Shown: piece by piece, positions 1 through 64,000 of the stretch
How the letters are laid out: each line of letters opens with the position of its first letter
How positions within the stretch are numbered: position 1 is the first letter of the stretch
DNA from: Natrinema saccharevitans
Lineage (GTDB): Archaea > Halobacteriota > Halobacteria > Halobacteriales > Natrialbaceae
DNA: 64,000 nucleotides
NCBI RefSeq assembly: GCF_001953745.1
Contig: NZ_LWLN01000001.1
Coordinates: 930,001-994,000, forward strand
Direction of reading: 5' to 3'
Program-made: the position numbers and the translations under genes
Notes under the pieces: generated by a model
What the model was told of the DNA's origin: nothing
Seen by the model: the letters and a program-made list of their open reading frames with translations, nothing else
The model's database searches: none

Positions 1-256
1 GTGCTTCGAGATCGTCCCAGAGCTCGTACGCCCGGTTGAGTAGCGGTACATAGTCGGGATGCTCGTGGTACGCTTTTCGGATGATTCGGGTCACACCGTG
101 TGACGACCCCATTGTGTGTGGAATGTCGTATCGCTCGAGCCCGAGAACGTCGACCCCTCGTGCGGCGAGGTGGTGCGTTGCGGCGCTTCCCATCCCTCCA
201 ACACCGACGACGAGCACGTCGTAATCGAACTTGGTCTCGGAGTTCAGTTTGCTCAT
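1..256 (-). CDS. N-terminal part of FAD-dependent sarcosine/N-methylamino acid oxidase (cut by window edge)
   Basis: The reading frame begins with ATG at 256 and runs off the left edge, leaving about 85 residues. The visible part starts [20 protein letters not shown] and continues with a GxGGxGS dinucleotide-binding loop, then [16 protein letters not shown] and [17 protein letters not shown]. This pattern is typical of monomeric sarcosine oxidase / N-methyltryptophan oxidase (DAO superfamily), which oxidise N-methylated amino acids with FAD and O2. The covalent-flavin cysteine and substrate residues would lie outside the window, so the exact substrate cannot be judged. Confidence 0.8.
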
Positions 257-751
257 GATACTGCATCCAAGAACGCTCACTTGAAATCTACGGTGTGACC
301 AATCCGCTTTCAATTCTCACCAGCCTCCCGGCACCGGGGTCGGAGTTGGTGCATTTGCGCAGTGTATGCAGCACAGATTCTGAAACATATCACCGATTGA
401 TGGATTCAACAAGGTCCTCATGTTCACTATCGTCGTTTCTTTATATATGGTTTCGTTTCGAGGTCTGTAACGACTGATATCGGCTTCCTTGAATCCATAA
501 TATCCTATTTTCCTCGAGAATCCATCATGGGTTTTATCTATCTGAACAAGGTCGAGCAACGCGAGAACCGCTGAAGGACTGTTTGTCCGACGCCGTGTTC
601 AGCCCAGTTTCATGAGCCGTTCGCTCAGTCGTGTTCCGAGAGCGAGCCGAGTACGGTTTTCGAATGGCGCGCACCCACACAATCCGATGACGAGATCAGT
701 CGTGGGTGACCGGCACTCGCGTCCAGCGGTTGTGAACGGGACGGCGAAAGC
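257..751. other. Intergenic region, no supported gene
   Basis: About 495 bases between the amine oxidase start and the end of the MMPL exporter gene. The stretch around 380-560 is visibly AT-richer than the surroundings and contains a TATA-like tttatatatgg near 440. Short ORFs here (for example minus strand 317-559) have no recognisable family, haloarchaeal acidic composition or promoter-to-start spacing. I see no RNA gene. Confidence 0.5.
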
Positions 752-3253
752 CTACCACGGAACACCACCGATCGGACCGAACCGTCGCTCGAGACGGTCC
801 CAGACGACGATCGTCGACGGCAGTATGACGATCGACGTGAGATAGGCATAGAGGACGCCCATCGCGAGTAGGAGGCCGAACTCCATGATCATCGGGATCA
901 GCGCGAAGTAGAGGACACCGAGACCGCAGACGGTCGTGAGCATACTCCCGGTCAGGGCGCCCCCGGTACCGCGAACGGTCACCTGTAGTGCGTCGTGGAC
1001 ATCGGCACCGGACTCATATTCGTCGACGAACCGGTGCATGAAGTGAACCGTGTAGTCGACGCCGAGCCCGATCGAGACCGACAGGATCGGCGCATTGAAC
1101 GGCGACAGCGGAATATCGAACAGCCGCATCGAACCCGCAAGCATCGCGACCGTCACGAGGACCGGGACGAGGTTGATCACGCCGTAGATCATCCGCCCCT
1201 CGAGCCACCGGTAGGAGAGCATCAGGAAGACGGCGGTGAGAACGAACGCGACGACCAGACTCCGCATCGCCGACTCGGTGATCCGGTCGATGACGGCCTG
1301 ATTGACGACCATCGTTCCCGTCGCCGTCGCGTCCATGTTCATTCCGTCGGCGACCGTCCTCGCGGCCGCCGTCGCCTCGGCCTGATCGGCGTCGGGATCC
1401 ACCTGATACTCGATGCGCGTGGCGCTTCGATCGCTGGTCACGTACTGCGGGCCCTCGTCGCCTTCGAGCAGTTCGTCGTAGACCCGGTCGACGTCCCGGT
1501 TCGGCAGTCCGTTCCCGTTCGAGTCGGTTCGCTTGACCGTCGCCGCGAACTCGGGATCGGTCTCAGCCCGTTGTTCCGTGACGCTCACGATGCTGGTCGC
1601 CTCCGCGCGCCGGTCGGTCTCCTTGAACGCATCCGGTGGGTCCTGTAGCGCGCGATCAACCTCACGGAAGGCAGTGTTCGATCTGACGTCCGGATCGTCG
1701 ACGTAGACCGTCACCGACTCCACGAACCCCTGATCGAAGTCCTCCTCGAGGTAGTCGAGAACCGTCAGGAACGTGTACTCACCTGGCTGGAGCGGCCCCG
1801 GGAGCCGTTCGTACTGATCGAGTCGGTCTTCGTCCGGGAAGAACGCCTCCTGGGAGAACTCGGAGTCGACGCCCGTCCCGTAGCTGGCCGCAACGCCGCC
1901 AAAGAGGAGCGCAGTCACGAGGACGACGGCGGGGGCGACCTTCGCAAGCCTCGTTCCAACGGGGAGAACGCGACCGAGTACGGAGTCGTCGTTGCCGAGC
2001 GGGGTCGAGCCGAACGCCGGGAACCGAGTCCCGTCCCGGAGCCGGTCCAGTCCGACCTTTCCGGCCGGCAGGAACACGGCGAAGATCAGGAACGTAAACG
2101 TGATTCCGACCGAGGCGACGATGCCGAAATCGCGAAGCTGCGACAGCGAACTCGTCAGGTTCGCGGCGAACCCGATGACGGTCGTGAGGGTGACGATGAT
2201 GAACGCGCCGGACATCTGGCCAGTCGTGATACCCATCGCGTCGCCGATCGCCGCACCCGTGGCGCGTTCCTCGCGGTATCGATTGATGATGTGAATCCCG
2301 AAGTCGATGCCGACCGCGAGCAACAGCGGGAAGACCGTGATCAACGAATCCGAGAACGGAATCCCGGCATGGCCCATGAACCCGAACGTCCAGACCATCG
2401 TCAGCAGTAGCGAGACGAGGCCGAGTCCGAGATCGATCGGATCCCGGTAGGCCACCAGCAGGAAAAACAGGATCAAGACGAGCGCCGCGGGGAAGACGAC
2501 CATCGAGGTATCGCCGAGCAACTGCAGCATCTCCTCCTCGATGATTGCGTCGCCGAAGACCACGACGTTGTCTCCCGACTCGTAGCCGTCGATCTCGTTG
2601 GCCAGTTCGACGGTTCGGCTCTGTAGCTCAGCGGTATCGTCGGTATCCGCGTTCGGCGGTACGTCGTACGTCACCGCGACCTGAGCGACGTCCGCTGCGG
2701 CCGACTCGCGGGTGAAGTCGGTACTTACCGGGAGACCCGCCGTCTCGTCGGCGTCCGCGATCGCCGCCTCGAGTTGGCGCGGTGACGCGCGCTCGATGGC
2801 ACGGTACTGCGTCTCCGGCGTCGTCGCACTCGGGTCGAGTTGCCGCGCCACGAGCGACGCCGGACTCGTCGTCGACGCGACCCGAAGTCCGTCCTCGTTT
2901 TCCGCCCGTTCCTGGAACTCGAGCATCCGGAGAAGGTTCGGTTTCGAGAGGGCGTTCCGGCCGTCTTCCAAGAACAGGCTCGCGGTCGCGTTGCCCTCGT
3001 CGCGGGCGCCGCTCTCGAAGTCGGCCTGCATCTCCTCGTAGGCCTCCTGTTCCTCGAGTCCCTCGGTGAACTGATCAGTGCCGGCCTGTTGCTCCCCGCC
3101 GCCACCGATGCCGCTGGCGAGCAGCACGGTCACGACGGCGAACGCGAGGACAACTTTCAGGGGATGTTCGGTGATCGCCGTCTCTAGCCGGTCCGTCAGT
3201 GACGGCTCGTTCTCCCCCGGGTCGTCGTCGCGGAACGCGTCGATGTCCGGCAT
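752..3253 (-). CDS. MMPL/RND-superfamily membrane exporter
   Basis: 833 residues with the MMPL/Patched-like layout. It has one N-terminal membrane helix (about residues 33-50), a large extracytoplasmic loop, five helices, a second large loop and a second helix bundle, for about twelve membrane segments. Both bundles carry the family's GxD signature in the fourth helix (VGIDFGIHIINR and IGLGVDYTVHFMHR), where the Asp normally takes part in proton coupling. Likely exports lipids or amphipathic drugs by proton motive force; substrate unknown. It follows the secreted-protein gene at 3256 with 2 nt spacing and lies divergent from a TetR gene, a common regulator-efflux arrangement. Confidence 0.9.
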   Translation of the reverse strand: MPDIDAFRDDDPGENEPSLTDRLETAITEHPLKVVLAFAVVTVLLASGIGGGGEQQAGTDQFTEGLEEQEAYEEMQADFESGARDEGNATASLFLEDGRNALSKPNLLRMLEFQERAENEDGLRVASTTSPASLVARQLDPSATTPETQYRAIERASPRQLEAAIADADETAGLPVSTDFTRESAAADVAQVAVTYDVPPNADTDDTAELQSRTVELANEIDGYESGDNVVVFGDAIIEEEMLQLLGDTSMVVFPAALVLILFFLLVAYRDPIDLGLGLVSLLLTMVWTFGFMGHAGIPFSDSLITVFPLLLAVGIDFGIHIINRYREERATGAAIGDAMGITTGQMSGAFIIVTLTTVIGFAANLTSSLSQLRDFGIVASVGITFTFLIFAVFLPAGKVGLDRLRDGTRFPAFGSTPLGNDDSVLGRVLPVGTRLAKVAPAVVLVTALLFGGVAASYGTGVDSEFSQEAFFPDEDRLDQYERLPGPLQPGEYTFLTVLDYLEEDFDQGFVESVTVYVDDPDVRSNTAFREVDRALQDPPDAFKETDRRAEATSIVSVTEQRAETDPEFAATVKRTDSNGNGLPNRDVDRVYDELLEGDEGPQYVTSDRSATRIEYQVDPDADQAEATAAARTVADGMNMDATATGTMVVNQAVIDRITESAMRSLVVAFVLTAVFLMLSYRWLEGRMIYGVINLVPVLVTVAMLAGSMRLFDIPLSPFNAPILSVSIGLGVDYTVHFMHRFVDEYESGADVHDALQVTVRGTGGALTGSMLTTVCGLGVLYFALIPMIMEFGLLLAMGVLYAYLTSIVILPSTIVVWDRLERRFGPIGGVPW

Positions 3254-3255
3254 CG

Positions 3256-4866
3256 TCAGTCCTGTCTATACCAGAGGGCGACCCCGATCGTACTCACGGC
3301 GAGTGCGACGAGTATCCCGACGACGACCGAGGGGGTCCCCCCGCCGTCGTCCTCGCTGGCCGTGACCTCGATCGGATGCTGATAGGTGTCCGAGAGAACC
3401 GACTCGCCGCGTTCGGTCTCGTACTCGAAGTCGAGTTCCACCGGATGCGTCTCGACGGTCGCGTCCTCTGTCGCCTCGATTTCGAACCGGATCTCCGCCG
3501 ATTCGCCGGGCTCGAGCTCGTCGACGAACGCCTCGTCGTCGGGCGCGTCGAGCGGATCGTCGGCATAGAGTCTGGCGTCGATGTTCGAGAGCGTCGTCGG
3601 CCGCTCGTTCGTGATCTCGAGGACGGCGTCGCTCGAGTCACCCTGACTGACCGAGAGTCCGTCGTCGGCGATCGAGAACTCGTCGCGTCGCTCGTCGACG
3701 ACCACCCGCTCGGAGATCGGGCCGTCGGTCAGCGTCGCGTCTCCGCTGCCGGTGTACTCGACCGTAAAGCGAAGCTGACGCGCTCCCGGATCGCCCTGCC
3801 CGCTGACGTCGGTCGGGTAGCGGAACTCGGTGGATTCACCCGCTTTCAGTTCGGGGAGCGCGTACCGGGTGTCCTCGACGAACAGCGACTCGCTCATCGG
3901 TTCGACGATCAGGACCGCGTCGTCGACGTTTCGGGGGCCGTCGTTGACGACTTCGCCCGTGATATCGCCCTCGTAGCCGACCGAGAGCGACTCGTCTACG
4001 TTCCGAATCGAGAAGGACTGCTCCGCAGTCGGTGCCAGGGTCGTTCGCACGGGTTCGGTGGTCCGCTCGATGCCGGCTCCGTCCTCGTAGGTGAACGTTG
4101 CCTCGAGGGGCTTGTCCGTCGCGCTGGCAGTATCGGCGATCGCGGCTTCGACGGTCGTCGTCGTCGACTCGTTGGGCGCGAGGTCGCCGATCGCATTTTC
4201 GCTGGTCCCGCCGCCGATCGTCACGCCGCCGAAGCCGGCGACGGACACGCGCGTGTGGTTCGCGGGCTCGCCGCCCGTGTTTTCGATTTCCATCGTCACG
4301 TCGCCGCTCGATCCGGGGGCGACGTCGGCCGCGACGGTCGAGACGTCGAATCGGGGTTCCTCGGGAACGGTAACCCGGAGATCGAGCGTTTCGGACTTCT
4401 CGAGTCGCTGCTGGGAACTCGAGGCGTCCGAGACGCGGTTCGTGTAGGCGTACTCGACGTCGACCTCGATCTCGTGGGTCCCGGACTCGACGTCCTCGGG
4501 GACCTCGATCGCGAGCGGGGCCGTCGCGATCGCGCCGTCTTGAATCGGCCCGACCGCCACCTCGCCGCCGGCCGCCTCGAAGGGGCCGGCGTCGTCGATC
4601 TCGGCGGTCACGCCGCGGGCCGTGAGGACCCGGTCGGCCTGCGCGCCGGTGTGGAGGTCACCGTCGTTTTTGATCTGGACCTCGAGTGTGGTCTCGGTGC
4701 CCGGCGTCACCTCGGGGTTCGCGTCGACGAGCTCGAGGTCCGGTTCGCCGCGGGTCAGTTCGCCGCCGGTCTGTTCCTGTGCCACCGCGGCCGTCGCGCC
4801 GAGGGGGGCCAGGAAGCCGACGACCGCGATCGCCGCCAGCAGCGCCGCGAGTCGACCGTCGCTCAC
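3256..4866 (-). CDS. Secreted, membrane-anchored protein with CARDB-like repeats; partner of the MMPL exporter
   Basis: Taking the GTG at 4866 as start gives 536 residues. They begin with a clear Sec signal peptide (MSDGRLAALLAAIAVVGFLA...AVAQEQ), several Ig-like/CARDB-like beta repeats (each with a V-x-PGxxG/ES-type pattern) and one C-terminal membrane helix (VVVGILVALAVSTIGVAL) followed by WYRQD. Similar proteins are often annotated as COG1361 S-layer-domain proteins and often sit next to MMPL exporters, perhaps as an extracytoplasmic adaptor; that role is inference. The frame stays open upstream to a TTG at 4938, but the signal peptide and the GTGA overlap with a small upstream ORF favour 4866. 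Confidence 0.8.
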   Translation of the reverse strand: MSDGRLAALLAAIAVVGFLAPLGATAAVAQEQTGGELTRGEPDLELVDANPEVTPGTETTLEVQIKNDGDLHTGAQADRVLTARGVTAEIDDAGPFEAAGGEVAVGPIQDGAIATAPLAIEVPEDVESGTHEIEVDVEYAYTNRVSDASSSQQRLEKSETLDLRVTVPEEPRFDVSTVAADVAPGSSGDVTMEIENTGGEPANHTRVSVAGFGGVTIGGGTSENAIGDLAPNESTTTTVEAAIADTASATDKPLEATFTYEDGAGIERTTEPVRTTLAPTAEQSFSIRNVDESLSVGYEGDITGEVVNDGPRNVDDAVLIVEPMSESLFVEDTRYALPELKAGESTEFRYPTDVSGQGDPGARQLRFTVEYTGSGDATLTDGPISERVVVDERRDEFSIADDGLSVSQGDSSDAVLEITNERPTTLSNIDARLYADDPLDAPDDEAFVDELEPGESAEIRFEIEATEDATVETHPVELDFEYETERGESVLSDTYQHPIEVTASEDDGGGTPSVVVGILVALAVSTIGVALWYRQD

Positions 4867-4955
4867 GGGGACCACCCGTCGGGCGTCTCCATCGCGGTCG
4901 TCGCGTCGGTCGCGGACGGCCGGTGAACGTGTTCGCAAACGTGATCGTTACTCAT
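4863..4955 (-). CDS. Possible 30-aa leader ORF coupled to the secreted-protein gene
   Basis: An ATG at 4955 lies about 28 nt downstream of a TATA-like element (plus-strand ctataa, 4980-4985), the spacing expected for a leaderless haloarchaeal mRNA. The frame reads MSNDHVCEHVHRPSATDATT and ends in GWSP. Its TGA overlaps the GTG of the next gene as GTGA at 4863-4866. This is geometry only; no family was recognised. It may be a leader peptide or translational-coupling ORF. Confidence 0.4.
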   Translation of the reverse strand: MSNDHVCEHVHRPSATDATTAMETPDGWSP

Positions 4956-4979
4956 TGCTTACAGTCCGGGAGCCGGGGG

Positions 4980-4985
4980 CTATAA
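4980..4985 (-). promoter_or_regulatory. TATA box of the exporter operon
   Basis: On the minus strand the sequence reads AAAAAGGTTATAG, a purine-rich BRE followed by a TATA-like core centred about 28 nt upstream of the ATG at 4955. The TetR-type operator at 4991-5006 abuts the BRE. Confidence 0.5.
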
Positions 4986-4990
4986 CCTTT

Positions 4991-5006
4991 TTGAATGAAT
5001 ATTCAA
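4991..5006. promoter_or_regulatory. Inverted repeat, likely operator of the divergent TetR regulator
   Basis: TTGAAT-GAAT-ATTCAA is a perfect 6-bp inverted repeat with a 4-bp spacer. It sits between the divergent exporter operon and the tetR gene, next to the BRE of one and in the -25 to -30 zone of the other. Its position suggests one repressor could control both directions. Binding itself is inference. Confidence 0.65.
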
Positions 5007-5017
5007 TCGAACCGGTT

Positions 5018-5122
5018 ATGGCCCCCGGCAGAGACGGTCGGAGTATGCAATCGTCCGTCGCGACCGCATCGGCCGAGCGCAGCCGGTCGTCGGCGCGGGA
5101 TTCACGGGGTGGCTCGGCGTGA
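5018..5122 (+). CDS. Possible 34-aa leader ORF upstream of tetR
   Basis: An ATG at 5018 begins MAPGRDGRSMQSSVATASAE and ends at a TGA overlapping the GTG start of the TetR gene (GTGA, 5119-5122). This mirrors the small ORF on the opposite strand. No family was recognised and the peptide is basic and Ser/Arg-rich, so it may be only a coupling device or chance. Confidence 0.3.
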   Translation: MAPGRDGRSMQSSVATASAERSRSSARDSRGGSA

Positions 5123-5733
5123 CCGTCGACGTGTTCGACGATCCGACCGACACCCGCGAGGAGATCCTGGCCGCGACCTACCGCTGTCTCCGGGAGCACG
5201 GCTACGCGGACCTGACGATCGAGAAGATCGGGACCGAACTCGAGCGCAGTCCCTCGCTGATCTACCACCACTACGAGGACAAGGACGCGCTGGTGCTGGC
5301 CTGTCTGGAGTACCTGCTCGAGTACTTCGAAGGCGAGCTCGGTCAGGAGGGGATCGAGGACCCGCCGGCCAGGCTCGAGGAACTGCTCGAGTGGTGGCTC
5401 GGAGCGGAGGTCGACGACGAGTGGGCCGGGTTCGTGACGGCGATGTTCGAACTCCGGACGCAGGCGATCCACGACGCGGCCTACCGGGAGCACTTCACCC
5501 GGAGCGACCGGCTGTTCCAGGCGTCGATCGAGGCGGTCCTCCGCGCGGGCGTCGAGAGCGGGGACTTCCGCGAGTGCGATCCGGCGGCCGTCGCGGCGAC
5601 GGTTCAGGCGACGATCCTCGGGTCGGTGTTGCGGCGCTCGAGCACCGACGACGACGCGTGGCTGGACGCGGTCCGCGACGAGTTACAAATTTATCTCGAT
5701 TCGCGCGTGTACGGGACGTCGACGTCGGAGTAA
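5119..5733 (+). CDS. TetR/AcrR-family transcriptional repressor
   Basis: 204 residues. The N-terminal TetR helix-turn-helix spans about residues 10-56 (TREEILAATYRCLREHGYAD, then LTIEKIGTELERSPSLIYHHYEDKDAL), including the typical YHHYxxKdaL end. The rest is a helical ligand-binding domain. It starts at GTG 5119 and is divergent from the MMPL exporter operon with an inverted repeat between them. It probably represses the exporter and itself until an exported compound binds. Confidence 0.88.
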   Translation: MTVDVFDDPTDTREEILAATYRCLREHGYADLTIEKIGTELERSPSLIYHHYEDKDALVLACLEYLLEYFEGELGQEGIEDPPARLEELLEWWLGAEVDDEWAGFVTAMFELRTQAIHDAAYREHFTRSDRLFQASIEAVLRAGVESGDFRECDPAAVAATVQATILGSVLRRSSTDDDAWLDAVRDELQIYLDSRVYGTSTSE

Positions 5734-6174
5734 GTGACTATTGTCCGGATATTCTGTTCGGCTCTCGGTAGCGCGTGCGAATCCGGCGACACCGTTCAGT
5801 GAGTTCAGGACAGCTCGAGAGAGTTGATGAATGTCGGTACCGAAATCTCAGGCGGGTGAATTCTGCCGAATATTGGCCGTACGAAACCCCTCTTGTGACC
5901 GAAGGTAGCGGACCGGGACGGACAGTCAGATGCGCATACCAATATCACGGCAATTGCGGGAATCCCGATTACCGGTTGCGATTAGTACAGTTTTACCGGA
6001 TGACGACAATCTGATGAGTTTCCAGAAAGCTTATTACTGGATGCTTAATATATGTCTAATACCCCTACCCGGTGTGAGTCCCCAACCGGCAACCGTGCGG
6101 TGGCACGTCGGTGACGACTCGCACTCCTGAATCGTGCGCTAACCAACCGAAATACAACGATAATACAATACTAA
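5734..6174 (+). promoter_or_regulatory. Upstream region of the S-layer gene
   Basis: No supported ORF. Two promoter candidates are visible: the stretch 6022-6054 (cagaaagcttatta... and ttaatatatg), which would give an mRNA leader of about 100 nt, and a BRE/TATA-like ccgaaatacaac at 6147-6158, which would give an almost leaderless message. Which one is used cannot be decided from sequence. Confidence 0.4.
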
Positions 6175-8766
6175 ATGACAAACGACACAACCTATCGCCA
6201 AAAGGGTCGTGCAGTGATCCTGGCCGCGCTTATGGTTCTCTCAGTAGTCGCTATGTCCACGGCCTTCGTGGGTGGAGCGGCTGCAGCCGAGAACGCAAGC
6301 TTCGAAAACGAAGATGGTGACAGTCAAGCCATCTACTACGAGGGACAGACGCTCGTTATTACGGGATTGAACGACGGATCTGAATACACGATTCGGTCCG
6401 CTAGCGGCTTCGACACTGATGGAGTCGCTGAGGACGACGAGTACCAAGACGTATTCACTGCTTCCGGCAGTGAGTATGAACTCGACACGAGCGGATACGA
6501 GTCGGGATATTACTACATCACTGGTCCGAACGACGGAGGAACTAGTGACGAAGACCGATCCTTTGAACTCCAGCCGATGGAGTTCCGTACCCTTGAGTTC
6601 GATGAGAGTACAGTCGACGATGACGAAGCTGTCGACCTCGACATCGACACCAACCGCGGTACGTACAACCTGAACGTCAGTGCTGATGGTCTCGAAGACG
6701 AGGATCTTCAGAGTATCTTCAATGAGGAGGAGAACGAAGGCAGCTTCGAGACTTCATCGTACGAAGATGACGATGAGGTTATCGAACTCGTTGATGTCAC
6801 TGATTCCGAAACCCATCGCGCAGACTTTGACGGTATCGACACCGGTGAGTACAACTTCACGTTCGAATCGACCGACACGAGCGCTGAAGCAAACGCTAAT
6901 ATCGAAGTGACTGAGGCAGGCGACGCCTCGCTCAGCTTCGACGGCGAAACTATCGAAACGCGAACGAACACGGCAGAGATCCCTGTCGAACTCGAGAATA
7001 CCGACACGGGCTACCTCCGTATCGGTACGATGGACGACGCTGGCTACGAAGCCTACCTCGAAGTTGTTGATGATGACAGTAACGAGGACAGTACTGGCGA
7101 AGTCATCGTTGAGATGGATACCATCGGCGCAATTGGCGATGGAGAAGGTTCTACCTCTGTTGTCGGTGGCGAGGACGCCTTCACGGCAGCTGGCGACGAC
7201 GATAACGTTAACATCGTGACTGTCGACGAAGGCAGCGCGAGTGGCGAACTTGGGACAGGTGACTACCCAATTTCGCTCTCGACCGAGATTCCTGATGGTG
7301 GATTCTCCGACTCTATCACGGAGACTGAACGTGAGGTCTTCGACGATGCTGAGGAGGATACCTCGTATCTGACCCTCGAGAACCGACAGTCGCTCGATCA
7401 GGACGCTCTCACGTTGTACACCGCACCTTCCGGTGACGACCTTGACGACATCGTCGACGGTCTTGACGATGATGAGACCGTTAGCGATGTGATTGACAAC
7501 GAAAACCTCACTGACACTAGTTCCATCGCAACGAGTGATGTGACTAGTGCTGGTGATGGCATGCTGATCGGCCTCGAAGCCGACAGCCTCCACACCTACT
7601 TCGAAGATGGTGACCTCGCTGATGGTGAGGACTCATTCAACCTGACAATCGAAGGAGAGGACAGTGGTCCGAACGCTGATCCGCCGGTTTGGACTACTGG
7701 TGACGCCACCGATACTAAAGAGCACGACATCAGCGAATACGTTGAAATCGTTGGTTCGAACCAGTCTGAAGGAGTCGTACTCTTCAACGTCGACTACACC
7801 ACTTATAACGACGAGAATGATCCTGACATCGACATTGACGAGACCTACGATGCCTCGTTCAATGTTGATTATGAGTGGAAATACGCGAGCGAAGAAGCTG
7901 ACGACAACGAAGAGGACGAACAGGCAACTGACTCCTTCGACCTCGAAGAAGTCGAGTTCGACCTCGACGACAGCAACGAGGAGCTGCCCGCCTCCGCGAC
8001 GGCGACCGTGACGGGCGACACCAACCTCGCACCGCACACGGAAGTCAGCGATCGTCTGCGCTCACCCGGTAACTTCACGCAGTCCGAAAACACGTACGTT
8101 ACCGAGGACGGTACCTTCGAGATCGGTCACGATCTCAGCGAGTACTCGGCCGATATCAACTATGACCTTGATGTTGAGTCGGACTCCGGGACCTCTGCTA
8201 GTGCCAGTCTCGAGGGAACCACCATCGCTGGTGAGGAACTCCAGTCCGTCGACTACGACGTCTCCACTAGCCCGTCCGAGCCCGTCGTGGGCGACGACGT
8301 GACCGGTACGGTCGAGGCCTCCAACCCCAACGCGGACGCCGAGGTCTCCGAGGACGTCACCTTCACCTTCGACGGTGAAGAACTCGTTAACGACACCGTC
8401 ACCATCGAAGGCGACTCCTCGACCACGATCGTCGACGGCGCGACCCTCCTCGAGAACGCCTCCGCTGGCGACTACGAGTGGGAACTGACCGCTGACGGCG
8501 AAGTCGTCGAAGACGGCACGCTGACCGTCGAGGACCCCGACAAGGGCGACGGTTCCGACGGTGACGACGGCTCCGACGGTGACGACGGCTCCGACGGTGA
8601 CGACGGCTCCGACGGTGACGACGGCTCCGACGGTGACGACGGCTCCGACGGTGACGACGGATCTGACGGTGACGACGGCGGAGACGGCACGCCCGGCTTC
8701 GGTGTCGGCGTCGCTCTCGTCGCACTCCTCGGCGCGGCCATGCTGGCCCTGCGCCGCCAGAACTAA
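6175..8766 (+). CDS. S-layer surface glycoprotein with PGF-CTERM anchor
   Basis: 863 residues. It has a Sec signal peptide (RAVILAALMVLSVVAMSTAF, then VGGAAAA with mature start near AENASF), a long very acidic ectodomain with several NxS/T sequons, a spacer of seven SDGDDG repeats, and a C-terminal PGF-CTERM: PGFGVGVALVALLG then AAMLALRRQN. PGF-CTERM tails are cut and lipid-linked by archaeosortase A in haloarchaea. The protein forms the cell-surface lattice. Its first two thirds use many A/T-ending codons while the 3' end is as GC-rich as neighbouring genes. The Asp/Gly spacer replaces the Thr-rich O-glycosylated spacer of classical csg proteins. Confidence 0.9.
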   Translation: MTNDTTYRQKGRAVILAALMVLSVVAMSTAFVGGAAAAENASFENEDGDSQAIYYEGQTLVITGLNDGSEYTIRSASGFDTDGVAEDDEYQDVFTASGSEYELDTSGYESGYYYITGPNDGGTSDEDRSFELQPMEFRTLEFDESTVDDDEAVDLDIDTNRGTYNLNVSADGLEDEDLQSIFNEEENEGSFETSSYEDDDEVIELVDVTDSETHRADFDGIDTGEYNFTFESTDTSAEANANIEVTEAGDASLSFDGETIETRTNTAEIPVELENTDTGYLRIGTMDDAGYEAYLEVVDDDSNEDSTGEVIVEMDTIGAIGDGEGSTSVVGGEDAFTAAGDDDNVNIVTVDEGSASGELGTGDYPISLSTEIPDGGFSDSITETEREVFDDAEEDTSYLTLENRQSLDQDALTLYTAPSGDDLDDIVDGLDDDETVSDVIDNENLTDTSSIATSDVTSAGDGMLIGLEADSLHTYFEDGDLADGEDSFNLTIEGEDSGPNADPPVWTTGDATDTKEHDISEYVEIVGSNQSEGVVLFNVDYTTYNDENDPDIDIDETYDASFNVDYEWKYASEEADDNEEDEQATDSFDLEEVEFDLDDSNEELPASATATVTGDTNLAPHTEVSDRLRSPGNFTQSENTYVTEDGTFEIGHDLSEYSADINYDLDVESDSGTSASASLEGTTIAGEELQSVDYDVSTSPSEPVVGDDVTGTVEASNPNADAEVSEDVTFTFDGEELVNDTVTIEGDSSTTIVDGATLLENASAGDYEWELTADGEVVEDGTLTVEDPDKGDGSDGDDGSDGDDGSDGDDGSDGDDGSDGDDGSDGDDGSDGDDGGDGTPGFGVGVALVALLGAAMLALRRQN
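8554..8679 (+). repeat. Seven tandem 18-bp repeats encoding SDGDDG
   Basis: Seven in-frame copies of an 18-bp unit, nearly identical at DNA level (tccgacggtgacgacggc type; the last copy starts tct). They encode the spacer just before the PGF-CTERM membrane anchor. The copy number is probably variable between strains. Confidence 0.9.
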
Positions 8767-8778
8767 GCCGTAGAACCA

Positions 8779-8818
8779 CCGGCTCACGCCGGCCTCAATT
8801 TCCGCGGTTTTCTTTTAT
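8779..8818 (+). terminator. Putative terminator after the S-layer gene
   Basis: A short hairpin (CCGGC-tcac-GCCGG, 8779-8792) is followed by a pyrimidine/T-rich run ending ggttttctttt at about 8817, starting 13 nt after the stop codon. Confidence 0.5.
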
Positions 8819-9208
8819 CGAACGCTACACCGACCAGCGACGGGTATTGCGCGCTCGAGTCGGACGGCCGTTCGCCGGTACCGATCGAACGACGACGCCG
8901 ACCGCTCGACATCGAGACAGCGCCACACGCATGCTGGTCTCAGCGGCGGCAGTGAGCCGATCGGCCGGCGCTTCGTCTCGGCTCGAGGGACGACGCTCAT
9001 CGTGTCTTCACTGCCGCCGGGAGTAGCTGCGTCGGCGCTCACGACAGCGCTGGACATCGCTGACCGGCGGTCAGCAGCGCAGCGCAAACGTGAGAGACGA
9101 CTGCAAACGGTCGATGGCCGGTGATCAGAGTGGAATCGAACGCGTCGTCAAAAGAGCGACCGGGCTCGATCGACCGCAACCGTCGCGGGACCGATACGAC
9201 GCGCGAGT
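8819..9208. other. Intergenic region, no supported gene
   Basis: About 390 bases between the S-layer terminator and the convergent thioredoxin reductase gene. Short GC-rich ORFs on both strands lack acidic composition or a promoter at leaderless spacing. Nothing else was recognised. Confidence 0.5.
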
Positions 9209-10534
9209 TCAGTCGTCGGCCGCGGCGGGTTCGGCTTCTTCGGCCGTCGACTCGGCGCGCTCGAGATCCTCTAGATACTCGTCGGCGTCCAAGGCGGCTT
9301 TCGAGCCCATACCGGCCGCGGTGACGGCCTGCTGGTAGTGGTAGTCGACGACGTCGCCAGCGCCGAACATTCCGGGGACGTCGGTTTCGGTCTGGCCGCC
9401 GCCGTCGCCGCCTTTCGTTTTCAGGTAGCCGTCGGCGTCGGTCTCGACGCCGGTGTCCGCGAGGTAGTCGGTGTTTGGGGTGTGGCCGATCGCGAAGAAG
9501 ACCGCGCCGACGTCGAAGTCGAACTCCTCGGTTTCGGGGTCCTCGAGGCGGTCGGTGGGGTGTCCCTGCTCGTTTTCGACGAGAGTAACGTGGTCGACGC
9601 CCTCCTCCTGAGAGCCGTAGATCTCGATCAGTTCGGTGTTTTTCATGATCTCGATCTCGCCCTCGTCGACTTTCTCCTGGACGCGATCGACCCAGTAGTC
9701 TTCCGCGCGGAACTCCTCGCGGCGGTGGGCGATGTAGACGGTGTCGGCGAACTTCGTGAGGAAGGTCGCTTCCTCCATGGCGGCGTCGCCGCCGCCGACG
9801 ACGAGCATGTCCTCGCCGCGGAAGAACGCGCCGTCACAGGTCGCACACGTCGAGAGTCCGTAGCCCATGAGTTCGTCCTCGCCGGGGATGCCGAGCGTGC
9901 GGGCGCTGGCACCCGAGGCTGCGATGACGGCGTCGGCGGTGTATACGTCGCCGTTTTTCATCTCGACGCGGAAGGGGCGGCTCGAGTCGTCGACCGACTC
10001 GATGATGCCGTTTTGTAGCTCCGCGCCGAACTGTGTGGCCTGCTCTTTCATGTTGTTGACCAGTTCGGGGCCCCCGATGCCGTCGGGGAAGCCGGGGTAG
10101 TTGGCGACGTCGGTGGTCAAAGTGAGCTGCCCGCCGGGCTCGTCGCCCTCGATGACCAGCGGCTCGTTGTTCGAGCGGCCGGCGTAGATGGCGGCGGTGA
10201 GGCCGGCGATCCCGGTGCCGGCGATGATCAGTTTGCGGTGTTCGACGATCTCGTCGCCGCTCTCTTCGGTGACGCCCAGTTTCTCGTCGAGTTCGCCGGT
10301 CTCGTTCAGTGCGGCGGTGTCGTCCCAGCCACCGATGAGTTCGTCGTCGATGAACACCTCGGGAGCGGTCTGGCGGCCGTCCGCACGCTCGACCATCTCC
10401 TCGAAGCGGCCCTCGTCGTCGGTGACGTTGTACGTCTCGTACTCGATGCCCTTGCTGTCGAAGAGGTCTTTTGCCTTCTCACAAGACGGACAATCGGCCT
10501 TCGTATAAATCTCGACGCGTGGCTGGTCGCTCAT
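9209..10534 (-). CDS. Glutaredoxin-thioredoxin reductase fusion protein
   Basis: 441 residues with two domains. Residues 1-85 are a glutaredoxin fold with a CPSC active site (C15, C18) and the TAPEVFI cis-Pro motif. After a short linker comes a low-molecular-weight thioredoxin reductase with the FAD loop GTGIAG (106-111), redox pair CATC (C230, C233), a second nucleotide loop GGGDAA (247-252), HRREEF (NADPH phosphate-binding type motif) and a C-terminal GAGDVVDY FAD motif. The enzyme should pass electrons from NAD(P)H via FAD and CATC, perhaps directly to its own CPSC domain. It is preceded by a free promoter region and appears monocistronic. Confidence 0.9.
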   Translation of the reverse strand: MSDQPRVEIYTKADCPSCEKAKDLFDSKGIEYETYNVTDDEGRFEEMVERADGRQTAPEVFIDDELIGGWDDTAALNETGELDEKLGVTEESGDEIVEHRKLIIAGTGIAGLTAAIYAGRSNNEPLVIEGDEPGGQLTLTTDVANYPGFPDGIGGPELVNNMKEQATQFGAELQNGIIESVDDSSRPFRVEMKNGDVYTADAVIAASGASARTLGIPGEDELMGYGLSTCATCDGAFFRGEDMLVVGGGDAAMEEATFLTKFADTVYIAHRREEFRAEDYWVDRVQEKVDEGEIEIMKNTELIEIYGSQEEGVDHVTLVENEQGHPTDRLEDPETEEFDFDVGAVFFAIGHTPNTDYLADTGVETDADGYLKTKGGDGGGQTETDVPGMFGAGDVVDYHYQQAVTAAGMGSKAALDADEYLEDLERAESTAEEAEPAAADD

Positions 10535-10773
10535 GCGTTCCGGTTGGGGCAGAACGCCTAAACCGCTTGCGTTCTCAGCAATCGCTCCCGCTTGCTACGA
10601 CGGCCCTGAGCGCGTTCAGGGCCCCGCTCGAGTGATTTCCGGGACGTGACTCATACGGAGAGCTCGCGGGAGACAGTGGTCGGAACCCCCGCCGACGCGT
10701 CGACCGTTCGTCGTTCGGAAGACCGGATCGAAGAGGCGACGCACTTACGGACTCGAGCGACGAGAGGTCGGAT

Positions 10774-11061
10774 ATGGCCGCCGATCTCGAGGAGAAGACG
10801 AACCGGTACGGGGAGTTGCTCGCGGAGGCGCTCGAGGAAGCGACGATCGCGCCGCCCGAGGGGACACCGATGGCCGAGGCGGCCGCCGACTGCTACGAGA
10901 TGGCGGCGTCGTATCTGGACGACGGCAACCACTTCCGGGAGCACGACGACCTCGTCAACGCTCTCGCGTCGTTTTCGTACGGACACGCGTGGCTGGACGC
11001 GGGTGCCCGTGTCGGGCTGTTCGACGTCCCGAGAGAGGGCCATCTCTTCACCGTCGAGTAG
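10774..11061 (+). CDS. DUF357 family protein
   Basis: 95 residues (MAADLEEKTNRYGELLAEAL...). It contains the helical pattern of DUF357, including AAADCYEMAASYLDDGNHF and ALASFSYGHAWLDAG, seen in archaeal proteins of unknown function. It looks soluble and all-helical. It is followed by the tfb gene on the same strand after more than 200 nt with its own promoters. Confidence 0.75.
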   Translation: MAADLEEKTNRYGELLAEALEEATIAPPEGTPMAEAAADCYEMAASYLDDGNHFREHDDLVNALASFSYGHAWLDAGARVGLFDVPREGHLFTVE

Positions 11062-11128
11062 CGATCCGGGCCGCCCGATGGCACTCGATCTCCGGCAAGG
11101 TAACCCACACGATTAATCACTATGTAAC

Positions 11129-11186
11129 CGAAACCCATATAATAGAAAATACGGTTAGTTTATAAAGTAGGCGAAACATTTATATG
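11129..11186 (+). promoter_or_regulatory. Promoter region of tfb with three candidate BRE/TATA elements
   Basis: Three candidates lie in series: cgaaacccatataatag (11129-11145), ttagtttataaag (11154-11166) and cgaaacatttatatg (11172-11186). The last is closest to consensus and would place the transcript start near 11210, leaving a leader of about 65 nt before the ATG at 11276. Confidence 0.55.
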
Positions 11187-11275
11187 CGTTTCGGCCTTAC
11201 CCTATGTTAGCCGAGGCGACCGGGTTTCTTCTGGTTACCCCACCCGGGAGCCCCGAGTAACCCACCCGATACACA

Positions 11276-12253
11276 ATGACAGATACGAGCATCCGAACCT
11301 ATACGAACGAGCGGGAGACCGAAACCGAGGAAGAGACCGCGGTATCCGACGAACAGGAACACTGCCCCGAGTGTGGCGGCCGACTGGTCTCGGACGACGA
11401 ACACGCCGAAACGGTCTGTACGGACTGTGGCCTCGTCGTCGAGGAAGACGAGATCGACCGCGGCCCCGAGTGGCGGGCCTTCGACGCCGCCGAGAAAGAC
11501 GAGAAGTCCCGCGTCGGCGCGCCGACGACCAACATGATGCACGACCAGGGGCTCTCGACCAACATCGGCTGGCAGGACAAGGACGCCTACGGCCGCTCGC
11601 TCTCGAGCCGCCAGCGCCAGAAGATGCAGCGCCTGCGCACCTGGAACGAGCGGTTCCGAACCCGCGACTCCAAGGAGCGCAACCTCAAGCAGGCGCTCGG
11701 CGAGATCGACCGGATGGCCAGCGCGCTCGGCCTCCCCGAGAACGTCCGCGAGACTGCAAGCGTCATCTATCGGCGCGCCCTCGAGGAGGATCTGCTGCCG
11801 GGTCGCTCGATCGAAGGCGTCGCCACGGCGTCGCTGTACGCCGCCGCCCGACAGGCCGGCACGCCCCGCAGTCTCGACGAGATCTCGGCGGTCAGCCGCG
11901 TCGAGAAGATGGAACTGACCCGCACGTACCGCTACATCATTCGGGAACTCGGCCTCGAGGTCAAGCCGGCCGACCCCGAACACTACGTGCCCCGCTTCGT
12001 CAGCGACCTCGATCTCTCGGACGAGACCGAACGCATGGCGCGCGAACTGCTCGAGTCCGCGCGACAGGAGGGCGTCCACAGCGGCAAGTCGCCGGTCGGC
12101 CTCGCGGCCGCCTCGGTCTACGCTGCCGCCCTGCTGACCAACGAGAAGGTCACCCAGAACGAGGTCAGCGACGTCGCCAGCATCTCCGAGGTCACCATCC
12201 GCAACCGCTACAAGGAGCTACTCGAGGCCTCCGATACGGCCGCACCCGCGTAA
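11276..12253 (+). CDS. tfb: Transcription initiation factor IIB (TFB)
   Basis: 325 residues. A zinc ribbon near residues 28-52 (CPECGGRLV...CTDCGL) is followed by the B-finger/linker region (RGPEWRAFDAAEKDEKSRVG, then APTTNMMHDQGLSTNIGWQD) and two cyclin-like repeats (about 120-210 and 215-315), the second ending VASISEVTIRNRYKELLEA. TFB bridges TBP at the TATA/BRE to RNA polymerase. Haloarchaea have several TFB paralogues, so the number within the genome cannot be assigned here. Confidence 0.95.
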   Translation: MTDTSIRTYTNERETETEEETAVSDEQEHCPECGGRLVSDDEHAETVCTDCGLVVEEDEIDRGPEWRAFDAAEKDEKSRVGAPTTNMMHDQGLSTNIGWQDKDAYGRSLSSRQRQKMQRLRTWNERFRTRDSKERNLKQALGEIDRMASALGLPENVRETASVIYRRALEEDLLPGRSIEGVATASLYAAARQAGTPRSLDEISAVSRVEKMELTRTYRYIIRELGLEVKPADPEHYVPRFVSDLDLSDETERMARELLESARQEGVHSGKSPVGLAAASVYAAALLTNEKVTQNEVSDVASISEVTIRNRYKELLEASDTAAPA

Positions 12254-12356
12254 GCGCTTCCGACCGTCATCTGTCAGGCCGGTTCGAGGCGGGTGGTATT
12301 CTCGACCGTCCGAAACTGCGGCAACGCTTTTCTGTCCCCCAGTGAAAGGGAGTCAC

Positions 12357-12536
12357 ATGGATACGACGACCGTCCAGTTACTGTGTCCCGAATGTACCAA
12401 AGACTGGCAGGTCTCCCCGGGCGAACTCCCCGCAGCTGCGGAGATGTTCCACTGCCCGAACTGCCATGCCTCCCACCGGACCGCCGAGTTCATGCGGACG
12501 GATCGCGACCTCCAGACACTGAAACAGCTCGGCTAG
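12357..12536 (+). CDS. Small zinc-ribbon-like protein
   Basis: 59 residues (MDTTTVQLLCPECTKDWQVS...). Two CxxC pairs (CPEC and CPNC), spaced by about 24 residues, form a likely zinc ribbon. I chose the ATG at 12357 over an in-frame GTG at 12342. Function unknown; small zinc fingers of this size are numerous in haloarchaea. Confidence 0.75.
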   Translation: MDTTTVQLLCPECTKDWQVSPGELPAAAEMFHCPNCHASHRTAEFMRTDRDLQTLKQLG

Positions 12537-12760
12537 AAGTACCGGCTGTTCCCGCCGGCGTTCTCCGAGTAGTCACCGTTTAACTCTCCGTAGTCAGCGT
12601 CTCGGAACTTGGGGAGAAAGAAATGATTACGGCGAGAAAGGCGGTTCTACCCCGATCCCTGCACGTGATTACGTCATTGTAGGTGAGCCGTTCGAACCGT
12701 ACCGGACGATGACAGACCGTTCGACTGCCACGAGCCGCGTGTTAACGCAACTCAAGATAA

Positions 12761-12767
12761 TAATATA
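12761..12767 (+). promoter_or_regulatory. TATA box of the UPF0058 gene
   Basis: taatata at 12761-12767, within gataataatataacc, lies about 27 nt upstream of the ATG at 12790, the distance expected for a leaderless transcript. Confidence 0.55.
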
Positions 12768-12789
12768 ACCCTGCAGTGGGTAGGACTGC

Positions 12790-13035
12790 ATGGTTATGAA
12801 GAAGCAGGAGCTCATTCACCTTCACGGCCTTCTCGCGGAGGTATCGAACCAGTGCGCCGAGTGGGACAACTGTCAGATCGATCTCGAGAAATACGAAGCC
12901 AAAGGGATCCGACCGACATCCATCCACAAATCGAAGACCGACCACAAGGCCGCTGTTTTTGCACTCGCCGGGGGAATCACGAAGAACATGCGTGAGGAAG
13001 GGGAGCAGGAAGCAGTCGCCGCTACTGCCGACTGA
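12790..13035 (+). CDS. UPF0058 family protein
   Basis: 81 residues starting MVMKKQELIHLHGLLAEVSN, with the conserved MKKQELIHLHGLL start and the ALAGGITKNM pattern of the UPF0058 family, which is widespread in haloarchaea and of unknown function. The promoter spacing supports the first ATG (12790) rather than the second (12796). The predicted protein is small, helical and soluble. Confidence 0.85.
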   Translation: MVMKKQELIHLHGLLAEVSNQCAEWDNCQIDLEKYEAKGIRPTSIHKSKTDHKAAVFALAGGITKNMREEGEQEAVAATAD

Positions 13036-13151
13036 GTCACTCGTCGTATCCTCCGACCGTCGCAACCGCTACCCGACGAGATCTATCTCTCGGCTGTCGA
13101 CGAACCGCTCGAGAACCACGACTGCCGTTCGAACGGGTCAGAAACGAACGA

Positions 13152-13628
13152 CTACTCGACTAGATCCTCGAACTCGGGGAGGATTTCCTCGTCGTCACTC
13201 TCGTCCTCGTCGGCGTCAGTCGACGACTCGATGGCTTCGCCGTCGGCCGACTCGGTCCCGGCTGATCCGTCCGTTTCGTCTTCGGCGTCTTCGTCTTCGA
13301 GGACCTCGATTTGTGTGACCTCGAGCGGAATGTTCTCGAGGCGTTGACCGATCTCCTTGCGCGCGATTCGCGAGGCGTGTTCCTCGCGCTCGACGTTGAA
13401 GACGGTCATCTCCAACTCGAGCGCGACGAGTGCCTCGTCGGCCGCGATGAACGCGGGGGGCAGTTCCTCTCCGGACGGAGAGGTGCGTTCGCCCATGTTG
13501 ATCTCGACGTAGTTCAGGTCAGGGTTCAACATCTCGCCCGTCTTCGAGATGGCGATACGGATCGCCTCGTCCGGCGTTTCGACGTCAAACACCGGCACGG
13601 CAGCTTCGACGACAACCCTGCAATTCAT
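13152..13628 (-). CDS. DUF555/UPF0212 family protein with acidic tail
   Basis: 158 residues. The family core covers residues 1-115 (MNCRVVVEAAVPVFDVETPD, NPDLNYVEINMG, ALVALELEMTVFNVEREEHASRIARKEIG). An acidic low-complexity tail of about 40 residues follows (EDEDAEDETDGSAG... DEEILPEFEDLVE). From memory of the family, a CPxCG zinc-knuckle normally lies before EELPPAF; here that position reads TSPSGEELPPAF, so the cysteines are absent. Function unknown. Confidence 0.8.
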   Translation of the reverse strand: MNCRVVVEAAVPVFDVETPDEAIRIAISKTGEMLNPDLNYVEINMGERTSPSGEELPPAFIAADEALVALELEMTVFNVEREEHASRIARKEIGQRLENIPLEVTQIEVLEDEDAEDETDGSAGTESADGEAIESSTDADEDESDDEEILPEFEDLVE

Positions 13629-13755
13629 ACCTAGACATTGTGTGGCCTACAGTAAGAAGGTTCGCCCGACTGTGGAGTGACGGACACACGCTTGCGTACT
13701 GGGTCAGCCGGCCGGTTCGAAAGGCAAAAGCCCACCCCCGCGAAGGCCCCAACGA

Positions 13756-14637
13756 ATGGCGACGGGCACGATCGAACTCGCGGAACTCGCCGGTGGACTC
13801 GATCTGTATCGGACGCTCGAGAGCGGACAGAGCTACCTCTGGCGACGCGAGGACGGCGAGATGTACGGCGGCGACCCCGCGCCCGGCGCGTGGTACTCGA
13901 CGGTCGTCGACGGCGACGTGATCCGCGTTCGGCGTCGCGACGATCGCCTCGAGTGGGAATCGACGGCCGACGCCGAGCAGACCGTCCGGCGACTCCTGCG
14001 ACTGGACGACGACCTCGAGGCGATTGTCGCTGCCGGGCCGGACGATCCCTTACTTCGGGAGGCTTACGAGGCCCATCGCGGGCTGCGTCTCGTTCAGGAC
14101 CCGCCGTTCGGAACGCTGATCGCCTTTATTTGCTCGGCGCAGATGCGAGTGAGCCGAATCCACGGGATGGTCTCGGCGCTGGCTCGGGAATACGGCAGTT
14201 CGATCGCCTTCGACGGCGAGACCTACGACGCGTTCCCGACGCCCGCGCAACTGGCGGCCGCGACCGAGGCCGATCTCAGGGACCTCGGATTAGGGTATCG
14301 CGCCCCCTACGTCGTCCGGACCGCCGAGATGGTCGCCGACGGCGAGGCGCATCCGGCCGCGGCCCGCGATCTCGAGTACGAGGCCGCCCGCGAGTACCTG
14401 ACGCAGTTCGTCGGCGTCGGTGAGAAGGTCGCCGACTGCGTTCTGCTGTTCTCGCTTGGCTTCGACGAGGCCGTCCCGCTCGATACGTGGATCAGGTCGG
14501 CGATCGAGGAGTACTACCCCGACTGCGATCGGGGTTCCTACGCCGACACGTCTCGAGCGATCCGAGACCGACTCGGCGGGGAGTTCGCGGGCTACGCCCA
14601 GACGTACATCTTCCATCACCTCCGAACCGGCGAGTGA
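13756..14637 (+). CDS. ogg: 8-oxoguanine DNA glycosylase/AP lyase, OGG1 type
   Basis: 293 residues. The N-terminal GQSYLW motif (24-29) and the HhH-GPD core match OGG1. FVGVGEKVADC contains catalytic Lys224 and AVPLDTW contains Asp243; their 19-residue spacing equals K249/D268 of human OGG1. The enzyme removes 8-oxoguanine opposite C and can nick the abasic site by beta-elimination. It stands alone, downstream of a divergent DUF555 gene. Confidence 0.88.
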   Translation: MATGTIELAELAGGLDLYRTLESGQSYLWRREDGEMYGGDPAPGAWYSTVVDGDVIRVRRRDDRLEWESTADAEQTVRRLLRLDDDLEAIVAAGPDDPLLREAYEAHRGLRLVQDPPFGTLIAFICSAQMRVSRIHGMVSALAREYGSSIAFDGETYDAFPTPAQLAAATEADLRDLGLGYRAPYVVRTAEMVADGEAHPAAARDLEYEAAREYLTQFVGVGEKVADCVLLFSLGFDEAVPLDTWIRSAIEEYYPDCDRGSYADTSRAIRDRLGGEFAGYAQTYIFHHLRTGE

Positions 14638-14757
14638 CCGGTCGGTCCTGCTGGCCCGGCGAGTAACGGCTCGAGACCGCCGATCCGGCGAGTATCGATC
14701 ACGCAACCGGGACCGATGTTCGGAAGAATTTTGTGAGATCCGTGTCAATTGTTCGGT

Positions 14758-15072
14758 ATGGTCACGGACTCGGTCATCGGTCTCCTCGTGGCTGCGGGGT
14801 TCGTCGGGACGCTCGGGGTTCTGATCAAGTACGTCGGCGCGGTCCGGTTGATCGCGGGCTACGATCCGGACCGGGTGACCGACGAGGAGGGGCTGGCGGA
14901 CTTCATCGGCACCAATACGTTGTACGTGGCGGCGCTCGTTCTCCTCGTCGCCGCCGTCGAATACACGGATTCGTTCGGCGGCTCGGACGCGGTCTGGATC
15001 GCGTTCGCCGTCGGCGTCGTCGTGCTTGCCGCCCGGATGATCGTCGGCGCTCGCCGCTACGAAGCGTCCTAG
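14758..15072 (+). CDS. Small membrane protein, DUF3784-like
   Basis: 104 residues from ATG 14758. Three hydrophobic segments are visible (SVIGLLVAAGFVGTLGVLI, TLYVAALVLLVAAVEY, AVWIAFAVGVVVLAARMIV) with a GYDPDRVTDEEGLADFIGTN loop between the first two, a pattern typical of DUF3784 small membrane proteins. Role unknown. It is followed after about 95 nt by the acylphosphatase gene on the same strand. Confidence 0.7.
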   Translation: MVTDSVIGLLVAAGFVGTLGVLIKYVGAVRLIAGYDPDRVTDEEGLADFIGTNTLYVAALVLLVAAVEYTDSFGGSDAVWIAFAVGVVVLAARMIVGARRYEAS

Positions 15073-15167
15073 TAGACGTAGGCGGGGCGGTTCCGACGCG
15101 TCGTCGTCGCGTCACTCGCCGGCCGACCGGCCGCGGATTTTTGCCCGTCGCGCTCGAGGGCACGAAC

Positions 15168-15446
15168 ATGGCCGACCGCACCCGCGCACACGTTTTCGTC
15201 TCCGGAACGGTACAGGGCGTCTACTACCGCGCGAACACCCGTGACACGGCCCGGGAGAACGGCGTCGACGGCTGGGTCAAGAATCTCGAGGACGGCCGCG
15301 TCGAGGCGGTCTTCGAAGGGCCCGACGACGCCGTCGAGGCGACAGTCGAGTGGTGTCACACGGGCAGCCCCGCCGCCGAGGTCGACGACGTCACGGTCGA
15401 GTACGAGAATCCGCGAGGCGAGGACGGGTTCGAAATCCGGTACTGA
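15168..15446 (+). CDS. acyP: Acylphosphatase
   Basis: 92 residues, the usual size. The active-site loop VSGTVQGVYYRANT has the conserved Arg and the GVDGWVKNLEDGRVEAVFEG segment has the catalytic Asn. It hydrolyses acyl phosphates such as carbamoyl phosphate or 1,3-bisphosphoglycerate. The family start MADRTRAHVFVSG fits the ATG at 15168. Confidence 0.92.
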   Translation: MADRTRAHVFVSGTVQGVYYRANTRDTARENGVDGWVKNLEDGRVEAVFEGPDDAVEATVEWCHTGSPAAEVDDVTVEYENPRGEDGFEIRY

Positions 15447-15516
15447 GCCGTCGTTGGCAGTACCAGTCGAGAAAGCTGTTCTCCTTCGCGGCCGCTTCGG
15501 TCACGCCGGTGTCGAT

Positions 15517-15675
15517 TCACCGACGCAGGGTTCGGATTGCGACCGCGACGTACTCGACGAACGACGCGGTCGGCGTTCCGGGCAGATAGATGTCGGGGTC
15601 CGGTTGTGCGAGCGGGGGGTCGGGAAAGTCGTCGTCGGCGCTGTCGATCGAGTCGGTTGCGTCGAGCGCGTTCAT
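15517..15675 (-). CDS. Small acidic protein, 52 aa, unknown
   Basis: The frame from ATG 15675 reads MNALDATDSIDSADDDFPDP, then PLAQPDPDIYLPGTP and ends FVEYVAVAIRTLRR. The acidic composition is typical for a haloarchaeon. A TATA-like element (minus CATAAG, 15699-15704) lies about 27 nt upstream, supporting a leaderless transcript. No family was recognised. Confidence 0.55.
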   Translation of the reverse strand: MNALDATDSIDSADDDFPDPPLAQPDPDIYLPGTPTASFVEYVAVAIRTLRR

Positions 15676-15825
15676 GTACGCAGTACGGGTCGGGGGAACT
15701 TATGAGTTCACAACTCTAGGTGCGGAATTAAGTCGAATAATCGTTATCGAGTCGTCGTCTCGCGGGCCTCGGGGACACGTCTCATGGGCCGCTTCGGTGA
15801 GTGGAGTTCGCGGGGCACCGTCGGC

Positions 15826-16323
15826 TCACTCGGAATCCGGCAGGTGAGCCCCGAGCCACGGCGGCTCCTCGGTGTACGCCCACTCGGCCCAGTCGGCCTT
15901 CTCGCCGGCGTAGTAGGCGCGGTAGGCTGCGACCGGATCGCCGGGTCGCTTGTACTCATCCGGCATCGCCTGGGGGCGTGGCGTCGGCTCGTCGGACGGG
16001 AACTCGATCTCGTCGACGTCGATGCGTTCGATGACCGACCAGCTGGCGTGGGCCTCGTCCTTGTCGTAGCGCTCGACGAACTCCGCGTTGAGCGCCTCGG
16101 CGTGGTCGCGCAGCCGGAGCCAGTTGGCCCGCGATTCGGTGGCCCACTTCGTGACGGGGTGATCGACGTGGGTCGAGCCATAGAGGAACTCGGCCTCGAG
16201 GCCGTTCTCGCGGGCGGCGGTACACAGGACCTGCGCGGCCTCGAGCAGCAGCTTGTTGACGTGCTGATCGCAGTGGTACCGCGCTGCTTTCCGCGGGTCC
16301 TCGTCGAGCCAGAAGACGTTCAC
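15826..16323 (-). CDS. Phage-type conserved protein of unknown function
   Basis: 165 residues. The start MNVFWLDEDPRKAARYHCDQ, then HVNKLLLEAAQVL, THVDHPVTKWATES and NWLRLRDHAEAL match a family otherwise common in tailed phages (MNIF...CDKHVVKMILE type). Some databases label these as pyrimidine-dimer glycosylase-related, but I see no clear catalytic signature and leave the function open. The conserved H, C, D and N residues near the N-terminus hint at an enzyme or metal site. Divergent from nnr with about 80 nt between. Confidence 0.7.
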   Translation of the reverse strand: MNVFWLDEDPRKAARYHCDQHVNKLLLEAAQVLCTAARENGLEAEFLYGSTHVDHPVTKWATESRANWLRLRDHAEALNAEFVERYDKDEAHASWSVIERIDVDEIEFPSDEPTPRPQAMPDEYKRPGDPVAAYRAYYAGEKADWAEWAYTEEPPWLGAHLPDSE

Positions 16324-16402
16324 GGCGTGGCTGGGGACCGCGGCGATTTGAGGCTACCGGTCGTCCGCAATCTTCACCAGTCGGCCGGTCGAACCGGTAG
16401 CC

Positions 16403-17830
16403 ATGATTACAGGCGAGCGGATGGCCGCCGTCGACGAGAACGCCGCGGCGCTCGGCGTCCCGCGAAAGCAGCTGATGGAGTCGAGCGGGCACGCCGTCGC
16501 CCGCGCGGTCCGCGAGGTCGCGGAGTCGGGCGCGAGCGTCGCGATCGTCGCCGGCCGCGGTAACAACGGCGGGGACGCGTTCGTCGCGGCCCGGTTTCTG
16601 GACGAGTATTCGGTCACGACGATCTTGCTGGGCCGAGCCGAGCGGATCGGCACCGAGATCGCCCGCGAGAACTGGGCGGCTCTCCAGCGGGCCGACTACG
16701 AGACGCGCGAGATCGCGGACTCGAGCGAGGTCGACCTTCCCGCGGCGGACGTGATCGTCGACGCGATGCTCGGCACCGGGATCAGCGGCGACCTCCGAGA
16801 GCCGGCCGCGACCGCGGCCGCGGCGATCAACGCCGCCGATGCGACGGTCGTCTCGGTCGACGTGCCCTCCGGGTTCGACGCCGACGGCGGCGACCACGCC
16901 GACAACGGCGTCGAGGCCGATCGGGTCGTCACCTTCCACGAGACGAAGCCGGGACTCGACGACCTCGAGGCGGAAGTGATGGTCGCGGACATCGGCATCC
17001 CGGCCGCCGCCGAGCGGTTCGTCGGGCCCGGCGACGTGAGCCTCGCGCGGCCGGACGGTCGCGAGGGACGACCCAACGTCATCGGCGGCGGTCCCTACAC
17101 CGGCGCGCCGGCGCTGGCCGCACAGGCCGCCCTGCGGGCCGGCGCGGAGTTGTCTTTCGTCGCCGCGCCCGACTCCGTCGCCGGGGAGATTCAGGGTTAC
17201 AGCGAGGACCTGATCGTCCAGCCCTACGACAGCGGGGTCCTCACGCCCGACGTGGCCGACGACCTCCTCGAGACGGCCGAGCGCTACGACAACGTCGTCG
17301 TCATCGGCCCCGGCCTCGGGACCGCCGACGAGACCCTCGAGGCGACCCGCCAGTTCCTCTCGGCCTACACGGGCCGGGCGGTCGTCGACGCCGACGCGCT
17401 CGCGGTCGTCCCCGAGATCGAGACCGACGCGACGCTGGTCTGTACGCCAAACCGCGGCGAACTGGCGCGGATGGGCGGTCCGGACACGGACGATCTGGCC
17501 GCCGCGGCCGACGAAATCGAGGCCTTCGCGGCCGACCTGGGACACGTCGTTCTCGCGAAGGGCGCGAACGACGTGATCACCGACGGCGAGCGCACGCGGA
17601 TCAGCCGCTCGGGCACCGTCGGGATGACGGTCGGCGGCACCGGCGACACGCTCGCCGGGATCGTCGCGGCGTTGCTCGAACACGCCGGCCCGCTCGAGGC
17701 CGCCGCGGCGGGCGCCCACGTCAACGGGCTCGCGGGCGAACGGCTCGCCGAGCGCGAGGAGTACGGCTTCCTCGCGTCGGACATGCTCGCGGCGCTTCCC
17801 GCGGTCCTCTGGGGTGGTAGCGATGAGTGA
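16403..17830 (+). CDS. nnr: Bifunctional NAD(P)H-hydrate epimerase/dehydratase
   Basis: 475 residues. The N-terminal YjeF_N epimerase domain (1-215) has GRGNNGGDAFVAAR, DAMLGTGISG and VDVPSGFDADGG. The C-terminal ribokinase-like dehydratase domain (about 225-475) has GPGLGTADETL, DADAL, LVCTPNRGELARM and GGTGDTLAGI. Together they repair hydrated NAD(P)H (NAD(P)HX). The 3' end overlaps moaC by 8 nt, and the three genes nnr-moaC-nmo form an overlapping set. Confidence 0.93.
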   Translation: MITGERMAAVDENAAALGVPRKQLMESSGHAVARAVREVAESGASVAIVAGRGNNGGDAFVAARFLDEYSVTTILLGRAERIGTEIARENWAALQRADYETREIADSSEVDLPAADVIVDAMLGTGISGDLREPAATAAAAINAADATVVSVDVPSGFDADGGDHADNGVEADRVVTFHETKPGLDDLEAEVMVADIGIPAAAERFVGPGDVSLARPDGREGRPNVIGGGPYTGAPALAAQAALRAGAELSFVAAPDSVAGEIQGYSEDLIVQPYDSGVLTPDVADDLLETAERYDNVVVIGPGLGTADETLEATRQFLSAYTGRAVVDADALAVVPEIETDATLVCTPNRGELARMGGPDTDDLAAAADEIEAFAADLGHVVLAKGANDVITDGERTRISRSGTVGMTVGGTGDTLAGIVAALLEHAGPLEAAAAGAHVNGLAGERLAEREEYGFLASDMLAALPAVLWGGSDE

Positions 17831-18344
17831 CGATCGTTCGGTCGACGGTGCGGGCGAGGGCAGCGCCGACGATCTCACGCACACCACCGCGGAGGGAGAC
17901 GTTCAGATGGTCGACGTCGGCGACAAACCCGACAGCGAGCGCCGCGCCGTCGCGGCCGGCGAGATCCGTCTCCAACCCGCGACGATCGAGGCGATCCGGG
18001 CCGACGAGATCGGCAAGGGCGACGTCCTCGCGACCGCCCGTATCGGCGCGATTCAGGCAGTCAAACACACCTGGGAGACGATCCCGATGTGTCATCAGAT
18101 CCCGATCACGAACGTCGACACCGAGTTCGACCTCGAGGAGGACCGCATCGAACTCCGGGTCGGCGTCGAGACCACCGGTAAGACCGGCTGCGAGATGGAG
18201 GCCCTCGAGGGCGTGACGACCGGCCTGAACGTCGTCTGGGACATGGTCAAGGCCGTCGAGAAGGACGCGGACGGCCAGTACCCCGACACCGGGATCGAGA
18301 ACGTGCGGGTCCTCGAGAAGGAGAAACGACAGCGCGAGGAATGA
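17823..18344 (+). CDS. moaC: Cyclic pyranopterin monophosphate synthase
   Basis: 173 residues from ATG 17823. It has the MoaC motifs MVDVGDKPDSERRAVA, KHTWETIPMCHQIPIT and KTGCEMEALEGVTTGLNVVWDMVK. It converts the MoaA product to cPMP in molybdopterin (and tungstopterin) synthesis. It starts inside the end of nnr and its TGA overlaps the next ATG (ATGA at 18341), so translation of the three genes is probably coupled. Confidence 0.95.
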   Translation: MSDDRSVDGAGEGSADDLTHTTAEGDVQMVDVGDKPDSERRAVAAGEIRLQPATIEAIRADEIGKGDVLATARIGAIQAVKHTWETIPMCHQIPITNVDTEFDLEEDRIELRVGVETTGKTGCEMEALEGVTTGLNVVWDMVKAVEKDADGQYPDTGIENVRVLEKEKRQREE

Positions 18345-19354
18345 CGCTGGAGACGCCGCTCTGTGATCTGCTCGGAATCGAGTACCCGATCGTCCAGGCA
18401 CCGATCGGGAGCGCGACGACCCCGGAACTCGCGGCGGCCGTCTCCGAGGCCGGCGGGCTGGGCCACCTCGCCGTCACGTGGCGCGACTGCGAGGAGACGC
18501 GGCGGGCGATCCGCGAGACTCGCGACCTGACCGACGAGCCGTTCGCGGTCAACCTCGCGCTGGACGAGGCGACGACGGTCGTCGACACCGAGGCCCACCT
18601 CGAGGCCGTCCTCGAGGCGGGCGCGCCGATCGTCACCCTCTCGTTCGGCGACGCCGCTCCGTACGTCGATCGGGTCCACGAGGCGGACGCGACGGTGATG
18701 CAGACGGTCGGCAGCGCCGAGGCGGCCCGCGAGGCCGTCGCCGCCGGCGTCGATGTCGTCGTCGCGCAGGGCCTCGAGGCCGGCGGCCACCTCCAGAGCG
18801 AGGTGGCGACGACGGCGCTCGTGCCGCGGGTTGCGGACGCGGTCGGCGACGCGGTGCCGATCGTCGCGGCCGGCGGGATCGCCGACGGACGTGGAATCGC
18901 CGCCGCGCTCGCGCTCGGGGCCGCGGGCGCGTGGCTCGGCACCCGATTCGTCGCGAGCGAGGAGGCGCGCGTCCACGACGCCTACCGACGCCGACTCGGC
19001 GAGAGCGACGAGACCGACACCGCTCACACGACGTTGTTCGACAAGGGCTGGCCGGGAACGCCACACCGAGTCCTCGAGAACGAGACCCTCGAGCGGTGGG
19101 AGCGCGAGGGACGGCCGCCGTCGGGCCACCGGCCTGGCGAACGCGACGTGGTCGCGACTCGCGACGGCGATCCGATCGAGCGCTACGACGAGGCGCTCGC
19201 GACGCCCGCCGTCGAGGGCGACATCGAGTCAATGGCGCTGTTCGCCGGCCAGAGCGTCGGGTTGGTCGACGAGAGCCGGCCCGCCGGCGCGCTCGTCGAG
19301 GAACTGGTCGCGGAAACGCGGGAAGCGATCTCGGGCCTTCCCGGTCGCTCCTGA
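18341..19354 (+). CDS. NAD(P)H-dependent flavin oxidoreductase, nitronate monooxygenase family
   Basis: 337 residues, TIM-barrel FMN enzyme. Visible motifs are IVQAPIGSATTPELAAAVSE with AGGLGHL, VVVAQGLEAGGH, VPIVAAGGIADGRGIAAALA and GAAGAWLGTRFVAS, as in 2-nitropropane dioxygenase/nitronate monooxygenases. It probably oxidises nitronates, although some members are enoyl reductases or other flavin reductases. Start ATG overlaps the moaC stop by 4 nt. Confidence 0.85.
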   Translation: MTLETPLCDLLGIEYPIVQAPIGSATTPELAAAVSEAGGLGHLAVTWRDCEETRRAIRETRDLTDEPFAVNLALDEATTVVDTEAHLEAVLEAGAPIVTLSFGDAAPYVDRVHEADATVMQTVGSAEAAREAVAAGVDVVVAQGLEAGGHLQSEVATTALVPRVADAVGDAVPIVAAGGIADGRGIAAALALGAAGAWLGTRFVASEEARVHDAYRRRLGESDETDTAHTTLFDKGWPGTPHRVLENETLERWEREGRPPSGHRPGERDVVATRDGDPIERYDEALATPAVEGDIESMALFAGQSVGLVDESRPAGALVEELVAETREAISGLPGRS

Positions 19355-19404
19355 CTCGCGGGTCCGGCAACCGAGGCCCCATCGCAAGCGATCTCTTCGG
19401 TCGG

Positions 19405-20148
19405 TTAGAGATCCATTCCGCCGTTGACGTCGATCACTTCGCCGGTCACGTACGAGGAGTCCTCGCTGGCGAGAAATCGGACCACCGACGCGACGTCCTC
19501 GACCTCTGCCAGTCGCTCGAGCGGAATCTCCGCGATGATCCGGTCTAACACCTTGTCCGGGACGCTCTCGAGCATGTCGGTGGCGGTAAAGCCCGGCGCG
19601 ACGCAGTTGGCCGTCGACCCGCCCTTCGCGAGTTCGAGGGCGATCGTTCGGGTGAAGCCGAACATGCCGCTTTTCGCGGCCGCGTAGTTGGCCTGGCCGT
19701 AGTTGCCCTGTTTGCCGACCACGCTCGAGATGTTGATCAGTCGGCCCTCCTCGGCGTTCCAGATATCGTCGTAGAACAGTTGGGTGCAGTTGAACATGCC
19801 GCCCAGATTGACGTCCATCACGCGGTTCCACTCCTCGGGAGACATCTCGGTGAACTGCTTGTCGGCCGTGATCCCCGCGTTGTTCACGAGGACGTCCGCC
19901 GGACCGAACGCCTCGTGGCAGACTTCGACCATGTTCTCGACCGCCGCGCGGTCGGAGACGTCGGCCTGGGCCGCGACGGCCTCGCCGCCGGACGATTCGA
20001 TGGCGTCGACCGCCTCGTGTGCTGCGGTTTCCGAGGACCGGTAGTTGATGACGACGTTCGCCCCCTCCTCGCCGAGGTACTCGGCGATGCCGCGACCGAT
20101 CCCCTTCGCCGAGCCCGTAATAACGCAAGTGCGACCATCCATGGACAT
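19405..20148 (-). CDS. phaB: 3-oxoacyl-ACP/acetoacetyl-CoA reductase (SDR family)
   Basis: 247 residues from ATG 20148 (other possible starts are GTG 20157 and ATG 20142). Rossmann motif GSAKGIGRGIAEYL, NNAG motif, and the catalytic Ser-Tyr-Lys triad within NISSVVGKQGNYGQANYAAAK. The Asn-Ser/Thr-rich RS(S) after beta2 suggests NADPH use. It makes (R)-3-hydroxyacyl-CoA for PHA or acts in lipid metabolism; proximity to phaC/E/P/R favours PHA. A TATA-like taaataacg (plus, about 20173-20181) lies at leaderless distance from 20148. Confidence 0.85.
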   Translation of the reverse strand: MSMDGRTCVITGSAKGIGRGIAEYLGEEGANVVINYRSSETAAHEAVDAIESSGGEAVAAQADVSDRAAVENMVEVCHEAFGPADVLVNNAGITADKQFTEMSPEEWNRVMDVNLGGMFNCTQLFYDDIWNAEEGRLINISSVVGKQGNYGQANYAAAKSGMFGFTRTIALELAKGGSTANCVAPGFTATDMLESVPDKVLDRIIAEIPLERLAEVEDVASVVRFLASEDSSYVTGEVIDVNGGMDL

Positions 20149-20256
20149 AACTCGCACATTCGACGGCCGACGGTAAATAACGACCTGTTAGCTATCAGGA
20201 CTGTGAGGGTGAGGACAACCGGAGACGAACCGAATATCCCGTCGTCGACGCCGCCG

Positions 20257-21765
20257 TCAGCGCTCTCGAGCCTGCTCGATCCAGTCTTCGATCCGGTTCG
20301 GCGAGATCCCCGTCTCGGCGGCGAGGTCGGCGGCGTCGGCGTCGGCCAACTCCGCGACCGTCTCGACCCCGGCCCCGGCGAGCGCCTCTGCGTAGGCCTC
20401 GCCGACGCCCCGGAGATCGGTGAGGTCGTCGGGTTCGGACTCGATCTCCTCGTCCGAGCGGTCCTCGCCGTGGAACTCGCTCGTCGCGGCGTCGATATCC
20501 GTCCCCGTCTCGACGTCGATGCCGCCGTCGGCGAGGTCGCCGGCTCCCGATTCGTCGCCGGCAACGTCCCCGGCCGGCCCTGCGTCCGCGGTTTCGAGTT
20601 CGGTAGTCGGCGGTTCGGACTCGGCGTCTCGCGGCTCGTCGCCGCTCGATCGATCCGAGGCGCGTGACGGTTCGTCCGTCCCGTTCGAACGCGCCTCGAA
20701 CCAGTCACAGACCTCCGGCCAGAGTTCCGCGTGGCTTCGCGAGGAGACGGACATGCCGATGTGTCCCGTCGCGAACTCGAGGATCTCGGTGTCGTCCGAG
20801 GCGATCGCGTCGTTGAACGGCTTGGAAGCCGCCGGCGGGATGAGGTGGTCGTACTCCGCGACGATCTGGAGGACGGGCATGTCGACGTTGGCGAGATCGA
20901 CGTGTTCGCCGCCCAGCCGGAGTTCGTTCTCGTAGAGTTTGTTCTCCTGGTAGATGTCGCGGATGAACTCCTCGTAGGCCTCGCCGGCGACGTCGATCCC
21001 CTCGTCGAGCCACCGTTCCATCCGGGCGAAGTTCTCGACGAAGTCCTCGTCCTCCATGTTGTCGTAGAAGCGGACGTACTTCGTCACGTTGTTCGCGACC
21101 GGGTCCATCAGGGCGAAGCCGACGTCCAAGAACTCGGCGGGGACGTTGTCGAACGTCGCCGTGACCGTCTCGGGGTCGTAGTAGTCTTCGCTGCCCCACA
21201 GTTCGAGGACGCCGCCGTCGCCGTCGAAGCAGAGCCCGGCGGCCATCAGCGCCAGGTTCTCGACTTTCTCGGGGTACAGGGAGGCGTACATGGCCGATTT
21301 CGTCCCGCCCATGCAGTAGCCGAGGATGTTGATCGACTCCCGGTCCGATCGGTCGCGGACCACGTCGACGCAGTTGTCGATGTACCGGTTGACGTAGTCG
21401 TCGAGGCCGAGGGTCCGGTCCAGCTTGGAGGGTTCGCCCCAGTCGATCAGGTAGACGTCGAAGCCGGCCTCGAGCAGCGTCTGGACCACGGACCGATCGG
21501 GCTGAAGATCGAGGATGTAGGGCTTGTTGATCAGCGCGTAGACGACGAGGATGGGGATGTCGTGTTGCTCCTCCGTCATCGGCTCGTAGTGGAGGAGCCG
21601 GAGTTTGTTCTCCTCGTAGACGACCTCGCTGGGCGTTTGCCCGACGCCGACGTTCTCGACGGTTTCGGTCCGGTCGGGTGCGACACCGGTTTTCTCGGCC
21701 AGGTCGGCGGTCGCCTCCCAGGCCTGCCGTTGCATGTTCAGGGCGGTGGCGAAGGGGTTCTTCAT
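20257..21765 (-). CDS. phaC: Class III poly(3-hydroxyalkanoate) synthase subunit PhaC with C-terminal HhH domain
   Basis: 502 residues from ATG 21765, which overlaps the phaE stop (ATGA). Alpha/beta-hydrolase core with lipase-like box GYCMGG (nucleophile C151), EYDHL (D306) and GHIG (H335), close to C149/D302/H331 of the Allochromatium class III enzyme. After residue 360 comes an acidic Ser/Pro/Glu-rich linker and a helix-hairpin-helix region (about 447-500: [20 protein letters not shown], then [14 protein letters not shown]...RIEDWIEQA). The HhH tail is unusual for a PHA synthase. It polymerises hydroxyacyl-CoA with PhaE on the granule surface. Confidence 0.93.
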
Positions 21766-22310
21766 TGCTCCTCTAGGTGAACGAGAACGCGGTCGAGTTT
21801 CTCCTCGACGGCGTGCTGGCGGCGCTCGAGTTCGACCAGCCGATCGCCGACCTCGACGACGTCGTTCTCGGTCGCGAAGCCGAGCGTGTGCAGCGTCTCC
21901 TGGGCGGCCTCGTCGGCCTGCTGTTGTAGTTCGAGGACGTCGCCGACCGTTTCGCCGGTCATCTTGGCGAAGGCGGTCGTCGACATGACGTCCTTGAACG
22001 CCTCGTTGGCCGTGTTGAGCCAGATGTCGCGGAACTCGTCGATATCGACGTCCTCGCCCTCGAGCTGGTCGTTCATCCGATCGACCATCTGCTGGGAGGC
22101 GTTCATCCACGTCTCGTAGGCGCGGGCGTAGCCCTCGACGCCGTCGGAGAGTTCCTCCTCCTCGCTCAGTTCACCGACGCTTTCGGACCAGCGCTCGACG
22201 AACTGGGCCTGCGCTTCCATGTTGTCCTCGAGTGCGTCGAGGAACTGCTCGTTCCACTGTTCGGCGAACGCGCTCCAGTCTCCTGCCCGGGGCTGGTGTT
22301 GGTCAGACAT
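21762..22310 (-). CDS. phaE: PHA synthase subunit PhaE
   Basis: 182 residues, the short haloarchaeal PhaE type. It is helical, with [20 protein letters not shown] and [20 protein letters not shown] segments and a C-terminal coiled coil ([20 protein letters not shown]). PhaE activates and stabilises PhaC in class III synthases. It lies between phaP and phaC, and its stop overlaps the phaC ATG, indicating translational coupling. Confidence 0.92.
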
Positions 22311-22354
22311 ATGCGGGAATTGGGGATGGTGGGTGAAAAACGGGAGGGCCCGAT

Positions 22355-22840
22355 TCAGGCCGACGCGTCGAACTCGTCGGCGGCGGTCTCGACGTTGTCG
22401 GCGACGGACTCGACGTTTTCCTCGACCTGTTCGTGGGCTTCGAGGGCGGCGTCGAACGACGAGTCGACGACTTCGGAGTAGTTCGCGGCGAACTCCTCGT
22501 AGGCGAGTTCGGACTCCTCGAGGGCCTCGAGGACGGCCTCGAGCGACTGCGACTGGGCCTCGGTCGCGGAGTCGAAGCCCTCGTCGACGAGGTCGCGGAG
22601 GTCGTCGAACTCGGCGGCCTCCTCGGGCATCGACGCCTCGAGGGCGTCGAAGTAGGCGTGGACTGCGCCCTTGGTCAGTTCGGCGTTGGACTCGGCCAGC
22701 GAGCCCGACGTCTCGACGACGTCGGCGACGGCGCTGATCGAGGCGCGCTGGGCCTCGAGGGCTTCGTGGGCGAACGACTGGCTCTGTTCGAGTGCGGTGC
22801 GCTGTGCGTCGAAGACTGCGGTGAATGGGTTCTGGGTCAT
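22355..22840 (-). CDS. phaP: Phasin (PHA granule-associated protein)
   Basis: 161 residues from ATG 22840 (the open frame extends further upstream but that part is non-coding in character). It starts MTQNPFTAVFDAQRTALEQS and is a long, acidic, amphipathic helical protein without cysteine, with repeated SxxAxExQ-type heptads, as in haloarchaeal PhaP. It coats PHA granules and controls their size. It overlaps the upstream phaR by 4 nt. Confidence 0.88.
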   Translation of the reverse strand: MTQNPFTAVFDAQRTALEQSQSFAHEALEAQRASISAVADVVETSGSLAESNAELTKGAVHAYFDALEASMPEEAAEFDDLRDLVDEGFDSATEAQSQSLEAVLEALEESELAYEEFAANYSEVVDSSFDAALEAHEQVEENVESVADNVETAADEFDASA

Positions 22841-23160
22841 GAGTGGTCCTCTCGGTTGCGTTTGACGGGGACGACGATCGTCTGGACGATATCGCCCTCC
22901 TCGATGTCGAGGGCGTCCCGTTCGGGTTCGGGAATACTGATCCGACCGCCGCTCTGGACGCGGGCCTTGAACGTCGCCGTGCCCATGTTCATCGGGCCGA
23001 ACGCCGACGTGTCCTCGAGCGGGTTCGCCGAGCTGGCCTGTAGCAACTGTTTCATCATCTCCTGCTGGGACTGGGCAACCTGCTCGCCCGCTTCCTGCAT
23101 CTGCTCGGTAAACATCGCAGGCGGGAACCAGGGCGATCGGTCGGAGTCGTCCGTCATCAA
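22837..23160 (-). CDS. phaR: AbrB-type PHA regulator PhaR
   Basis: 107 residues. The first half is helical and granule-binding-like (MFTEQMQEAGEQVAQSQQEM). The C-terminal half is an AbrB/SpoVT swapped-hairpin domain (FKARVQSGGRISIPEPERDA, LDIEEGDIVQTIVV). In Haloferax mediterranei a homologous PhaR represses the phaRP operon and itself. A TATA-like CTTATC on the minus strand (about 23183-23190) lies 27 nt upstream of ATG 23160, so the message may be leaderless. Confidence 0.88.
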   Translation of the reverse strand: MMTDDSDRSPWFPPAMFTEQMQEAGEQVAQSQQEMMKQLLQASSANPLEDTSAFGPMNMGTATFKARVQSGGRISIPEPERDALDIEEGDIVQTIVVPVKRNREDHS

Positions 23161-23469
23161 CAGTACCTTGGCTCGCGGACATGATAAGGCTTTCCACTAG
23201 ATACCATCTGTTGCCATTGAGCGGTTCCGAGAGGGGACGAGTCGTTGCCGGGTCGCGTCGCCAGTCCGTCCGGGCGGTCACCCCGTCTCGAGCGGGCCGC
23301 GTGAGTGCCGACCGCTCATCGGTCACGGCCGTCTCGACGACGGAACGACCCCGGAATACGACCCGGTCGTAATCGAGTCTTACGGCGGTTTGTCGCCGGT
23401 AAAACGAGCTTGGCTCGGCCGGAAACCAGCCAAAGAAGTCATATACGTCCCTCGCTTAGCCGCTCGTAG
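23161..23469. promoter_or_regulatory. Divergent promoter region between phaR and phaJ
   Basis: No gene is visible in these 309 bases. A minus-strand TATA-like element at about 23183-23190 serves phaR. A plus-strand tcatatac at 23439-23446 lies about 27 nt upstream of the phaJ ATG. Both predict leaderless transcripts. Confidence 0.55.
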
Positions 23470-24111
23470 ATGTCACACGAGCACACTGGGGGTGAGAACT
23501 TCGCCGCCATGACCGACGCCTGGTCGGCGATGACTCGGGGGTTCCTCCGAACCGCGACCGCGGCCAACCGAGCGGCCGTCTCCGCGATGGTTCCCGTCGC
23601 CGCCGACGGCGACCACGGTTCCGACGCCGACAGGATCGCGCCGCCGATCCCCTCCATCGAGTACTCCGATCTCGACTGGGGGTTCGACCGCACCGTCGAC
23701 GACCCCGACGGGATCAGCGTCGGCGACACCGTCACCTTCGAGAAGGCACTGACCGACGAGGACGTCCGGGCGTTCGCCGCGGTCAGCGGCGACACGAACC
23801 GGCTCCACCTGGACGAGGGCTTCGCCGCCGACACCCGCTTCGGCGAGCGCATCGTCCACGGCACGCTCGTCTCCGGCCTCATCAGTGCCGCCCTCGCTCG
23901 CCTCCCGGGGCTGACGATCTACCTCTCGCAGGATCTGGAGTTCAGCGGCCCCGTCGGGATCGGCGATCGGGTCTCCGCCCGCGTCGAGATCGTCGAGGCC
24001 CTCGGCAACGACCAGTACCGCCTCGAGACGGTCGTCCGCAACGAGGACGACGACGCGACCGTGATCGACGGCGAGGCCGTCGTACTGATCGACGACCTGC
24101 CCGCGGAGTAA
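23470..24111 (+). CDS. phaJ: MaoC-like (R)-specific enoyl-CoA hydratase
   Basis: 213 residues. After an N-terminal helical segment of about 75 residues comes the MaoC hot-dog domain with the hydratase-2 motif FAAVSGDTNRLHLDEGFAAD, containing the catalytic Asp and His, then FGERIVHGTLVSGLISAALA. It hydrates trans-2-enoyl-CoA to (R)-3-hydroxyacyl-CoA for PHA. It lies divergent from phaR, as in other haloarchaeal pha loci. The N-terminal extension resembles a granule-associating segment, which is inference. Confidence 0.87.
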   Translation: MSHEHTGGENFAAMTDAWSAMTRGFLRTATAANRAAVSAMVPVAADGDHGSDADRIAPPIPSIEYSDLDWGFDRTVDDPDGISVGDTVTFEKALTDEDVRAFAAVSGDTNRLHLDEGFAADTRFGERIVHGTLVSGLISAALARLPGLTIYLSQDLEFSGPVGIGDRVSARVEIVEALGNDQYRLETVVRNEDDDATVIDGEAVVLIDDLPAE

Positions 24112-24196
24112 TCCCCTTTTCGCCCGGCGTCGGCTCCGCTCGTCGTCCGCAACGCGTTGCAACGTTGCTAAGTGGCTGCTCGCGGAACGGGCGCGT

Positions 24197-25573
24197 ATGA
24201 CTCTCTTCGGAACCGCGGGGATTCGGGGCCCCGTCGACGAAGTAACACCGTCGCTCGCGCTCGCCGTCGGGCAGGCCGCCGCCGAACCAGAGACGACGTT
24301 CGTCGTCGGCCGCGACGGCCGGGAGACAGGCCCGGCGCTCGCCGCGGCGATGGAGGCCGGCCTCGAGAGCGCCGGGGCCGACGTGCGCCGCGTTGGACGG
24401 GTGCCGACGCCCGCACTGGCCTACGCCTCGCGCGGTCGACAGGGCGTGATGATCACCGCCAGCCACAACCCGCCCGCGGACAACGGAATCAAGCTCTTCG
24501 CCGACGGCGTCGAGTACGACAGCGACGCCGAGCGGGCCGTCGACGAGGCCGTCGCGGCCGACGACGGCCCCGTCCACTGGGACGAGTGGGGCGACGGCGA
24601 ACGTCTCGCCGTCCTCTCCGAGTATCGCGACGCGGTCACCGACTACGTCCGGGAGCGGTTCGCCGACGCCGCGACCCCGGCGGACCCGCTCGAGGGACTG
24701 CGGATCGCCGTCGACTGCGGGAACGGCGTCGGCGCGCTCGCGACGCCGCAGGTCCTCGAGCGCCTCGGCGCGACGGTCGTCGCGGTCAACGCCTCCGTCG
24801 ACGGCCACTTCCCCGGCCGGGGGAGCAAGCCGACCCCGGAGACGCTCTCGGAGTTCTCGGCGTTCCTCGCGGACGGCGAGTTCGACCTCGGCCTCGCTCA
24901 CGACGGCGACGCGGACCGACTGGTCGTCCTCGGTCCCGACGGCGACGTGATCCACGAGGACACGATCCTCGCGGTGGTCGCGGCCCGTTACGCGGCCGAC
25001 AGCGACGCCGACGACCCCGTCGTCGTCACGACGCCCAACGCCTCCGCCCGCATCGACGAGCGGGTCCGCGCGGCCGGCGGCCGGGTCGAGCGCGTCCGGC
25101 TCGGGGCGCTCCACGAGGGGATCGCGAGGGAGCGCGATCGCGGCTCGGCCGACACCGAGGTCGCGTTCGCCGCCGAGCCCTGGAAACACATCCACACCGC
25201 CTTCGGCGGCTGGATCGACGGCGTCGCGAGCGCCGCGGTCGTCGCCGCGGTCGTCGCCGCGGCCGGCGACACCGACCGGCTCCGGGAGCCCGTCACCGAA
25301 CGTCCCTACCGGAAAGTCAGCCTCGACTGTCCCGACGCGGCCAAGGCCGACGCCGTGACCGCCCTCGAGACCGACCTGCCCGACGCGTTCCCCGAGGCCA
25401 CCGTCGACACCGACTACGGCGTCCGCCTCGAGTTCGAGGACGCCTCGTGGCTGCTGGTTCGCCCGAGCGGCACCGAACCCTACGTGCGCCTCTACGCCGA
25501 GAGCGAGTCGGTCGACGACCTCGTCGACGAGGCGAGCGCGGTCGTCGAGTCGGCGGTCGAGGACGCCCGATAG
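24197..25573 (+). CDS. Phosphohexomutase (phosphoglucosamine/phosphomanno-mutase family)
   Basis: 458 residues. FGTAGIRG at the start, the phosphoserine loop MITASHNP (S89), metal loop DGDADR (236-241), sugar-binding region around EPWKHIHTAFGG and the phosphate-binding RPSGTEPYVR near the end. Archaeal members act as phosphoglucosamine, phosphomanno- or phosphogluco-mutase, supplying nucleotide sugars for glycosylation or glycogen-like metabolism. Substrate cannot be fixed from sequence alone. Confidence 0.9.
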   Translation: MTLFGTAGIRGPVDEVTPSLALAVGQAAAEPETTFVVGRDGRETGPALAAAMEAGLESAGADVRRVGRVPTPALAYASRGRQGVMITASHNPPADNGIKLFADGVEYDSDAERAVDEAVAADDGPVHWDEWGDGERLAVLSEYRDAVTDYVRERFADAATPADPLEGLRIAVDCGNGVGALATPQVLERLGATVVAVNASVDGHFPGRGSKPTPETLSEFSAFLADGEFDLGLAHDGDADRLVVLGPDGDVIHEDTILAVVAARYAADSDADDPVVVTTPNASARIDERVRAAGGRVERVRLGALHEGIARERDRGSADTEVAFAAEPWKHIHTAFGGWIDGVASAAVVAAVVAAAGDTDRLREPVTERPYRKVSLDCPDAAKADAVTALETDLPDAFPEATVDTDYGVRLEFEDASWLLVRPSGTEPYVRLYAESESVDDLVDEASAVVESAVEDAR

Positions 25574-25636
25574 CGGTCGCCGACGACCGGCGTCGGAGCC
25601 GACATCCTTTGGTCCCCGCCGGTCGAACCGACTCCC

Positions 25637-26026
25637 ATGACCGACTTGATCGCGGCCGCTCGCGACGCACAGGACCGGGCCCACGTCCCCTACTCCGAGT
25701 ACCGCGTCGGCGCCGCCCTCGAGACGGCCGACGGCGCGGTCTTCACCGGCTGTAACCTCGAGAACGCCAACTACAGCAACAGCCTCCACGCCGAGGAGGT
25801 CGCGGTCGCGGAGGCGGTCAAGAACGGCCACCGCGAGTTCGCCCGGCTCGCGGTCAGTTCCGGGCGGCGCGACGGCGTCACGCCCTGTGGGATGTGCCGC
25901 CAGACGCTGGCGGAGTTCTGCGACGACGATCTCACCGTGATCTGTGACGAGGGCGGCGACGAGGTGACCGAGTACACGCTTGGCGAACTCCTGCCGAACA
26001 CGATCACCGAAGAGACACTCGAGTGA
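25637..26026 (+). CDS. cdd: Cytidine deaminase
   Basis: 129 residues. The zinc site is clear: NSLHAEEVAVAEAV (His-x-Glu) and PCGMCRQTLAEF (two Cys). The start YSEYRVGAALETADG and GCNLENANYSN match homotetrameric cytidine deaminases. It deaminates cytidine and deoxycytidine in pyrimidine salvage. The nearby nucleoside phosphorylase (26594) fits the same pathway. Confidence 0.95.
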   Translation: MTDLIAAARDAQDRAHVPYSEYRVGAALETADGAVFTGCNLENANYSNSLHAEEVAVAEAVKNGHREFARLAVSSGRRDGVTPCGMCRQTLAEFCDDDLTVICDEGGDEVTEYTLGELLPNTITEETLE

Positions 26027-26108
26027 CGGCTCGGGCCACTGCCGTCGAACCCGCCGTCGCGGCTCGGAGCCGCCGGTCGATCGATGCCGGCCCCGAGACG
26101 GATTCGAC

Positions 26109-26534
26109 TCACCTCTCGAGGAACTCCCGGAGGATCGTCCGGTGACACCGCTTCTTTTCGGTGTTTTCGTCACAGACCAGCGCCAGCGACTCGCCCGATG
26201 CCGACCGCTCGGAGAGCGCTCCGATCGCCGCCCGCGCGTCGCCGTCGTCCTCGAGGTGGTCGCGATACGCCTCCTCGAACCCGACCCGCTCCCAGGCGGC
26301 GTTGTGGGCACCCTCCTCGCAGAGCCCCTGCAGCTTCATGTCCGCCTCGGCGTCGCGCATCGACTCGAGGAGCGGTTCCGGAGGCCCGAGTTCGGGCAGG
26401 TTCTCGTCGACGGCCGCGTGGAACCACGAGGTCGGCCGACGGACGACGCCGATCCGGGTCGCGTCGGCGGGCAGATCGACCAACCCGTGCTGGATCGCCG
26501 CGACGTGGGCGTCCGCGAGCGTCCCGCGTGCCAT
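26109..26534 (-). CDS. DUF488 family protein
   Basis: 141 residues with the DUF488 hallmarks VVRRPTSWFHAAVDE and LALVCDENTEKKRCHRTIL near the C-terminus (conserved Cys and CHR). Function unknown in archaea. The gene is convergent with cdd and divergent from the phosphorylase gene, whose start is only about 60 nt away. Confidence 0.85.
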   Translation of the reverse strand: MARGTLADAHVAAIQHGLVDLPADATRIGVVRRPTSWFHAAVDENLPELGPPEPLLESMRDAEADMKLQGLCEEGAHNAAWERVGFEEAYRDHLEDDGDARAAIGALSERSASGESLALVCDENTEKKRCHRTILREFLER

Positions 26535-26593
26535 ACCGTCGCTAGGTTCGCCCCGGATTTATATACAGCGTCGACCCGAACCGCCGCTATTCG

Positions 26594-27415
26594 ATGACTC
26601 GAGACAGCGAAGATCCGAACGCCGACGAACAGTACCACCTCGAGGTCGGCCCCGATGACGTGGCCGACACCGTGTTGCTGCCGGGCAACCCCGAACGCCT
26701 CGAGAAGATCGTGGCGTTCTGGGACGACCACGAGATCCGCGGCCACCACCGGGAGTACCGCACCGCAACGGGAACGTACGAGGGGACGCCGATCTCGGTC
26801 ACCTCGACCGGGATCGGCAGTCCGTCGGCCGCCATCGCCGTCGAGGAACTGGCCCGGATCGGCGTCGACACGTTCCTTCGGGTCGGCTCCTGCGGCGCGA
26901 TCCAGCCCGACATGGCGGTCGGCGATCTGGTGATCACGACGGGCGCGGTCCGCCAGGAGGGGACCAGCGACGAGTACGTCCGCGAGGACTACCCGGCCGC
27001 CGCAGACGGCGAGGTCGTCTCTGCGCTGGTCGCCGCCGCCGAGCGGCTGGGCTACGACTACCACACCGGCGTGACGATGAGTTCGGACTCGTTCTACGCG
27101 GGCCAGGGGCGGCCCGGATTCGACGGCTTCGAGGCCGCCGGTTCGGACGCGCTGGTCGACGAACTCAAAGCGGCGAACGTCAAGAACATCGAGATGGAGG
27201 CCAGCGCCGTCCTGACGCTGGCGAACCTCTACGGGCTCCGGGCCGGTGCGGTCTGTACCGTCTACGCCAACCGCGAGACCGGCGCGTTCCGGACCGAGGG
27301 CGAGTCACGGGCCGCCGAAACCGCGACGCTCGCGACGCGCCTGCTGGCGAAAATGGACGCCGTCAAACGCGAGGCGGGTGTCGACCGCTGGCACGCCGGC
27401 CTCTCGCTCGAGTGA
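26594..27415 (+). CDS. udp: Nucleoside phosphorylase (uridine phosphorylase-like)
   Basis: 273 residues of the PNP/UDP family: VLLPGNPERLEKIV, STGIGSPSAAIAVEEL, FLRVGSCGAIQPDMAVGDLV, and the substrate motif KNIEMEASAVLTLANLYGLR. It splits a nucleoside, probably uridine, with phosphate to base and ribose-1-phosphate, and would follow cytidine deaminase in salvage. Purine nucleosides cannot be fully excluded. Confidence 0.9.
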   Translation: MTRDSEDPNADEQYHLEVGPDDVADTVLLPGNPERLEKIVAFWDDHEIRGHHREYRTATGTYEGTPISVTSTGIGSPSAAIAVEELARIGVDTFLRVGSCGAIQPDMAVGDLVITTGAVRQEGTSDEYVREDYPAAADGEVVSALVAAAERLGYDYHTGVTMSSDSFYAGQGRPGFDGFEAAGSDALVDELKAANVKNIEMEASAVLTLANLYGLRAGAVCTVYANRETGAFRTEGESRAAETATLATRLLAKMDAVKREAGVDRWHAGLSLE

Positions 27416-27435
27416 CGGACCGGCGACGGCCCGCT

Positions 27436-28203
27436 TCAGTCTCGCATCCGGACGATCCCGTCCTCGAAGACCTTCCGGTTGGGGACGATGTACTCCTCGG
27501 AGTCGTCCTCGATCTTGGTGACGAAGAGATCGACCTCCTGGACGATGCCGGTCTGGTCGCCGATCCGGACCTCGTCGCCGATCCCGTAGGGCTGGTTCAG
27601 AAGCAGGTAGATCCCCGCCGCGCTCGAGACGAGGAAGTCCTTGAAGGCGACGGTGCCGACGATGACGATGCCGACGGCGTAGACCGTCAACAGGATCAAG
27701 AGCGCGAGGACGTGGACGCCGACCTGCCCCAGGGCGATGATGAAGGTGACGTAGAGGACGGAGTACTTGACCACTTTCGGGATGACCGACACCTCGGGGA
27801 GCTTGACGCCCCGGAGGTACTCGCTGACGATCAGCTCCGACTTGTCCGCGACGATGAAGCCGAGAATGAGAACGAGGACAGCGATGAACAGTTGGGGGAC
27901 GAACTCCGTGACCCGCAGCCAGAAGGCGTCGGTGTCGAGCAACTGGGCGATGTGGATCGCGGTCAGCACCGCGATGCCGTAGATGAACCACGAACTCAGG
28001 CGGGCGACGATCTCGACCGTCGAGGTGCCGATCGACTGGGCGGTCCGCTCGAAGGGGGTCCCCTCGACGGCCTCGGGGACGCCCGAGGCCGAGAGCAGTT
28101 CTTCGTTGAGTCGGCCGACCAGATAGCCGACGACGAGTCCGAGCGCCAGCACCGCCGCCGCGATGACGGCCGGTTCGTTGAGGAGCGGCTGCCACGCTAC
28201 CAT
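27436..28203 (-). CDS. MscS-type mechanosensitive channel family protein
   Basis: 255 residues from ATG 28203. About five hydrophobic helices (AVIAAAVLALGLVVGYLV, WFIYGIAVLTAIHIAQLL, LFIAVLVLILGFIVADK, VLYVTFIIALGQVGVHVL, TVYAVGIVIVGTVAF) precede a soluble MscS beta domain (FLVSSAAGIYLLLNQPYGIG, DEVRIGDQTGIVQEVDLFVT). It follows dacZ with a 1-nt gap, so the two are almost certainly co-transcribed. The protein probably releases solutes at low osmolarity. Confidence 0.87.
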   Translation of the reverse strand: MVAWQPLLNEPAVIAAAVLALGLVVGYLVGRLNEELLSASGVPEAVEGTPFERTAQSIGTSTVEIVARLSSWFIYGIAVLTAIHIAQLLDTDAFWLRVTEFVPQLFIAVLVLILGFIVADKSELIVSEYLRGVKLPEVSVIPKVVKYSVLYVTFIIALGQVGVHVLALLILLTVYAVGIVIVGTVAFKDFLVSSAAGIYLLLNQPYGIGDEVRIGDQTGIVQEVDLFVTKIEDDSEEYIVPNRKVFEDGIVRMRD

Positions 28204-28204
28204 A

Positions 28205-29017
28205 TCAGTACGCCTCCGGATCGACCTCCAGGATGAGTTCTCCGGCCTTGAACGCCCGGACGAGGCCGTCGCTCTCCGAGAGGACGATCGCGATCGCGTT
28301 CGTGTCCCGAGTGATCGCACCGCCGGCCATGTGGCGCGCGCCCAGCCCCTTCGGAATGTCGACCCCCTCCGCCGAGGGCTCGAGGTAGCGATACGCCGAG
28401 ACGATCTTGCCCGCGTCGGAGATTATGAAAGCGCCGTCGAGCCGCGAGAACTCCTTGAGCATCACGTTGACGATCGGATCGCCGACGTGGACGTGGGACT
28501 TCTCGAAGGGGTTGTAGGAAAGCGGCCGGGACTTGTTCATCACCTTGCCCGCGTCGCCGACGACGAACAGCGCGCCGACCGGCTTGCCCTTCTGGCCCTT
28601 CTTGCCCAGTTCGATCGCCACCTCCAGCACCGACTTGACCACTTCCGGGTCCGCGCGGGACTTGACGAACAGGTCGTAGATTCCCGTCCGGGTCTCCGCG
28701 TCGGCCCGCACCCGCGAGACGGTATCGATTCCGTCCTCGAAGACGCTGGTCGCACAGGCCACCTCGTCGCCGTCCTCGATCACGCCCTGTTCGAGGGCCC
28801 CCTCGAGGCCGTACCGGATCCGTTCGGAGACGTTCTCGAACTCGAGGGGGAGTTCGACGAACGTCTCCGCGCCGACGGCGTTTTCGGTCCCGACGACGAT
28901 CACGTCGAGGTCCTCGATCTCCACGAACTGCTCGTAGTAAGAGCCGCTGGGTGAGAAGAGTACGACCGCATCGACACTCGCAAAGAGGTCCCCGAACACG
29001 TCGTCTAACCCAGCCAT
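28205..29017 (-). CDS. dacZ: Diadenylate cyclase DacZ
   Basis: 270 residues. The C-terminal DAC domain holds the catalytic DGA (194-196, within RLDGAFIISDAG) and the GARHMAG motif (226-232). The N-terminal half (1-115) matches the archaeal DacZ-specific domain. DacZ makes c-di-AMP from two ATP and is an osmoregulatory second-messenger enzyme in haloarchaea. It is placed 1 nt upstream of a mechanosensitive channel gene. Confidence 0.93.
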   Translation of the reverse strand: MAGLDDVFGDLFASVDAVVLFSPSGSYYEQFVEIEDLDVIVVGTENAVGAETFVELPLEFENVSERIRYGLEGALEQGVIEDGDEVACATSVFEDGIDTVSRVRADAETRTGIYDLFVKSRADPEVVKSVLEVAIELGKKGQKGKPVGALFVVGDAGKVMNKSRPLSYNPFEKSHVHVGDPIVNVMLKEFSRLDGAFIISDAGKIVSAYRYLEPSAEGVDIPKGLGARHMAGGAITRDTNAIAIVLSESDGLVRAFKAGELILEVDPEAY

Positions 29018-29125
29018 TGACCATACAACCTGTGTCTGCCCGAATAAGCGTTATGGAGCGTCTGACGCTTGTCTGTCGTTTCTCTCCGTGCCTATCGATC
29101 GAAACGATCGGTGGCGTCGGTTGGA

Positions 29126-29527
29126 TTACTGCTCGTCGGCGTCGCCGTGGTCGCGTTGGTACGCGATCGGGTCGGGGCCGTGGACGACGGAGCCCCCGCC
29201 GCCGCTGGTCCGGATCATCGACGCGGTACCGTCGTCCCGGTCGGTCGTCACGCCCTCGCGGACGGGGCGTCCCGCCAGCGCTCGCCGGGCGAACGCGGCT
29301 TCAGAGCGGATCTCCCGCAGGTGCCGGGTCGCGTCCCGTCGCCACTCCTGCTCGCGATCGTCGGCGTCGGCGGTCGCCTCGACCGCCGCCAGCAGGTTGC
29401 GACTGATCGCTTCGATCGCTCCGAGGCGTTCGCTGTACCCCTCGAGCGACGCCGCTCGCGCGTCAGTTTCGGTCGATTCGTCCGGTCGATCGGGGGCGTC
29501 GGACCCCCGCGAGTCGTCGGTTGGCAT
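29126..29527 (-). CDS. Hypothetical haloarchaeal protein
   Basis: 133 residues, acidic and helical (ARAASLEGYSERLGAIEAIS, NLLAAVEATADADDREQEWR, HLREIRSEAAFARRALAGRP). GC-rich codon use matches neighbouring genes. No family was recognised. The upstream region at 29528-29650 turns AT-rich and marks the edge of the accessory segment. Confidence 0.6.
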   Translation of the reverse strand: MPTDDSRGSDAPDRPDESTETDARAASLEGYSERLGAIEAISRNLLAAVEATADADDREQEWRRDATRHLREIRSEAAFARRALAGRPVREGVTTDRDDGTASMIRTSGGGGSVVHGPDPIAYQRDHGDADEQ

Positions 29528-29748
29528 TGGTCGTTATGGGGATGGAAACGTGTGGGCATTGATCTCGAGTTCTTCGGGTCGGCTTGTCTGTCCATCACGC
29601 TTCCCGGATAGATAATTTCACTGAATACACAAAAAACTACGCTTAAAGAATCTATCGAGTTTTCCAACCTATAATTGGAATGTTTGAAGGTAGTTGTTGA
29701 CTATCTACTACATACTTTCATAGAACACTGTCCAGCATAGCTATACAG

Positions 29749-30006
29749 ATGCGAAAGCGTGCTGAGTGGATGACACGGGCTGACGACGAGATATTGGAAT
29801 ACCTTGCATCAGAAACCGCCGGTACTCCGAAGGTGATCGCGGACGCTCTCGATCGGAGCAACGGTTACATCGGCGTTCGCTGCCGAAAACTCGCCTCGTA
29901 CGGCCTCGTCGAGCGGCCATCGCGTGGGTTCTACGTGATTACCGACGCGGGGACGGCGTATCTCGAGGGTGAATTAGACGCGAGTACGTTATCGGACGAC
30001 GAGTGA
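29749..30006 (+). CDS. Winged-helix DNA-binding protein
   Basis: 85 residues. MRKRAEWMTRADDEILEYLA, then GTPKVIADALDRSNGYIGVR and LASYGLVERPSRGFYVITDA form a compact winged helix related to PhiH1-repressor-like/MarR-type regulators. It lies between AT-rich DNA (29590-29748) and the restriction-modification gene, with convergent orientation. It may regulate the RM gene, which is inference. Confidence 0.75.
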   Translation: MRKRAEWMTRADDEILEYLASETAGTPKVIADALDRSNGYIGVRCRKLASYGLVERPSRGFYVITDAGTAYLEGELDASTLSDDE

Positions 30007-30081
30007 CGTGCCTCGAGTGCGACCGTTGGATTCGAACTTGCGGTTAGAAGCGGAACAGGAACCCCGGGTATGATCGCCGGA

Positions 30082-33000
30082 TCAGAACACTTCGAGATAG
30101 TCTTCGACGACCTCGCGCTCGTTCTCGGTCAGGTCGAACAGGTCGTACACTGCTTCGTCGATTTCGGCCTCGAGTGCCCCGATGTCGGTCTGTTGCACTT
30201 CGTCACGATCTGCTTCGAGTCGGTCGAGTAGTTCTTCAACACCGGCATCACTTCGTGGAATCGGGATGGTCATTTCCTCGCCGCTCTTGACGTTCCGCCC
30301 ATCGACGGCGGCGTGAACGTACTCGGCTCGTCGCTTCCGTGCGTCCCGGTCATCGGAGTACATCGCTGGGTCGTTGATGGTGTCCGACCGACCGGCTTGG
30401 ACCGTGAAGTTATCGTCCACGTCAGCTTGCACGTCGGCGTTGACCGGGTACCGTCGCGTCTGCCACTCGTAGGTGATGTAATCGAGTTCGCCGTCGTAGT
30501 CGCCGAGGTACGCCTCCGGGAAGCGGTCGGTCTTGTTCTCAATATGATGAACCGAAAGAATCTGCTCTACGGAACCTCGGATAGAAGTAAATTCACCATC
30601 GTCCGCTTCAACCATACATGGGACTGGTGTGATATACTGATTGAGATATTCGTAGAAGCCACCTGCTTTTACTGCCGATATATGTTTAAAGTAATAATCT
30701 AACACTTTTGAGTTTAGTTGTGCGGTCATCTCCTGTGCAATTTCTCCCCGGTCTTCGTCAAGAAGAACGGAATAAGGAGTAGTGAAGTACCATGTACCCT
30801 CTGTATCGGACATATAGGTGGCTTTATCCGAAATTTTCGAAAGAATGAGTTTTGGATGCTCAAACTTCTCTAAGTTTTGTGGCCTACTGTATTCGTACCA
30901 CTCTTTGTCACCGAGACTTGAACGGTTCCTGAGTTCTTCTTTATGCTGCTCTAAGTAGTTCAGTGTAAGAGGAAGTTCAGACGACAATGTCTCTTCATCA
31001 ATGAGTTCCGCTGTTTCTTCGTCATCTCCGGTTTCCTCCATCTGATATGGGTGTACAATGTGGAGTCCGCCCCATGTTACCTGCCAGCGTTCTACTTCTT
31101 TGCCGTCAATGAAGGGACGAAGAACATCTGTTTCAATCTCATATTCTTCTTCGCTACCCGTAGGTGAAATAGTTACAGTACTGCCCGAATCACTGGTAGT
31201 TACAATATCTGCATCGAGAACGTCAACAATATAGACTCCTTTTTTCCCGGTCATAATGCCTTGGAAGACAGCATCTGTGACTTCTCCTACAACTTGGTCG
31301 GCTTCTGATTCGATTTTCTTGAACACCTGCCATTCGTATTCAGGCATGACCGGCCATCGAGTTTCAGAAAGTCTCGATTGGGGATAATCAAAGATGTCTA
31401 CGTAGTCATCACTATAGCCCGGATTGCCATATTCTTCTCTGATAGTCTCCACTACCTGCTCATCTAACTCTCTCCCACTCTCATCATCAATATTTGACTT
31501 GACTCGTCCACATCTTATAGAATTGCTCTCTCGAACTTCCTCGTCTCCCTCTATTTGAAGAACGGTGATAACAGGATAATTGGTAGCATCTTTGAAAACT
31601 CCTGAATCTCTGAAATCCTGAGTTTCTTTAATAACTGTATTGTCCTGAATGAGTTTACGTACACCCTTACCATAGTTAGCAACCATGAATTGATTCGGTG
31701 TGATAAATCCGAGTCTATCACCTTCGTTTAACCATTCTAAACTACGGTCAAAGAAGGGGCAATACAGGTCATATTGGCCAGTGGCAGAGTCTGGATATAA
31801 ACTATCTATCATCTCTTTCTGTTCATCTGGGATGTTTTGGCTACTGACGTAGGGCGGGTTCCCGACCACGTAGTCGTACTCCATGTAGTTCTTGACGACG
31901 AGGGCCAGAACGGTGTCCTCGAACATCTTGAACAGCCGTCCGTCGTTGTGTTCCTCCTTGAGATACCGGACGTTCTCGAGCATATCGTTGACGTACGGCT
32001 CGAAGAAGTCCTCGACCCCATCGTATTCCCGCGAAGTGTAGTGATTGACGCGTTCTTCGAGGCCGCTCTGGTACGTCCAGTCGTATTCATCACCGAACTC
32101 CTCTGCCAGACGCATATGCGCCTTTACCGTGTCCAAGACGCCTTGCAGCGCCGCGAAATACTCGCCGAAGTTGCTCACACCGGTCTCCAACTGGATGGTA
32201 TCGAAAAGCGGCATCCGCACGCGCCGAACGAGGAACCCGTCTTCCGTCTCGGCGGCCCCGTCCTCGTCCACTTCGACCGGTAGCGGAACGGGAATCCGAA
32301 CGTCCTGTTCATCTTCGGTCATCGCGTCGAAGGTCAACTGCCGCGTGCTGTCGTCCCCAATATCGACCCCGGTAAGTTCTCGCTCGTTGCGAAGGGTGTC
32401 AGTGCGGTAGATCGGAAGCCGTCGAATAGTGTAAGACGGGTTCTGCTGCTTCGCTTTTCGGTACGCCGGGAGAATAGCGACCACGAACCGAATCTGGGCC
32501 ATGAGGACAGCGAACGGATGGATGTCCAGCCCGACGATTCGCGGTCGCGTACAGAGATCCCGTAGGTGTTCCTCCCAGTCCGGATTGTCCTCGTAGTTCT
32601 CAACGTCATCGATGTAGCGCTCGACAGCTTCCACGAGGAACGTCCCGGACCCACAAGATGGGTCGATAAGCCGCTCGTTCGAGACACCGCGATTGTAGTC
32701 TACGCCGTCCATGATGTAGTCGATAACCGGTTGCGGCGTGTAGAACTCGCCGAGGGCCTTGCGCGTCTCTGGGTCGAAGTAGCGCTGGTAGAGGTCGCCG
32801 AGGAGGTCGCCCTCTACGTCCGCGAAGTCGAACCGCAAGACGTTGAAGAAGACCTCGGCGACGGCTCGACTGAAGCGGTCCCGCGTTGCTTCGCTGATTC
32901 GCTCGACCTCGCCCGTTCCCTCTGCGACGGCCTCGAACTGGTTCGGACCACTTTCGTGTCCACGGGATAGTTGCTCGACGTAGCCGTCGGTCCACCACAC

Positions 33001-33999
33001 GAAAATGTCGTCCTGAAACAGCCCCTCGACCAACTGCTCTTGCATATCGTCGATGAGGTTGTCCGCCGCGACCGGGAACGCGTCGAGATTGATGCTGTCG
33101 CTGAAGCCCTGGAGGCCGCGGAAGTAGTCGTCCATCCCGTTGTAGCCCGTGCCGGCAAAGAAGTCGTGGTCCTCAGTGGCTTTGGCCAGCAGGAGCCGAG
33201 CGAGGAGTGCGTGACCACTCTCGAGACAGAACATGAAGTCCCGAAGCGATTGCTTGCCGTCGATAAACGGCTCCCACGAATCTGGGATGTTGTCATCGTC
33301 GGGAACATCGGCGTAGGTTGCTTCCCAGAAGTCGTATGCCCCCTTCACGAACTTCGCCTCCCGTTCGTCGCGGAGTTCCTGAAGCAGGTCCATCATCCCG
33401 ATGACGAGGTCTGCGAAGGGACCGTCCTCCTCGAGCCGGAAGGTATCGAAGAAGTGTTCCTGGCCGAGTTCCGCTTGCTCGTCCAATGGAACCGGCTCGA
33501 GCCGTTCCAGGAACTGATTCACGTCCTCGGGGTCAGTGAGTTCGAACTCCCGTTTCTGGAGGGCGCTGACGAGATCACGCACCTCACTCTCGGTGACTGA
33601 CTCGAGTGAGACGACGAGCATCGGACGGGTGTCACCACGCCGGTAGAGCCGAAGCATCTCGCCGTTGGTGAGGACGCCGTATTCCGCCCGGAGATGGTCC
33701 ATGTAGTGGAACAGTTGATCTTCATTCGGTGGCAGGTCTCGTCCTGTCGTCTTGAACTCGTAGACCGCGGTAACGGCTTCGTTGGTATCCAGTGTGATAT
33801 AGTCCGGTCGTCGATCATCCGGGAGCGTAAACTCGCTCCGGAGGTCCGTACCCGTTCCCTCGTAATCAAGTGCATCGTAGAACCCCTGCTCCAAAAACAG
33901 GTTTTCAACGTCCCGCTCGCTCATATCGTCGTTTGCGCTGTCGGCAATAGCCCGTAGAGAGTCGTGGACGGCGGCCGCATCTGGCATTATCGAACTCAA
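30082..33999 (-). CDS. Type IIG-like restriction-modification enzyme (Eco57I-type fusion)
   Basis: 1305 residues. An N-terminal nuclease-like segment has RPDYITLD (D66) and VYEFKTTG (E81, K83), the PD-(D/E)xK pattern. A helical connector follows, then an N6-adenine methyltransferase with motif I DPSCGSGTF (about residue 445) and motif IV NPPY (about 713), then a target-recognition region. This single-chain layout is type IIG. It should methylate, and probably cut near, a specific site. No separate S, R or BREX/Pgl partner genes are present. DNA for about residues 720-1150 is clearly AT-richer than both flanks, suggesting replacement of the specificity part. Confidence 0.87.
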   Translation of the reverse strand: MSSIMPDAAAVHDSLRAIADSANDDMSERDVENLFLEQGFYDALDYEGTGTDLRSEFTLPDDRRPDYITLDTNEAVTAVYEFKTTGRDLPPNEDQLFHYMDHLRAEYGVLTNGEMLRLYRRGDTRPMLVVSLESVTESEVRDLVSALQKREFELTDPEDVNQFLERLEPVPLDEQAELGQEHFFDTFRLEEDGPFADLVIGMMDLLQELRDEREAKFVKGAYDFWEATYADVPDDDNIPDSWEPFIDGKQSLRDFMFCLESGHALLARLLLAKATEDHDFFAGTGYNGMDDYFRGLQGFSDSINLDAFPVAADNLIDDMQEQLVEGLFQDDIFVWWTDGYVEQLSRGHESGPNQFEAVAEGTGEVERISEATRDRFSRAVAEVFFNVLRFDFADVEGDLLGDLYQRYFDPETRKALGEFYTPQPVIDYIMDGVDYNRGVSNERLIDPSCGSGTFLVEAVERYIDDVENYEDNPDWEEHLRDLCTRPRIVGLDIHPFAVLMAQIRFVVAILPAYRKAKQQNPSYTIRRLPIYRTDTLRNERELTGVDIGDDSTRQLTFDAMTEDEQDVRIPVPLPVEVDEDGAAETEDGFLVRRVRMPLFDTIQLETGVSNFGEYFAALQGVLDTVKAHMRLAEEFGDEYDWTYQSGLEERVNHYTSREYDGVEDFFEPYVNDMLENVRYLKEEHNDGRLFKMFEDTVLALVVKNYMEYDYVVGNPPYVSSQNIPDEQKEMIDSLYPDSATGQYDLYCPFFDRSLEWLNEGDRLGFITPNQFMVANYGKGVRKLIQDNTVIKETQDFRDSGVFKDATNYPVITVLQIEGDEEVRESNSIRCGRVKSNIDDESGRELDEQVVETIREEYGNPGYSDDYVDIFDYPQSRLSETRWPVMPEYEWQVFKKIESEADQVVGEVTDAVFQGIMTGKKGVYIVDVLDADIVTTSDSGSTVTISPTGSEEEYEIETDVLRPFIDGKEVERWQVTWGGLHIVHPYQMEETGDDEETAELIDEETLSSELPLTLNYLEQHKEELRNRSSLGDKEWYEYSRPQNLEKFEHPKLILSKISDKATYMSDTEGTWYFTTPYSVLLDEDRGEIAQEMTAQLNSKVLDYYFKHISAVKAGGFYEYLNQYITPVPCMVEADDGEFTSIRGSVEQILSVHHIENKTDRFPEAYLGDYDGELDYITYEWQTRRYPVNADVQADVDDNFTVQAGRSDTINDPAMYSDDRDARKRRAEYVHAAVDGRNVKSGEEMTIPIPRSDAGVEELLDRLEADRDEVQQTDIGALEAEIDEAVYDLFDLTENEREVVEDYLEVF

Positions 34000-34104
34000 T
34001 TCATCCGGCCATCAAAAAAGTACGCAAAGTGGAATGTCCGCGCTCTGCTGAATAGAAGCATTGCTTGCAGGCCGGTATAAACACCAATGACGGTAGATAC
34101 GAAG

Positions 34105-34125
34105 TGCGCGGGACCGGATTCGAAC
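34105..34125. repeat. 21-bp copy of the tRNA-Leu 3' end (putative attachment-site remnant)
   Basis: 21 bases from TGCGCGGGACC to GATTCGAAC are identical to 34217-34237, which is the 3' end of the tRNA-Leu gene, in the same orientation. Duplicated tRNA 3' ends mark integration sites of many archaeal elements. The copy sits between the RM gene start (33999) and the tRNA, 91 nt from the intact copy. Confidence 0.75.
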
Positions 34126-34130
34126 AACGG

Positions 34131-34162
34131 GAAGACGGACTCGCTTCGCTTCGTCCGTCTTC
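34131..34162. repeat. Inverted repeat with 10-bp perfect arms
   Basis: GAAGACGGAC (34131-34140) and GTCCGTCTTC (34153-34162) are perfect complements with a 12-nt loop. It lies between the duplicated tRNA 3' end and the tRNA gene and could form a hairpin in either strand. Confidence 0.8.
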
Positions 34163-34183
34163 TCTCGTTCGACTCCGCTGACC

Positions 34184-34219
34184 GCATTCTCCGCTCACGA
34201 CGTTGTTCGCGGAGAATGC
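34184..34219. repeat. Inverted repeat overlapping the tRNA-Leu 3' end, 11-bp arms
   Basis: GCATTCTCCGC (34184-34194) pairs perfectly with GCGGAGAATGC (34209-34219), loop 14 nt. The second arm includes the last three bases of the tRNA gene. In the tRNA transcript this would fold into a trailer hairpin competing with the acceptor stem end. It may affect processing or be an integrase-related site. Confidence 0.75.
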
Positions 34220-34301
34220 GCGGGACCGGATTCGAACCGGCGGACCCCTACGGGACAGCGTCCTAAGCGCTGCGCCGTTGGCCTAGCTTGGCTACCCGCG
34301 C
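34217..34301 (-). tRNA. tRNA-Leu (anticodon UAG)
   Basis: An 85-nt cloverleaf can be drawn by hand on the minus strand: acceptor GCGCGGG/CCCGCGC with discriminator A, anticodon stem CAGCG/CGCTG with loop CTTAGGA (anticodon TAG, reading CUA/CUN Leu codons), a long variable arm typical of class II tRNA, and T-arm CCGG-TTCGAAT-CCGG. CCA is not encoded. No intron is evident. Confidence 0.93.
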
Positions 34302-34358
34302 TCGGTCTCGAGTTTTCACGAATCGAGTAAGTACCTGTCGGTCCGCGCCAAGCGGCGA

Positions 34359-34532
34359 TCAACAGCGAGTCACCGGCTCCTCGGGCGACCAGTCCGGCGG
34401 GACGATAAACGTCACGTGTTCTGCATCCCGGAGCTGGTGTAACTCCGCGGCCCGTTCGGCCAGCGAGCGCTCCCGGTAGGACAGCTCGAGCCCGCAGCCG
34501 GTACAGACGAGTTTGCAGGTTGGCTCCGTCAT
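34359..34532 (-). CDS. Small cysteine-rich protein, 57 aa
   Basis: The frame from ATG 34532 reads MTEPTCKLVCTGCGLELSYR and ends PVTRC. It contains a CxxxCxxC cluster plus a terminal Cys, suggesting a zinc-binding micro-protein. It lies just upstream (on the minus strand) of the tRNA-Leu gene. Composition and codon use look coding. No named family was recognised. Confidence 0.6.
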   Translation of the reverse strand: MTEPTCKLVCTGCGLELSYRERSLAERAAELHQLRDAEHVTFIVPPDWSPEEPVTRC

Positions 34533-34598
34533 GGGGTGGACTCGACACGCCGCGCGTCACTCGACCCGACGGCCGACGTGAGGTTAAGTAGTCGGCTC

Positions 34599-34681
34599 CT
34601 ATAGTGGCAACTGAAACGATTGCCAGGCTGCTCGCAACGCTGTTGTGCGATCAGATGTGCAGTGACGGTCAGCTGCTATAG
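34599..34681. repeat. ~83-bp palindromic dispersed repeat, copy A
   Basis: Begins CTATAGTGGCAACTGAAACG and ends GTCAGCTGCTATAG. It shares the layout of copies B and C: terminal CTATAG-type ends, GAAACG near the left arm, CGCAACGCTGT and TGTGCGATCAG in the centre. It shares its last CTATAG with copy B, so the two are head-to-tail with overlap. Confidence 0.75.
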
Positions 34682-34759
34682 TAGCGCTTGAAACGGTTCA
34701 CACCGATCGCAACGCTGTCCTGCGATCGGGTGTGCATTTGATTTTCAAGCGCTACTATA
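34677..34759. repeat. ~83-bp palindromic dispersed repeat, copy B
   Basis: This copy has perfect 17-bp terminal arms (34677-34693 TATAGTAGCGCTTGAAA; 34743-34759 its complement) and an inner stem CGATCGCA...TGCGATCG with flanking CACAC/GTGTG, so the whole unit folds into a long hairpin. It lies in the 458-base gene-poor stretch 34533-34990. Confidence 0.85.
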
Positions 34760-34959
34760 CTATCGTCGAATCCGGCGCACGCGGTCCCGATGCCCCGTCG
34801 AACGTAAATCAAGTGTTGCGATCGGTAGTACTCTGTTGGAGGCGACGGGAGCCACAGACAGTCGCTGCACACCCGACCGCACGACGGCTGTGCGATCGGA
34901 GCCGAACGCGTTTCGACCGGTACGATATCGGCCGTCGACGCGGCCCGGCGCGACCGCAC

Positions 34960-34966
34960 GTTTATG
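34960..34966 (+). promoter_or_regulatory. TATA-like element of the TFB-like gene
   Basis: gtttatg at 34960-34966 (within gcacgtttatgcc) lies about 28 nt upstream of the ATG at 34991, matching leaderless spacing. Confidence 0.45.
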
Positions 34967-34990
34967 CCGTCCGAGCCGATACCCGGACGT

Positions 34991-35299
34991 ATGCACAGCG
35001 CCCGGGATCGGGTCGAGTACGAGCCGTGGCTCGCGGAACTCGAGACGATCGCCGACCGGCTCGAGCTCTCGACGGAGGCCCGCTCGTGTGCGGCCGACCT
35101 CTTTCTGACCGACGTCCCCGAGTCGGATCGATCGAAGCGGGCGGTACTGGCCGCCAGTCTCTATGCCGGCTCGCTCGTCGCCGGCGACGGCCGCACGCAG
35201 GGCGCGGTCGCCGACGCCGCCGACGTCTCCCGGCTCTCGATCCAATCGCGCTGGAAGGAGTTGCTCGAGGCGGCGGGCCTCGAGCCGCCGCGCTGGTAA
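34991..35299 (+). CDS. Single cyclin-domain TFB-like protein
   Basis: 102 residues from ATG 34991 (MHSARDRVEYEPWLAELETI). The sequence is one cyclin-like repeat similar to the second repeat of TFB, ending AVADAADVSRLSIQSRWKEL (compare VASISEVTIRNRYKEL of the TFB at 11276). It lacks the zinc ribbon, B-finger and first cyclin repeat, so it cannot recruit polymerase as a normal TFB; it may modulate TBP/TFB. An upstream start would add MPSEPIPGR but is less likely. Confidence 0.7.
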   Translation: MHSARDRVEYEPWLAELETIADRLELSTEARSCAADLFLTDVPESDRSKRAVLAASLYAGSLVAGDGRTQGAVADAADVSRLSIQSRWKELLEAAGLEPPRW

Positions 35300-35423
35300 T
35301 CGTTTCGTAGCGCGACCCAGGAGCGGGCTGTCCCGGCGTAACTGTACGATACGAAGCCGTATCGTCCGGTACTGTCCGACGGCAATCGATCGTCGACCCG
35401 GCGATCGCTCCTCGCGACGGCGC

Positions 35424-35891
35424 TTACTCCCCGTCGACGACCGCGCCGTGTTCGTCGATCTCACCGTGGACGATCCGGGTACTCGAGATGATGTCGCCGT
35501 CCTCGGCCAGGACGTGCGGGACGACGACGACCTCGAGCGGGTCGTGGCCCCGTTCGCGGCGGATCTCGTTGATACGTGTGCCGCCCTCGCGGGTCTCCGG
35601 CGAAACGACGAGATAGTCGTACTGCGGTTCCGTTGCGATCCCCGTGGGCGACTCGAGCATCCGAACTTCGAACGCGCGGTCGTGATCGGCCGCGATCGAC
35701 TCGAGTTCCGACTCGAGGTTCCGTTTCCGTTCGTCGAACGACCGGACCCGCCGGTCGACGTCTCGTGTCTTCGGGGCGAGGTCGTCGCTGGTCAAGCCGA
35801 CAGTCACGTCCCCGAGTTCGAACGCCCGTTCGAACAGCCGTCGATGGCCGTCATGAACGGGGTCGAAGGTCCCACCAAGCGCGACGTCCAT
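35424..35891 (-). CDS. coaD: Phosphopantetheine adenylyltransferase, archaeal/eukaryotic type
   Basis: 155 residues from ATG 35891. It has the nucleotidyltransferase motif [35 protein letters not shown] and the ISSTRI motif near the C-terminus. It transfers AMP to 4'-phosphopantetheine to give dephospho-CoA. The enzyme is of the archaeal/eukaryotic PPAT class, not bacterial CoaD, despite the shared symbol. Confidence 0.9.
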
Positions 35892-35914
35892 ACCCCACCA
35901 CACTTCTGCGGAGC

Positions 35915-35922
35915 GTATAAAA
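35915..35922 (-). promoter_or_regulatory. TATA box of the PPAT gene
   Basis: On the minus strand TTTTATAC, complement of 35915-35922, is about 27 nt upstream of the ATG at 35891, so the transcript should be leaderless. Confidence 0.55.
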
Positions 35923-36039
35923 CGGTCGAATTTCCGTCTTTTACTCGGACGAACTGCGGCCGTGGGCTGCAGTGTATTTCGACGGTCGTCGAAACTCCCC
36001 TTCGCATTGTTTTTTGTAGTCGCCCACAGTGTCCCCGAT

Positions 36040-38295
36040 ATGGGATTAGACGAGGACGCACTCGAGTACCATCGGACCGATCCGCCGGGCAAGATCGAGA
36101 TTTCGACGACGAAACCGACGAACACCCAACGCGACCTCTCGCTGGCGTACTCGCCGGGGGTCGCCGCGCCGTGTCTCGAGATCGACGACGACGAGACCGA
36201 CGCCTACCAGTACACGGCCAAGGGCAACCTCGTCGGCGTCGTCTCGAACGGCTCGGCCGTTCTCGGGCTGGGCGACATCGGCGCACAGGCTTCCAAGCCC
36301 GTCATGGAGGGCAAGGGCGTGCTGTTCAAGCGCTTCGCCGACATCGACGTCTTCGACATCGAACTCGACGACTCGGACCCCGACAAGCTCGTCGAGGCGA
36401 TCAAGATGATGGAGCCGACCTTCGGCGGGATCAACCTAGAGGACATCAAAGCGCCCGGCTGTTTCACCGTCGAGGAACGGTTGCGCGAGGAGATCGACAT
36501 CCCCGTCTTCCACGACGATCAGCACGGCACCGCGATCATCTCCGGGGCCGCGCTGCTCAACGCCGCCGACATCGCCGGCAAGAGCCTGGAGGAACTCGAG
36601 GTCGTCTTCTCGGGTGCGGGGGCGAGCGCCATCGCGACGGCGCGTTTCTACGTCTCGCTGGGCGTCCGGAAGGAGAATATCACGATGTGTGACTCCTCGG
36701 GGATCATCACCGAGGAACGCGCCGCGGCGGGCGAGGTCAACGAGTACAAACAGCAGTTCGCCCGCGACGTGCCCGAGGGCGGACTTGCGGACGCGATGGA
36801 GGGGGCCGACGTCTTCGTCGGGCTCTCGATCGGCGGCATCGTCTCCCAGGAGATGATCCAGTCGATGGCGTCGGACCCGATCGTCTTCGCGATGGCGAAT
36901 CCGGATCCCGAGATCGGCTACGAGGAGGCCAAGGCGGCCCGCGACGACACCGTCATCATGGCCACCGGCCGCTCGGACTACCCGAACCAGGTCAACAACG
37001 TCCTCGGGTTCCCCTTCATCTTCCGCGGGGCCCTCGACGTGCGCGCGACCGAGATCAACGAGGAGATGAAAGTCGCCTGCGCCGAGGCGCTGGCCGAACT
37101 CGCCAGACAGGACGTCCCGGACGCGGTCGTCAAGGCCTACGGCGACGAGCCGATCCAGTACGGCCCCGACTACATCATCCCCAAGCCCGTCGACCCTCGC
37201 GTCCTCTTCCGCGTCGCGCCGGCGATCGCCGAGGCGGCGATGGAATCCGGTGCCGCACGCACCGAACTCGACCTCGACGAGTACGAGGAGCAACTCGAGG
37301 CTCGACTCGGCAAGTCTCGCGAGATGATGCGGGTCGTTCTCAACAAGGCCAAGAGCGATCCCAAGACGGTCGCCCTGGCGGAGGGCGAAAACGAGAAGAT
37401 GATCCGGGCGGCCTACCAGATCCAGGAGCAGGGGATCGCCCTGCCGGTCCTGATCGGCGACGAAGACGAGATCAAGCAGACGTCGGCGAACCTCGGGCTG
37501 GACTTCGATCCGACCGTCGCCGATCCTTCCGTCGGCGACTACGAGGAGTACGCCGACCGACTCCACGAACTGCGGGCCCGCAAGGGGATCACGCGCAGCG
37601 AAGCCGGCGAACTCATCGAGCGCGACTCGAACTACTTCGGCAGCGTGATGGTCGAACAGGGCGACGCCGACGCCCTGCTGACGGGCCTCTCGCATCACTA
37701 CCCCTCGGCGTTGCGGCCGCCGCTGCAGGTGATCGGCACCGACGACGACGTCGACTACGCCGCGGGCGTCTACATGCTGACGTTCAAGAACCGCGTGATC
37801 TTCGTCGCCGACGCGACGGTCAACCAGGACCCAAACGAGGAGGTCCTCGCGGAGGTCACCAAACAGACCGGCAAGCTGGCGCGGCGGTTCAACATCGAAC
37901 CCCGCGCGGCCCTGCTGTCGTACTCGAACTTCGGCAGCGTCGACAACGAGGGGACCCGCAAACCGCGCAAGGCGGCGAAGCTGTTGCAGGACGACCCCGA
38001 GGTCGACTTCACGGTCGACGGCGAGATGCAGGCCGACACCGCCGTCGTCGAGGACATCCTCGAGGGCACCTACGGGTTCTCCGAACTCGAAGAGCCCGCG
38101 AACGTGCTGGTCTTCCCGAACCTCGAGTCGGGAAACATCGGCTACAAGCTGCTCCAGCGACTCGGCGGGGCCGACGCCATCGGCCCGATGCTGGTCGGGA
38201 TGGACGAGCCGGTTCACGTCCTCCAGCGGGGCGACGAGGTCAAGGACATCGTGAACCTGGCTGGCGTGGCGGTCGTCGACGCCCAGCAGGAGTAG
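36040..38295 (+). CDS. maeB: Malic enzyme with C-terminal phosphotransacetylase-like domain
   Basis: 751 residues from ATG 36040. The N-terminal malic domain (about 1-420) has [31 protein letters not shown] and the NAD(P) loop [12 protein letters not shown]. The rest (about 430-751) is a PTA-like domain ([40 protein letters not shown]) that usually lacks acetyltransferase activity and allosterically controls the enzyme by acetyl-CoA in MaeB. It decarboxylates malate to pyruvate with NADP+, a source of NADPH and pyruvate. Confidence 0.93.
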
Positions 38296-38299
38296 ACGC

Positions 38300-39733
38300 G
38301 TGAGCGAGCGCGCCGCGGATCGCCGAGCCGCCGACGCCGATCGCGACGGCGAGAGGGCCGCGACTGCGCGCGTCACCCGGCGGCAACTGCTCGGGACCGC
38401 CGGCACGGCTGGCGTCGTCGGACTGGCCGGCTGTGCCGACCGCCAGTACCGCTCGCCGGCGGACTGTTCGGCGATCACTGCCGCCGCGAACGACGCGGAC
38501 GGCTACGTTCCCCTGCCGGCCGACGAGGGCACCTCGATGTTCCGGCGGGGCCTGCGTCGGTACGGGTACTACCCCGAGGAGACCGTCCCGGACGCGGTTC
38601 GAGTCGACTGGTCGTTCCCGACCAACCGGATCGGCCACACCGCGGCCAAGTCGACGCCGCGACCGACGCCGGACGGCGAGACGGTCCTCGTCGCCAGCGA
38701 CACCGGCCGAATCGACGCCGTCACGCCGACCGGCGAGGAGCGCTGGCACCTCGAGACGGGTGCCTCGCGGAGCCTTGGCTTTCACGGCACGCCGGCGATC
38801 GTCGACGGCGTCGCGTATCTCGGCGGCTACGACGGCGACTGTTACGCCATCGACATCGGCTCCGGCGACGTGATCTGGCGGACCACCGCCCGCGAGTTCG
38901 GCGGTGCGATCGCGATCGGCTCGAGTCCCGCGTACGTCGACGGCTCGCTGTACCTGCTCACCGAACACAAGCATCCCGCCAGCGGAACGGTGTGGGAACT
39001 CGACGCCGCGACCGGCACCCCGACGTGGAGTGACGATCGGCTGTGGGGAATGCCCCACCCCTCGCCCGCGATCGATTGTGAGACCGGCCGGCTCGTCACG
39101 GGCTCGAACGACGGCGTCGTCTACTGCTGGGAGTTTCCCTCGCTCGAGTTCGCGTGGTCGTTTCAGGCGGGCGGCGAGGGCGGCCCCGACGGGAAGTCGA
39201 TGGCCGGCGGGCGGTTCAACCTCGGCGCGCAGATCAAGGGGACGATCCCGGTCTACGACGGCGCGGCGTTCGTCGGCTCGTGGGACGGCCGGTTCTACCG
39301 GCTCGACCTCGCGGACGGCAGCGAGGAGTGGTCGTTCGACACCGGCGACGTCGTCATGTCGAATCCGGCGATCGATCCCGAGGCGGGAGTCGTCTACGTC
39401 GGGGGCGACGATCATCACGTCTACGCGCTCGATACCGACAGCGGCGAGGAGTTGTGGTCTGCCAACGTGGGCGGGCACGTCATCGGCTCGCTCACGGCCA
39501 CCGCGGAGACGATCCTCGTCGGCTCCTACGACACGCACCTGTACGCGCTCGATCGCGAGACCGGCGACCGGCGCTGGCGGGTCGCGAACCGCGGCCACGT
39601 CACCAGCGGTGCGATCCCCCGCGACGGGCGGATCTACTACGCCGAGCGCGGCGTCTTCTCGAACTACTACAGCGACGAGGAGACGACCCTCGAGGAGCCC
39701 GGCCGCGCCTACTGTCTGGTCGCAGACGAGTGA
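38300..39733 (+). CDS. Tat-exported lipoprotein with PQQ-like beta-propeller
   Basis: 477 residues from GTG 38300. The N-terminus has a twin-arginine signal with lipobox (RRQLLGTAGTAGVVGLAGC), typical of haloarchaeal Tat lipoproteins. The body contains repeated PQQ-type blades (GRIDAVTPTGEERWHLETG, GGYDGDCYAIDIGSGDVIWR, GGDDHHVYALDTDSGEELWS, YDTHLYALDRETGDRRWRVA). It may bind PQQ, as a dehydrogenase, or act as a BamB-like scaffold. The Tat cysteine would be lipidated outside the membrane. It lies 4 nt after maeB and may be co-transcribed. Confidence 0.85.
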   Translation: MSERAADRRAADADRDGERAATARVTRRQLLGTAGTAGVVGLAGCADRQYRSPADCSAITAAANDADGYVPLPADEGTSMFRRGLRRYGYYPEETVPDAVRVDWSFPTNRIGHTAAKSTPRPTPDGETVLVASDTGRIDAVTPTGEERWHLETGASRSLGFHGTPAIVDGVAYLGGYDGDCYAIDIGSGDVIWRTTAREFGGAIAIGSSPAYVDGSLYLLTEHKHPASGTVWELDAATGTPTWSDDRLWGMPHPSPAIDCETGRLVTGSNDGVVYCWEFPSLEFAWSFQAGGEGGPDGKSMAGGRFNLGAQIKGTIPVYDGAAFVGSWDGRFYRLDLADGSEEWSFDTGDVVMSNPAIDPEAGVVYVGGDDHHVYALDTDSGEELWSANVGGHVIGSLTATAETILVGSYDTHLYALDRETGDRRWRVANRGHVTSGAIPRDGRIYYAERGVFSNYYSDEETTLEEPGRAYCLVADE

Positions 39734-39782
39734 CCGAGCGGCGAGCGCGCCGGCGGTCCGCCGACGGGGTGTATCTCGTTGC

Positions 39783-39790
39783 ATATAAAT
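39783..39790 (+). promoter_or_regulatory. TATA box of rps8e
   Basis: atataaat at 39783-39790 (within ttgcatataaatacg) lies about 27 nt upstream of the ATG at 39814, the leaderless arrangement common for ribosomal genes. Confidence 0.6.
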
Positions 39791-39813
39791 ACGCGCCGGG
39801 GCTGGGTACGTGT

Positions 39814-40185
39814 ATGCAGGATCAGGGACGCTCTACGCGCAAGCGAACCGGCGGTCGACTGAAGAACGTTCGAAAGCGCCGGAAGAACGAACTCGGTCGA
39901 CTGCCGACCGAGACGCAGGTCGGCGAACCGCGGTTCCGCACCGTCGACGCCCGCGGAAACGAGACGAAGACCCGCGCGCTGGCGACCAACGTCGCGAGCG
40001 TCAACGAGGGCGACGAGACGGTCTCGGCCGAGATCGAAGACGTCGTCGAGAACGACGCCAACCCGAACTACGTCCGCCGAAACATCATCACGAAAGGCGC
40101 CGTCATCGAGACGAGCGAGGGTCGTGCCCGCGTTACCTCCCGTCCCGGCCAGACCGGTCAGGTCAACGCCGTCCTCCTCGAGTAA
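39814..40185 (+). CDS. rps8e: 30S ribosomal protein S8e
   Basis: 123 residues: MQDQGRSTRKRTGGRLKNVR, KNELGRLPTETQVGEPRFRT, NPNYVRRNIITKGAVIETSE, GQVNAVLLE at the end. Full-length archaeal S8e of the small subunit. It stands alone with its own promoter. Confidence 0.97.
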   Translation: MQDQGRSTRKRTGGRLKNVRKRRKNELGRLPTETQVGEPRFRTVDARGNETKTRALATNVASVNEGDETVSAEIEDVVENDANPNYVRRNIITKGAVIETSEGRARVTSRPGQTGQVNAVLLE

Positions 40186-40341
40186 CGCCCGTTGATTCTT
40201 CCGTCGCTGGCAGCGCGGCCAGCCGCGGCTCTCCGTTTCGCACGACGAGCGCGGATCGGACGTCCCCGATCTCGGGGTGCCGGACCGGCGTGATCTCTCC
40301 TTCCAGTCGAGCGCGCCGACCCGAGGTCGCCCGCGGGTCGC

Positions 40342-41337
40342 TCAGGGCCGCGGGGCGGCCTTCTGCAGCGCCGTCTCCGCGATGTTGCCGCCGTAGTCGG
40401 CGCTCCGCGAGAGCGAGTCGACGATCAGCCCCAGCGACTGGGCCTGTGCGGGCTCGAGATCGCGCAACATGTCGTCGATTCTGCGGGTGTATTCGTCGAT
40501 CTCGAAGACGGCCTCGAGCGCCGCGTGGCCGAGGCGGTTTGCCTCCTCGGTCTCGTCGGCGAACAGCGCGTCGGTCGACTGTTCGAAGACCGACGCGGCC
40601 TCGGCGTGGAGCCCGTGGACGGCATCGGCGACGTCGGCCGGGAGGTCGTCGAGTTTGAGCGCGATGTCGCTGATCTTGACGGCGTGGTCGGCGATCCGCT
40701 CGAGTTGCCGAGCCGTCGAGTGAAAGTCGAAGCAATCCTCCCGGGAGACGCCGAGTTCCTCGACGGCACGCGGCGAACGCAACGTTGCGCGGAAGATCCG
40801 CGAGACGACCAGCCAGAGCCGGTCGACGTCGTCGTCGCGCTCGATCACGTCCTCGGCGATCGCGTCGTCGTTCTCGATCAGGGCCGTCACCGCGTCCTCG
40901 AGCATCGATTGGGCGATCAAGCGCATGCGCGTGACGGCGTTAACGATCGAGAGTTCCGAGGAGTCGAGCAGGTCCTGAATGACCACGCTATCGCTGGTCT
41001 CCTCTAAGACCTCGACGCCGACGAGCCGCTGGGTCGCGCCCCTGATCGCGCTTCGTTGCTCGGTCGTGATCCGACCGGCCTCGAGAGAGATGACGTCGAA
41101 GCCGCTGACGTACATCGTCATCACGGCCCGCGTGAGCTGTTCGCCCTCGAGGCCGGAGACGTCGAGGGTACCCTCCTGCCGGCGCGTCTCGCGTTCCGGC
41201 GTGAGGAGGAGTTCGTCGCCTTCGGGATAGAACTCGACGGTCGTCCCGCTGCTGACACCGTTGTCGGTCGCCCACGTTTTCGGGAGCGAAACGGTATACG
41301 TCGACCCACCGGTCACCTGGACCTTGCGCGTCTCCAT
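40342..41337 (-). CDS. AbrB-PhoU fusion phosphate regulator
   Basis: 331 residues. The N-terminus (1-45) is an AbrB/SpoVT hairpin domain (METRKVQVTGGSTYTVSLPK, SSGTTVEFYPEGDELLL). The remaining part holds PhoU-type helical repeats (SMLEDAVTALIENDDAIAED, STARQLERIADHAVKISDIA, DDMLRDLEPAQAQSLGLIVD) with E-x3-D metal motifs. It probably binds DNA or a partner in response to phosphate, as haloarchaeal PhoU homologues do. It lies in minus-strand order with polyphosphate kinase and a phosphoesterase gene, which supports a phosphate role. Confidence 0.88.
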   Translation of the reverse strand: METRKVQVTGGSTYTVSLPKTWATDNGVSSGTTVEFYPEGDELLLTPERETRRQEGTLDVSGLEGEQLTRAVMTMYVSGFDVISLEAGRITTEQRSAIRGATQRLVGVEVLEETSDSVVIQDLLDSSELSIVNAVTRMRLIAQSMLEDAVTALIENDDAIAEDVIERDDDVDRLWLVVSRIFRATLRSPRAVEELGVSREDCFDFHSTARQLERIADHAVKISDIALKLDDLPADVADAVHGLHAEAASVFEQSTDALFADETEEANRLGHAALEAVFEIDEYTRRIDDMLRDLEPAQAQSLGLIVDSLSRSADYGGNIAETALQKAAPRP

Positions 41338-41360
41338 ACGGGTGGCTTTCGATCACAACA

Positions 41361-41368
41361 ATATAAAT
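41361..41368 (-). promoter_or_regulatory. TATA box of the AbrB-PhoU gene
   Basis: The minus-strand ATTTATAT (41361-41368) is about 27 nt upstream of the ATG at 41337, consistent with a leaderless transcript. A perfect 12-bp palindrome TACTATATAGTA lies further upstream at 41484-41495. Confidence 0.6.
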
Positions 41369-41543
41369 CCACTAGACTATAGAGAGAGTCGATTTCGATA
41401 ATAGCGCCGTAGTAGCCTGATTTTTGGCGTTTTAGGTATCGAGCCGTCAGTAATGGTCTATCGAAAATAGTTACCAAACATAGTACTATATAGTATTCTC
41501 GGAAACGGCTCGAATCGATCACGGGGCCGCGAGACGGTCGCCG

Positions 41544-41771
41544 TCAGCGCGCGTCCGAGAGGTCGACGAACGCGTCCACGTCCGCCGACAGCCACGTGGT
41601 CAACTGGTCGTCGGCCGGACACTCGCGCGGGGTGATCGTACATCTGTCCGGCCGGCCCTCGTACCGGACGACGATCGACTCGAGGGCGGCCGTCTCGGTC
41701 GCGTACTGCGTCGCCGTCGAGAGCCGTTGCCGCGTCGAACGATCGCCGTAACCACCGGTTGAGCCGTTCAT
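41544..41771 (-). CDS. DUF7511 domain protein
   Basis: 75 residues from ATG 41771. The core ESIVVRYEGRPDRCTITPRE, then QLTTWLSADVDAFVDLSDAR is the haloarchaea-specific DUF7511 pattern (Pfam name from memory). The protein is small, soluble and of unknown function. It lies between ppk (41953) and the AbrB-PhoU gene, all on the minus strand. Confidence 0.75.
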   Translation of the reverse strand: MNGSTGGYGDRSTRQRLSTATQYATETAALESIVVRYEGRPDRCTITPRECPADDQLTTWLSADVDAFVDLSDAR

Positions 41772-41952
41772 GGTCGGGATGGAACGCGTATCGGATCCTG
41801 CCGACGGAACGTACAAAGCCGCTGCTAGTTGTGCTATTGAGAGATCCGTACGGCCCCGAACCGATCGGTATCGGTGGCTGCGGGCCGCTCCGCTGGCGAA
41901 ACTCGCTCCGGGAACCCAAAGGGGAACCGTCGGCCGGCGGTCGACCCGCCGT

Positions 41953-44397
41953 TCAGTCGCCGAGATCGGTTCGCCGATCCCTATCTGCGTCGTGTATCGT
42001 CGATCGCATGAACGTCTCGTGGGCGTCGGTCGTCGAGCCCTCGGCGGATCGACAGCGGTCGTAGGTGCCGTCCGAACGCATTACCCACCTGTTCCGATCG
42101 TCGGCGAGCAGCGTCTCGAGGATCGTCTCGAGTCGCCCCTGGAGCCGCGGATCCTCGATCGGTGCCACCGCCTCGACCCGGTTGTCGAGGTTGCGGGTCA
42201 TCCAGTCGGCCGACCCGATGTAGTAGCGGTCCTCGCCGCCGGCTCGGAAGTAGAAGATCCGCGAGTGTTCGAGAAAGCGACCGACGACGCTGTAGACGTC
42301 GATCGTCTCGCTGATCCCCTCGAGCCCGGGCCGGAGCCGACAGATGTCACGGACGAGCAGGTCGATGTCGACGCCGGCCATCGAGGCTTCGTAGAGTTCC
42401 CGGACGAGTTCGGGATCCTCGAGGCGGTTCATCTTGGCGACGATCCGCGCTTCCTCGCCGTTGCGGGCTCGTTCGGTTTCGGCCCGGATCAGTTCGGTGA
42501 ACCGATCGCGCATGTTCCCCGGCGCGATCAGCAGGTCCCGGTAGTCCCGGTGCATCGAGTGGCCGGTGAAGTAGTTGAACAGCCTGACGAGGTCCTGTCC
42601 GATGTCCCGGTCGGCGGTCAGCAGCCCCAGGTCCTCGTAGCTCTTGGCCGTCTCGGAGTGGTAGTTGCCGGTCCCGACGTGGGAATAGAGCCGGACGCCG
42701 TCGTCCTCCTCGCGGACGACCAGCGAGGTCTTGGTGTGAGTCTTGTACCCGATCGTCCCGTAGGCGACGTGGATCCCCTCCTCCTCGAGTTTCTTTGCCC
42801 ACTCGAGGTTGTTCTCCTCGTCGAAGCGGGCCTTCAACTCGACCATGACCGCGACCTGCTTGCCGTTGTGGGCGGCCTCGATCAGGCTCTCGATGACCCG
42901 CGAATCGCTGGCGGTCCGGTAGATCGCCGCCTTGATCGCCAGCACGTCGGGATCGTTGGCCGCGGCCTCGAGGAATCGCTGGACGGTCCCCTCGAAGGAG
43001 TGGTAGGGATGATGGACGAGGACGTCGCGCTCGCTGATCGCGTCGAAGACGTTCGTCGCGTCGTCACACCGCCCCAGCCGGGGGTGAGGCTGTGGCGACC
43101 ACTCGGGGAGTTTCAGGTCCGGCCGATCGAGGTCGGTCAGATCCGCGAAGTCCCGGTAGTCGAGCGGCCCGTCGAGTTCGAACACCTCCCGCTCGTCGAG
43201 TTCGAGTTCCCGCGTGAGGATCTCGCGGACCTTCCGTGGGGCGTCGGGTTCGATCTCGAGGCGGACGGCGGTGGCGAAGCGTCGCTCCTCGATGACCTCC
43301 TCGATCCTCTCGATCAGGTCCTCGGCGACCTCCTCGTTGCGCCGGACCTCGGCGTTGCGGGTCACGCGAAACAGGGCGGTGTCGACCACCTCGACGTCCG
43401 GGAAGAGCAGTTCGAGGTTCGCCCGGACGACGTCCTCGAGGAGGACGTACCGCCGCTCGTCGCCGAGTTGGACGAACCGGAGCTGGTTGCGCGGGATCTT
43501 CACCCGGGAGAAGGTCAGCTCCGCGCCGGGTCGTTCCCGCGTCAGCACCGCCAGCGAGAGGCTCTGGTTCGAGATGAACGGGAACGGATGGGCCGGATCG
43601 AACGTCAGCGGGGTCAGCGTCGGCAGCACCGAACTCTCGAAGTACTCGCGAACCGTCCCGCGTTCGACCGCGGTCAGGTCGTCGTAGTCGACGACGGCGA
43701 TGCCCGCATCGGCCAGCGCAGGGCGGATCTCCTCGCGGTAACACTCGCTCTGGCGCTCGAGCAGCGGCCGGGCCGCCTCGAGGACGGCGTCCCACTGCTC
43801 GCGGGGCGTGCGGCCGTCGGGCGTCTCCTCGGTGACGCCGGCCGCGATCCCCTGTTTCAAGCCGCCGACGCGCTTGCGGAAGAACTCGTCGAGGTTTCGC
43901 GTGACGATCGAGCAGAATTTCACGCGCTCTAACAGCGGGTTGTCGTCGTCGAGGACCTCGTGGAGGACCCGCCGCTGAAAGGCGAGTTCGCCGAGTTCGC
44001 GGTTCAGGTAGTAGTCGGGGTCCGAGAGGTCGACATCGGCGACGTCGGACGACGGGTCGGTCTCCTCGGTCACGGGACCGAGCCCGTCGACGCCGGTCGG
44101 GCCGTCACCGGTCTCCTCGGGGAGACCCGGCGTAGCAGCGTTGCCGTCGTCGGTCTCGTCCGGTCCCGTATTCGGCGTCTCGTCGTCGGAACCGGTAGCC
44201 GCGGTCTCGTCACCGCCGTCGTCGGTTTCCGCGTCGTCGGCCCTCGAGCCGGTCGCGTCCGAGGTGGCCACGCCGTCCTCGTCGAGCATCGATCGGAACG
44301 CGAACGCGGAGTCGTCGGCGGTCGACTGGTCGTCTGCCCGTTCCCCCGGGGTCGTTCCACCCCGTTCGTCGTCGGCTGTCGCGTCTCGTTCGTTCAT
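41953..44397 (-). CDS. ppk1: Polyphosphate kinase PPK1 with acidic N-terminal extension
   Basis: 814 residues from ATG 44397. After about 128 residues of acidic low-complexity sequence (Asp/Glu/Gly/Thr-rich) comes the PPK1 core: YYLNRELGELAFQRRVLHEV and FCSIVTRNLDEFFRKRVGGL (N-terminal domain), ELKARFDEENNLEWAKKLEE, SHVGTGNYHSETAKSYEDLG (autophosphorylated His) and RDICRLRPGLEG. It transfers phosphate from ATP to polyphosphate. The acidic head has no counterpart in bacterial PPK1 I know. It is 11 nt downstream of the phosphoesterase gene, a likely operon. Confidence 0.93.
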   Translation of the reverse strand: MNERDATADDERGGTTPGERADDQSTADDSAFAFRSMLDEDGVATSDATGSRADDAETDDGGDETAATGSDDETPNTGPDETDDGNAATPGLPEETGDGPTGVDGLGPVTEETDPSSDVADVDLSDPDYYLNRELGELAFQRRVLHEVLDDDNPLLERVKFCSIVTRNLDEFFRKRVGGLKQGIAAGVTEETPDGRTPREQWDAVLEAARPLLERQSECYREEIRPALADAGIAVVDYDDLTAVERGTVREYFESSVLPTLTPLTFDPAHPFPFISNQSLSLAVLTRERPGAELTFSRVKIPRNQLRFVQLGDERRYVLLEDVVRANLELLFPDVEVVDTALFRVTRNAEVRRNEEVAEDLIERIEEVIEERRFATAVRLEIEPDAPRKVREILTRELELDEREVFELDGPLDYRDFADLTDLDRPDLKLPEWSPQPHPRLGRCDDATNVFDAISERDVLVHHPYHSFEGTVQRFLEAAANDPDVLAIKAAIYRTASDSRVIESLIEAAHNGKQVAVMVELKARFDEENNLEWAKKLEEEGIHVAYGTIGYKTHTKTSLVVREEDDGVRLYSHVGTGNYHSETAKSYEDLGLLTADRDIGQDLVRLFNYFTGHSMHRDYRDLLIAPGNMRDRFTELIRAETERARNGEEARIVAKMNRLEDPELVRELYEASMAGVDIDLLVRDICRLRPGLEGISETIDVYSVVGRFLEHSRIFYFRAGGEDRYYIGSADWMTRNLDNRVEAVAPIEDPRLQGRLETILETLLADDRNRWVMRSDGTYDRCRSAEGSTTDAHETFMRSTIHDADRDRRTDLGD

Positions 44398-44408
44398 CCC
44401 GAAAATCC

Positions 44409-45104
44409 CTAGCGACTGTCGTCCGGTGTGACGATCTTCTCGGCCGACCGCTCGACGTGGTCGGGGCCGTCGACGCTGACGAATCGCTCGTTCCCGACGT
44501 CGTACGCCGTGAGACTGCCGCCGTAGACACACCCCGTGTCGAGTCCCACCGCCCACTCCCGTTCGATCGGCGTCTCGAGGACGGTGTGGCCGAAGAAGAC
44601 CCGCGGCGGCCCCTCGTAGGCGTCGAACCAGAAGGGGCCGTCGTAGCCGTCGCCCTCGGGCGAGCGCATCGTCAACACGTCGTCGCGGGTCTGGGTCGCC
44701 AGCGAGCGAGTCGGGTCCACTCCGCCGTGGACGACGAGACCGCCGTCCCACGAGATCGCCGTCGGCAGCGACTCCAGATACTGATAGTCGACTGGTCTCA
44801 GGGACGGCAGGGAGGACGATCCCTCGATGAGCTTTCGCTCGTTGTTGCCCCGAACGGAGAGCAGTCGCGGCGACCGTCGGACCCGATCGAGGACGGCCTC
44901 GCTGTCGGGCCCCTTTCGGACCAGATCGCCGACGAACACGGCGAGGTCGTTCCCCCCGAGGTCCAGACGCTCGAGCAGCGCATCGAGCGCGTCCGGACAG
45001 CCGTGAACGTCGCCGACGACGTAGACGTCGTCGCGGTTCTCGAGGTCGATGTGGCGGTGGTCGAACGATACCGCGTCGTCGGACGGGGTGGTAGCGGTCG
45101 TCAC
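44409..45104 (-). CDS. Metallophosphoesterase (ApaH/PrpA-like)
   Basis: 231 residues from GTG 45104 (MTTATTPSDDAVSFDHRHID). Calcineurin-like motifs: VVGDVHGCPDAL, VFVGDLVRKGPDS, GNNERKL, VHGGVDP and FGHTVLE. It is similar to Ap4A hydrolases and PrpA/B serine/threonine phosphatases; substrate open. A minus-strand ATATAAACG at 45142-45150 is a likely TATA box, giving a short leader before GTG 45104. The gene is immediately upstream of ppk. Confidence 0.85.
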   Translation of the reverse strand: MTTATTPSDDAVSFDHRHIDLENRDDVYVVGDVHGCPDALDALLERLDLGGNDLAVFVGDLVRKGPDSEAVLDRVRRSPRLLSVRGNNERKLIEGSSSLPSLRPVDYQYLESLPTAISWDGGLVVHGGVDPTRSLATQTRDDVLTMRSPEGDGYDGPFWFDAYEGPPRVFFGHTVLETPIEREWAVGLDTGCVYGGSLTAYDVGNERFVSVDGPDHVERSAEKIVTPDDSR

Positions 45105-45256
45105 GCGTAGTGTCCGACTCGTCCAGCGAAGCCGGATAAGTCGTTTATATGTTGGGTATGCGATGCTATATAGCGGCGCATAGTCGGACCGAGCGGCGGC
45201 TCGGAGGGCGGCCACGAGACGGGGGCTTTCTTTACCGTCGTCCCCGCAGCAAGGGT

Positions 45257-45922
45257 ATGCACGTCGTGGTCAACGCCGCAATGAGCGCCGACGGCAAACT
45301 CTCCTCGCGACGCCGGGAGCAACTCGCGGTCAGCGGCGACGAGGACTTCGCCCGCGTCGATCGGGTCCGGGCCGAAAGCGACGCCGTCCTCGTCGGCGTC
45401 GGGACCGTCCTCGCGGACGATCCGCACCTGACGGTCAAAGACGAGCGGCTGCGCGAGCGACGGCTCGAGCGGGGCGATCCGGAAAATCCCGCGCGGGTCG
45501 TGGTCGACTCGAGCGGCCGAACGCCGACCGACGCGGCCGTTCTCGACGACGCGGCGACGACGTACTGCTGTCTGAGCGAGGCCGCCCCCGTCGATCGCCG
45601 CGCGGAACTCGCCGACGCCGCCGAACTGGTCACCGCGGGCGAGGACCGGGTCGACCTCCTGCGCGCGTTCGCGGCGCTTCAGGAGGCGGGCCTCGAGCGG
45701 GTCATGGTCGAGGGCGGCGGCGAACTCATTTTCTCGCTGTTCGAAGCCGGGCTGGTCGACGAGCTCCGGACGTTCGTCGGCCCGACGATTATCGGCGGTC
45801 GCGACGCGCCCACGCTGGCCGACGGCGAGGGGTTCGTCGCCGACTTCCCCGAACTCGCGCTCACAGCCGCCGACCGGCTCGACGAGGGCGTGTTGCTCAC
45901 CTGGCGCGTCGCGGAGCGTTAG
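45257..45922 (+). CDS. arfC: Diaminohydroxyphosphoribosylaminopyrimidine reductase (archaeal riboflavin/F420 pathway)
   Basis: 221 residues from ATG 45257 (MHVVVNAAMSADGKLSSRRR). RibD_C reductase fold: DRVRAESDAVLVGVGTVLAD, DPHLTVKD, RVVVDSSGRTP and VMVEGGGELIFSLFEAGLVD. It reduces the ribosyl side chain of the GTP-derived pyrimidine on the route to riboflavin and F420 in archaea. The in-frame upstream ORF (to 45149) lacks a suitable start. Haloarchaeal members are separate from the deaminase domain of bacterial RibD. Confidence 0.9.
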   Translation: MHVVVNAAMSADGKLSSRRREQLAVSGDEDFARVDRVRAESDAVLVGVGTVLADDPHLTVKDERLRERRLERGDPENPARVVVDSSGRTPTDAAVLDDAATTYCCLSEAAPVDRRAELADAAELVTAGEDRVDLLRAFAALQEAGLERVMVEGGGELIFSLFEAGLVDELRTFVGPTIIGGRDAPTLADGEGFVADFPELALTAADRLDEGVLLTWRVAER

Positions 45923-45923
45923 C

Positions 45924-46694
45924 TCAGTCGAAGTCGGGCTGGCGATCCTCGACGAACGCCGCCATCCCCTCGCGCTGGTCCGGCGTCCCGAAGAGGCTCG
46001 CGAAGGCCCGCTTTTCGTAGGTGAGACCGCTTTCCTGTGAGCCCTCGTAGCCCTGATTGAGCGCCGCTTTTGCGGTTCGCATCGCGAAGGCCGGTTTCGC
46101 GGCGAGCCGATCGGCCAGTTCGCCGACGACCGTCTCGAGTTCGTCGTCCGCCACGACCTCGCCGAACAGTCCCGCCTCGGCGGCCGACTCGGCGTCGAGG
46201 CGTTCGCCGAGGAAGATCATCCGGCGGGCGGTCTCGTCGCCGACCAGCCTCGGCAGCCGCTGGGTTGCCCCCCAGCCGGGGATGATCCCCAGATCGATCT
46301 CGGTATTGCCGATCAGCGCCGACTCGCCAGCCACGCGGAGATCGCAGGCCAGCGCCATCTCACAGCCGCCGCCGAACGCGTAGCCGTTGACCGCCGCGAT
46401 CGTCGGCGCGGGAAAGGCCTCGAGCGCGTCGGCGACGTCGTGGCCGAGTTCGCCCCACTCCTGTGCCGCCTCGGGATCGAGATCCCGCATGTATTTGATG
46501 TCCGCGCCGGCGATGAACGCGTCGCCGGCCCCCGTCAGGACGAGCGCCCGTGCGCCCTCGTCGGCCGCGTCTTCGATCGCCTCACCCATCGCCGTCAGCG
46601 TCTCGACGTTCAGGGCGTTCAACGCGTCCGGTCGGTCGACGGTCAGCGTCGCGACCGCGCCGTCCCACTCGAGGTCGACTGTGTCCCAGGACAT
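45924..46694 (-). CDS. Enoyl-CoA hydratase/isomerase (crotonase family)
   Basis: 256 residues from ATG 46694 (MSWDTVDLEWDGAVATLTVD). The oxyanion hole and catalytic glutamates sit in AGADIKYMRDL, NGYAFGGGCEMALACDLR and TEIDLGIIPGWGATQRLPRL. Both catalytic Glu are present, so hydratase activity is plausible. It would hydrate enoyl-CoA in beta-oxidation or butyrate-type metabolism. Convergent with arfC, only 1 nt between. Confidence 0.9.
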   Translation of the reverse strand: MSWDTVDLEWDGAVATLTVDRPDALNALNVETLTAMGEAIEDAADEGARALVLTGAGDAFIAGADIKYMRDLDPEAAQEWGELGHDVADALEAFPAPTIAAVNGYAFGGGCEMALACDLRVAGESALIGNTEIDLGIIPGWGATQRLPRLVGDETARRMIFLGERLDAESAAEAGLFGEVVADDELETVVGELADRLAAKPAFAMRTAKAALNQGYEGSQESGLTYEKRAFASLFGTPDQREGMAAFVEDRQPDFD

Positions 46695-46827
46695 ACCCCG
46701 GCGTTCGTCGGCCACCGGCAAATCCCTTGGCACGCGGTTCGGATCGCGAGACGAGCGCCGGCCGGGTGGCCGGGGGCCGCACGAACCCACCCGTCACACC
46801 TTTCCTCGGTCGCGTCCTACTGGGGGT

Positions 46828-47358
46828 ATGGAACGAGCTACGTTCGGCGGCGGCTGTTTCTGGTGTACCGAAGCGGCGATGAAGGAACTCGAGGGCGTCG
46901 CGTCGGTGACCTCGGGCTACGCCGGCGGCCACGTCGAGGACCCCTCCTATCGGGAGGTCTGTTCCGGCAACACCGGCCACGCCGAGGTCGTCCAGGTCGA
47001 GTACGACCCCGACGCGATCGCGTACGACGAACTGCTCGAGGTCTTTTTCGCCACGCACGACCCGACCCAGCTCAACCGACAGGGGCCCGACGTGGGAACG
47101 CAGTACCGCTCGATCGTCCTCGCTCACGACGACGAGCAGCAACGGCAGGCCGAGGCCTACATCGAGGCCCTCGACGCCGAGTACGACGACGACGTGGTAA
47201 CCGAACTCGAGCCCCTCGAGACGTTCTACCGCGCCGAGGAGAAACACCAGAACTACTTCGAGAAGAACCCCACCGACGCCTACTGCCAGATGCACGCGGC
47301 CCCGAAAGTCGAGAAAGTCCGCGAGCGGTTCGAGGAGAAAATCGCGCCGAACCAGTAG
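46828..47358 (+). CDS. msrA: Peptide methionine sulfoxide reductase A
   Basis: 176 residues. GGCFWC near the start (catalytic C10), SGYAGGHVEDPSYREVCSG, HAEVVQVEYDP, THDPTQLNRQGPDVGTQYRS and the C-terminal YFEKNPTDAYCQMHAAPKVE. It reduces S-methionine sulfoxide using thioredoxin or similar donors. The glutaredoxin-TrxR fusion elsewhere in the window could supply electrons; that is inference. Confidence 0.95.
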   Translation: MERATFGGGCFWCTEAAMKELEGVASVTSGYAGGHVEDPSYREVCSGNTGHAEVVQVEYDPDAIAYDELLEVFFATHDPTQLNRQGPDVGTQYRSIVLAHDDEQQRQAEAYIEALDAEYDDDVVTELEPLETFYRAEEKHQNYFEKNPTDAYCQMHAAPKVEKVRERFEEKIAPNQ

Positions 47359-47386
47359 CGGGGTCGCTCGAGTCGGGACCGGCAGT

Positions 47387-47518
47387 TCATTCCTCGCGTT
47401 CCTCGGCGAGGTGTTCCCAGATTTCGGTACACCCCGCACCGACCTCGACGTCCTCGAGGTGGCCGTCGTCTCGGTCGGACCCCTCGTCCGGAGTATCGGA
47501 CTCCGAAGCGTCGCTCAT
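47387..47518 (-). CDS. Small acidic protein, 43 aa
   Basis: The frame from ATG 47518 reads MSDASESDTPDEGSDRDDGH, then LEDVEVGAGCTEIWEHLAEE. I recall an LEDVExGAGCTEIWEHL motif in other small haloarchaeal proteins of unknown function, which supports a real gene. It lies convergent to msrA. Confidence 0.65.
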   Translation of the reverse strand: MSDASESDTPDEGSDRDDGHLEDVEVGAGCTEIWEHLAEEREE

Positions 47519-48156
47519 TCCCGGGACACCTCCGATCGCGGGCCCGACGTGACCGCGGCCGGTCCGGTTTGCAAAGCGGATGCGGCCGCGGCTCGGGAAC
47601 CCAGTGTTTTCGTCACGTCTGCTGTCATGGACCCGGGTTAGGCGGTCCCACGCATAAAGACGAGTTCCCGAGCAAGCGATACCTCGGCTCGGGCGTTTCG
47701 GAAACTACTGCCGCTATCTCCGTCGAAAGAAGGTGGAGTGCTGCGGGGAGCAACCGGCCACAGCGGCGGTGAGGCCATCGGCTGTGTCGATCGACGCGTC
47801 ATCGCGATCGATCGCTGCGATCGTCTCGAGAGCGATAGCCGAGCCACGTCACTGCCGGTCACGCCGCGATCCGAACCCGGTGTAGCGAGACCCCGGCGGG
47901 ATGAGTTCCGCGGTAACAGTGTCCGGTCTCGGAACACGTTCGAAAGTCGATATCGTGGCCGCCGGCACCGATAAACAGACCGGCAACGCAACTCCGATCA
48001 CTCATCTCCACCACCCGGTAGCAGCGTCATCGTTGTCGAGTCGGCGACGCTCCCGTCGCCGCGCTCGAGACACGACAGCGAGCCACGACCCGCTCGTTCG
48101 TCGGATCCCGACTCGATCGGAGAAAGCTACGTCAGTCTGGCCGCCGTCGGTCGAGT
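47519..48156. other. Intergenic region, no supported gene
   Basis: 638 bases. Overlapping ORFs on both strands have Arg/Ser-rich non-acidic translations and no promoter at leaderless spacing. The start of the next gene (48157) follows ggtcgagt without a recognisable Shine-Dalgarno. I see no tRNA or repeat here; a decayed gene is possible. Confidence 0.5.
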
Positions 48157-49377
48157 ATGGAGCGACCCACAGTCCTCGTAATCGGCGGCGGCGCGACCGG
48201 GGCGGGAATCGCGAGAGACCTCGCGCGCAGGGGCGTCGACGTCACGCTCGTCGAGCGCGACGGGCTCGCATCGGGCACCTCGGGGCGGTCGCACGGCCTG
48301 TTACACAGCGGCGCGCGCTACGCCGAGGCCGACGGCCCCGAGGCCCGGGCGTGTCTCGAGGAGAACCGGACCGTCCGCCGGATCGCGGGCGCGTGCGTCC
48401 GGGACACCGGCGGCCTCTTCGTGGAACTCGAAGCCGACGATCCGGCCTATTTCGATGCCAAGCGAGCGGCCTGTGAGGACGTCGGCATCCCGACTCGCGT
48501 CGTCGACGGCGCGGCCGCCCGCGAGGCGGTCCCGGATCTCGCGGCCGACGTCGACCGCGCGATGGAAGTCCCCGACGGGGTCGTCGTACCGTCGAGACTG
48601 GTCGCGGCGAACGCGGTCGACGCCCGCGACCACGGCGCGCGAATCCGGACTCACGCCCCGGTGATATCGATGACTGTCGAGGACGGCCGGATCGCGACCG
48701 TCACGCTCGGCGGCGACGCCGATGCGACCCTCCGCCGCCCGGACTACGTCGTGAACGCGACCGGACCCTACGCCGCTCGGGTCGCGGCGATGGCCGGCGC
48801 CGACGTCGAGATGCGACCGACTCGCGGGGTCATGGTCTCGGTGGAATACCCGGGTCTCGAGCCCGTTCTCAACCGGTGTCGCGAGCCGGCCGACGGGGAC
48901 ATCGTCGTCCCCCACGACGGCGAGGTCGTCCTCGGGACGACGAGCGTGGCGGTCGACGATCCGGACGACTACGAGCGGGGCGACTGGGAGATCGCGGAGA
49001 CGGTTCGGGAGTGTGCGGCGATGCTCCCGCCGGTGGCCGACGCCGACCGGGTCCGGACGTGGTGGGGCGTCCGCCCGCTGTACGAACCCGACGAAGCCGC
49101 GCGGGGCGGTCGGGGAATCTCGCGGGGGTTTCGCCTGCTCGATCACGCCGACGAGGGCGTCGAGAACTGCTGTAGCATCGTCGGCGGGAAGCTGACGACC
49201 TATCGGCGGATGGCCGAGGCGACCGCGGACCGCGTCTGCGAGCGACTCGGGGTCGAGACGGAGTGTTCCACCGCGGACGAGCGACTGCCGGCGGCGTCCG
49301 ATCCCGAACGGCTCGACGGGTTCGTCCGGGAGTTCGACGGCCAGGGGCCGACGGACGCGGACCTCGTCGAAAGCTAA
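48157..49377 (+). CDS. GlpA-like FAD-dependent glycerol-3-phosphate dehydrogenase
   Basis: 406 residues. It has a FAD loop VIGGGATGAGIARDLARRGV, LASGTSGRSHGLLHSGARYA and CSIVGGKLTTYRRMAEATAD, as in anaerobic GlpA subunits. GlpA proteins are usually longer, with a C-terminal BFD-like iron-sulfur domain, and are followed by glpB and glpC. Here the C-terminal domain is missing and the next gene is an unrelated regulator. It may act on glycerol 3-phosphate or another 2-hydroxy acid with a different electron acceptor. Confidence 0.8.
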   Translation: MERPTVLVIGGGATGAGIARDLARRGVDVTLVERDGLASGTSGRSHGLLHSGARYAEADGPEARACLEENRTVRRIAGACVRDTGGLFVELEADDPAYFDAKRAACEDVGIPTRVVDGAAAREAVPDLAADVDRAMEVPDGVVVPSRLVAANAVDARDHGARIRTHAPVISMTVEDGRIATVTLGGDADATLRRPDYVVNATGPYAARVAAMAGADVEMRPTRGVMVSVEYPGLEPVLNRCREPADGDIVVPHDGEVVLGTTSVAVDDPDDYERGDWEIAETVRECAAMLPPVADADRVRTWWGVRPLYEPDEAARGGRGISRGFRLLDHADEGVENCCSIVGGKLTTYRRMAEATADRVCERLGVETECSTADERLPAASDPERLDGFVREFDGQGPTDADLVES

Positions 49378-49400
49378 CGCGGGGCGACCGAGCGAGAGCG

Positions 49401-49760
49401 TCAGTGGCTGCCCTGCAGGTCGGCCCAGATGTCGGCCCCCGAGGCGTGGTCGACGTCGACGCGCAACTCGTTGTCCTCGTCGAGCCCGATCCAGATCCGC
49501 TCGAGGTTGGCCACGTACCGGGACGTCCGGTGGCGGCCCTCGCGGACGCCGACGGCTTCCTCGGCGAGGCCGGCCTCGGTCAGGTACTCGAGTTTGCGGT
49601 AGGTCGTCGAGAGCGGACGCTCCGTCGCCTCGGCGATCTCCCCGACCGTCATCGGCTCCGCGAGGACCGCGATGATTTCACGGCAAGCGCCGTCGTCGAG
49701 CGCGGCGATCACGCGCTCGAGGCCGGGGGTCTCGTCGGACGCGGAGAACTCGAGGGACAT
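49401..49760 (-). CDS. ArsR-like winged-helix regulator
   Basis: 119 residues. The HTH region ACREIIAVLAEPMTVGEIAE, then STTYRKLEYLTEAGLAEEAV is a haloarchaeal ArsR/HTH_20-type winged helix, followed by a beta segment with SRYVANLERIWIGLDEDNEL. It lies between the GlpA-like gene and the corrinoid adenosyltransferase gene. Its target is unknown. Confidence 0.82.
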   Translation of the reverse strand: MSLEFSASDETPGLERVIAALDDGACREIIAVLAEPMTVGEIAEATERPLSTTYRKLEYLTEAGLAEEAVGVREGRHRTSRYVANLERIWIGLDEDNELRVDVDHASGADIWADLQGSH

Positions 49761-49870
49761 CGGTGATCGCGGGTTGGGAGCGAGGACTCAAGACACATTT
49801 GGTTACACATGTCATGGGATCCGCCGGCGATGGAGCAACGTACATGTGGGCGCGGCCCGACCGCCCGCGT

Positions 49871-50560
49871 ATGAGCAACGAGGAGCCAGTCGAGTCCGCG
49901 ATCGAGAACACGCCCGGTCAGGGGCGGACGCCCGAACCGGAGCGGATCGAACCGGCCGCGCCCGAGGAGTTCGGCCGCGTGCAGGTCTGGTGGGGCGACG
50001 GGAAGGGAAAGACGACGGCGACGCTGGGGATGGGGATGCGCGCCGCCGGCCACGGCTACCGCGTCCACATGCTCCAGTTCATGAAAGGCGGGGCCTCGAG
50101 CGTCGACGCGGTTCGTGGCGAGTACAACGCCATCGCCGCCCTGCCGGGGTTCAGCTACGAGAACCTCGGCCACTACGGCTGGCACGGGATGGCCGACGGC
50201 AGCGACGAGGCCGACCACGAGGCCGAAGCGCAGGCCGGCCTCGAGCGCGCCCACGAACTGCTCGAGGCGGCCGAAGCGGCCGACCTCGCCGCCCCGATCG
50301 CTCTCGAGGCGGAGCCGGAGGCTGGGATGCACATGCTCATCCTCGACGAGGTCCTCTACGCCGCCGACCGGGAGCTGCTGTCCCGGGACGACGTGCTGGG
50401 GCTGATCGAGGCCACGCCCGACGACCTCGAACTCGTCCTCTCGGGGAGCCACACCGAGCCCGCGTATCTCACTGACAGCGTGGACCTGATCACGAACGTC
50501 CGCAAGGAGAAACACCCGATCGACGACGGCCAGCGAGCGCGACGAGGCACCGAGTTCTGA
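49871..50560 (+). CDS. cobA: Cob(I)yrinic acid a,c-diamide adenosyltransferase (CobA/BtuR type)
   Basis: 229 residues from ATG 49871 (MSNEEPVESAIENTPGQGRT). The P-loop GDGKGKTTATLGMGMRAAGH, QFMKGGASSVDAVRGEYNAI, LILDEVLYAADRELL and ELVLSGSHTEP are CobA/BtuR signatures. It adenosylates the cobalt of corrinoids. The longer in-frame start at 49763 has a poor N-terminus. Cobyric acid synthase lies 2.4 kb downstream. Confidence 0.9.
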   Translation: MSNEEPVESAIENTPGQGRTPEPERIEPAAPEEFGRVQVWWGDGKGKTTATLGMGMRAAGHGYRVHMLQFMKGGASSVDAVRGEYNAIAALPGFSYENLGHYGWHGMADGSDEADHEAEAQAGLERAHELLEAAEAADLAAPIALEAEPEAGMHMLILDEVLYAADRELLSRDDVLGLIEATPDDLELVLSGSHTEPAYLTDSVDLITNVRKEKHPIDDGQRARRGTEF

Positions 50561-50645
50561 GCGCCGTGGCACGTGCGGTGATGACCTGTCACTATACCCC
50601 TACCAATACAATTATTATCAAATCCTCCAAACGGTTTCGCGTTCA

Positions 50646-51401
50646 ATGGGTGCGATTCACGTTGCCGGACTCGCAAAGTCCTACGGTGCCGTCGACGCCG
50701 TGGACGGCATGGAGTTCACCGTCGAGCGGGGGGAACTGTACGGCTTTCTCGGGCCCAACGGTGCGGGCAAGACCACGACGATCCGAGTGTTGACCGGCCA
50801 GATCGAACCCGACTCGGGCACGGTCAGCGTCCTCGAGACCGATCCGACGGCGGAGCCGATCGAGACGCGCCGACGGGTCGGCATCCTCCCGGAACAGGAG
50901 TCGCCGCCGAGCTTTCTCACGCCGCGCGAGTACCTCGAGTTCGTCGGAGAGGTTCGGGACCTCGACGCGGACCGGGTCGCCGAGCGAACCGATAGCTGGG
51001 CCGAGCGACTCGGCTTCGAGAGCAAGCTCGACACGTTACACACCGACCTCTCCCGGGGCCAGCAACAGAAAGTGATGATCGCGCAGGCCTTCCTCCACGA
51101 GCCCGACGTGGTCTTCATCGACGAGCCGCTGGCGAACCTCGACCCGCTCGTTCAGGAGCAGGTCAAGCGCTTTCTCGTCTCCTACGCGGCCGGCGACAAC
51201 GCCGTCTTCGTCTCCACGCACAACATCGACGTCGCCGAGGAGATCTGTACCCGCGTCGGCATCGTGGCCGACGGCCGGCTCGTCACCGAGGAGTCCGTGG
51301 CCGACGGCGAGGGCGGCGAGTCGCTGCTCGAGGTCTTCCTGGACCGCGTCGAGGGCGCGGACGCGCGAGACACGCCGACGCTCGAGCAGTTGGACGCATG
51401 A
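50646..51401 (+). CDS. ABC transporter ATP-binding protein
   Basis: 251 residues. Walker A GPNGAGKTTTIRVLTGQIEP (residues 36-45 are GPNGAGKTTT), signature LSRGQQQKVMIAQAFLHEP, Walker B VVFIDEPLANLDPL and the H-loop STHNIDVAEEICTRVG. It is of the CcmA/ABC-2 family. It overlaps the membrane protein gene by 4 nt (ATGA at 51398), so the two form one transporter. Confidence 0.93.
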   Translation: MGAIHVAGLAKSYGAVDAVDGMEFTVERGELYGFLGPNGAGKTTTIRVLTGQIEPDSGTVSVLETDPTAEPIETRRRVGILPEQESPPSFLTPREYLEFVGEVRDLDADRVAERTDSWAERLGFESKLDTLHTDLSRGQQQKVMIAQAFLHEPDVVFIDEPLANLDPLVQEQVKRFLVSYAAGDNAVFVSTHNIDVAEEICTRVGIVADGRLVTEESVADGEGGESLLEVFLDRVEGADARDTPTLEQLDA

Positions 51402-52879
51402 CCGGCGAGACGACGGACCCTGCCGGCCCGACGGGGATAGACCAGTCCGGCACCGGCCTGTCGACTCGTCGGCTGCTCGCGATCCTCCTTCGCGAGGAGT
51501 GGCGCATGCACACCGAGCTGTTCGGCGGCTGGCGGTTCGCGCTCTTTCCGCTCGTGATCGCCGCCCTCGCGATCGGCGGCGCGGTCGCGCTCGTCGAGAC
51601 CGGCACCGCGCCGGGAACGGTCGTTGTCGGCCTCCACGTCCTCGCGGCCGGCTTCGGCCTCTACAGCGGCACCGCGGGCTTTGCCGGCTCGGACATGCTC
51701 GAGAACGTCTTCGGCCGACTCTCGCTGTTGCTGTCCTCGTCGACGACGCTGCCGCTCTCGCGGCGGCGGTTGCTCGGGGCCTTCCTCCTGAAGGACGCGC
51801 TGTTCTACGGCGTCGCGTTCGTGTTGCCGATGGCGCTGGGTGGCGCGGTCGCCGAGGGTCTCTCCGCGACGACGCCGCTCTCGGTCGCCCTGTTCTGGGG
51901 ATCGCTCTTTCTGGTCTTCGCCGTCGGGATGGCGACGACCGTCGCCGCGATCGCCGTCCGGACCCGGGGCGCGCCGCCGTGGAGTATCGGACTGGCGATC
52001 GGCCTCGCCGTCGTCGGCTCGTGGGCGCTCGAGGCGGGTGCGGTCCTCCGGCGCGTCCTCGTCCCGCTCGAGGGCACCGTCGCGACTGCGGGGGGGCTGG
52101 CCGCCGCGACCCTCCTCGTCGCGGCGGGCTCGCTCCTGCTGTACGACCCGACCTACGGCCGGCCCTCGCGGACCGCGACCGACCGGTTCGCCCGACTCAG
52201 TGCGGCCCTGCCCGTCGCCGATTCGCCCCTCGTGACGAAGTCGCTGCTCGATCTCGCCCGCTCCTCGGGCGGCGTCTGGAAGCCGTTCGTCTCGTCGACG
52301 ATCCTGCTTGCGCTCGTGGCCGCCCTGGTCGGCGTCGTCGACTCGATCACCGGCGTCGCGCCCGCGCCGGGAATCTTCTTCGGCGGCGTCCTCGGACTCT
52401 CGGCCTTTACCACGTACAACTGGCTCACCCAGTTCGACTCCCTCGAGGCCTACCTCGCCTACCCCGTTTCGATCGCCGACGTCTTCCGAGCCAAGCGGAC
52501 GGCGTTCGTCCTCGTCGGCGCGCCGACGGCCGCGGTCCCGTATCTCGCGGCCGTCGTCTGGTTCGACGCGACGCCCCTCGACGCCGTCGTCGGCGCGATA
52601 CTGTTGGCCGGCTACGCGCTGTACTACTACGGGCTGACCGTCTCCATCGCCGGCTTCGACCCAAACGAGTTCCTCTTCGACGCCGTCCGGTTCGCGACGT
52701 TTACCGTCGGCGTCGCCGTCGCGCTCGTCCCGACGCTCGTGGCCGGCTTCGTCGTCGCCCCGCCGTCGCTCGAGGTGGCCGCGGCCCTCGGTCTGGGCGG
52801 GTTCGTTATGGGGACGGTAGGGATCGTCCTTTCGAGTCGCGCCGGGCCGCGCTGGGACGCGCGATACAGAACGGAGTAG
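51398..52879 (+). CDS. ABC-2-like multi-spanning membrane permease
   Basis: 493 residues with about twelve hydrophobic helices (for example FALFPLVIAALAIGGAVALV, VVVGLHVLAAGFGLYSGTAG, ALFYGVAFVLPMALGGAVAE, VALFWGSLFLVFAVGMATTV). No periplasmic binding domain is seen. With the ATPase at 50646 it probably exports a hydrophobic or peptide substrate; substrate not evident. The pair sits between two cobalamin genes, so a corrinoid-linked role is possible but not shown. Confidence 0.85.
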   Translation: MTGETTDPAGPTGIDQSGTGLSTRRLLAILLREEWRMHTELFGGWRFALFPLVIAALAIGGAVALVETGTAPGTVVVGLHVLAAGFGLYSGTAGFAGSDMLENVFGRLSLLLSSSTTLPLSRRRLLGAFLLKDALFYGVAFVLPMALGGAVAEGLSATTPLSVALFWGSLFLVFAVGMATTVAAIAVRTRGAPPWSIGLAIGLAVVGSWALEAGAVLRRVLVPLEGTVATAGGLAAATLLVAAGSLLLYDPTYGRPSRTATDRFARLSAALPVADSPLVTKSLLDLARSSGGVWKPFVSSTILLALVAALVGVVDSITGVAPAPGIFFGGVLGLSAFTTYNWLTQFDSLEAYLAYPVSIADVFRAKRTAFVLVGAPTAAVPYLAAVVWFDATPLDAVVGAILLAGYALYYYGLTVSIAGFDPNEFLFDAVRFATFTVGVAVALVPTLVAGFVVAPPSLEVAAALGLGGFVMGTVGIVLSSRAGPRWDARYRTE

Positions 52880-52987
52880 CTGACGGGAGTCGCCAACCGA
52901 TCCTATCGCTCCGGTCGCGGCGGCACCGGACGCCGAACGCGAACCGACAGGCCGATACTCCCGGCTTTCCGACTACCGCCAACGCGG

Positions 52988-54586
52988 ATGACACGAACCC
53001 TTCTCGTCGCCGGCACCGCGAGCCACGTCGGCAAGTCGACGGTCGCGGCCGGCCTCTGTCGCCTGCTCGCCGACCGCGGAGTCGACGTCGCCCCCTTCAA
53101 GGGCCAGAACATGAGCAACAACGCCCGCGTCGTCGTGCGGCCGGACGCCGAGGGCGGGGACGGAACCGACGGCGGCTCGGCGAAGGGTGGCGACCGCTGG
53201 GGCGAGATCGGCGTTTCCCAGTTCGTCCAGGCTCGAGCGGCCCGAACGACCCCGACCACCGACTGCAACCCGGTCCTGCTCAAACCCCGCGGCGACGGCG
53301 AGAGCCAGCTGGTCCTGCAGGGGGAGGCCCACGACCACGTGCCGGCCGGCACCTACTACGAAGAGTACTGGACTCGCGCGCGCGAAGCCGCCGAGCGGTC
53401 GTACCGCAGGCTGGCGGCCGACAACGACGTGATCGTCGCCGAGGGCGCGGGCAGCATCGGCGAGATCAACCTCCACGATCGGGACCTCGCGAACGTCGAG
53501 ACCGCCGACTTCGCCGACGCCGATATCCTCCTGCTGGTCGACATCGAACGCGGCGGGGCCTTCGCCAGCCTCTACGGCACGATCGAACTCGTCCCCGACG
53601 ACCTCCGGGACCGCATCGTCGGCGCGCTCATCACGAAGTTCCGCGGGGACCCGTGCCTGCTCGAGCCCGGGATCGAGGAGATCGAATCCCGAACGGGCGT
53701 GCCGATCCTCGGGGTGGTGCCCTACGACGATCCCGGGCTCCCCGAGGAGGACAGCGTCGGCCTCCCCGGCAGCGAGGAACGGGGGGTCGTCGGCGACGAC
53801 GACGGCGTGGCGGCCGACCGGCGACTCCGGATCGCTGTCCCGCGGCTCCCCCGCATCTCGAACGCGACCGACCTCGAGGCGCTGGCGGCGGAGCCGGGTG
53901 TCTCCGTCGTCTACCTTCCGGTCGACGAGAGCGGCGGTGGTCGGGATCCGCTCGCGGGCGTCGACGCCGACGCGGTCGTCCTCCCGGGGACGAAGAACAC
54001 GGTCGACGACCTGCTGGCGCTGCACGCGGCCGGCTACGCCGACGCGCTCGCGGCCTTCGACGGCCCGATCGTCGGCCTCTGTGGCGGCTATCAGCTGGTA
54101 GGTGAGCGCATCACCAACGCCGCGCTCGAGGGGACCGGCGAGGACGACGTCGTCGAGGGACTGGGCCTGCTGCCGGTCGAGACCCGATTCGAGGGCGAGA
54201 AGCGCCTCGAGCGGACCGCGGTGCCCGTCGACGGGTCGGCGTCGCCGCTGCTCGCCGGGGCAGCGGGTCCCGCGACGGGCTACGAGATCCACGCGGGCCG
54301 GACGGAGGCGGTCGGCGACGTGACGCGGCCGCTCGGCGACTCGAGCGCGGCCCGCGGGCGCGTGCTGGGGACCTACCTGCACGGCCTGTTCGACAACGAG
54401 TCGATCCGAGCGGCGTTTCTCGATCACGTCGCCGAGACGGCCGGCGTCGACTGGCCGACGAACGGATCGGGTGGCCGATCACCGTCGGACGCCGATGAGA
54501 CCGACACGACGCCGTACGATCGGGCGGCGCGGCTCGTCGCCGAGAACGTCGATCTGGCGGCGCTCGGCGAGCCGTTCGCCGAGTGA
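52988..54586 (+). CDS. cobQ: Cobyric acid synthase (CbiP/CobQ)
   Basis: 532 residues. The N-terminal P-loop domain has [20 protein letters not shown] and [35 protein letters not shown] is also conserved. The C-terminal class I glutamine amidotransferase has [23 protein letters not shown] with the catalytic Cys and [10 protein letters not shown] with the His. It amidates four side chains of adenosylcobyrinic acid a,c-diamide. A haloarchaeal acidic Gly/Asp-rich insert of about 25 residues follows NNARVVV. The last part ([19 protein letters not shown]) is a variable loop. Confidence 0.93.
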
Positions 54587-54696
54587 GCGGAGAAAACGTG
54601 GAGACTGGACAAACAATTGATAGTGCTGGAGACATCTATGAGGACAGTGTAGACGGTGAACAGGAAATAATTGATCGAATGATGTACTTAATTTAG
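54583..54696 (+). CDS. Possible 37-aa ORF overlapping the end of cobQ
   Basis: A GTG at 54583 overlaps the cobQ stop as GTGA. The frame reads [20 protein letters not shown], then [17 protein letters not shown]. The peptide is acidic as expected for a haloarchaeal protein, but the DNA (from about 54600) is AT-rich, unlike cobQ. It could be a small gene or the remnant of a longer one. Confidence 0.4.
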
Positions 54697-54731
54697 TTTT
54701 AACTTCCCAAACTCATTCAACTCAACGATAC

Positions 54732-54950
54732 ATGGTGAAACCAAAGAATACAGCTAGAATATTGGATATTGCTTTATTATTTAGTATAGGCGTATATCTA
54801 CTTGGGAAAACAGAGGTGGGGCAAACAAATATGGACGATCCGCTCGTCCTGTTAGACCTTTGGCTTATAACGCTTTTTACCGTAGCGGCTCACGTTCTCG
54901 TTTGGTATAATCGATGGACGAAATCCAACGATAAATATAGTAACCGCTGA
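54732..54950 (+). CDS. Small membrane protein
   Basis: 72 residues with two hydrophobic helices (ARILDIALLFSIGVYLLGK and VLLDLWLITLFTVAAHVLVW) and a basic tail. The DNA is AT-rich and the codons differ from neighbouring genes, suggesting acquired DNA. A TATA-like tttagttttaac (54692-54703) lies about 30 nt upstream. No named family recognised. Confidence 0.65.
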   Translation: MVKPKNTARILDIALLFSIGVYLLGKTEVGQTNMDDPLVLLDLWLITLFTVAAHVLVWYNRWTKSNDKYSNR

Positions 54951-55022
54951 AACGATTCACACACTGATCGCAGCGCCGTCGTGCGATCAGGTGTGCAATG
55001 ACGTTCAGTGGCTACTACAGTA
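54936..55022. repeat. ~85-bp palindromic dispersed repeat, copy C
   Basis: Begins TATAGTAACCGCTGAAACG and ends TTCAGTGGCTACTACAGTA. It contains the same internal elements as copies A and B (ATTCACACACTGATCGCA and TGCGATCAGGTGTGCAATG), which pair with each other. It lies directly after the small membrane protein gene. Confidence 0.8.
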
Positions 55023-55259
55023 TTCACCCGAATAGATTTCAATAACAGATATTATTTAAGAAGAGTTTCGGTCGTGTCGCAAAGCCGTCTCGAGTTTGCC
55101 GCTGCGAGTCGCGACGGCACCTTATTACAACAGTGATGCTGCGTTAGAATGGCGTGCGCCGAGTACACGTCGTTTAGAGCGCGTTAGAGATCGGCACTTC
55201 GAAATTTCAGATTGTCGACAACTCGAAACTCTAGATCGCTTTGAGACGGTCCCAAACAC
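55023..55259. other. Intergenic region, possibly degraded DNA
   Basis: About 240 bases, moderately AT-rich at first (aataacagatattatttaag). No ORF with support. With the small ORFs and repeat upstream it forms an AT-richer patch, 54590-55250, between cobQ and the ribbon-helix-helix gene. Confidence 0.4.
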
Positions 55260-55649
55260 TTACGCCGACTCGTCGCGGTAGGTGCCGAGCAATTCCTCGA
55301 GGATGATACACTCCTGGTCGGTCTCGTCGTAGTGGGTGTCGATGAAGCGTTCCGCGGCCTCGTAGTTGCCCCGCAGCCCGTGTTTGCGGACGTTGATCAC
55401 GGCGTCGAGGAAGAAGGTCCCGCCGTCGGCCCCGAGCGCTTCGGCGTGGTCGCGGTCGCTGATGTCGAGTTCGCCCTTGATCTCGTCGAAATTGAACGTC
55501 TTGACGTCGTGATCGTCGTTGATCAGGGTCAGGACGTACTCCGCGGAGAAGCGATAGAACTCGGACTTGCTCTCGAACATACCGTCGTCGACGAGCGCGT
55601 CGATCTCCTCGACCACGTCGTCGGGGTACCTGACGGTATCCTTCGCCAT
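55260..55649 (-). CDS. Ribbon-helix-helix (CopG-type) regulator
   Basis: 129 residues. The N-terminal RHH (MAKDTVRYPDDVVEEIDALV, then ESKSEFYRFSAEYVLTL) is followed by a haloarchaeal C-terminal domain (TFFLDAVINVRKHGLRGNYE, HYDETDQECIILEELLGTYR). Length and layout are reminiscent of CdrL, the long paralogue of the cell-division regulator CdrS, although ftsZ2 is not adjacent here. DNA binding is likely. Confidence 0.82.
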   Translation of the reverse strand: MAKDTVRYPDDVVEEIDALVDDGMFESKSEFYRFSAEYVLTLINDDHDVKTFNFDEIKGELDISDRDHAEALGADGGTFFLDAVINVRKHGLRGNYEAAERFIDTHYDETDQECIILEELLGTYRDESA

Positions 55650-55824
55650 GGGGGAACACTCGTCCCCGCTGATTAATCACTGTTTCGAAAAATTATACTT
55701 CATCTGTTATTTCTGTCGTGGCCGGGGGCGGCACTCGAGGATGGACGTGGCCGGTTCCGGCCGCCGTATCGAGTCTCGAAACGGAACGAACGTTAAAGGG
55801 ACCGGGACGGATCTACCCGAACGA

Positions 55825-56544
55825 GTGGGTGTAATTGACGTGTATCCCGGCGTTCTCCTCAGTTCCCTCCCGTGGTGGCTCGCGGCCCCGCTGATCCAGC
55901 TCGCGGTGCTGGTGTTCGGGATGGCACTCGACGAGACCTACGTCAACCGAACGACCGTCCTGACGGGCGCGCTCGCGGTTCACATCCACGGCTTCGTGGC
56001 CGGCGAAGTCGGCCTGCTCGTCGGACTCTACGCCGACCTCGGACTGGTCGTCGGTGCCTACGGCGTCTACGCCTACGTCGTCGACGCCTACGTCGGGGAC
56101 GCCTTTCGGCTGGTCGCCTTTTTCGCGTACTCGCCGCTGTCGGTCTTTCTCGTCATCCTGACGGCCGGGCCGACGGTCGTCGGGATCGAACCGCTGTTTC
56201 TCCCGGCACTCGCCGTGGCGGCCTACGCGAACGTCCGGCTTCGGGCGGCGCTTCCCGCCGATCCCTACTACTTCGGCCCCGAGTCCGCCGAGGCGTTCGA
56301 GGCGGCCGTCGAGGCCGGTACCGAGTCCGCGACCGGCGGCGGAACGGCGGACGCGACCGACGGGGGAACCGACGCTCCGGCCGATACCCCCACAGCCGAT
56401 ACGGCTGGCCCGGGCGAGGCCGAACGGGCCGCGTCCGCCGAGCCTCGAGGCGAGGCCGAGCCGGACCGAGCCGCTGCGGAACCGACCGCGGCCGGCGAAT
56501 CGACCGAGCGGGGGATCCTCCCCGAGTTCATGCGCCGGCTCTGA
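55825..56544 (+). CDS. Hypothetical membrane protein with disordered acidic tail
   Basis: About 239 residues from GTG 55825; a GTG at 55840 (MYPGVLLSSLPWWLA) is an alternative. Four or five hydrophobic segments (LAAPLIQLAVLVFGMAL, LTGALAVHIHGFVAGEVGLL, ADLGLVVGAYGVYAYVV, LVAFFAYSPLSVFLVILTAG) are followed by an Ala/Glu/Thr-rich tail with several TA(D/T)GG-type repeats. A TATA-like cgttaaag (55790-55797) supports a start near 55825. Function unknown. Confidence 0.7.
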   Translation: MGVIDVYPGVLLSSLPWWLAAPLIQLAVLVFGMALDETYVNRTTVLTGALAVHIHGFVAGEVGLLVGLYADLGLVVGAYGVYAYVVDAYVGDAFRLVAFFAYSPLSVFLVILTAGPTVVGIEPLFLPALAVAAYANVRLRAALPADPYYFGPESAEAFEAAVEAGTESATGGGTADATDGGTDAPADTPTADTAGPGEAERAASAEPRGEAEPDRAAAEPTAAGESTERGILPEFMRRL

Positions 56545-56595
56545 TGGCGACCGCACCCGAGAGTTAATCCGTCCGCGGGACAACCACGACCTAAC

Positions 56596-56847
56596 ATGAC
56601 GGCCGAAGCAGACCTCCGCGAACAGCTGATCGACGCGTTCGAGGGCGCTGACTATCCGGTTTCGGATCCCATGGTGTTGGTCCCGGCGCTTCCCAACGGC
56701 CCGAGTACGAGATTCGAGGCCGGGGAGTTCTCGATGACCGCGATGGAGCTGTACACCAAGACCGACGGCGGCGACTTTCCCTACGAGGGCGTCGAACCCC
56801 TCGTGGACGATCTAATCGATGCGTTACGGGAACGAGGCGAACTCTAA
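56596..56847 (+). CDS. MTH865-family protein
   Basis: 83 residues (MTAEADLREQLIDAFEGADY, PVSDPMVLVPALPNGPSTRF, TDGGDFPYEGVEPLVDDLID). It matches the small archaeal MTH865-like family, an EF-hand-like fold of unknown function. It starts at ATG 56596, about 50 nt after the membrane protein gene. Confidence 0.8.
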   Translation: MTAEADLREQLIDAFEGADYPVSDPMVLVPALPNGPSTRFEAGEFSMTAMELYTKTDGGDFPYEGVEPLVDDLIDALRERGEL

Positions 56848-57078
56848 TCGGCCACGAGACGCGCCGGGGTTCCGTTCGGTGGCGGGTTCGGTCGTGGCTC
56901 TCTCGGCTGGTCTTTCCGCTCGAGGCAGTCACCGGGCCTCGACTGCGGCGCATCCACGGCCGGTCGAGTTCACTTCGATCGACCGCGTTTGACCAGCAAG
57001 CTTTTATTTCACAGTCACGATAGCACAGAAAGGAGCGCGGCGGTAGCGGCTTCGGCGGACGCGACGGGGGAGATACGG

Positions 57079-59184
57079 ATGACCACTGGATACTGTCAAC
57101 GACCGATCGTCGTCGTGATCGACGCTCGAAGCGAACGGAGTCGCCTTCGACCGCGACTCGAGCAGGCGACCGACCGCGCCGTTCGAGCGGTGTCGACGGC
57201 CGACGATATCGGAACCGTCCTGGAGTCGCCGACCGAGCAGAGCGACCCCGAAACGGACGGCGGGGACGACTCGAGTCCGGCGACTGACGACGAATCGACG
57301 GCGACGGAGGGAACGTCCCTGACGCCGGCGGACGAAGCGGGGACGTCGCCACCGGGCGGGGTCGTCCTCGAACTGGACAGTCCCGGCGAGATCCAGACGC
57401 TGTTACAACGGGTCCACGCCGAGACGCCGGACGTGCCGACGGTCGTCGCCCCGGGGGACGGTAGCGAGCGACTCGCAACGGTGGCGCTTCGTGCCGGGGC
57501 GACCGACTACGTCCCGAGCGAACGCGACGAGGACCCGATCGACCGGATCGTCTCGACGATCCGGTCTCGGGACCGTGCGACGACGACGGACGAGCGCCAT
57601 CACCGCATTCTCGCGAACGAACTGCCCGACGAGGCCTTCGTCATCGGTGAGGACGGGACCTATCTGGAAGCGAAAGTACGCTCGGAGTCGGCGGCCCTGT
57701 ACAGGACGAGCCCCGACGAACTGCGCGGCAGCCGACTCGACGACGCCTTTTCGGACGAGGTCGCCGCGGAGTTACAGGATTGCCTCGATCGGGCCCTCCG
57801 AACGGCCGAGGTCCAATCCGTCGAGTACGACGCCGACACGACCGACGGTCGCCGGCGGTTCGAGGCCCGCGTCGTCCCGATCGGAGAGCGGATTCGGGGA
57901 CGACGCGCCGTCGTCTGGCTCGCCCGGGACATCACCGAGCGGGTCGAACGCGAACGGCGGCTCCGATCGCGCCAGGACCAACTCGAGACGCTGAACCGGA
58001 TCAACGCGGTGGTTCGGCAGGTGATCGAGACGCTGGTCGAGGCACCCGCCCGCGACGCCATCGAGCGCGAGGTCTGTACGCAACTCGTCGACTCGGAGCT
58101 GTACTGTGGCTCGTGGATCGCCGAGCACACCGGCGAGGGGCGGCTCGCCTATCGAACTGGTGCAGGCGAGGCCGACACGTACCTCGGCTGGATCAGCGAC
58201 GGTACCGAGTACGCCACCGACCGGGATCGACCGGTCGCCAGAGCCGCCCGAACGGGCGAGATCCAGACGACGAACCACCTCCTCGACGACGAAGCGACGC
58301 CCGCGCCGCTTCGGGAGGCGGCCCGCGAGGACGACGTTCGGTCGGCGATCGCCGTCCCGATCACCCACGAAGACGCGACCTACGGGGTGTTGACGGTACT
58401 CGCCAGTCGGGACGACGCCTTCAGCGAACGCGAGCGAGCCGGGTTCCGACTGCTCGGCGAGACGATCGGCTTCACGATCATGGCCGTCAAGAACCGCCAG
58501 TTGTTGTTTGCCGACACCGTCGTCGAACTCGAGTTTCGCATCGACGACGGCGACACGCTCTCCTTCGATCTCTCCGAGGAGTACGACTGTACCTGTTCGC
58601 TCGAGTGGGCGGGGACGACCGCCAGCGGGCGAACCTTCCAGTACGTCACGATCGAGGGCCTCGACGGCGAGACGGTCCTCGAGGAAGCCGACTCCCACGA
58701 CTCGGTCGAGGAGTGCCGACTCATCCACGACGGCGAGGACCAGTGTACGGTCGAGATCCGGCTCGCCAGATCGGGCGTTCGGACGCTTGTGAACCACGGC
58801 GCGACGATCTGCGACGTCGTCGTCGAGAACGGCGTGGGACGCTGTCTGGTCGAAGTCTCACAGGACGCCGACATCCGGGAGATCGCGGACGCGCTGACCG
58901 TCGTCTACGAGAACACCGAACTCGTCGCGAGGCGGGAGGTCGACCGGCCGGTACGGACGGCGGCCGAGCGTCGCGATCGGATCCTCGATAGGCTCACCGA
59001 CCGACAGCTCACGACCTTGCGACTCGCCTACTACGGCGGCTTCTTCGACTGGCCCCGGGAGAGCACCGGCGAGGACATCGCCGAGGCGATGGATATCTCT
59101 CCGCCGACGATGCACCAGCACCTACGGAAGGGACTCAAGGGAATCCTCAGCGAGTTCTTCGAGGGCGGCGGCAGTACCGAGTGA
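57079..59184 (+). CDS. Bat-type sensor-regulator (receiver-like, PAS, GAF, HTH_10)
   Basis: 701 residues from ATG 57079, preceded by a purine-rich ggggga. The N-terminal segment (about 1-150) resembles a response-receiver fold with an acidic linker insert. A PAS domain follows (HHRILANELPDEAFVIGEDG), then a GAF domain (DALIER... VRSAIAVPITHEDATYGVLT; about 320-480), a Bat-specific beta domain (VELEFRIDDGDTLSFDLSEE) and the C-terminal HTH_10 (TDRQLTTLRLAYYGGFFDWP, GEDIAEAMDISPPTMHQHLR). It is a one-component regulator like Bat, sensing an unknown signal. No histidine kinase motifs are present. Confidence 0.88.
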   Translation: MTTGYCQRPIVVVIDARSERSRLRPRLEQATDRAVRAVSTADDIGTVLESPTEQSDPETDGGDDSSPATDDESTATEGTSLTPADEAGTSPPGGVVLELDSPGEIQTLLQRVHAETPDVPTVVAPGDGSERLATVALRAGATDYVPSERDEDPIDRIVSTIRSRDRATTTDERHHRILANELPDEAFVIGEDGTYLEAKVRSESAALYRTSPDELRGSRLDDAFSDEVAAELQDCLDRALRTAEVQSVEYDADTTDGRRRFEARVVPIGERIRGRRAVVWLARDITERVERERRLRSRQDQLETLNRINAVVRQVIETLVEAPARDAIEREVCTQLVDSELYCGSWIAEHTGEGRLAYRTGAGEADTYLGWISDGTEYATDRDRPVARAARTGEIQTTNHLLDDEATPAPLREAAREDDVRSAIAVPITHEDATYGVLTVLASRDDAFSERERAGFRLLGETIGFTIMAVKNRQLLFADTVVELEFRIDDGDTLSFDLSEEYDCTCSLEWAGTTASGRTFQYVTIEGLDGETVLEEADSHDSVEECRLIHDGEDQCTVEIRLARSGVRTLVNHGATICDVVVENGVGRCLVEVSQDADIREIADALTVVYENTELVARREVDRPVRTAAERRDRILDRLTDRQLTTLRLAYYGGFFDWPRESTGEDIAEAMDISPPTMHQHLRKGLKGILSEFFEGGGSTE

Positions 59185-59641
59185 GCATCGATCCGCCACT
59201 CGAGTGGAGATCGGCTCGCGCTCGAGACGGCGGAACACCTGGGGACATCGGCGTCGAGAGACGGGGCCGAGCAGTGACGGGCCGATCGTTCGCACCCGTT
59301 CGTTCCCGGACGCCAACGGAGCCGCGCGACGCCGCGCCCCGGCGCGGGAGGTAGTGTGTTTCGAACGGCATCGCGGTCGTGCGGTGACTCCGACTGACGC
59401 CGATCGAACGCGGGCACTCGACCCTGATACTGGTGTCCGCTGCGGTGATCGAGGCGGGGAGGGGACGCTACCGTGTCCCGGATCGACGTCCCGTATTCGC
59501 GCTCGAGTGATAGTCACGATCGTTTAACAGTCGCGTATATGAAGCCGAGCGGCGACGGGGCTGGCCCCGGTCGGATCGGGCGAGGATGTCGAGTTCCGTT
59601 TCCGGACGGCGGCTCGCGGCTCGAGTGGGGGTGATCGGTCC
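59185..59641. other. Intergenic region, no supported gene
   Basis: 457 bases. ORFs here are Arg/Pro/Ser-rich on both strands, unlike haloarchaeal proteins. gtatatgaag (59532-59541) is a TATA-like sequence but no ATG follows at the expected distance. No repeat or RNA recognised. Confidence 0.45.
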
Positions 59642-59929
59642 GTGGTAACCGCGCCGTGTAAAACCGTCTTCGCGGGATCGAACGGGCGGTACTACACCAA
59701 CTGGCAGGTTCGAACCCGACTCCGATCCGGCGAGTGGGCGCTCTGTCTGCGCCAGCGAGGACCGGACAGACGACTGGTCGAAACCGCCGAGGACGCCTTG
59801 CTCTTGCTCCGGCCGGTCGAGCCGACCGCACTGCCGGCCGGGCTCGAGGTCAGAGTTAGCGGCCGCCGCGCTCGCGTGGTCGATACCCGACGACCCCCGG
59901 GAGGACGCGGTGTCACCGAGCGACTCTAA
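59642..59929 (+). CDS. Possible small basic protein
   Basis: 95 residues from GTG 59642: MVTAPCKTVFAGSNGRYYTN, RTRLRSGEWALCLRQRGPDR, ALPAGLEVRVSGRRARVVDT. The composition is basic, which is atypical for this genome, but the middle part shows a sensible alternation of beta residues and no antisense gene competes. No family recognised. May be a real small gene or chance ORF. Confidence 0.4.
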   Translation: MVTAPCKTVFAGSNGRYYTNWQVRTRLRSGEWALCLRQRGPDRRLVETAEDALLLLRPVEPTALPAGLEVRVSGRRARVVDTRRPPGGRGVTERL

Positions 59930-59983
59930 TGCGTGGCCATGTTCACCCGCAGGAACTGAACGGCGCCCGCGGAAGTCGTCGTC

Positions 59984-60757
59984 GTGAAGCGCCGCGTGTT
60001 TCTGGGGACCGTCGGATCGGCCGCGTCGCTCGGCACGCTGGCGTATACGACTCGGTCCGACGACGACGCCCTCGCGGTCCGGATCTGGCTCTCCGAGCGG
60101 GCCGGTCGCTACGACGGGGTAGCCGATCGCGTCCGCGAGTTCCTCGCACGGACGCTCGCGCCCGAGCGTCGGCGCGTCGAGCCGACCGTGGGAGGCACAG
60201 TTGCGGTGTCGACCGAGGACGCCGCCCGCCTCACCAGTCGCGGTGAGTGGCCGCTGGCGCTCGCGGCGGGACGGCTCGGCCGCCGCGACATCGACCCCGT
60301 CTCGGGGGTCAACCTGTTGGTGACCGACGGGGGAATGCGGGACGCACCGACCGGCTACGGCGGTCCCCGCGTCGCGTCGGTCGGCGGCGCGCGACACATC
60401 GAACGGCTCGAGTCGGTCGACGACCTGCTCGGCGACGACTGGGTCGCCCCAGTTACGACGGCGGCGCGGACGATGCACGTGCTACTTCACGAAGTCGGGC
60501 ACGCGCTCGGGCTAGCCCACCGCCACGGCGTCGCCGCTCGCTCGGGCGATACGGTCGTCGCGACGCCGATGCTGAGTTCCTACGCCTGGGCTCCGGACTT
60601 CGACCCCTCCCCGACGCGGTGTGGGGGCGCGATTCCGCAGACGGACGGTCTCGAACGACGGCTCGATTTCGCCTTTTCCGCGTGTGCCCGGCGCGAACTC
60701 GACGACGACGGACGGGACGGGGGCCGACCGGAGACGCGTCGCCAGGCCGGCGACTGA
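59984..60757 (+). CDS. Tat-exported zinc metalloprotease-like protein
   Basis: 257 residues from GTG 59984. The N-terminus (MKRRVFLGTVGSAASLGTLA) is a Tat signal. The zinc motif HEVGHALGLAHRHG (HExxHxxGxxH) is the metzincin/matrixin type, followed by a Met-turn-like segment with PMLSSYAW. It is a secreted peptidase, M10-like, with a short C-terminal disordered tail. The lack of a pro-domain cysteine switch and substrate information leaves its role open. Confidence 0.78.
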   Translation: MKRRVFLGTVGSAASLGTLAYTTRSDDDALAVRIWLSERAGRYDGVADRVREFLARTLAPERRRVEPTVGGTVAVSTEDAARLTSRGEWPLALAAGRLGRRDIDPVSGVNLLVTDGGMRDAPTGYGGPRVASVGGARHIERLESVDDLLGDDWVAPVTTAARTMHVLLHEVGHALGLAHRHGVAARSGDTVVATPMLSSYAWAPDFDPSPTRCGGAIPQTDGLERRLDFAFSACARRELDDDGRDGGRPETRRQAGD

Positions 60758-60908
60758 CCGGCACCCGAACCGTCGACTGACCGACGCTCGAGTCGCGCCT
60801 GATCGGTCTGCGAGCCGGCGGCTACCCGGTTTGCGGGCTGCTCGAGCCGGGGGCTACGGAACCGTGGGTTGTTCGGTCGGTACGGAGCGGGTGCGCGGAG
60901 AACGAACG

Positions 60909-61256
60909 TTACTCACCGTCGTCGGCGTCGTCGCCCCCACGGACGAAACTCGCCCGGTCCCCTTCCCCGTCGGTGTCGGCGTTTGGCCCCTCGATCAGCG
61001 CCTCGAAGTCGTCGACCTCGTCGTACTGATCGCGATACACCACCGCCGCTTTCCCCGCCGACGTGATCTCGTAGAGCCCCGAGCGCTCGGCGGGGCCGAT
61101 CTTCCGGACCAACCCGTAGTCCTCGAGGACCGGCAGTCTGGTGTTGATGTTCTTTCGACTCTTCCCCGTATGCGCCGCGAGGTTCGTCGCGACGTTTCGC
61201 CCCTCGTCCTCGAGCGCCTCGAGGACCAGGAAATCAGTTGGCTGTCGGAGTTTCAC
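60909..61256 (-). CDS. PhiH1-repressor-like winged-helix regulator
   Basis: 115 residues from GTG 61256 (MKLRQPTDFLVLEALEDEGR). Winged helix NVATNLAAHTGKSRKNINTR, LPVLEDYGLVRKIGPAERSG, LYEITSAGKAAVVYRDQYDE, then an acidic tail. Similar to haloarchaeal phiH1 repressor-like proteins. The start lies inside a tandem repeat (61252-61280) that may be its operator. It lies convergent to the protease gene and upstream of the trehalose genes. Confidence 0.82.
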   Translation of the reverse strand: MKLRQPTDFLVLEALEDEGRNVATNLAAHTGKSRKNINTRLPVLEDYGLVRKIGPAERSGLYEITSAGKAAVVYRDQYDEVDDFEALIEGPNADTDGEGDRASFVRGGDDADDGE

Positions 61257-61280
61257 ACTCGTTCACACTCGTCCACACTA
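61252..61280. repeat. Tandem 10-bp direct repeats at the start of the PhiH1-like regulator
   Basis: TTCACACTCG is present twice (61252-61261, 61262-61271), followed by a degenerate TCCACACTA (61272-61280). The repeats lie between a TATA-like element (minus GTATTAGTTACC, about 61293-61304) and the coding region, where bound regulator would block polymerase. Confidence 0.6.
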
Positions 61281-61432
61281 TGTTTCCAGTGGTAACTAAT
61301 ACTTTCCGCTCCCAACAACAAATTTCTGATTTGTATTGTTTTCGGAAATGTCGAACGGTCGAATAGGCGGCCGGATCGGCCCTCGCTGCCGAGCGGGAGC
61401 GGCGGCACGACCGTCGGCGGTTCGGGTCCGAC

Positions 61433-62272
61433 TCAGGGCCGCCGCTCGAGGCCGGACGACACGCCGTCGGCGAGTCGGGCGAGCAACGACGCGACGCTCG
61501 CCGGCGACTCGACCCGACAGGAGGCAGCCGACGGGCCGTCGCCGCCGACCTGGATCCCGATCCCATCCGGTTCGACGGCACGAAACGCCGACTCGTCGGT
61601 GATGTCGTCCCCGACGTAGACGGCGGCCGTCCCCGGCGGCTCGTCGGCCGCGATCAACTCGACCGCGTTCCCCTTGCCCCACGGGATTGACGGCCCGATC
61701 TCGAGGATGCGCTTCCCGCGGGAGAGCTCGAGATCGCCGCCGTCGAACGCCTCGAAGACGGCGGTCGTGAGCCGACGGGCGACCGGGCGGGCGGCCGGCG
61801 GTACGGACCGGAAATGCACCGTCCCGGACAGGCGCTTGTTCTCGACCCGAACGTTCGGGATCGACGCGAGAGCGGTCTCGAAGACCGCACAGAGGCGCTC
61901 GATTCGGGCGGCCCGTTTTCGCGCGACGGGATGGACGGCGATCGATCCCCGTCGCGCGAGTTCGAGGCCGTGGTTGCCGGCGTAGATCGCCGGCCCGTCG
62001 ATGCGATCGCGGACGTCCCGCAGCGCCCGGCCGCTGACGACCGCCGTCGTCACGGCCGGATGGGCGGCGAGCCTCGCGACGGCACGGCGGTTGTCTTCGG
62101 TCGGTCGGGCCGCGTCGGGCACCTCGACGATCGGCGCGAGCGTCCCGTCGAAATCGAGACAGACCAGCAATCGTTCGGCGTTCGCGAGCGTCTCTCGGAC
62201 GGCCGGCAGTCGCTCCTCGAGCGGCCGGGGCGGGGACTCGGCAGCGGCGGTTCCGGACTCGGGGCCGTCCAT
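61433..62272 (-). CDS. otsB: Trehalose-6-phosphate phosphatase
   Basis: 279 residues. HAD motifs: LLVCLDFDGTLAPIVEVPDA (D40, D42), TTAVVSGRALRDVRDRIDGP, GNHGLEL and YVGDDITDESAFRAVEPDG. It dephosphorylates trehalose 6-phosphate to trehalose, a compatible solute. The gene follows otsA with 3 nt spacing, so the two are one operon. Confidence 0.93.
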   Translation of the reverse strand: MDGPESGTAAAESPPRPLEERLPAVRETLANAERLLVCLDFDGTLAPIVEVPDAARPTEDNRRAVARLAAHPAVTTAVVSGRALRDVRDRIDGPAIYAGNHGLELARRGSIAVHPVARKRAARIERLCAVFETALASIPNVRVENKRLSGTVHFRSVPPAARPVARRLTTAVFEAFDGGDLELSRGKRILEIGPSIPWGKGNAVELIAADEPPGTAAVYVGDDITDESAFRAVEPDGIGIQVGGDGPSAASCRVESPASVASLLARLADGVSSGLERRP

Positions 62273-62275
62273 TCG

Positions 62276-63964
62276 CTACACCGGCGGCGTGGGTTCCCGC
62301 GAATCGGAGTCGGTGTCCGAGTCCGCATCGGTCCGGTTCGGATCGCCGTGGAGCCGTCGGAACCAGTCGAACTGCGTGGCCATCCACGACTCGAGGTCGC
62401 CGGCGAACACGCGCTGGCGCAGCGTGTTCATTCGCCGCCGACGCTCGTAGCCCGGCATCGAGAGCGCCGCCTCGAGTTGGGCGGCGAACTCCTCGGTGTC
62501 GGTCGGGTCGATCGTCAGGGCGTGGGAGCCGAGCCGGTCGTGTGCGCCGGTCCGGTCGCTCAACACCAGCGCGTCGTCGCCGTCGACGCTGGCCGCGACG
62601 TACTCCTGTGCGACCAGGTTCATCCCGTCGACCAGCGGGCTGACGACCATCGCGTCCGCGCGCCGATAGAGCCCACAGATGTCGTCGGTCGAGAGGTAGT
62701 CTTCGGTGTAGGCGATCGGCCGCCAGTCGGCCGTCTCGAAGCGACGGTTGATCCGCTGGGCCTCGCTGCGGACGAGGTCGCCGTGGCGCTGATAGGTCTC
62801 GATGTCGGTCCGCGAGGGGGTCGCCTTCTGGAGGAAGGTAAACTCGCCGCGCCAGCCGGGATTTCGCTCGAAGAACCGCTCGATGGCCGCCAGCCGTTCG
62901 GGAATCCCCTTGGTGTAGTCGAGCCGGTCGAGGCCCAGCCCGAGCGTCGCGTCGGGCGCGATATCGTACTCCTCGAGCAGTTCGGCGAGGCGGTCGGCGT
63001 CGACCGAGCGCGCGTCGCGATCGTAGGCCTCGGCGTCGACCCCCATCGGCGTCGCGACGACGCGGGTCCGTCCCCCATCGTATCGTACGGTCCGACGGTC
63101 GTGGTCGACCGCCGCGGCCGGCAAGAACCGGTCGACGCACTCGAGGAACCGATCCGCGTACTGCTCGAGGTGAAAGCCCAGCAGGTCGTTGCCGAGCAGT
63201 CCCTCGAGGACGCGGCCGCCGGCGGGACACTGCCGAAACGTCGGCGGCGACGGCCACGGGATGTGCCAGAAGTGGGCGACGGTCGCACCGGCCGGCACGG
63301 ACTCCCGGATCATCCGCGGTGCGAGCGCGAGGTGGTAGTCCTGCAGCCAGATCACGGAGTCGGCCGTCGCGTGGTCGGCGACCGCGTCGGCGAACCGCTC
63401 GTTGACCGTCCGGTACCACTCGAAGTCGTTCGATCGGTCCTCGATCAGGTCGGGAAAGCCGTGACAGAGCGGCCAGAGGACGCGATTGCTGAAGCCGTAG
63501 TAGTAGGAGTCGACGGCCTCCTCCGAGAGGTCGAGCCGGCGGAGGGTGTAGGCCTCCTCACCGGGCGGGACGGCGACGCAGTTTCGTTCGTCGGTCACGT
63601 CGAAGTCCGCCTCGCCGTCGCCCCAGGCGATCCACGTCCCGTCGGTCCGCTTGACGACTGGATCGAGCCCGGCGGTCAGCCCGCCGGTCGGCTCGTCGAC
63701 CGTGATCGACCGGCCCCCCGCAGCCGCGCTCTGACGAGTACCGCCGTCGGTCCCGGTCGGCGGTTCCGCGCCGTCGCTTGCGGACTCGGTGTCGGACGCG
63801 GCCGCGTACTCGTGACGATACGGTTGCCGGTTCGAGACGACGATCAGCGAACCGGGACAGTTCGGCCCGTCGGTCGCGGACTCGTCGTCCGTTCGTCCCC
63901 GCCCGCCGGCCCGGCGCTGTCGATTCCGTACAGCCGTCGACGACAACCGCTCGGTAACTCGCAT
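62276..63964 (-). CDS. otsA: Trehalose-6-phosphate synthase
   Basis: 562 residues from ATG 63964. After an N-terminal disordered region of about 40 residues come the GT20 features LIVVSNRQPYRHEYAA, WPLCHGFPD, DSVIWLQDYHLALAPRMIRE, AHFWHIPWPSPPTFRQCPAG, GLDRLDYTKGIPERLAAIER and LVDGMNLVAQEYVAA. It joins glucose from a nucleotide sugar to glucose 6-phosphate. A Ser/Gly/Thr-rich insertion (AASDTESASDGAEPPTGTD...) follows the first strand. Upstream promoter lies at the window edge. Confidence 0.93.
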   Translation of the reverse strand: MRVTERLSSTAVRNRQRRAGGRGRTDDESATDGPNCPGSLIVVSNRQPYRHEYAAASDTESASDGAEPPTGTDGGTRQSAAAGGRSITVDEPTGGLTAGLDPVVKRTDGTWIAWGDGEADFDVTDERNCVAVPPGEEAYTLRRLDLSEEAVDSYYYGFSNRVLWPLCHGFPDLIEDRSNDFEWYRTVNERFADAVADHATADSVIWLQDYHLALAPRMIRESVPAGATVAHFWHIPWPSPPTFRQCPAGGRVLEGLLGNDLLGFHLEQYADRFLECVDRFLPAAAVDHDRRTVRYDGGRTRVVATPMGVDAEAYDRDARSVDADRLAELLEEYDIAPDATLGLGLDRLDYTKGIPERLAAIERFFERNPGWRGEFTFLQKATPSRTDIETYQRHGDLVRSEAQRINRRFETADWRPIAYTEDYLSTDDICGLYRRADAMVVSPLVDGMNLVAQEYVAASVDGDDALVLSDRTGAHDRLGSHALTIDPTDTEEFAAQLEAALSMPGYERRRRMNTLRQRVFAGDLESWMATQFDWFRRLHGDPNRTDADSDTDSDSREPTPPV

Positions 63965-64000
63965 TCGCTGTAATCCCACAGCGCCCCGACGGGTTGCTTC

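What the first reader, a model, noticed from the sequence alone, without database searches (positions are those of the whole stretch)
34599..34759. Dispersed ~83-bp palindromic repeat family (three copies in the window)
Two partly overlapping copies (34599-34681, 34677-34759) and a third at 54936-55022 share terminal CTATAG-type arms, a GAAACG/GTTCAG frame and a central CGATCGCA...TGCGATCG stem. Copy B has 17-bp perfect arms. Size and structure resemble non-autonomous palindromic elements (MITE or REP-like). The copies flank an accessory island and an AT-rich patch, suggesting mobility; the unit does not match an ISH end known to me.
Basis: seen in the sequence. Interest (0 to 1): 0.58.

Follow-up and report, generated by a model that had tools for sequence, protein, structure and literature searches.

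The report
Haloarchaeal IS630-driven 84-bp mobile hairpin (MITE)
The repeats are tiny parasitic DNA pieces that carry no gene of their own and appear to be copied around salt-loving archaea by the enzyme of a known jumping gene (IS630 family), landing on the rare sequence CTAG; this is a new family of an ordinary kind, notable for being most abundant in a genome where that enzyme was not found.

Summary
The window holds four copies (A, B, C and a degenerate fourth, D). The genome has 106 plus-strand and 100 minus-strand copies of the arm motif against 0 in a reversed control. The unit is 84 bp with both target TAs counted (80 bp proper): TATAGTAGC-NNN-TGAAA...TTTCA-NNN-GCTACTATA. Empty sites in relatives show insertion into C-TA-G with duplication of TA. 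The ends match those of a 1,059-bp IS630-family element, the ISNpe3/ISNma7 group, which uses the same C...G-flanked TA target. So this is a MITE moved in trans by an IS630/Tc1-mariner-type transposase, a haloarchaeal counterpart of the pneumococcal RUP repeat. It is neither REP-like nor a known RNA family. The driver was not found in this genome, although the genome has the most arm matches of 125 in its family. MITE membership is well supported; transposition by IS630 is inferred, not shown. Two oddities remain: the palindrome and its core are conserved with compensatory changes, and nearly all ends carry a stop codon in the frame of a TAG stop codon used as target.

The parts
34600..34680 (+). 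MITE copy A (divergent; TATAGTGGC...GCTGCTATA, TA duplications included)
   Evidence: absent from the orthologous site of relatives, which reads CTCC-TA-G
34677..34759 (+). MITE copy B, subfamily 1 (17-bp perfect arms), nested in the right end of A and sharing TATAG with it
34844..34927 (-).
   Evidence: inverted repeats I1, I24; E 1.9e-6; inside the own-only insert between flanks shared with relatives; exact ends set by eye against the consensus
54936..55019 (+). MITE copy C, subfamily 2
54592..55259 (.). AT-rich accessory patch that carries copy C; missing from G004, G006 and G026
34597..34599 (.). left flank of the pre-insertion target: CTCC|TA|G in relatives; C is the base before the duplicated TA

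Best explanation
The repeats are a MITE family of the IS630 (Tc1/mariner superfamily) group. An 80-bp element, TAGTAGC...GCTACTA, was cut and pasted into the TA of CTAG sites, duplicating the TA, by the transposase of a 1,059-bp haloarchaeal IS630 element of the ISNpe3/ISNma7 group acting in trans. The MITE's two halves look like the two ends of such an IS joined around a short palindromic core, so it probably arose by internal deletion. Shown: dispersal, fixed length, ends, target, TA duplication, shared ends with the IS. Inferred: that this transposase moves it, cut-and-paste, the deletion origin, and that the IS was present in this lineage and lost (or acts during brief visits).
For: Copy number and identity: 106 + 100 arm matches, 0 in control; several copies at different sites are 100% identical over 86 bp. 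Target: base before the element C in 51 of 60 own copies, base after it G in 49 of 60; C 132 of 150 and G 127 of 150 in other genomes. Empty sites: the focal locus reads CTCC-TA-GTCG without element in relatives. Of 14 sites tested in three relatives, 9 aligned over the junction, giving 27 alignments, all 27 empty, 23 gap-free, 12 with CTAG intact. Driver: of 47 IS630 loci, 33 gave both ends, TATAGTAGaCGTTAGAAATAATTGCTCAC and TATAGTAACCGTTAGAAcTTTC, flanked C..G in 25 of 33. The MITE's right half continues the match inward (9 of 12 positions at 18-29, permutation p 0.0008), its left half less so (6 of 12, p 0.056). The IS encodes HTH plus DDE_3 (PF13358, 2.8e-39) and is annotated IS630-like ISNpe3/ISNma7. 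Arm counts are higher in genomes with DDE_3 (median 19, n 75) than without (2.5, n 50; p 0.0004, not corrected for phylogeny). CTAG is the published preference of IS630 (title of Tenzen and Ohtsubo 1991, seen in the reference list of PMC2170065).
Against: The own genome has no DDE_3 match, no DNA hit over the IS part of a sister's locus beyond one 23-nt match at E 0.975 and only E 0.435 and weaker by protein, yet has the most arm matches. Positions 9-17 of the ends differ between MITE and the IS copies examined (about 4-5 of 9 alike), so the exact driver may be another, unsampled IS630. 13 of the 17 extra IS630 loci taken did not give these ends. The core is conserved more than a plain MITE needs. 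Transposition was not observed.
Confidence: 0.92

Rival explanations
1. REP/REPIN-like element moved as single-stranded hairpin by a Y1 (HUH) RAYT or IS200/IS605 transposase, without target duplication.
For: One large imperfect hairpin with conserved mismatches; GTAG near both ends; more than 100 copies, mostly intergenic.
Against: TA duplication at a palindromic CTAG target with about equal C and G preference on both sides; a DDE_3 IS has the same ends and target. Y1 genes were not searched.
Confidence: 0.03
2. Small mobile repeat (SMR) as described in Haloquadratum: inverted ends, no target duplication, unknown mobiliser.
For: Same size class (80-110 bp), dispersed, haloarchaeal (PMC3119063, passages).
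Against: SMRs are defined by ends unrelated to any transposon and by no target duplication; both tested here and not met.
Confidence: 0.02
3. Conserved structural or regulatory RNA or bidirectional terminator spread as a useful module; mobility only its way of spreading.
For: Arms change in compensated triplets: 196 compensatory cells against 80.5 +/- 6.1 in shuffles; core stem also covaries; coding sequence reaches 18 of 120 flank sides against 382 of 1012 random positions.
Against: No Rfam match; copies lie between genes of every relative orientation in the 10 annotated examples read; relatives lack it at all 9 alignable sites. Shuffles do not control for shared ancestry.
Confidence: 0.03

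Closest known systems
RUP (repeat unit of pneumococcus) with IS630-Spn1
   Same: About 100 bp, about 100 intergenic copies, TA target, ends like an IS630 element that is thought to act in trans (PMC2229807, passages).
   Different: Archaeal; 84 bp; strong CTAG preference; found across the family and on haloarchaeal plasmids of other families; host lacks the driver; compensated palindrome.
ISNpe3 / ISNma7 group (IS630 family, haloarchaea)
   Same: Ends TATAGTAG, CTAG target, TA at both ends.
   Different: 1,059 bp with a two-frame transposase gene; positions 9-17 of the ends differ from the MITE.
SMR (small mobile repeats) of Haloquadratum walsbyi
   Same: 80-110 bp, inverted ends, no gene, many copies.
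   Different: SMRs have no target duplication and no related transposon.
Correia / NEMIS elements of Neisseria
   Same: About 107 or 155 bp, TIRs, TA at the termini, target duplication (PMC2229807, passages); the TATAG start of Correia elements is recalled, from no call.
   Different: Unrelated host and sequence.

Membership tests
MITE of the IS630 family | Short, no transposase gene | tested here: met
   84 bp in 141 of 150; fixed short length leaves no room for a transposase
MITE of the IS630 family | Terminal inverted repeats related to an IS630 element | tested here: met
   TATAGTAG shared, subterminal match of one end p 0.0008, of the other p 0.056
MITE of the IS630 family | TA target duplication | tested here: met
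   27 of 27 spanning alignments empty, 23 gap-free
MITE of the IS630 family | Multiple dispersed, near-identical copies at unrelated sites | tested here: met
MITE of the IS630 family | Cognate transposase in the same genome (usual, not defining) | tested here: not met
   the sister G004 has two DDE_3 matches
MITE of the IS630 family | Mobilised in trans by the IS630 transposase | not testable with these tools
   needs a transposition assay
REP/REPIN with RAYT | No target duplication | tested here: not met
REP/REPIN with RAYT | Y1 (TnpA-REP) gene with flanking copies | not tested
SMR (Haloquadratum) | Ends unrelated to any transposon | tested here: not met
SMR (Haloquadratum) | No target duplication | tested here: not met
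Curated RNA family (Rfam) | Match at gathering score | tested here: not met
   0 matches in the window

The most novel reading that the evidence does not exclude
The element and its IS630 partner are built to land on TAG stop codons without harm. CTAG is the target, and when C-TAG is a gene's stop codon the inserted end reads TAT-AGT-AGC-NNN-TGA in the MITE and TAT-AGT-AGN-CGT-TAG in the IS: both add four codons and then stop, in either orientation, although the stop codon used differs (TGA in 304 of 318 MITE ends; TAG in 64 and TAA in 2 of 66 IS ends). Selection for gene-safe insertion would help explain how more than 100 copies are tolerated, and with the compensated palindrome would make this a co-adapted host-element pair.
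Probability: 0.25. Interest if true: 0.55.

Novelty: new member of a known kind. Interest (0 to 1): 0.36.

Why it matters
It gives names and rules to a very common unannotated repeat of haloarchaea: 104 of 125 genomes of the family have the arm motif, and related copies sit on plasmids of Haloarcula, Halomicrobium and Haloferax. It supplies a likely mobiliser for one haloarchaeal small repeat, a question left open for the Haloquadratum SMRs. It offers a case of MITEs that persist, nearly identical, where the driver is absent, and a natural read-out of CTAG target choice in organisms where CTAG is scarce and methylated (recalled, apart from a search abstract that mentions a haloarchaeal CTAG methylase).

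Tried and rejected
Autonomous element with identical 17-bp arms in the own genome: arms with no exact mate in the list were fetched (14 stretches); nearly all proved to have a diverged mate at about 84 bp, one copy (L123) lacks a recognisable mate, as do one in L128 and one in L134 (degenerate second ends), and one is split by a 7.2-kb insert with its own IS ends. No long element with these arms was found. The one search list shows only the first places, so arms beyond it were not checked this way.

IS630 absent from the own genome made me doubt the IS630 idea at first; it was tested in 125 genomes of the family instead.

Rfam and phage records (no match) led nowhere. Paper searches gave no description of this repeat in the listings or in the passages I read; the library lacks most subscription papers, and ISfinder was not available, so it may be listed there.

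Gene-orientation survey (10 annotated examples): no consistent orientation, so a terminator role has no support from it. Stop-codon placement: of 47 flank sides where coding sequence reaches the site, 30 are in the frame of a TAG stop (p 3e-5 against one third); against other CTAG sites in the same loci (59 of 128) the excess is only marginal (p 0.04). The coding call there is a composition rule of mine, not an annotation.

Rows dropped: 12 of 210 copies not exactly 84 bp were left out of the covariation count; 14 of 47 IS630 loci without both ends were left out (L270, which lies near a contig edge, and 13 of the second batch); repeated copies were merged and the Pontibacter and Paenibacillus pattern hits gave no element. 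Counts are lower bounds because 40 of 91 and 40 of 115 candidates were scored.

Full report
What is in the window. A (34600-34680) and B (34677-34759) are two imperfect palindromes that share TATAG; C is at 54936-55019. B and C fold much better than shuffled sequence (z -7.13, -5.53), A hardly (z -1.74). A fourth, degenerate copy D lies on the minus strand at 34844-34927 (ends set by eye).

The family. Searching the window's genome (3.98 Mb, three contigs) with B gave 43 matches and with C 41, with 40 of 91 and 40 of 115 candidates scored. The arm motif TATAGTAGCNNNTGAAA with at most one mismatch occurs 106 times on the plus and 100 times on the minus strand, 0 in the reversed control. In other genomes 141 of 150 copies are exactly 84 bp. 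Of the top 40 subfamily-1 hits 13 lie on the 422-kb contig C2 (about 4 expected, p 0.00016); subfamily 2 shows 7 of 40 (p 0.13). The motif occurs in 104 of 125 genomes of the family; the window's genome has the most. Plasmid records with matches number 43, from Natrinema, Haloarcula, Natronorubrum, Halomicrobium, Haloferax and others; phage records none.

Insertion and target. The orthologous site of the A/B locus in relatives reads ...GGCTCC-TA-GTCGAATCC..., without any element. Among 60 own copies the base before the unit is C in 51 and the base after it G in 49; in 150 others C 132 and G 127. For 14 of the 30 fetched subfamily-1 sites I joined the flanks and searched three relatives: 9 sites align across the junction in all three, 27 of 27 alignments are empty, 23 have no gap there, and 12 keep CTAG. 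The other five sites could not be judged. Within the fetched loci, further empty sites (for example L238/L216, L006/L121, L219/L227, and L040/L206 apart from one base) agree. Hence the target is C-TA-G and TA is duplicated.

The driver. PF13358 (DDE_3, IS630) is absent from the own genome but present in 75 of 125 family genomes. Of 47 such loci taken, 33 show a 1,046-1,063-bp element (1,059 in most) whose two ends are TATAGTAGaCGTTAGAAATAATTGCTCAC and TATAGTAACCGTTAGAAcTTTC..., with C before and G after in 25 of 33. The 13 loci of the second batch that gave no such ends were mostly lower-scoring DDE_3 matches, perhaps another subgroup. On plasmids this IS is annotated IS630-like ISNpe3 and ISNma7; its product is an HTH frame and a DDE_3 frame. 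MITE and IS share the first eight bases (seven at the second IS end); inward, the right MITE half keeps 9 of 12 positions at 18-29 (p 0.0008), the left half 6 of 12 (p 0.056); positions 9-17 are only about half alike. That is what a MITE made from the two ends of an IS630 by internal deletion would look like, though from a relative rather than from the copies sampled.

Driver missing. Neither a DNA search with the sister's locus nor a protein search (best E 0.435) found an IS630 remnant in the own genome. The sister G004 has two DDE_3 matches. Fifteen of 50 genomes without DDE_3 still have 20 or more arm matches; arm counts are nevertheless higher in genomes with DDE_3 (median 19 against 2.5, p 0.0004, not corrected for phylogeny).

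How it works. IS630/Tc1-mariner transposases cut at the element ends and insert into TA, duplicating it (ISY100, PMC2170065, passages read); IS630 itself prefers TA in CTAG (title of Tenzen and Ohtsubo 1991 in that reference list). The anatomy fits this; the step itself is inferred.

What is not explained. The arms vary in a triplet (positions 10-12) that changes together on both sides: 196 compensatory cells against 80.5 +/- 6.1 in shuffles, slid registers 26-94. Shared ancestry inflates this. The 4 x 4 mismatch (CGAT against TGAC) and the core stem are conserved as well. The mismatch may simply mark the two different IS ends; I saw no counterpart of the core in the first 60 bases of the IS ends (by eye). 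Both kinds of end carry a stop codon at positions 13-15: TGA in 304 of 318 MITE ends, TAG in 64 and TAA in 2 of 66 IS ends, so an insertion into a C-TAG stop codon adds four codons and stops. Coding sequence reaches 18 of 120 own flank sides against 382 of 1012 random positions; of 47 coding sides in all genomes 30 are in the stop frame, only marginally more than other CTAG sites.

Compared with what is known. RUP of Streptococcus pneumoniae (107 bp, 108 intergenic copies, IS630-Spn1, TA) is the closest described kind (PMC2229807, passages). Haloquadratum SMRs look alike in size but are defined by no target duplication and no related transposon (PMC3119063, passages), both not met here. A 2024 review (PMC10969869, passages) lists archaeal MITEs from Sulfolobus, Halobacterium, Haloquadratum and others; the term IS630 does not occur in its main text. 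The genome paper of Natrinema sp. J7-2 (PMC3402447, passages) speaks of repeats only as CRISPR in the passages shown. I found no description of this repeat in nine searches of the paper library, which does not hold most subscription papers.

Verdict. An ordinary kind of element, a new family of it, with a likely driver and target identified.

Noticed in passing
L121 (G000:C1:1127500-1136200), repeat halves at 689 and about 7913: One repeat copy in the own genome is split by a 7.2-kb insert whose two ends carry the same IS end (GGGTGTCATAGAACGAGTAGCACACC...) in inverted orientation, like a composite transposon.
   Followed up: no
window 54592-55259: A 0.67-kb AT-rich patch with copy C is replaced by about 6-19 bases in relatives G004, G006 and G026; part of it (55071-55249) matches G001 elsewhere at 78%.
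   Followed up: partly
34600-34759, and L166, L175, L188, L200, L214, L215: Tandem pairs of copies 85-92 bp apart occur in several genomes, often with an N at the junction in draft assemblies; repeated insertion into the CTATAG end of an existing copy is a simple explanation.
   Followed up: partly
L287-L300: 13 DDE_3 loci of the second batch did not give TATAGTAG ends; their ends and possible MITEs were not determined.
   Followed up: no
L301 566-649 and 797-821: Beside an IS630 copy in the sister G004 lie a repeat copy and a further repeat end, so IS and MITE can be close neighbours.
   Followed up: no
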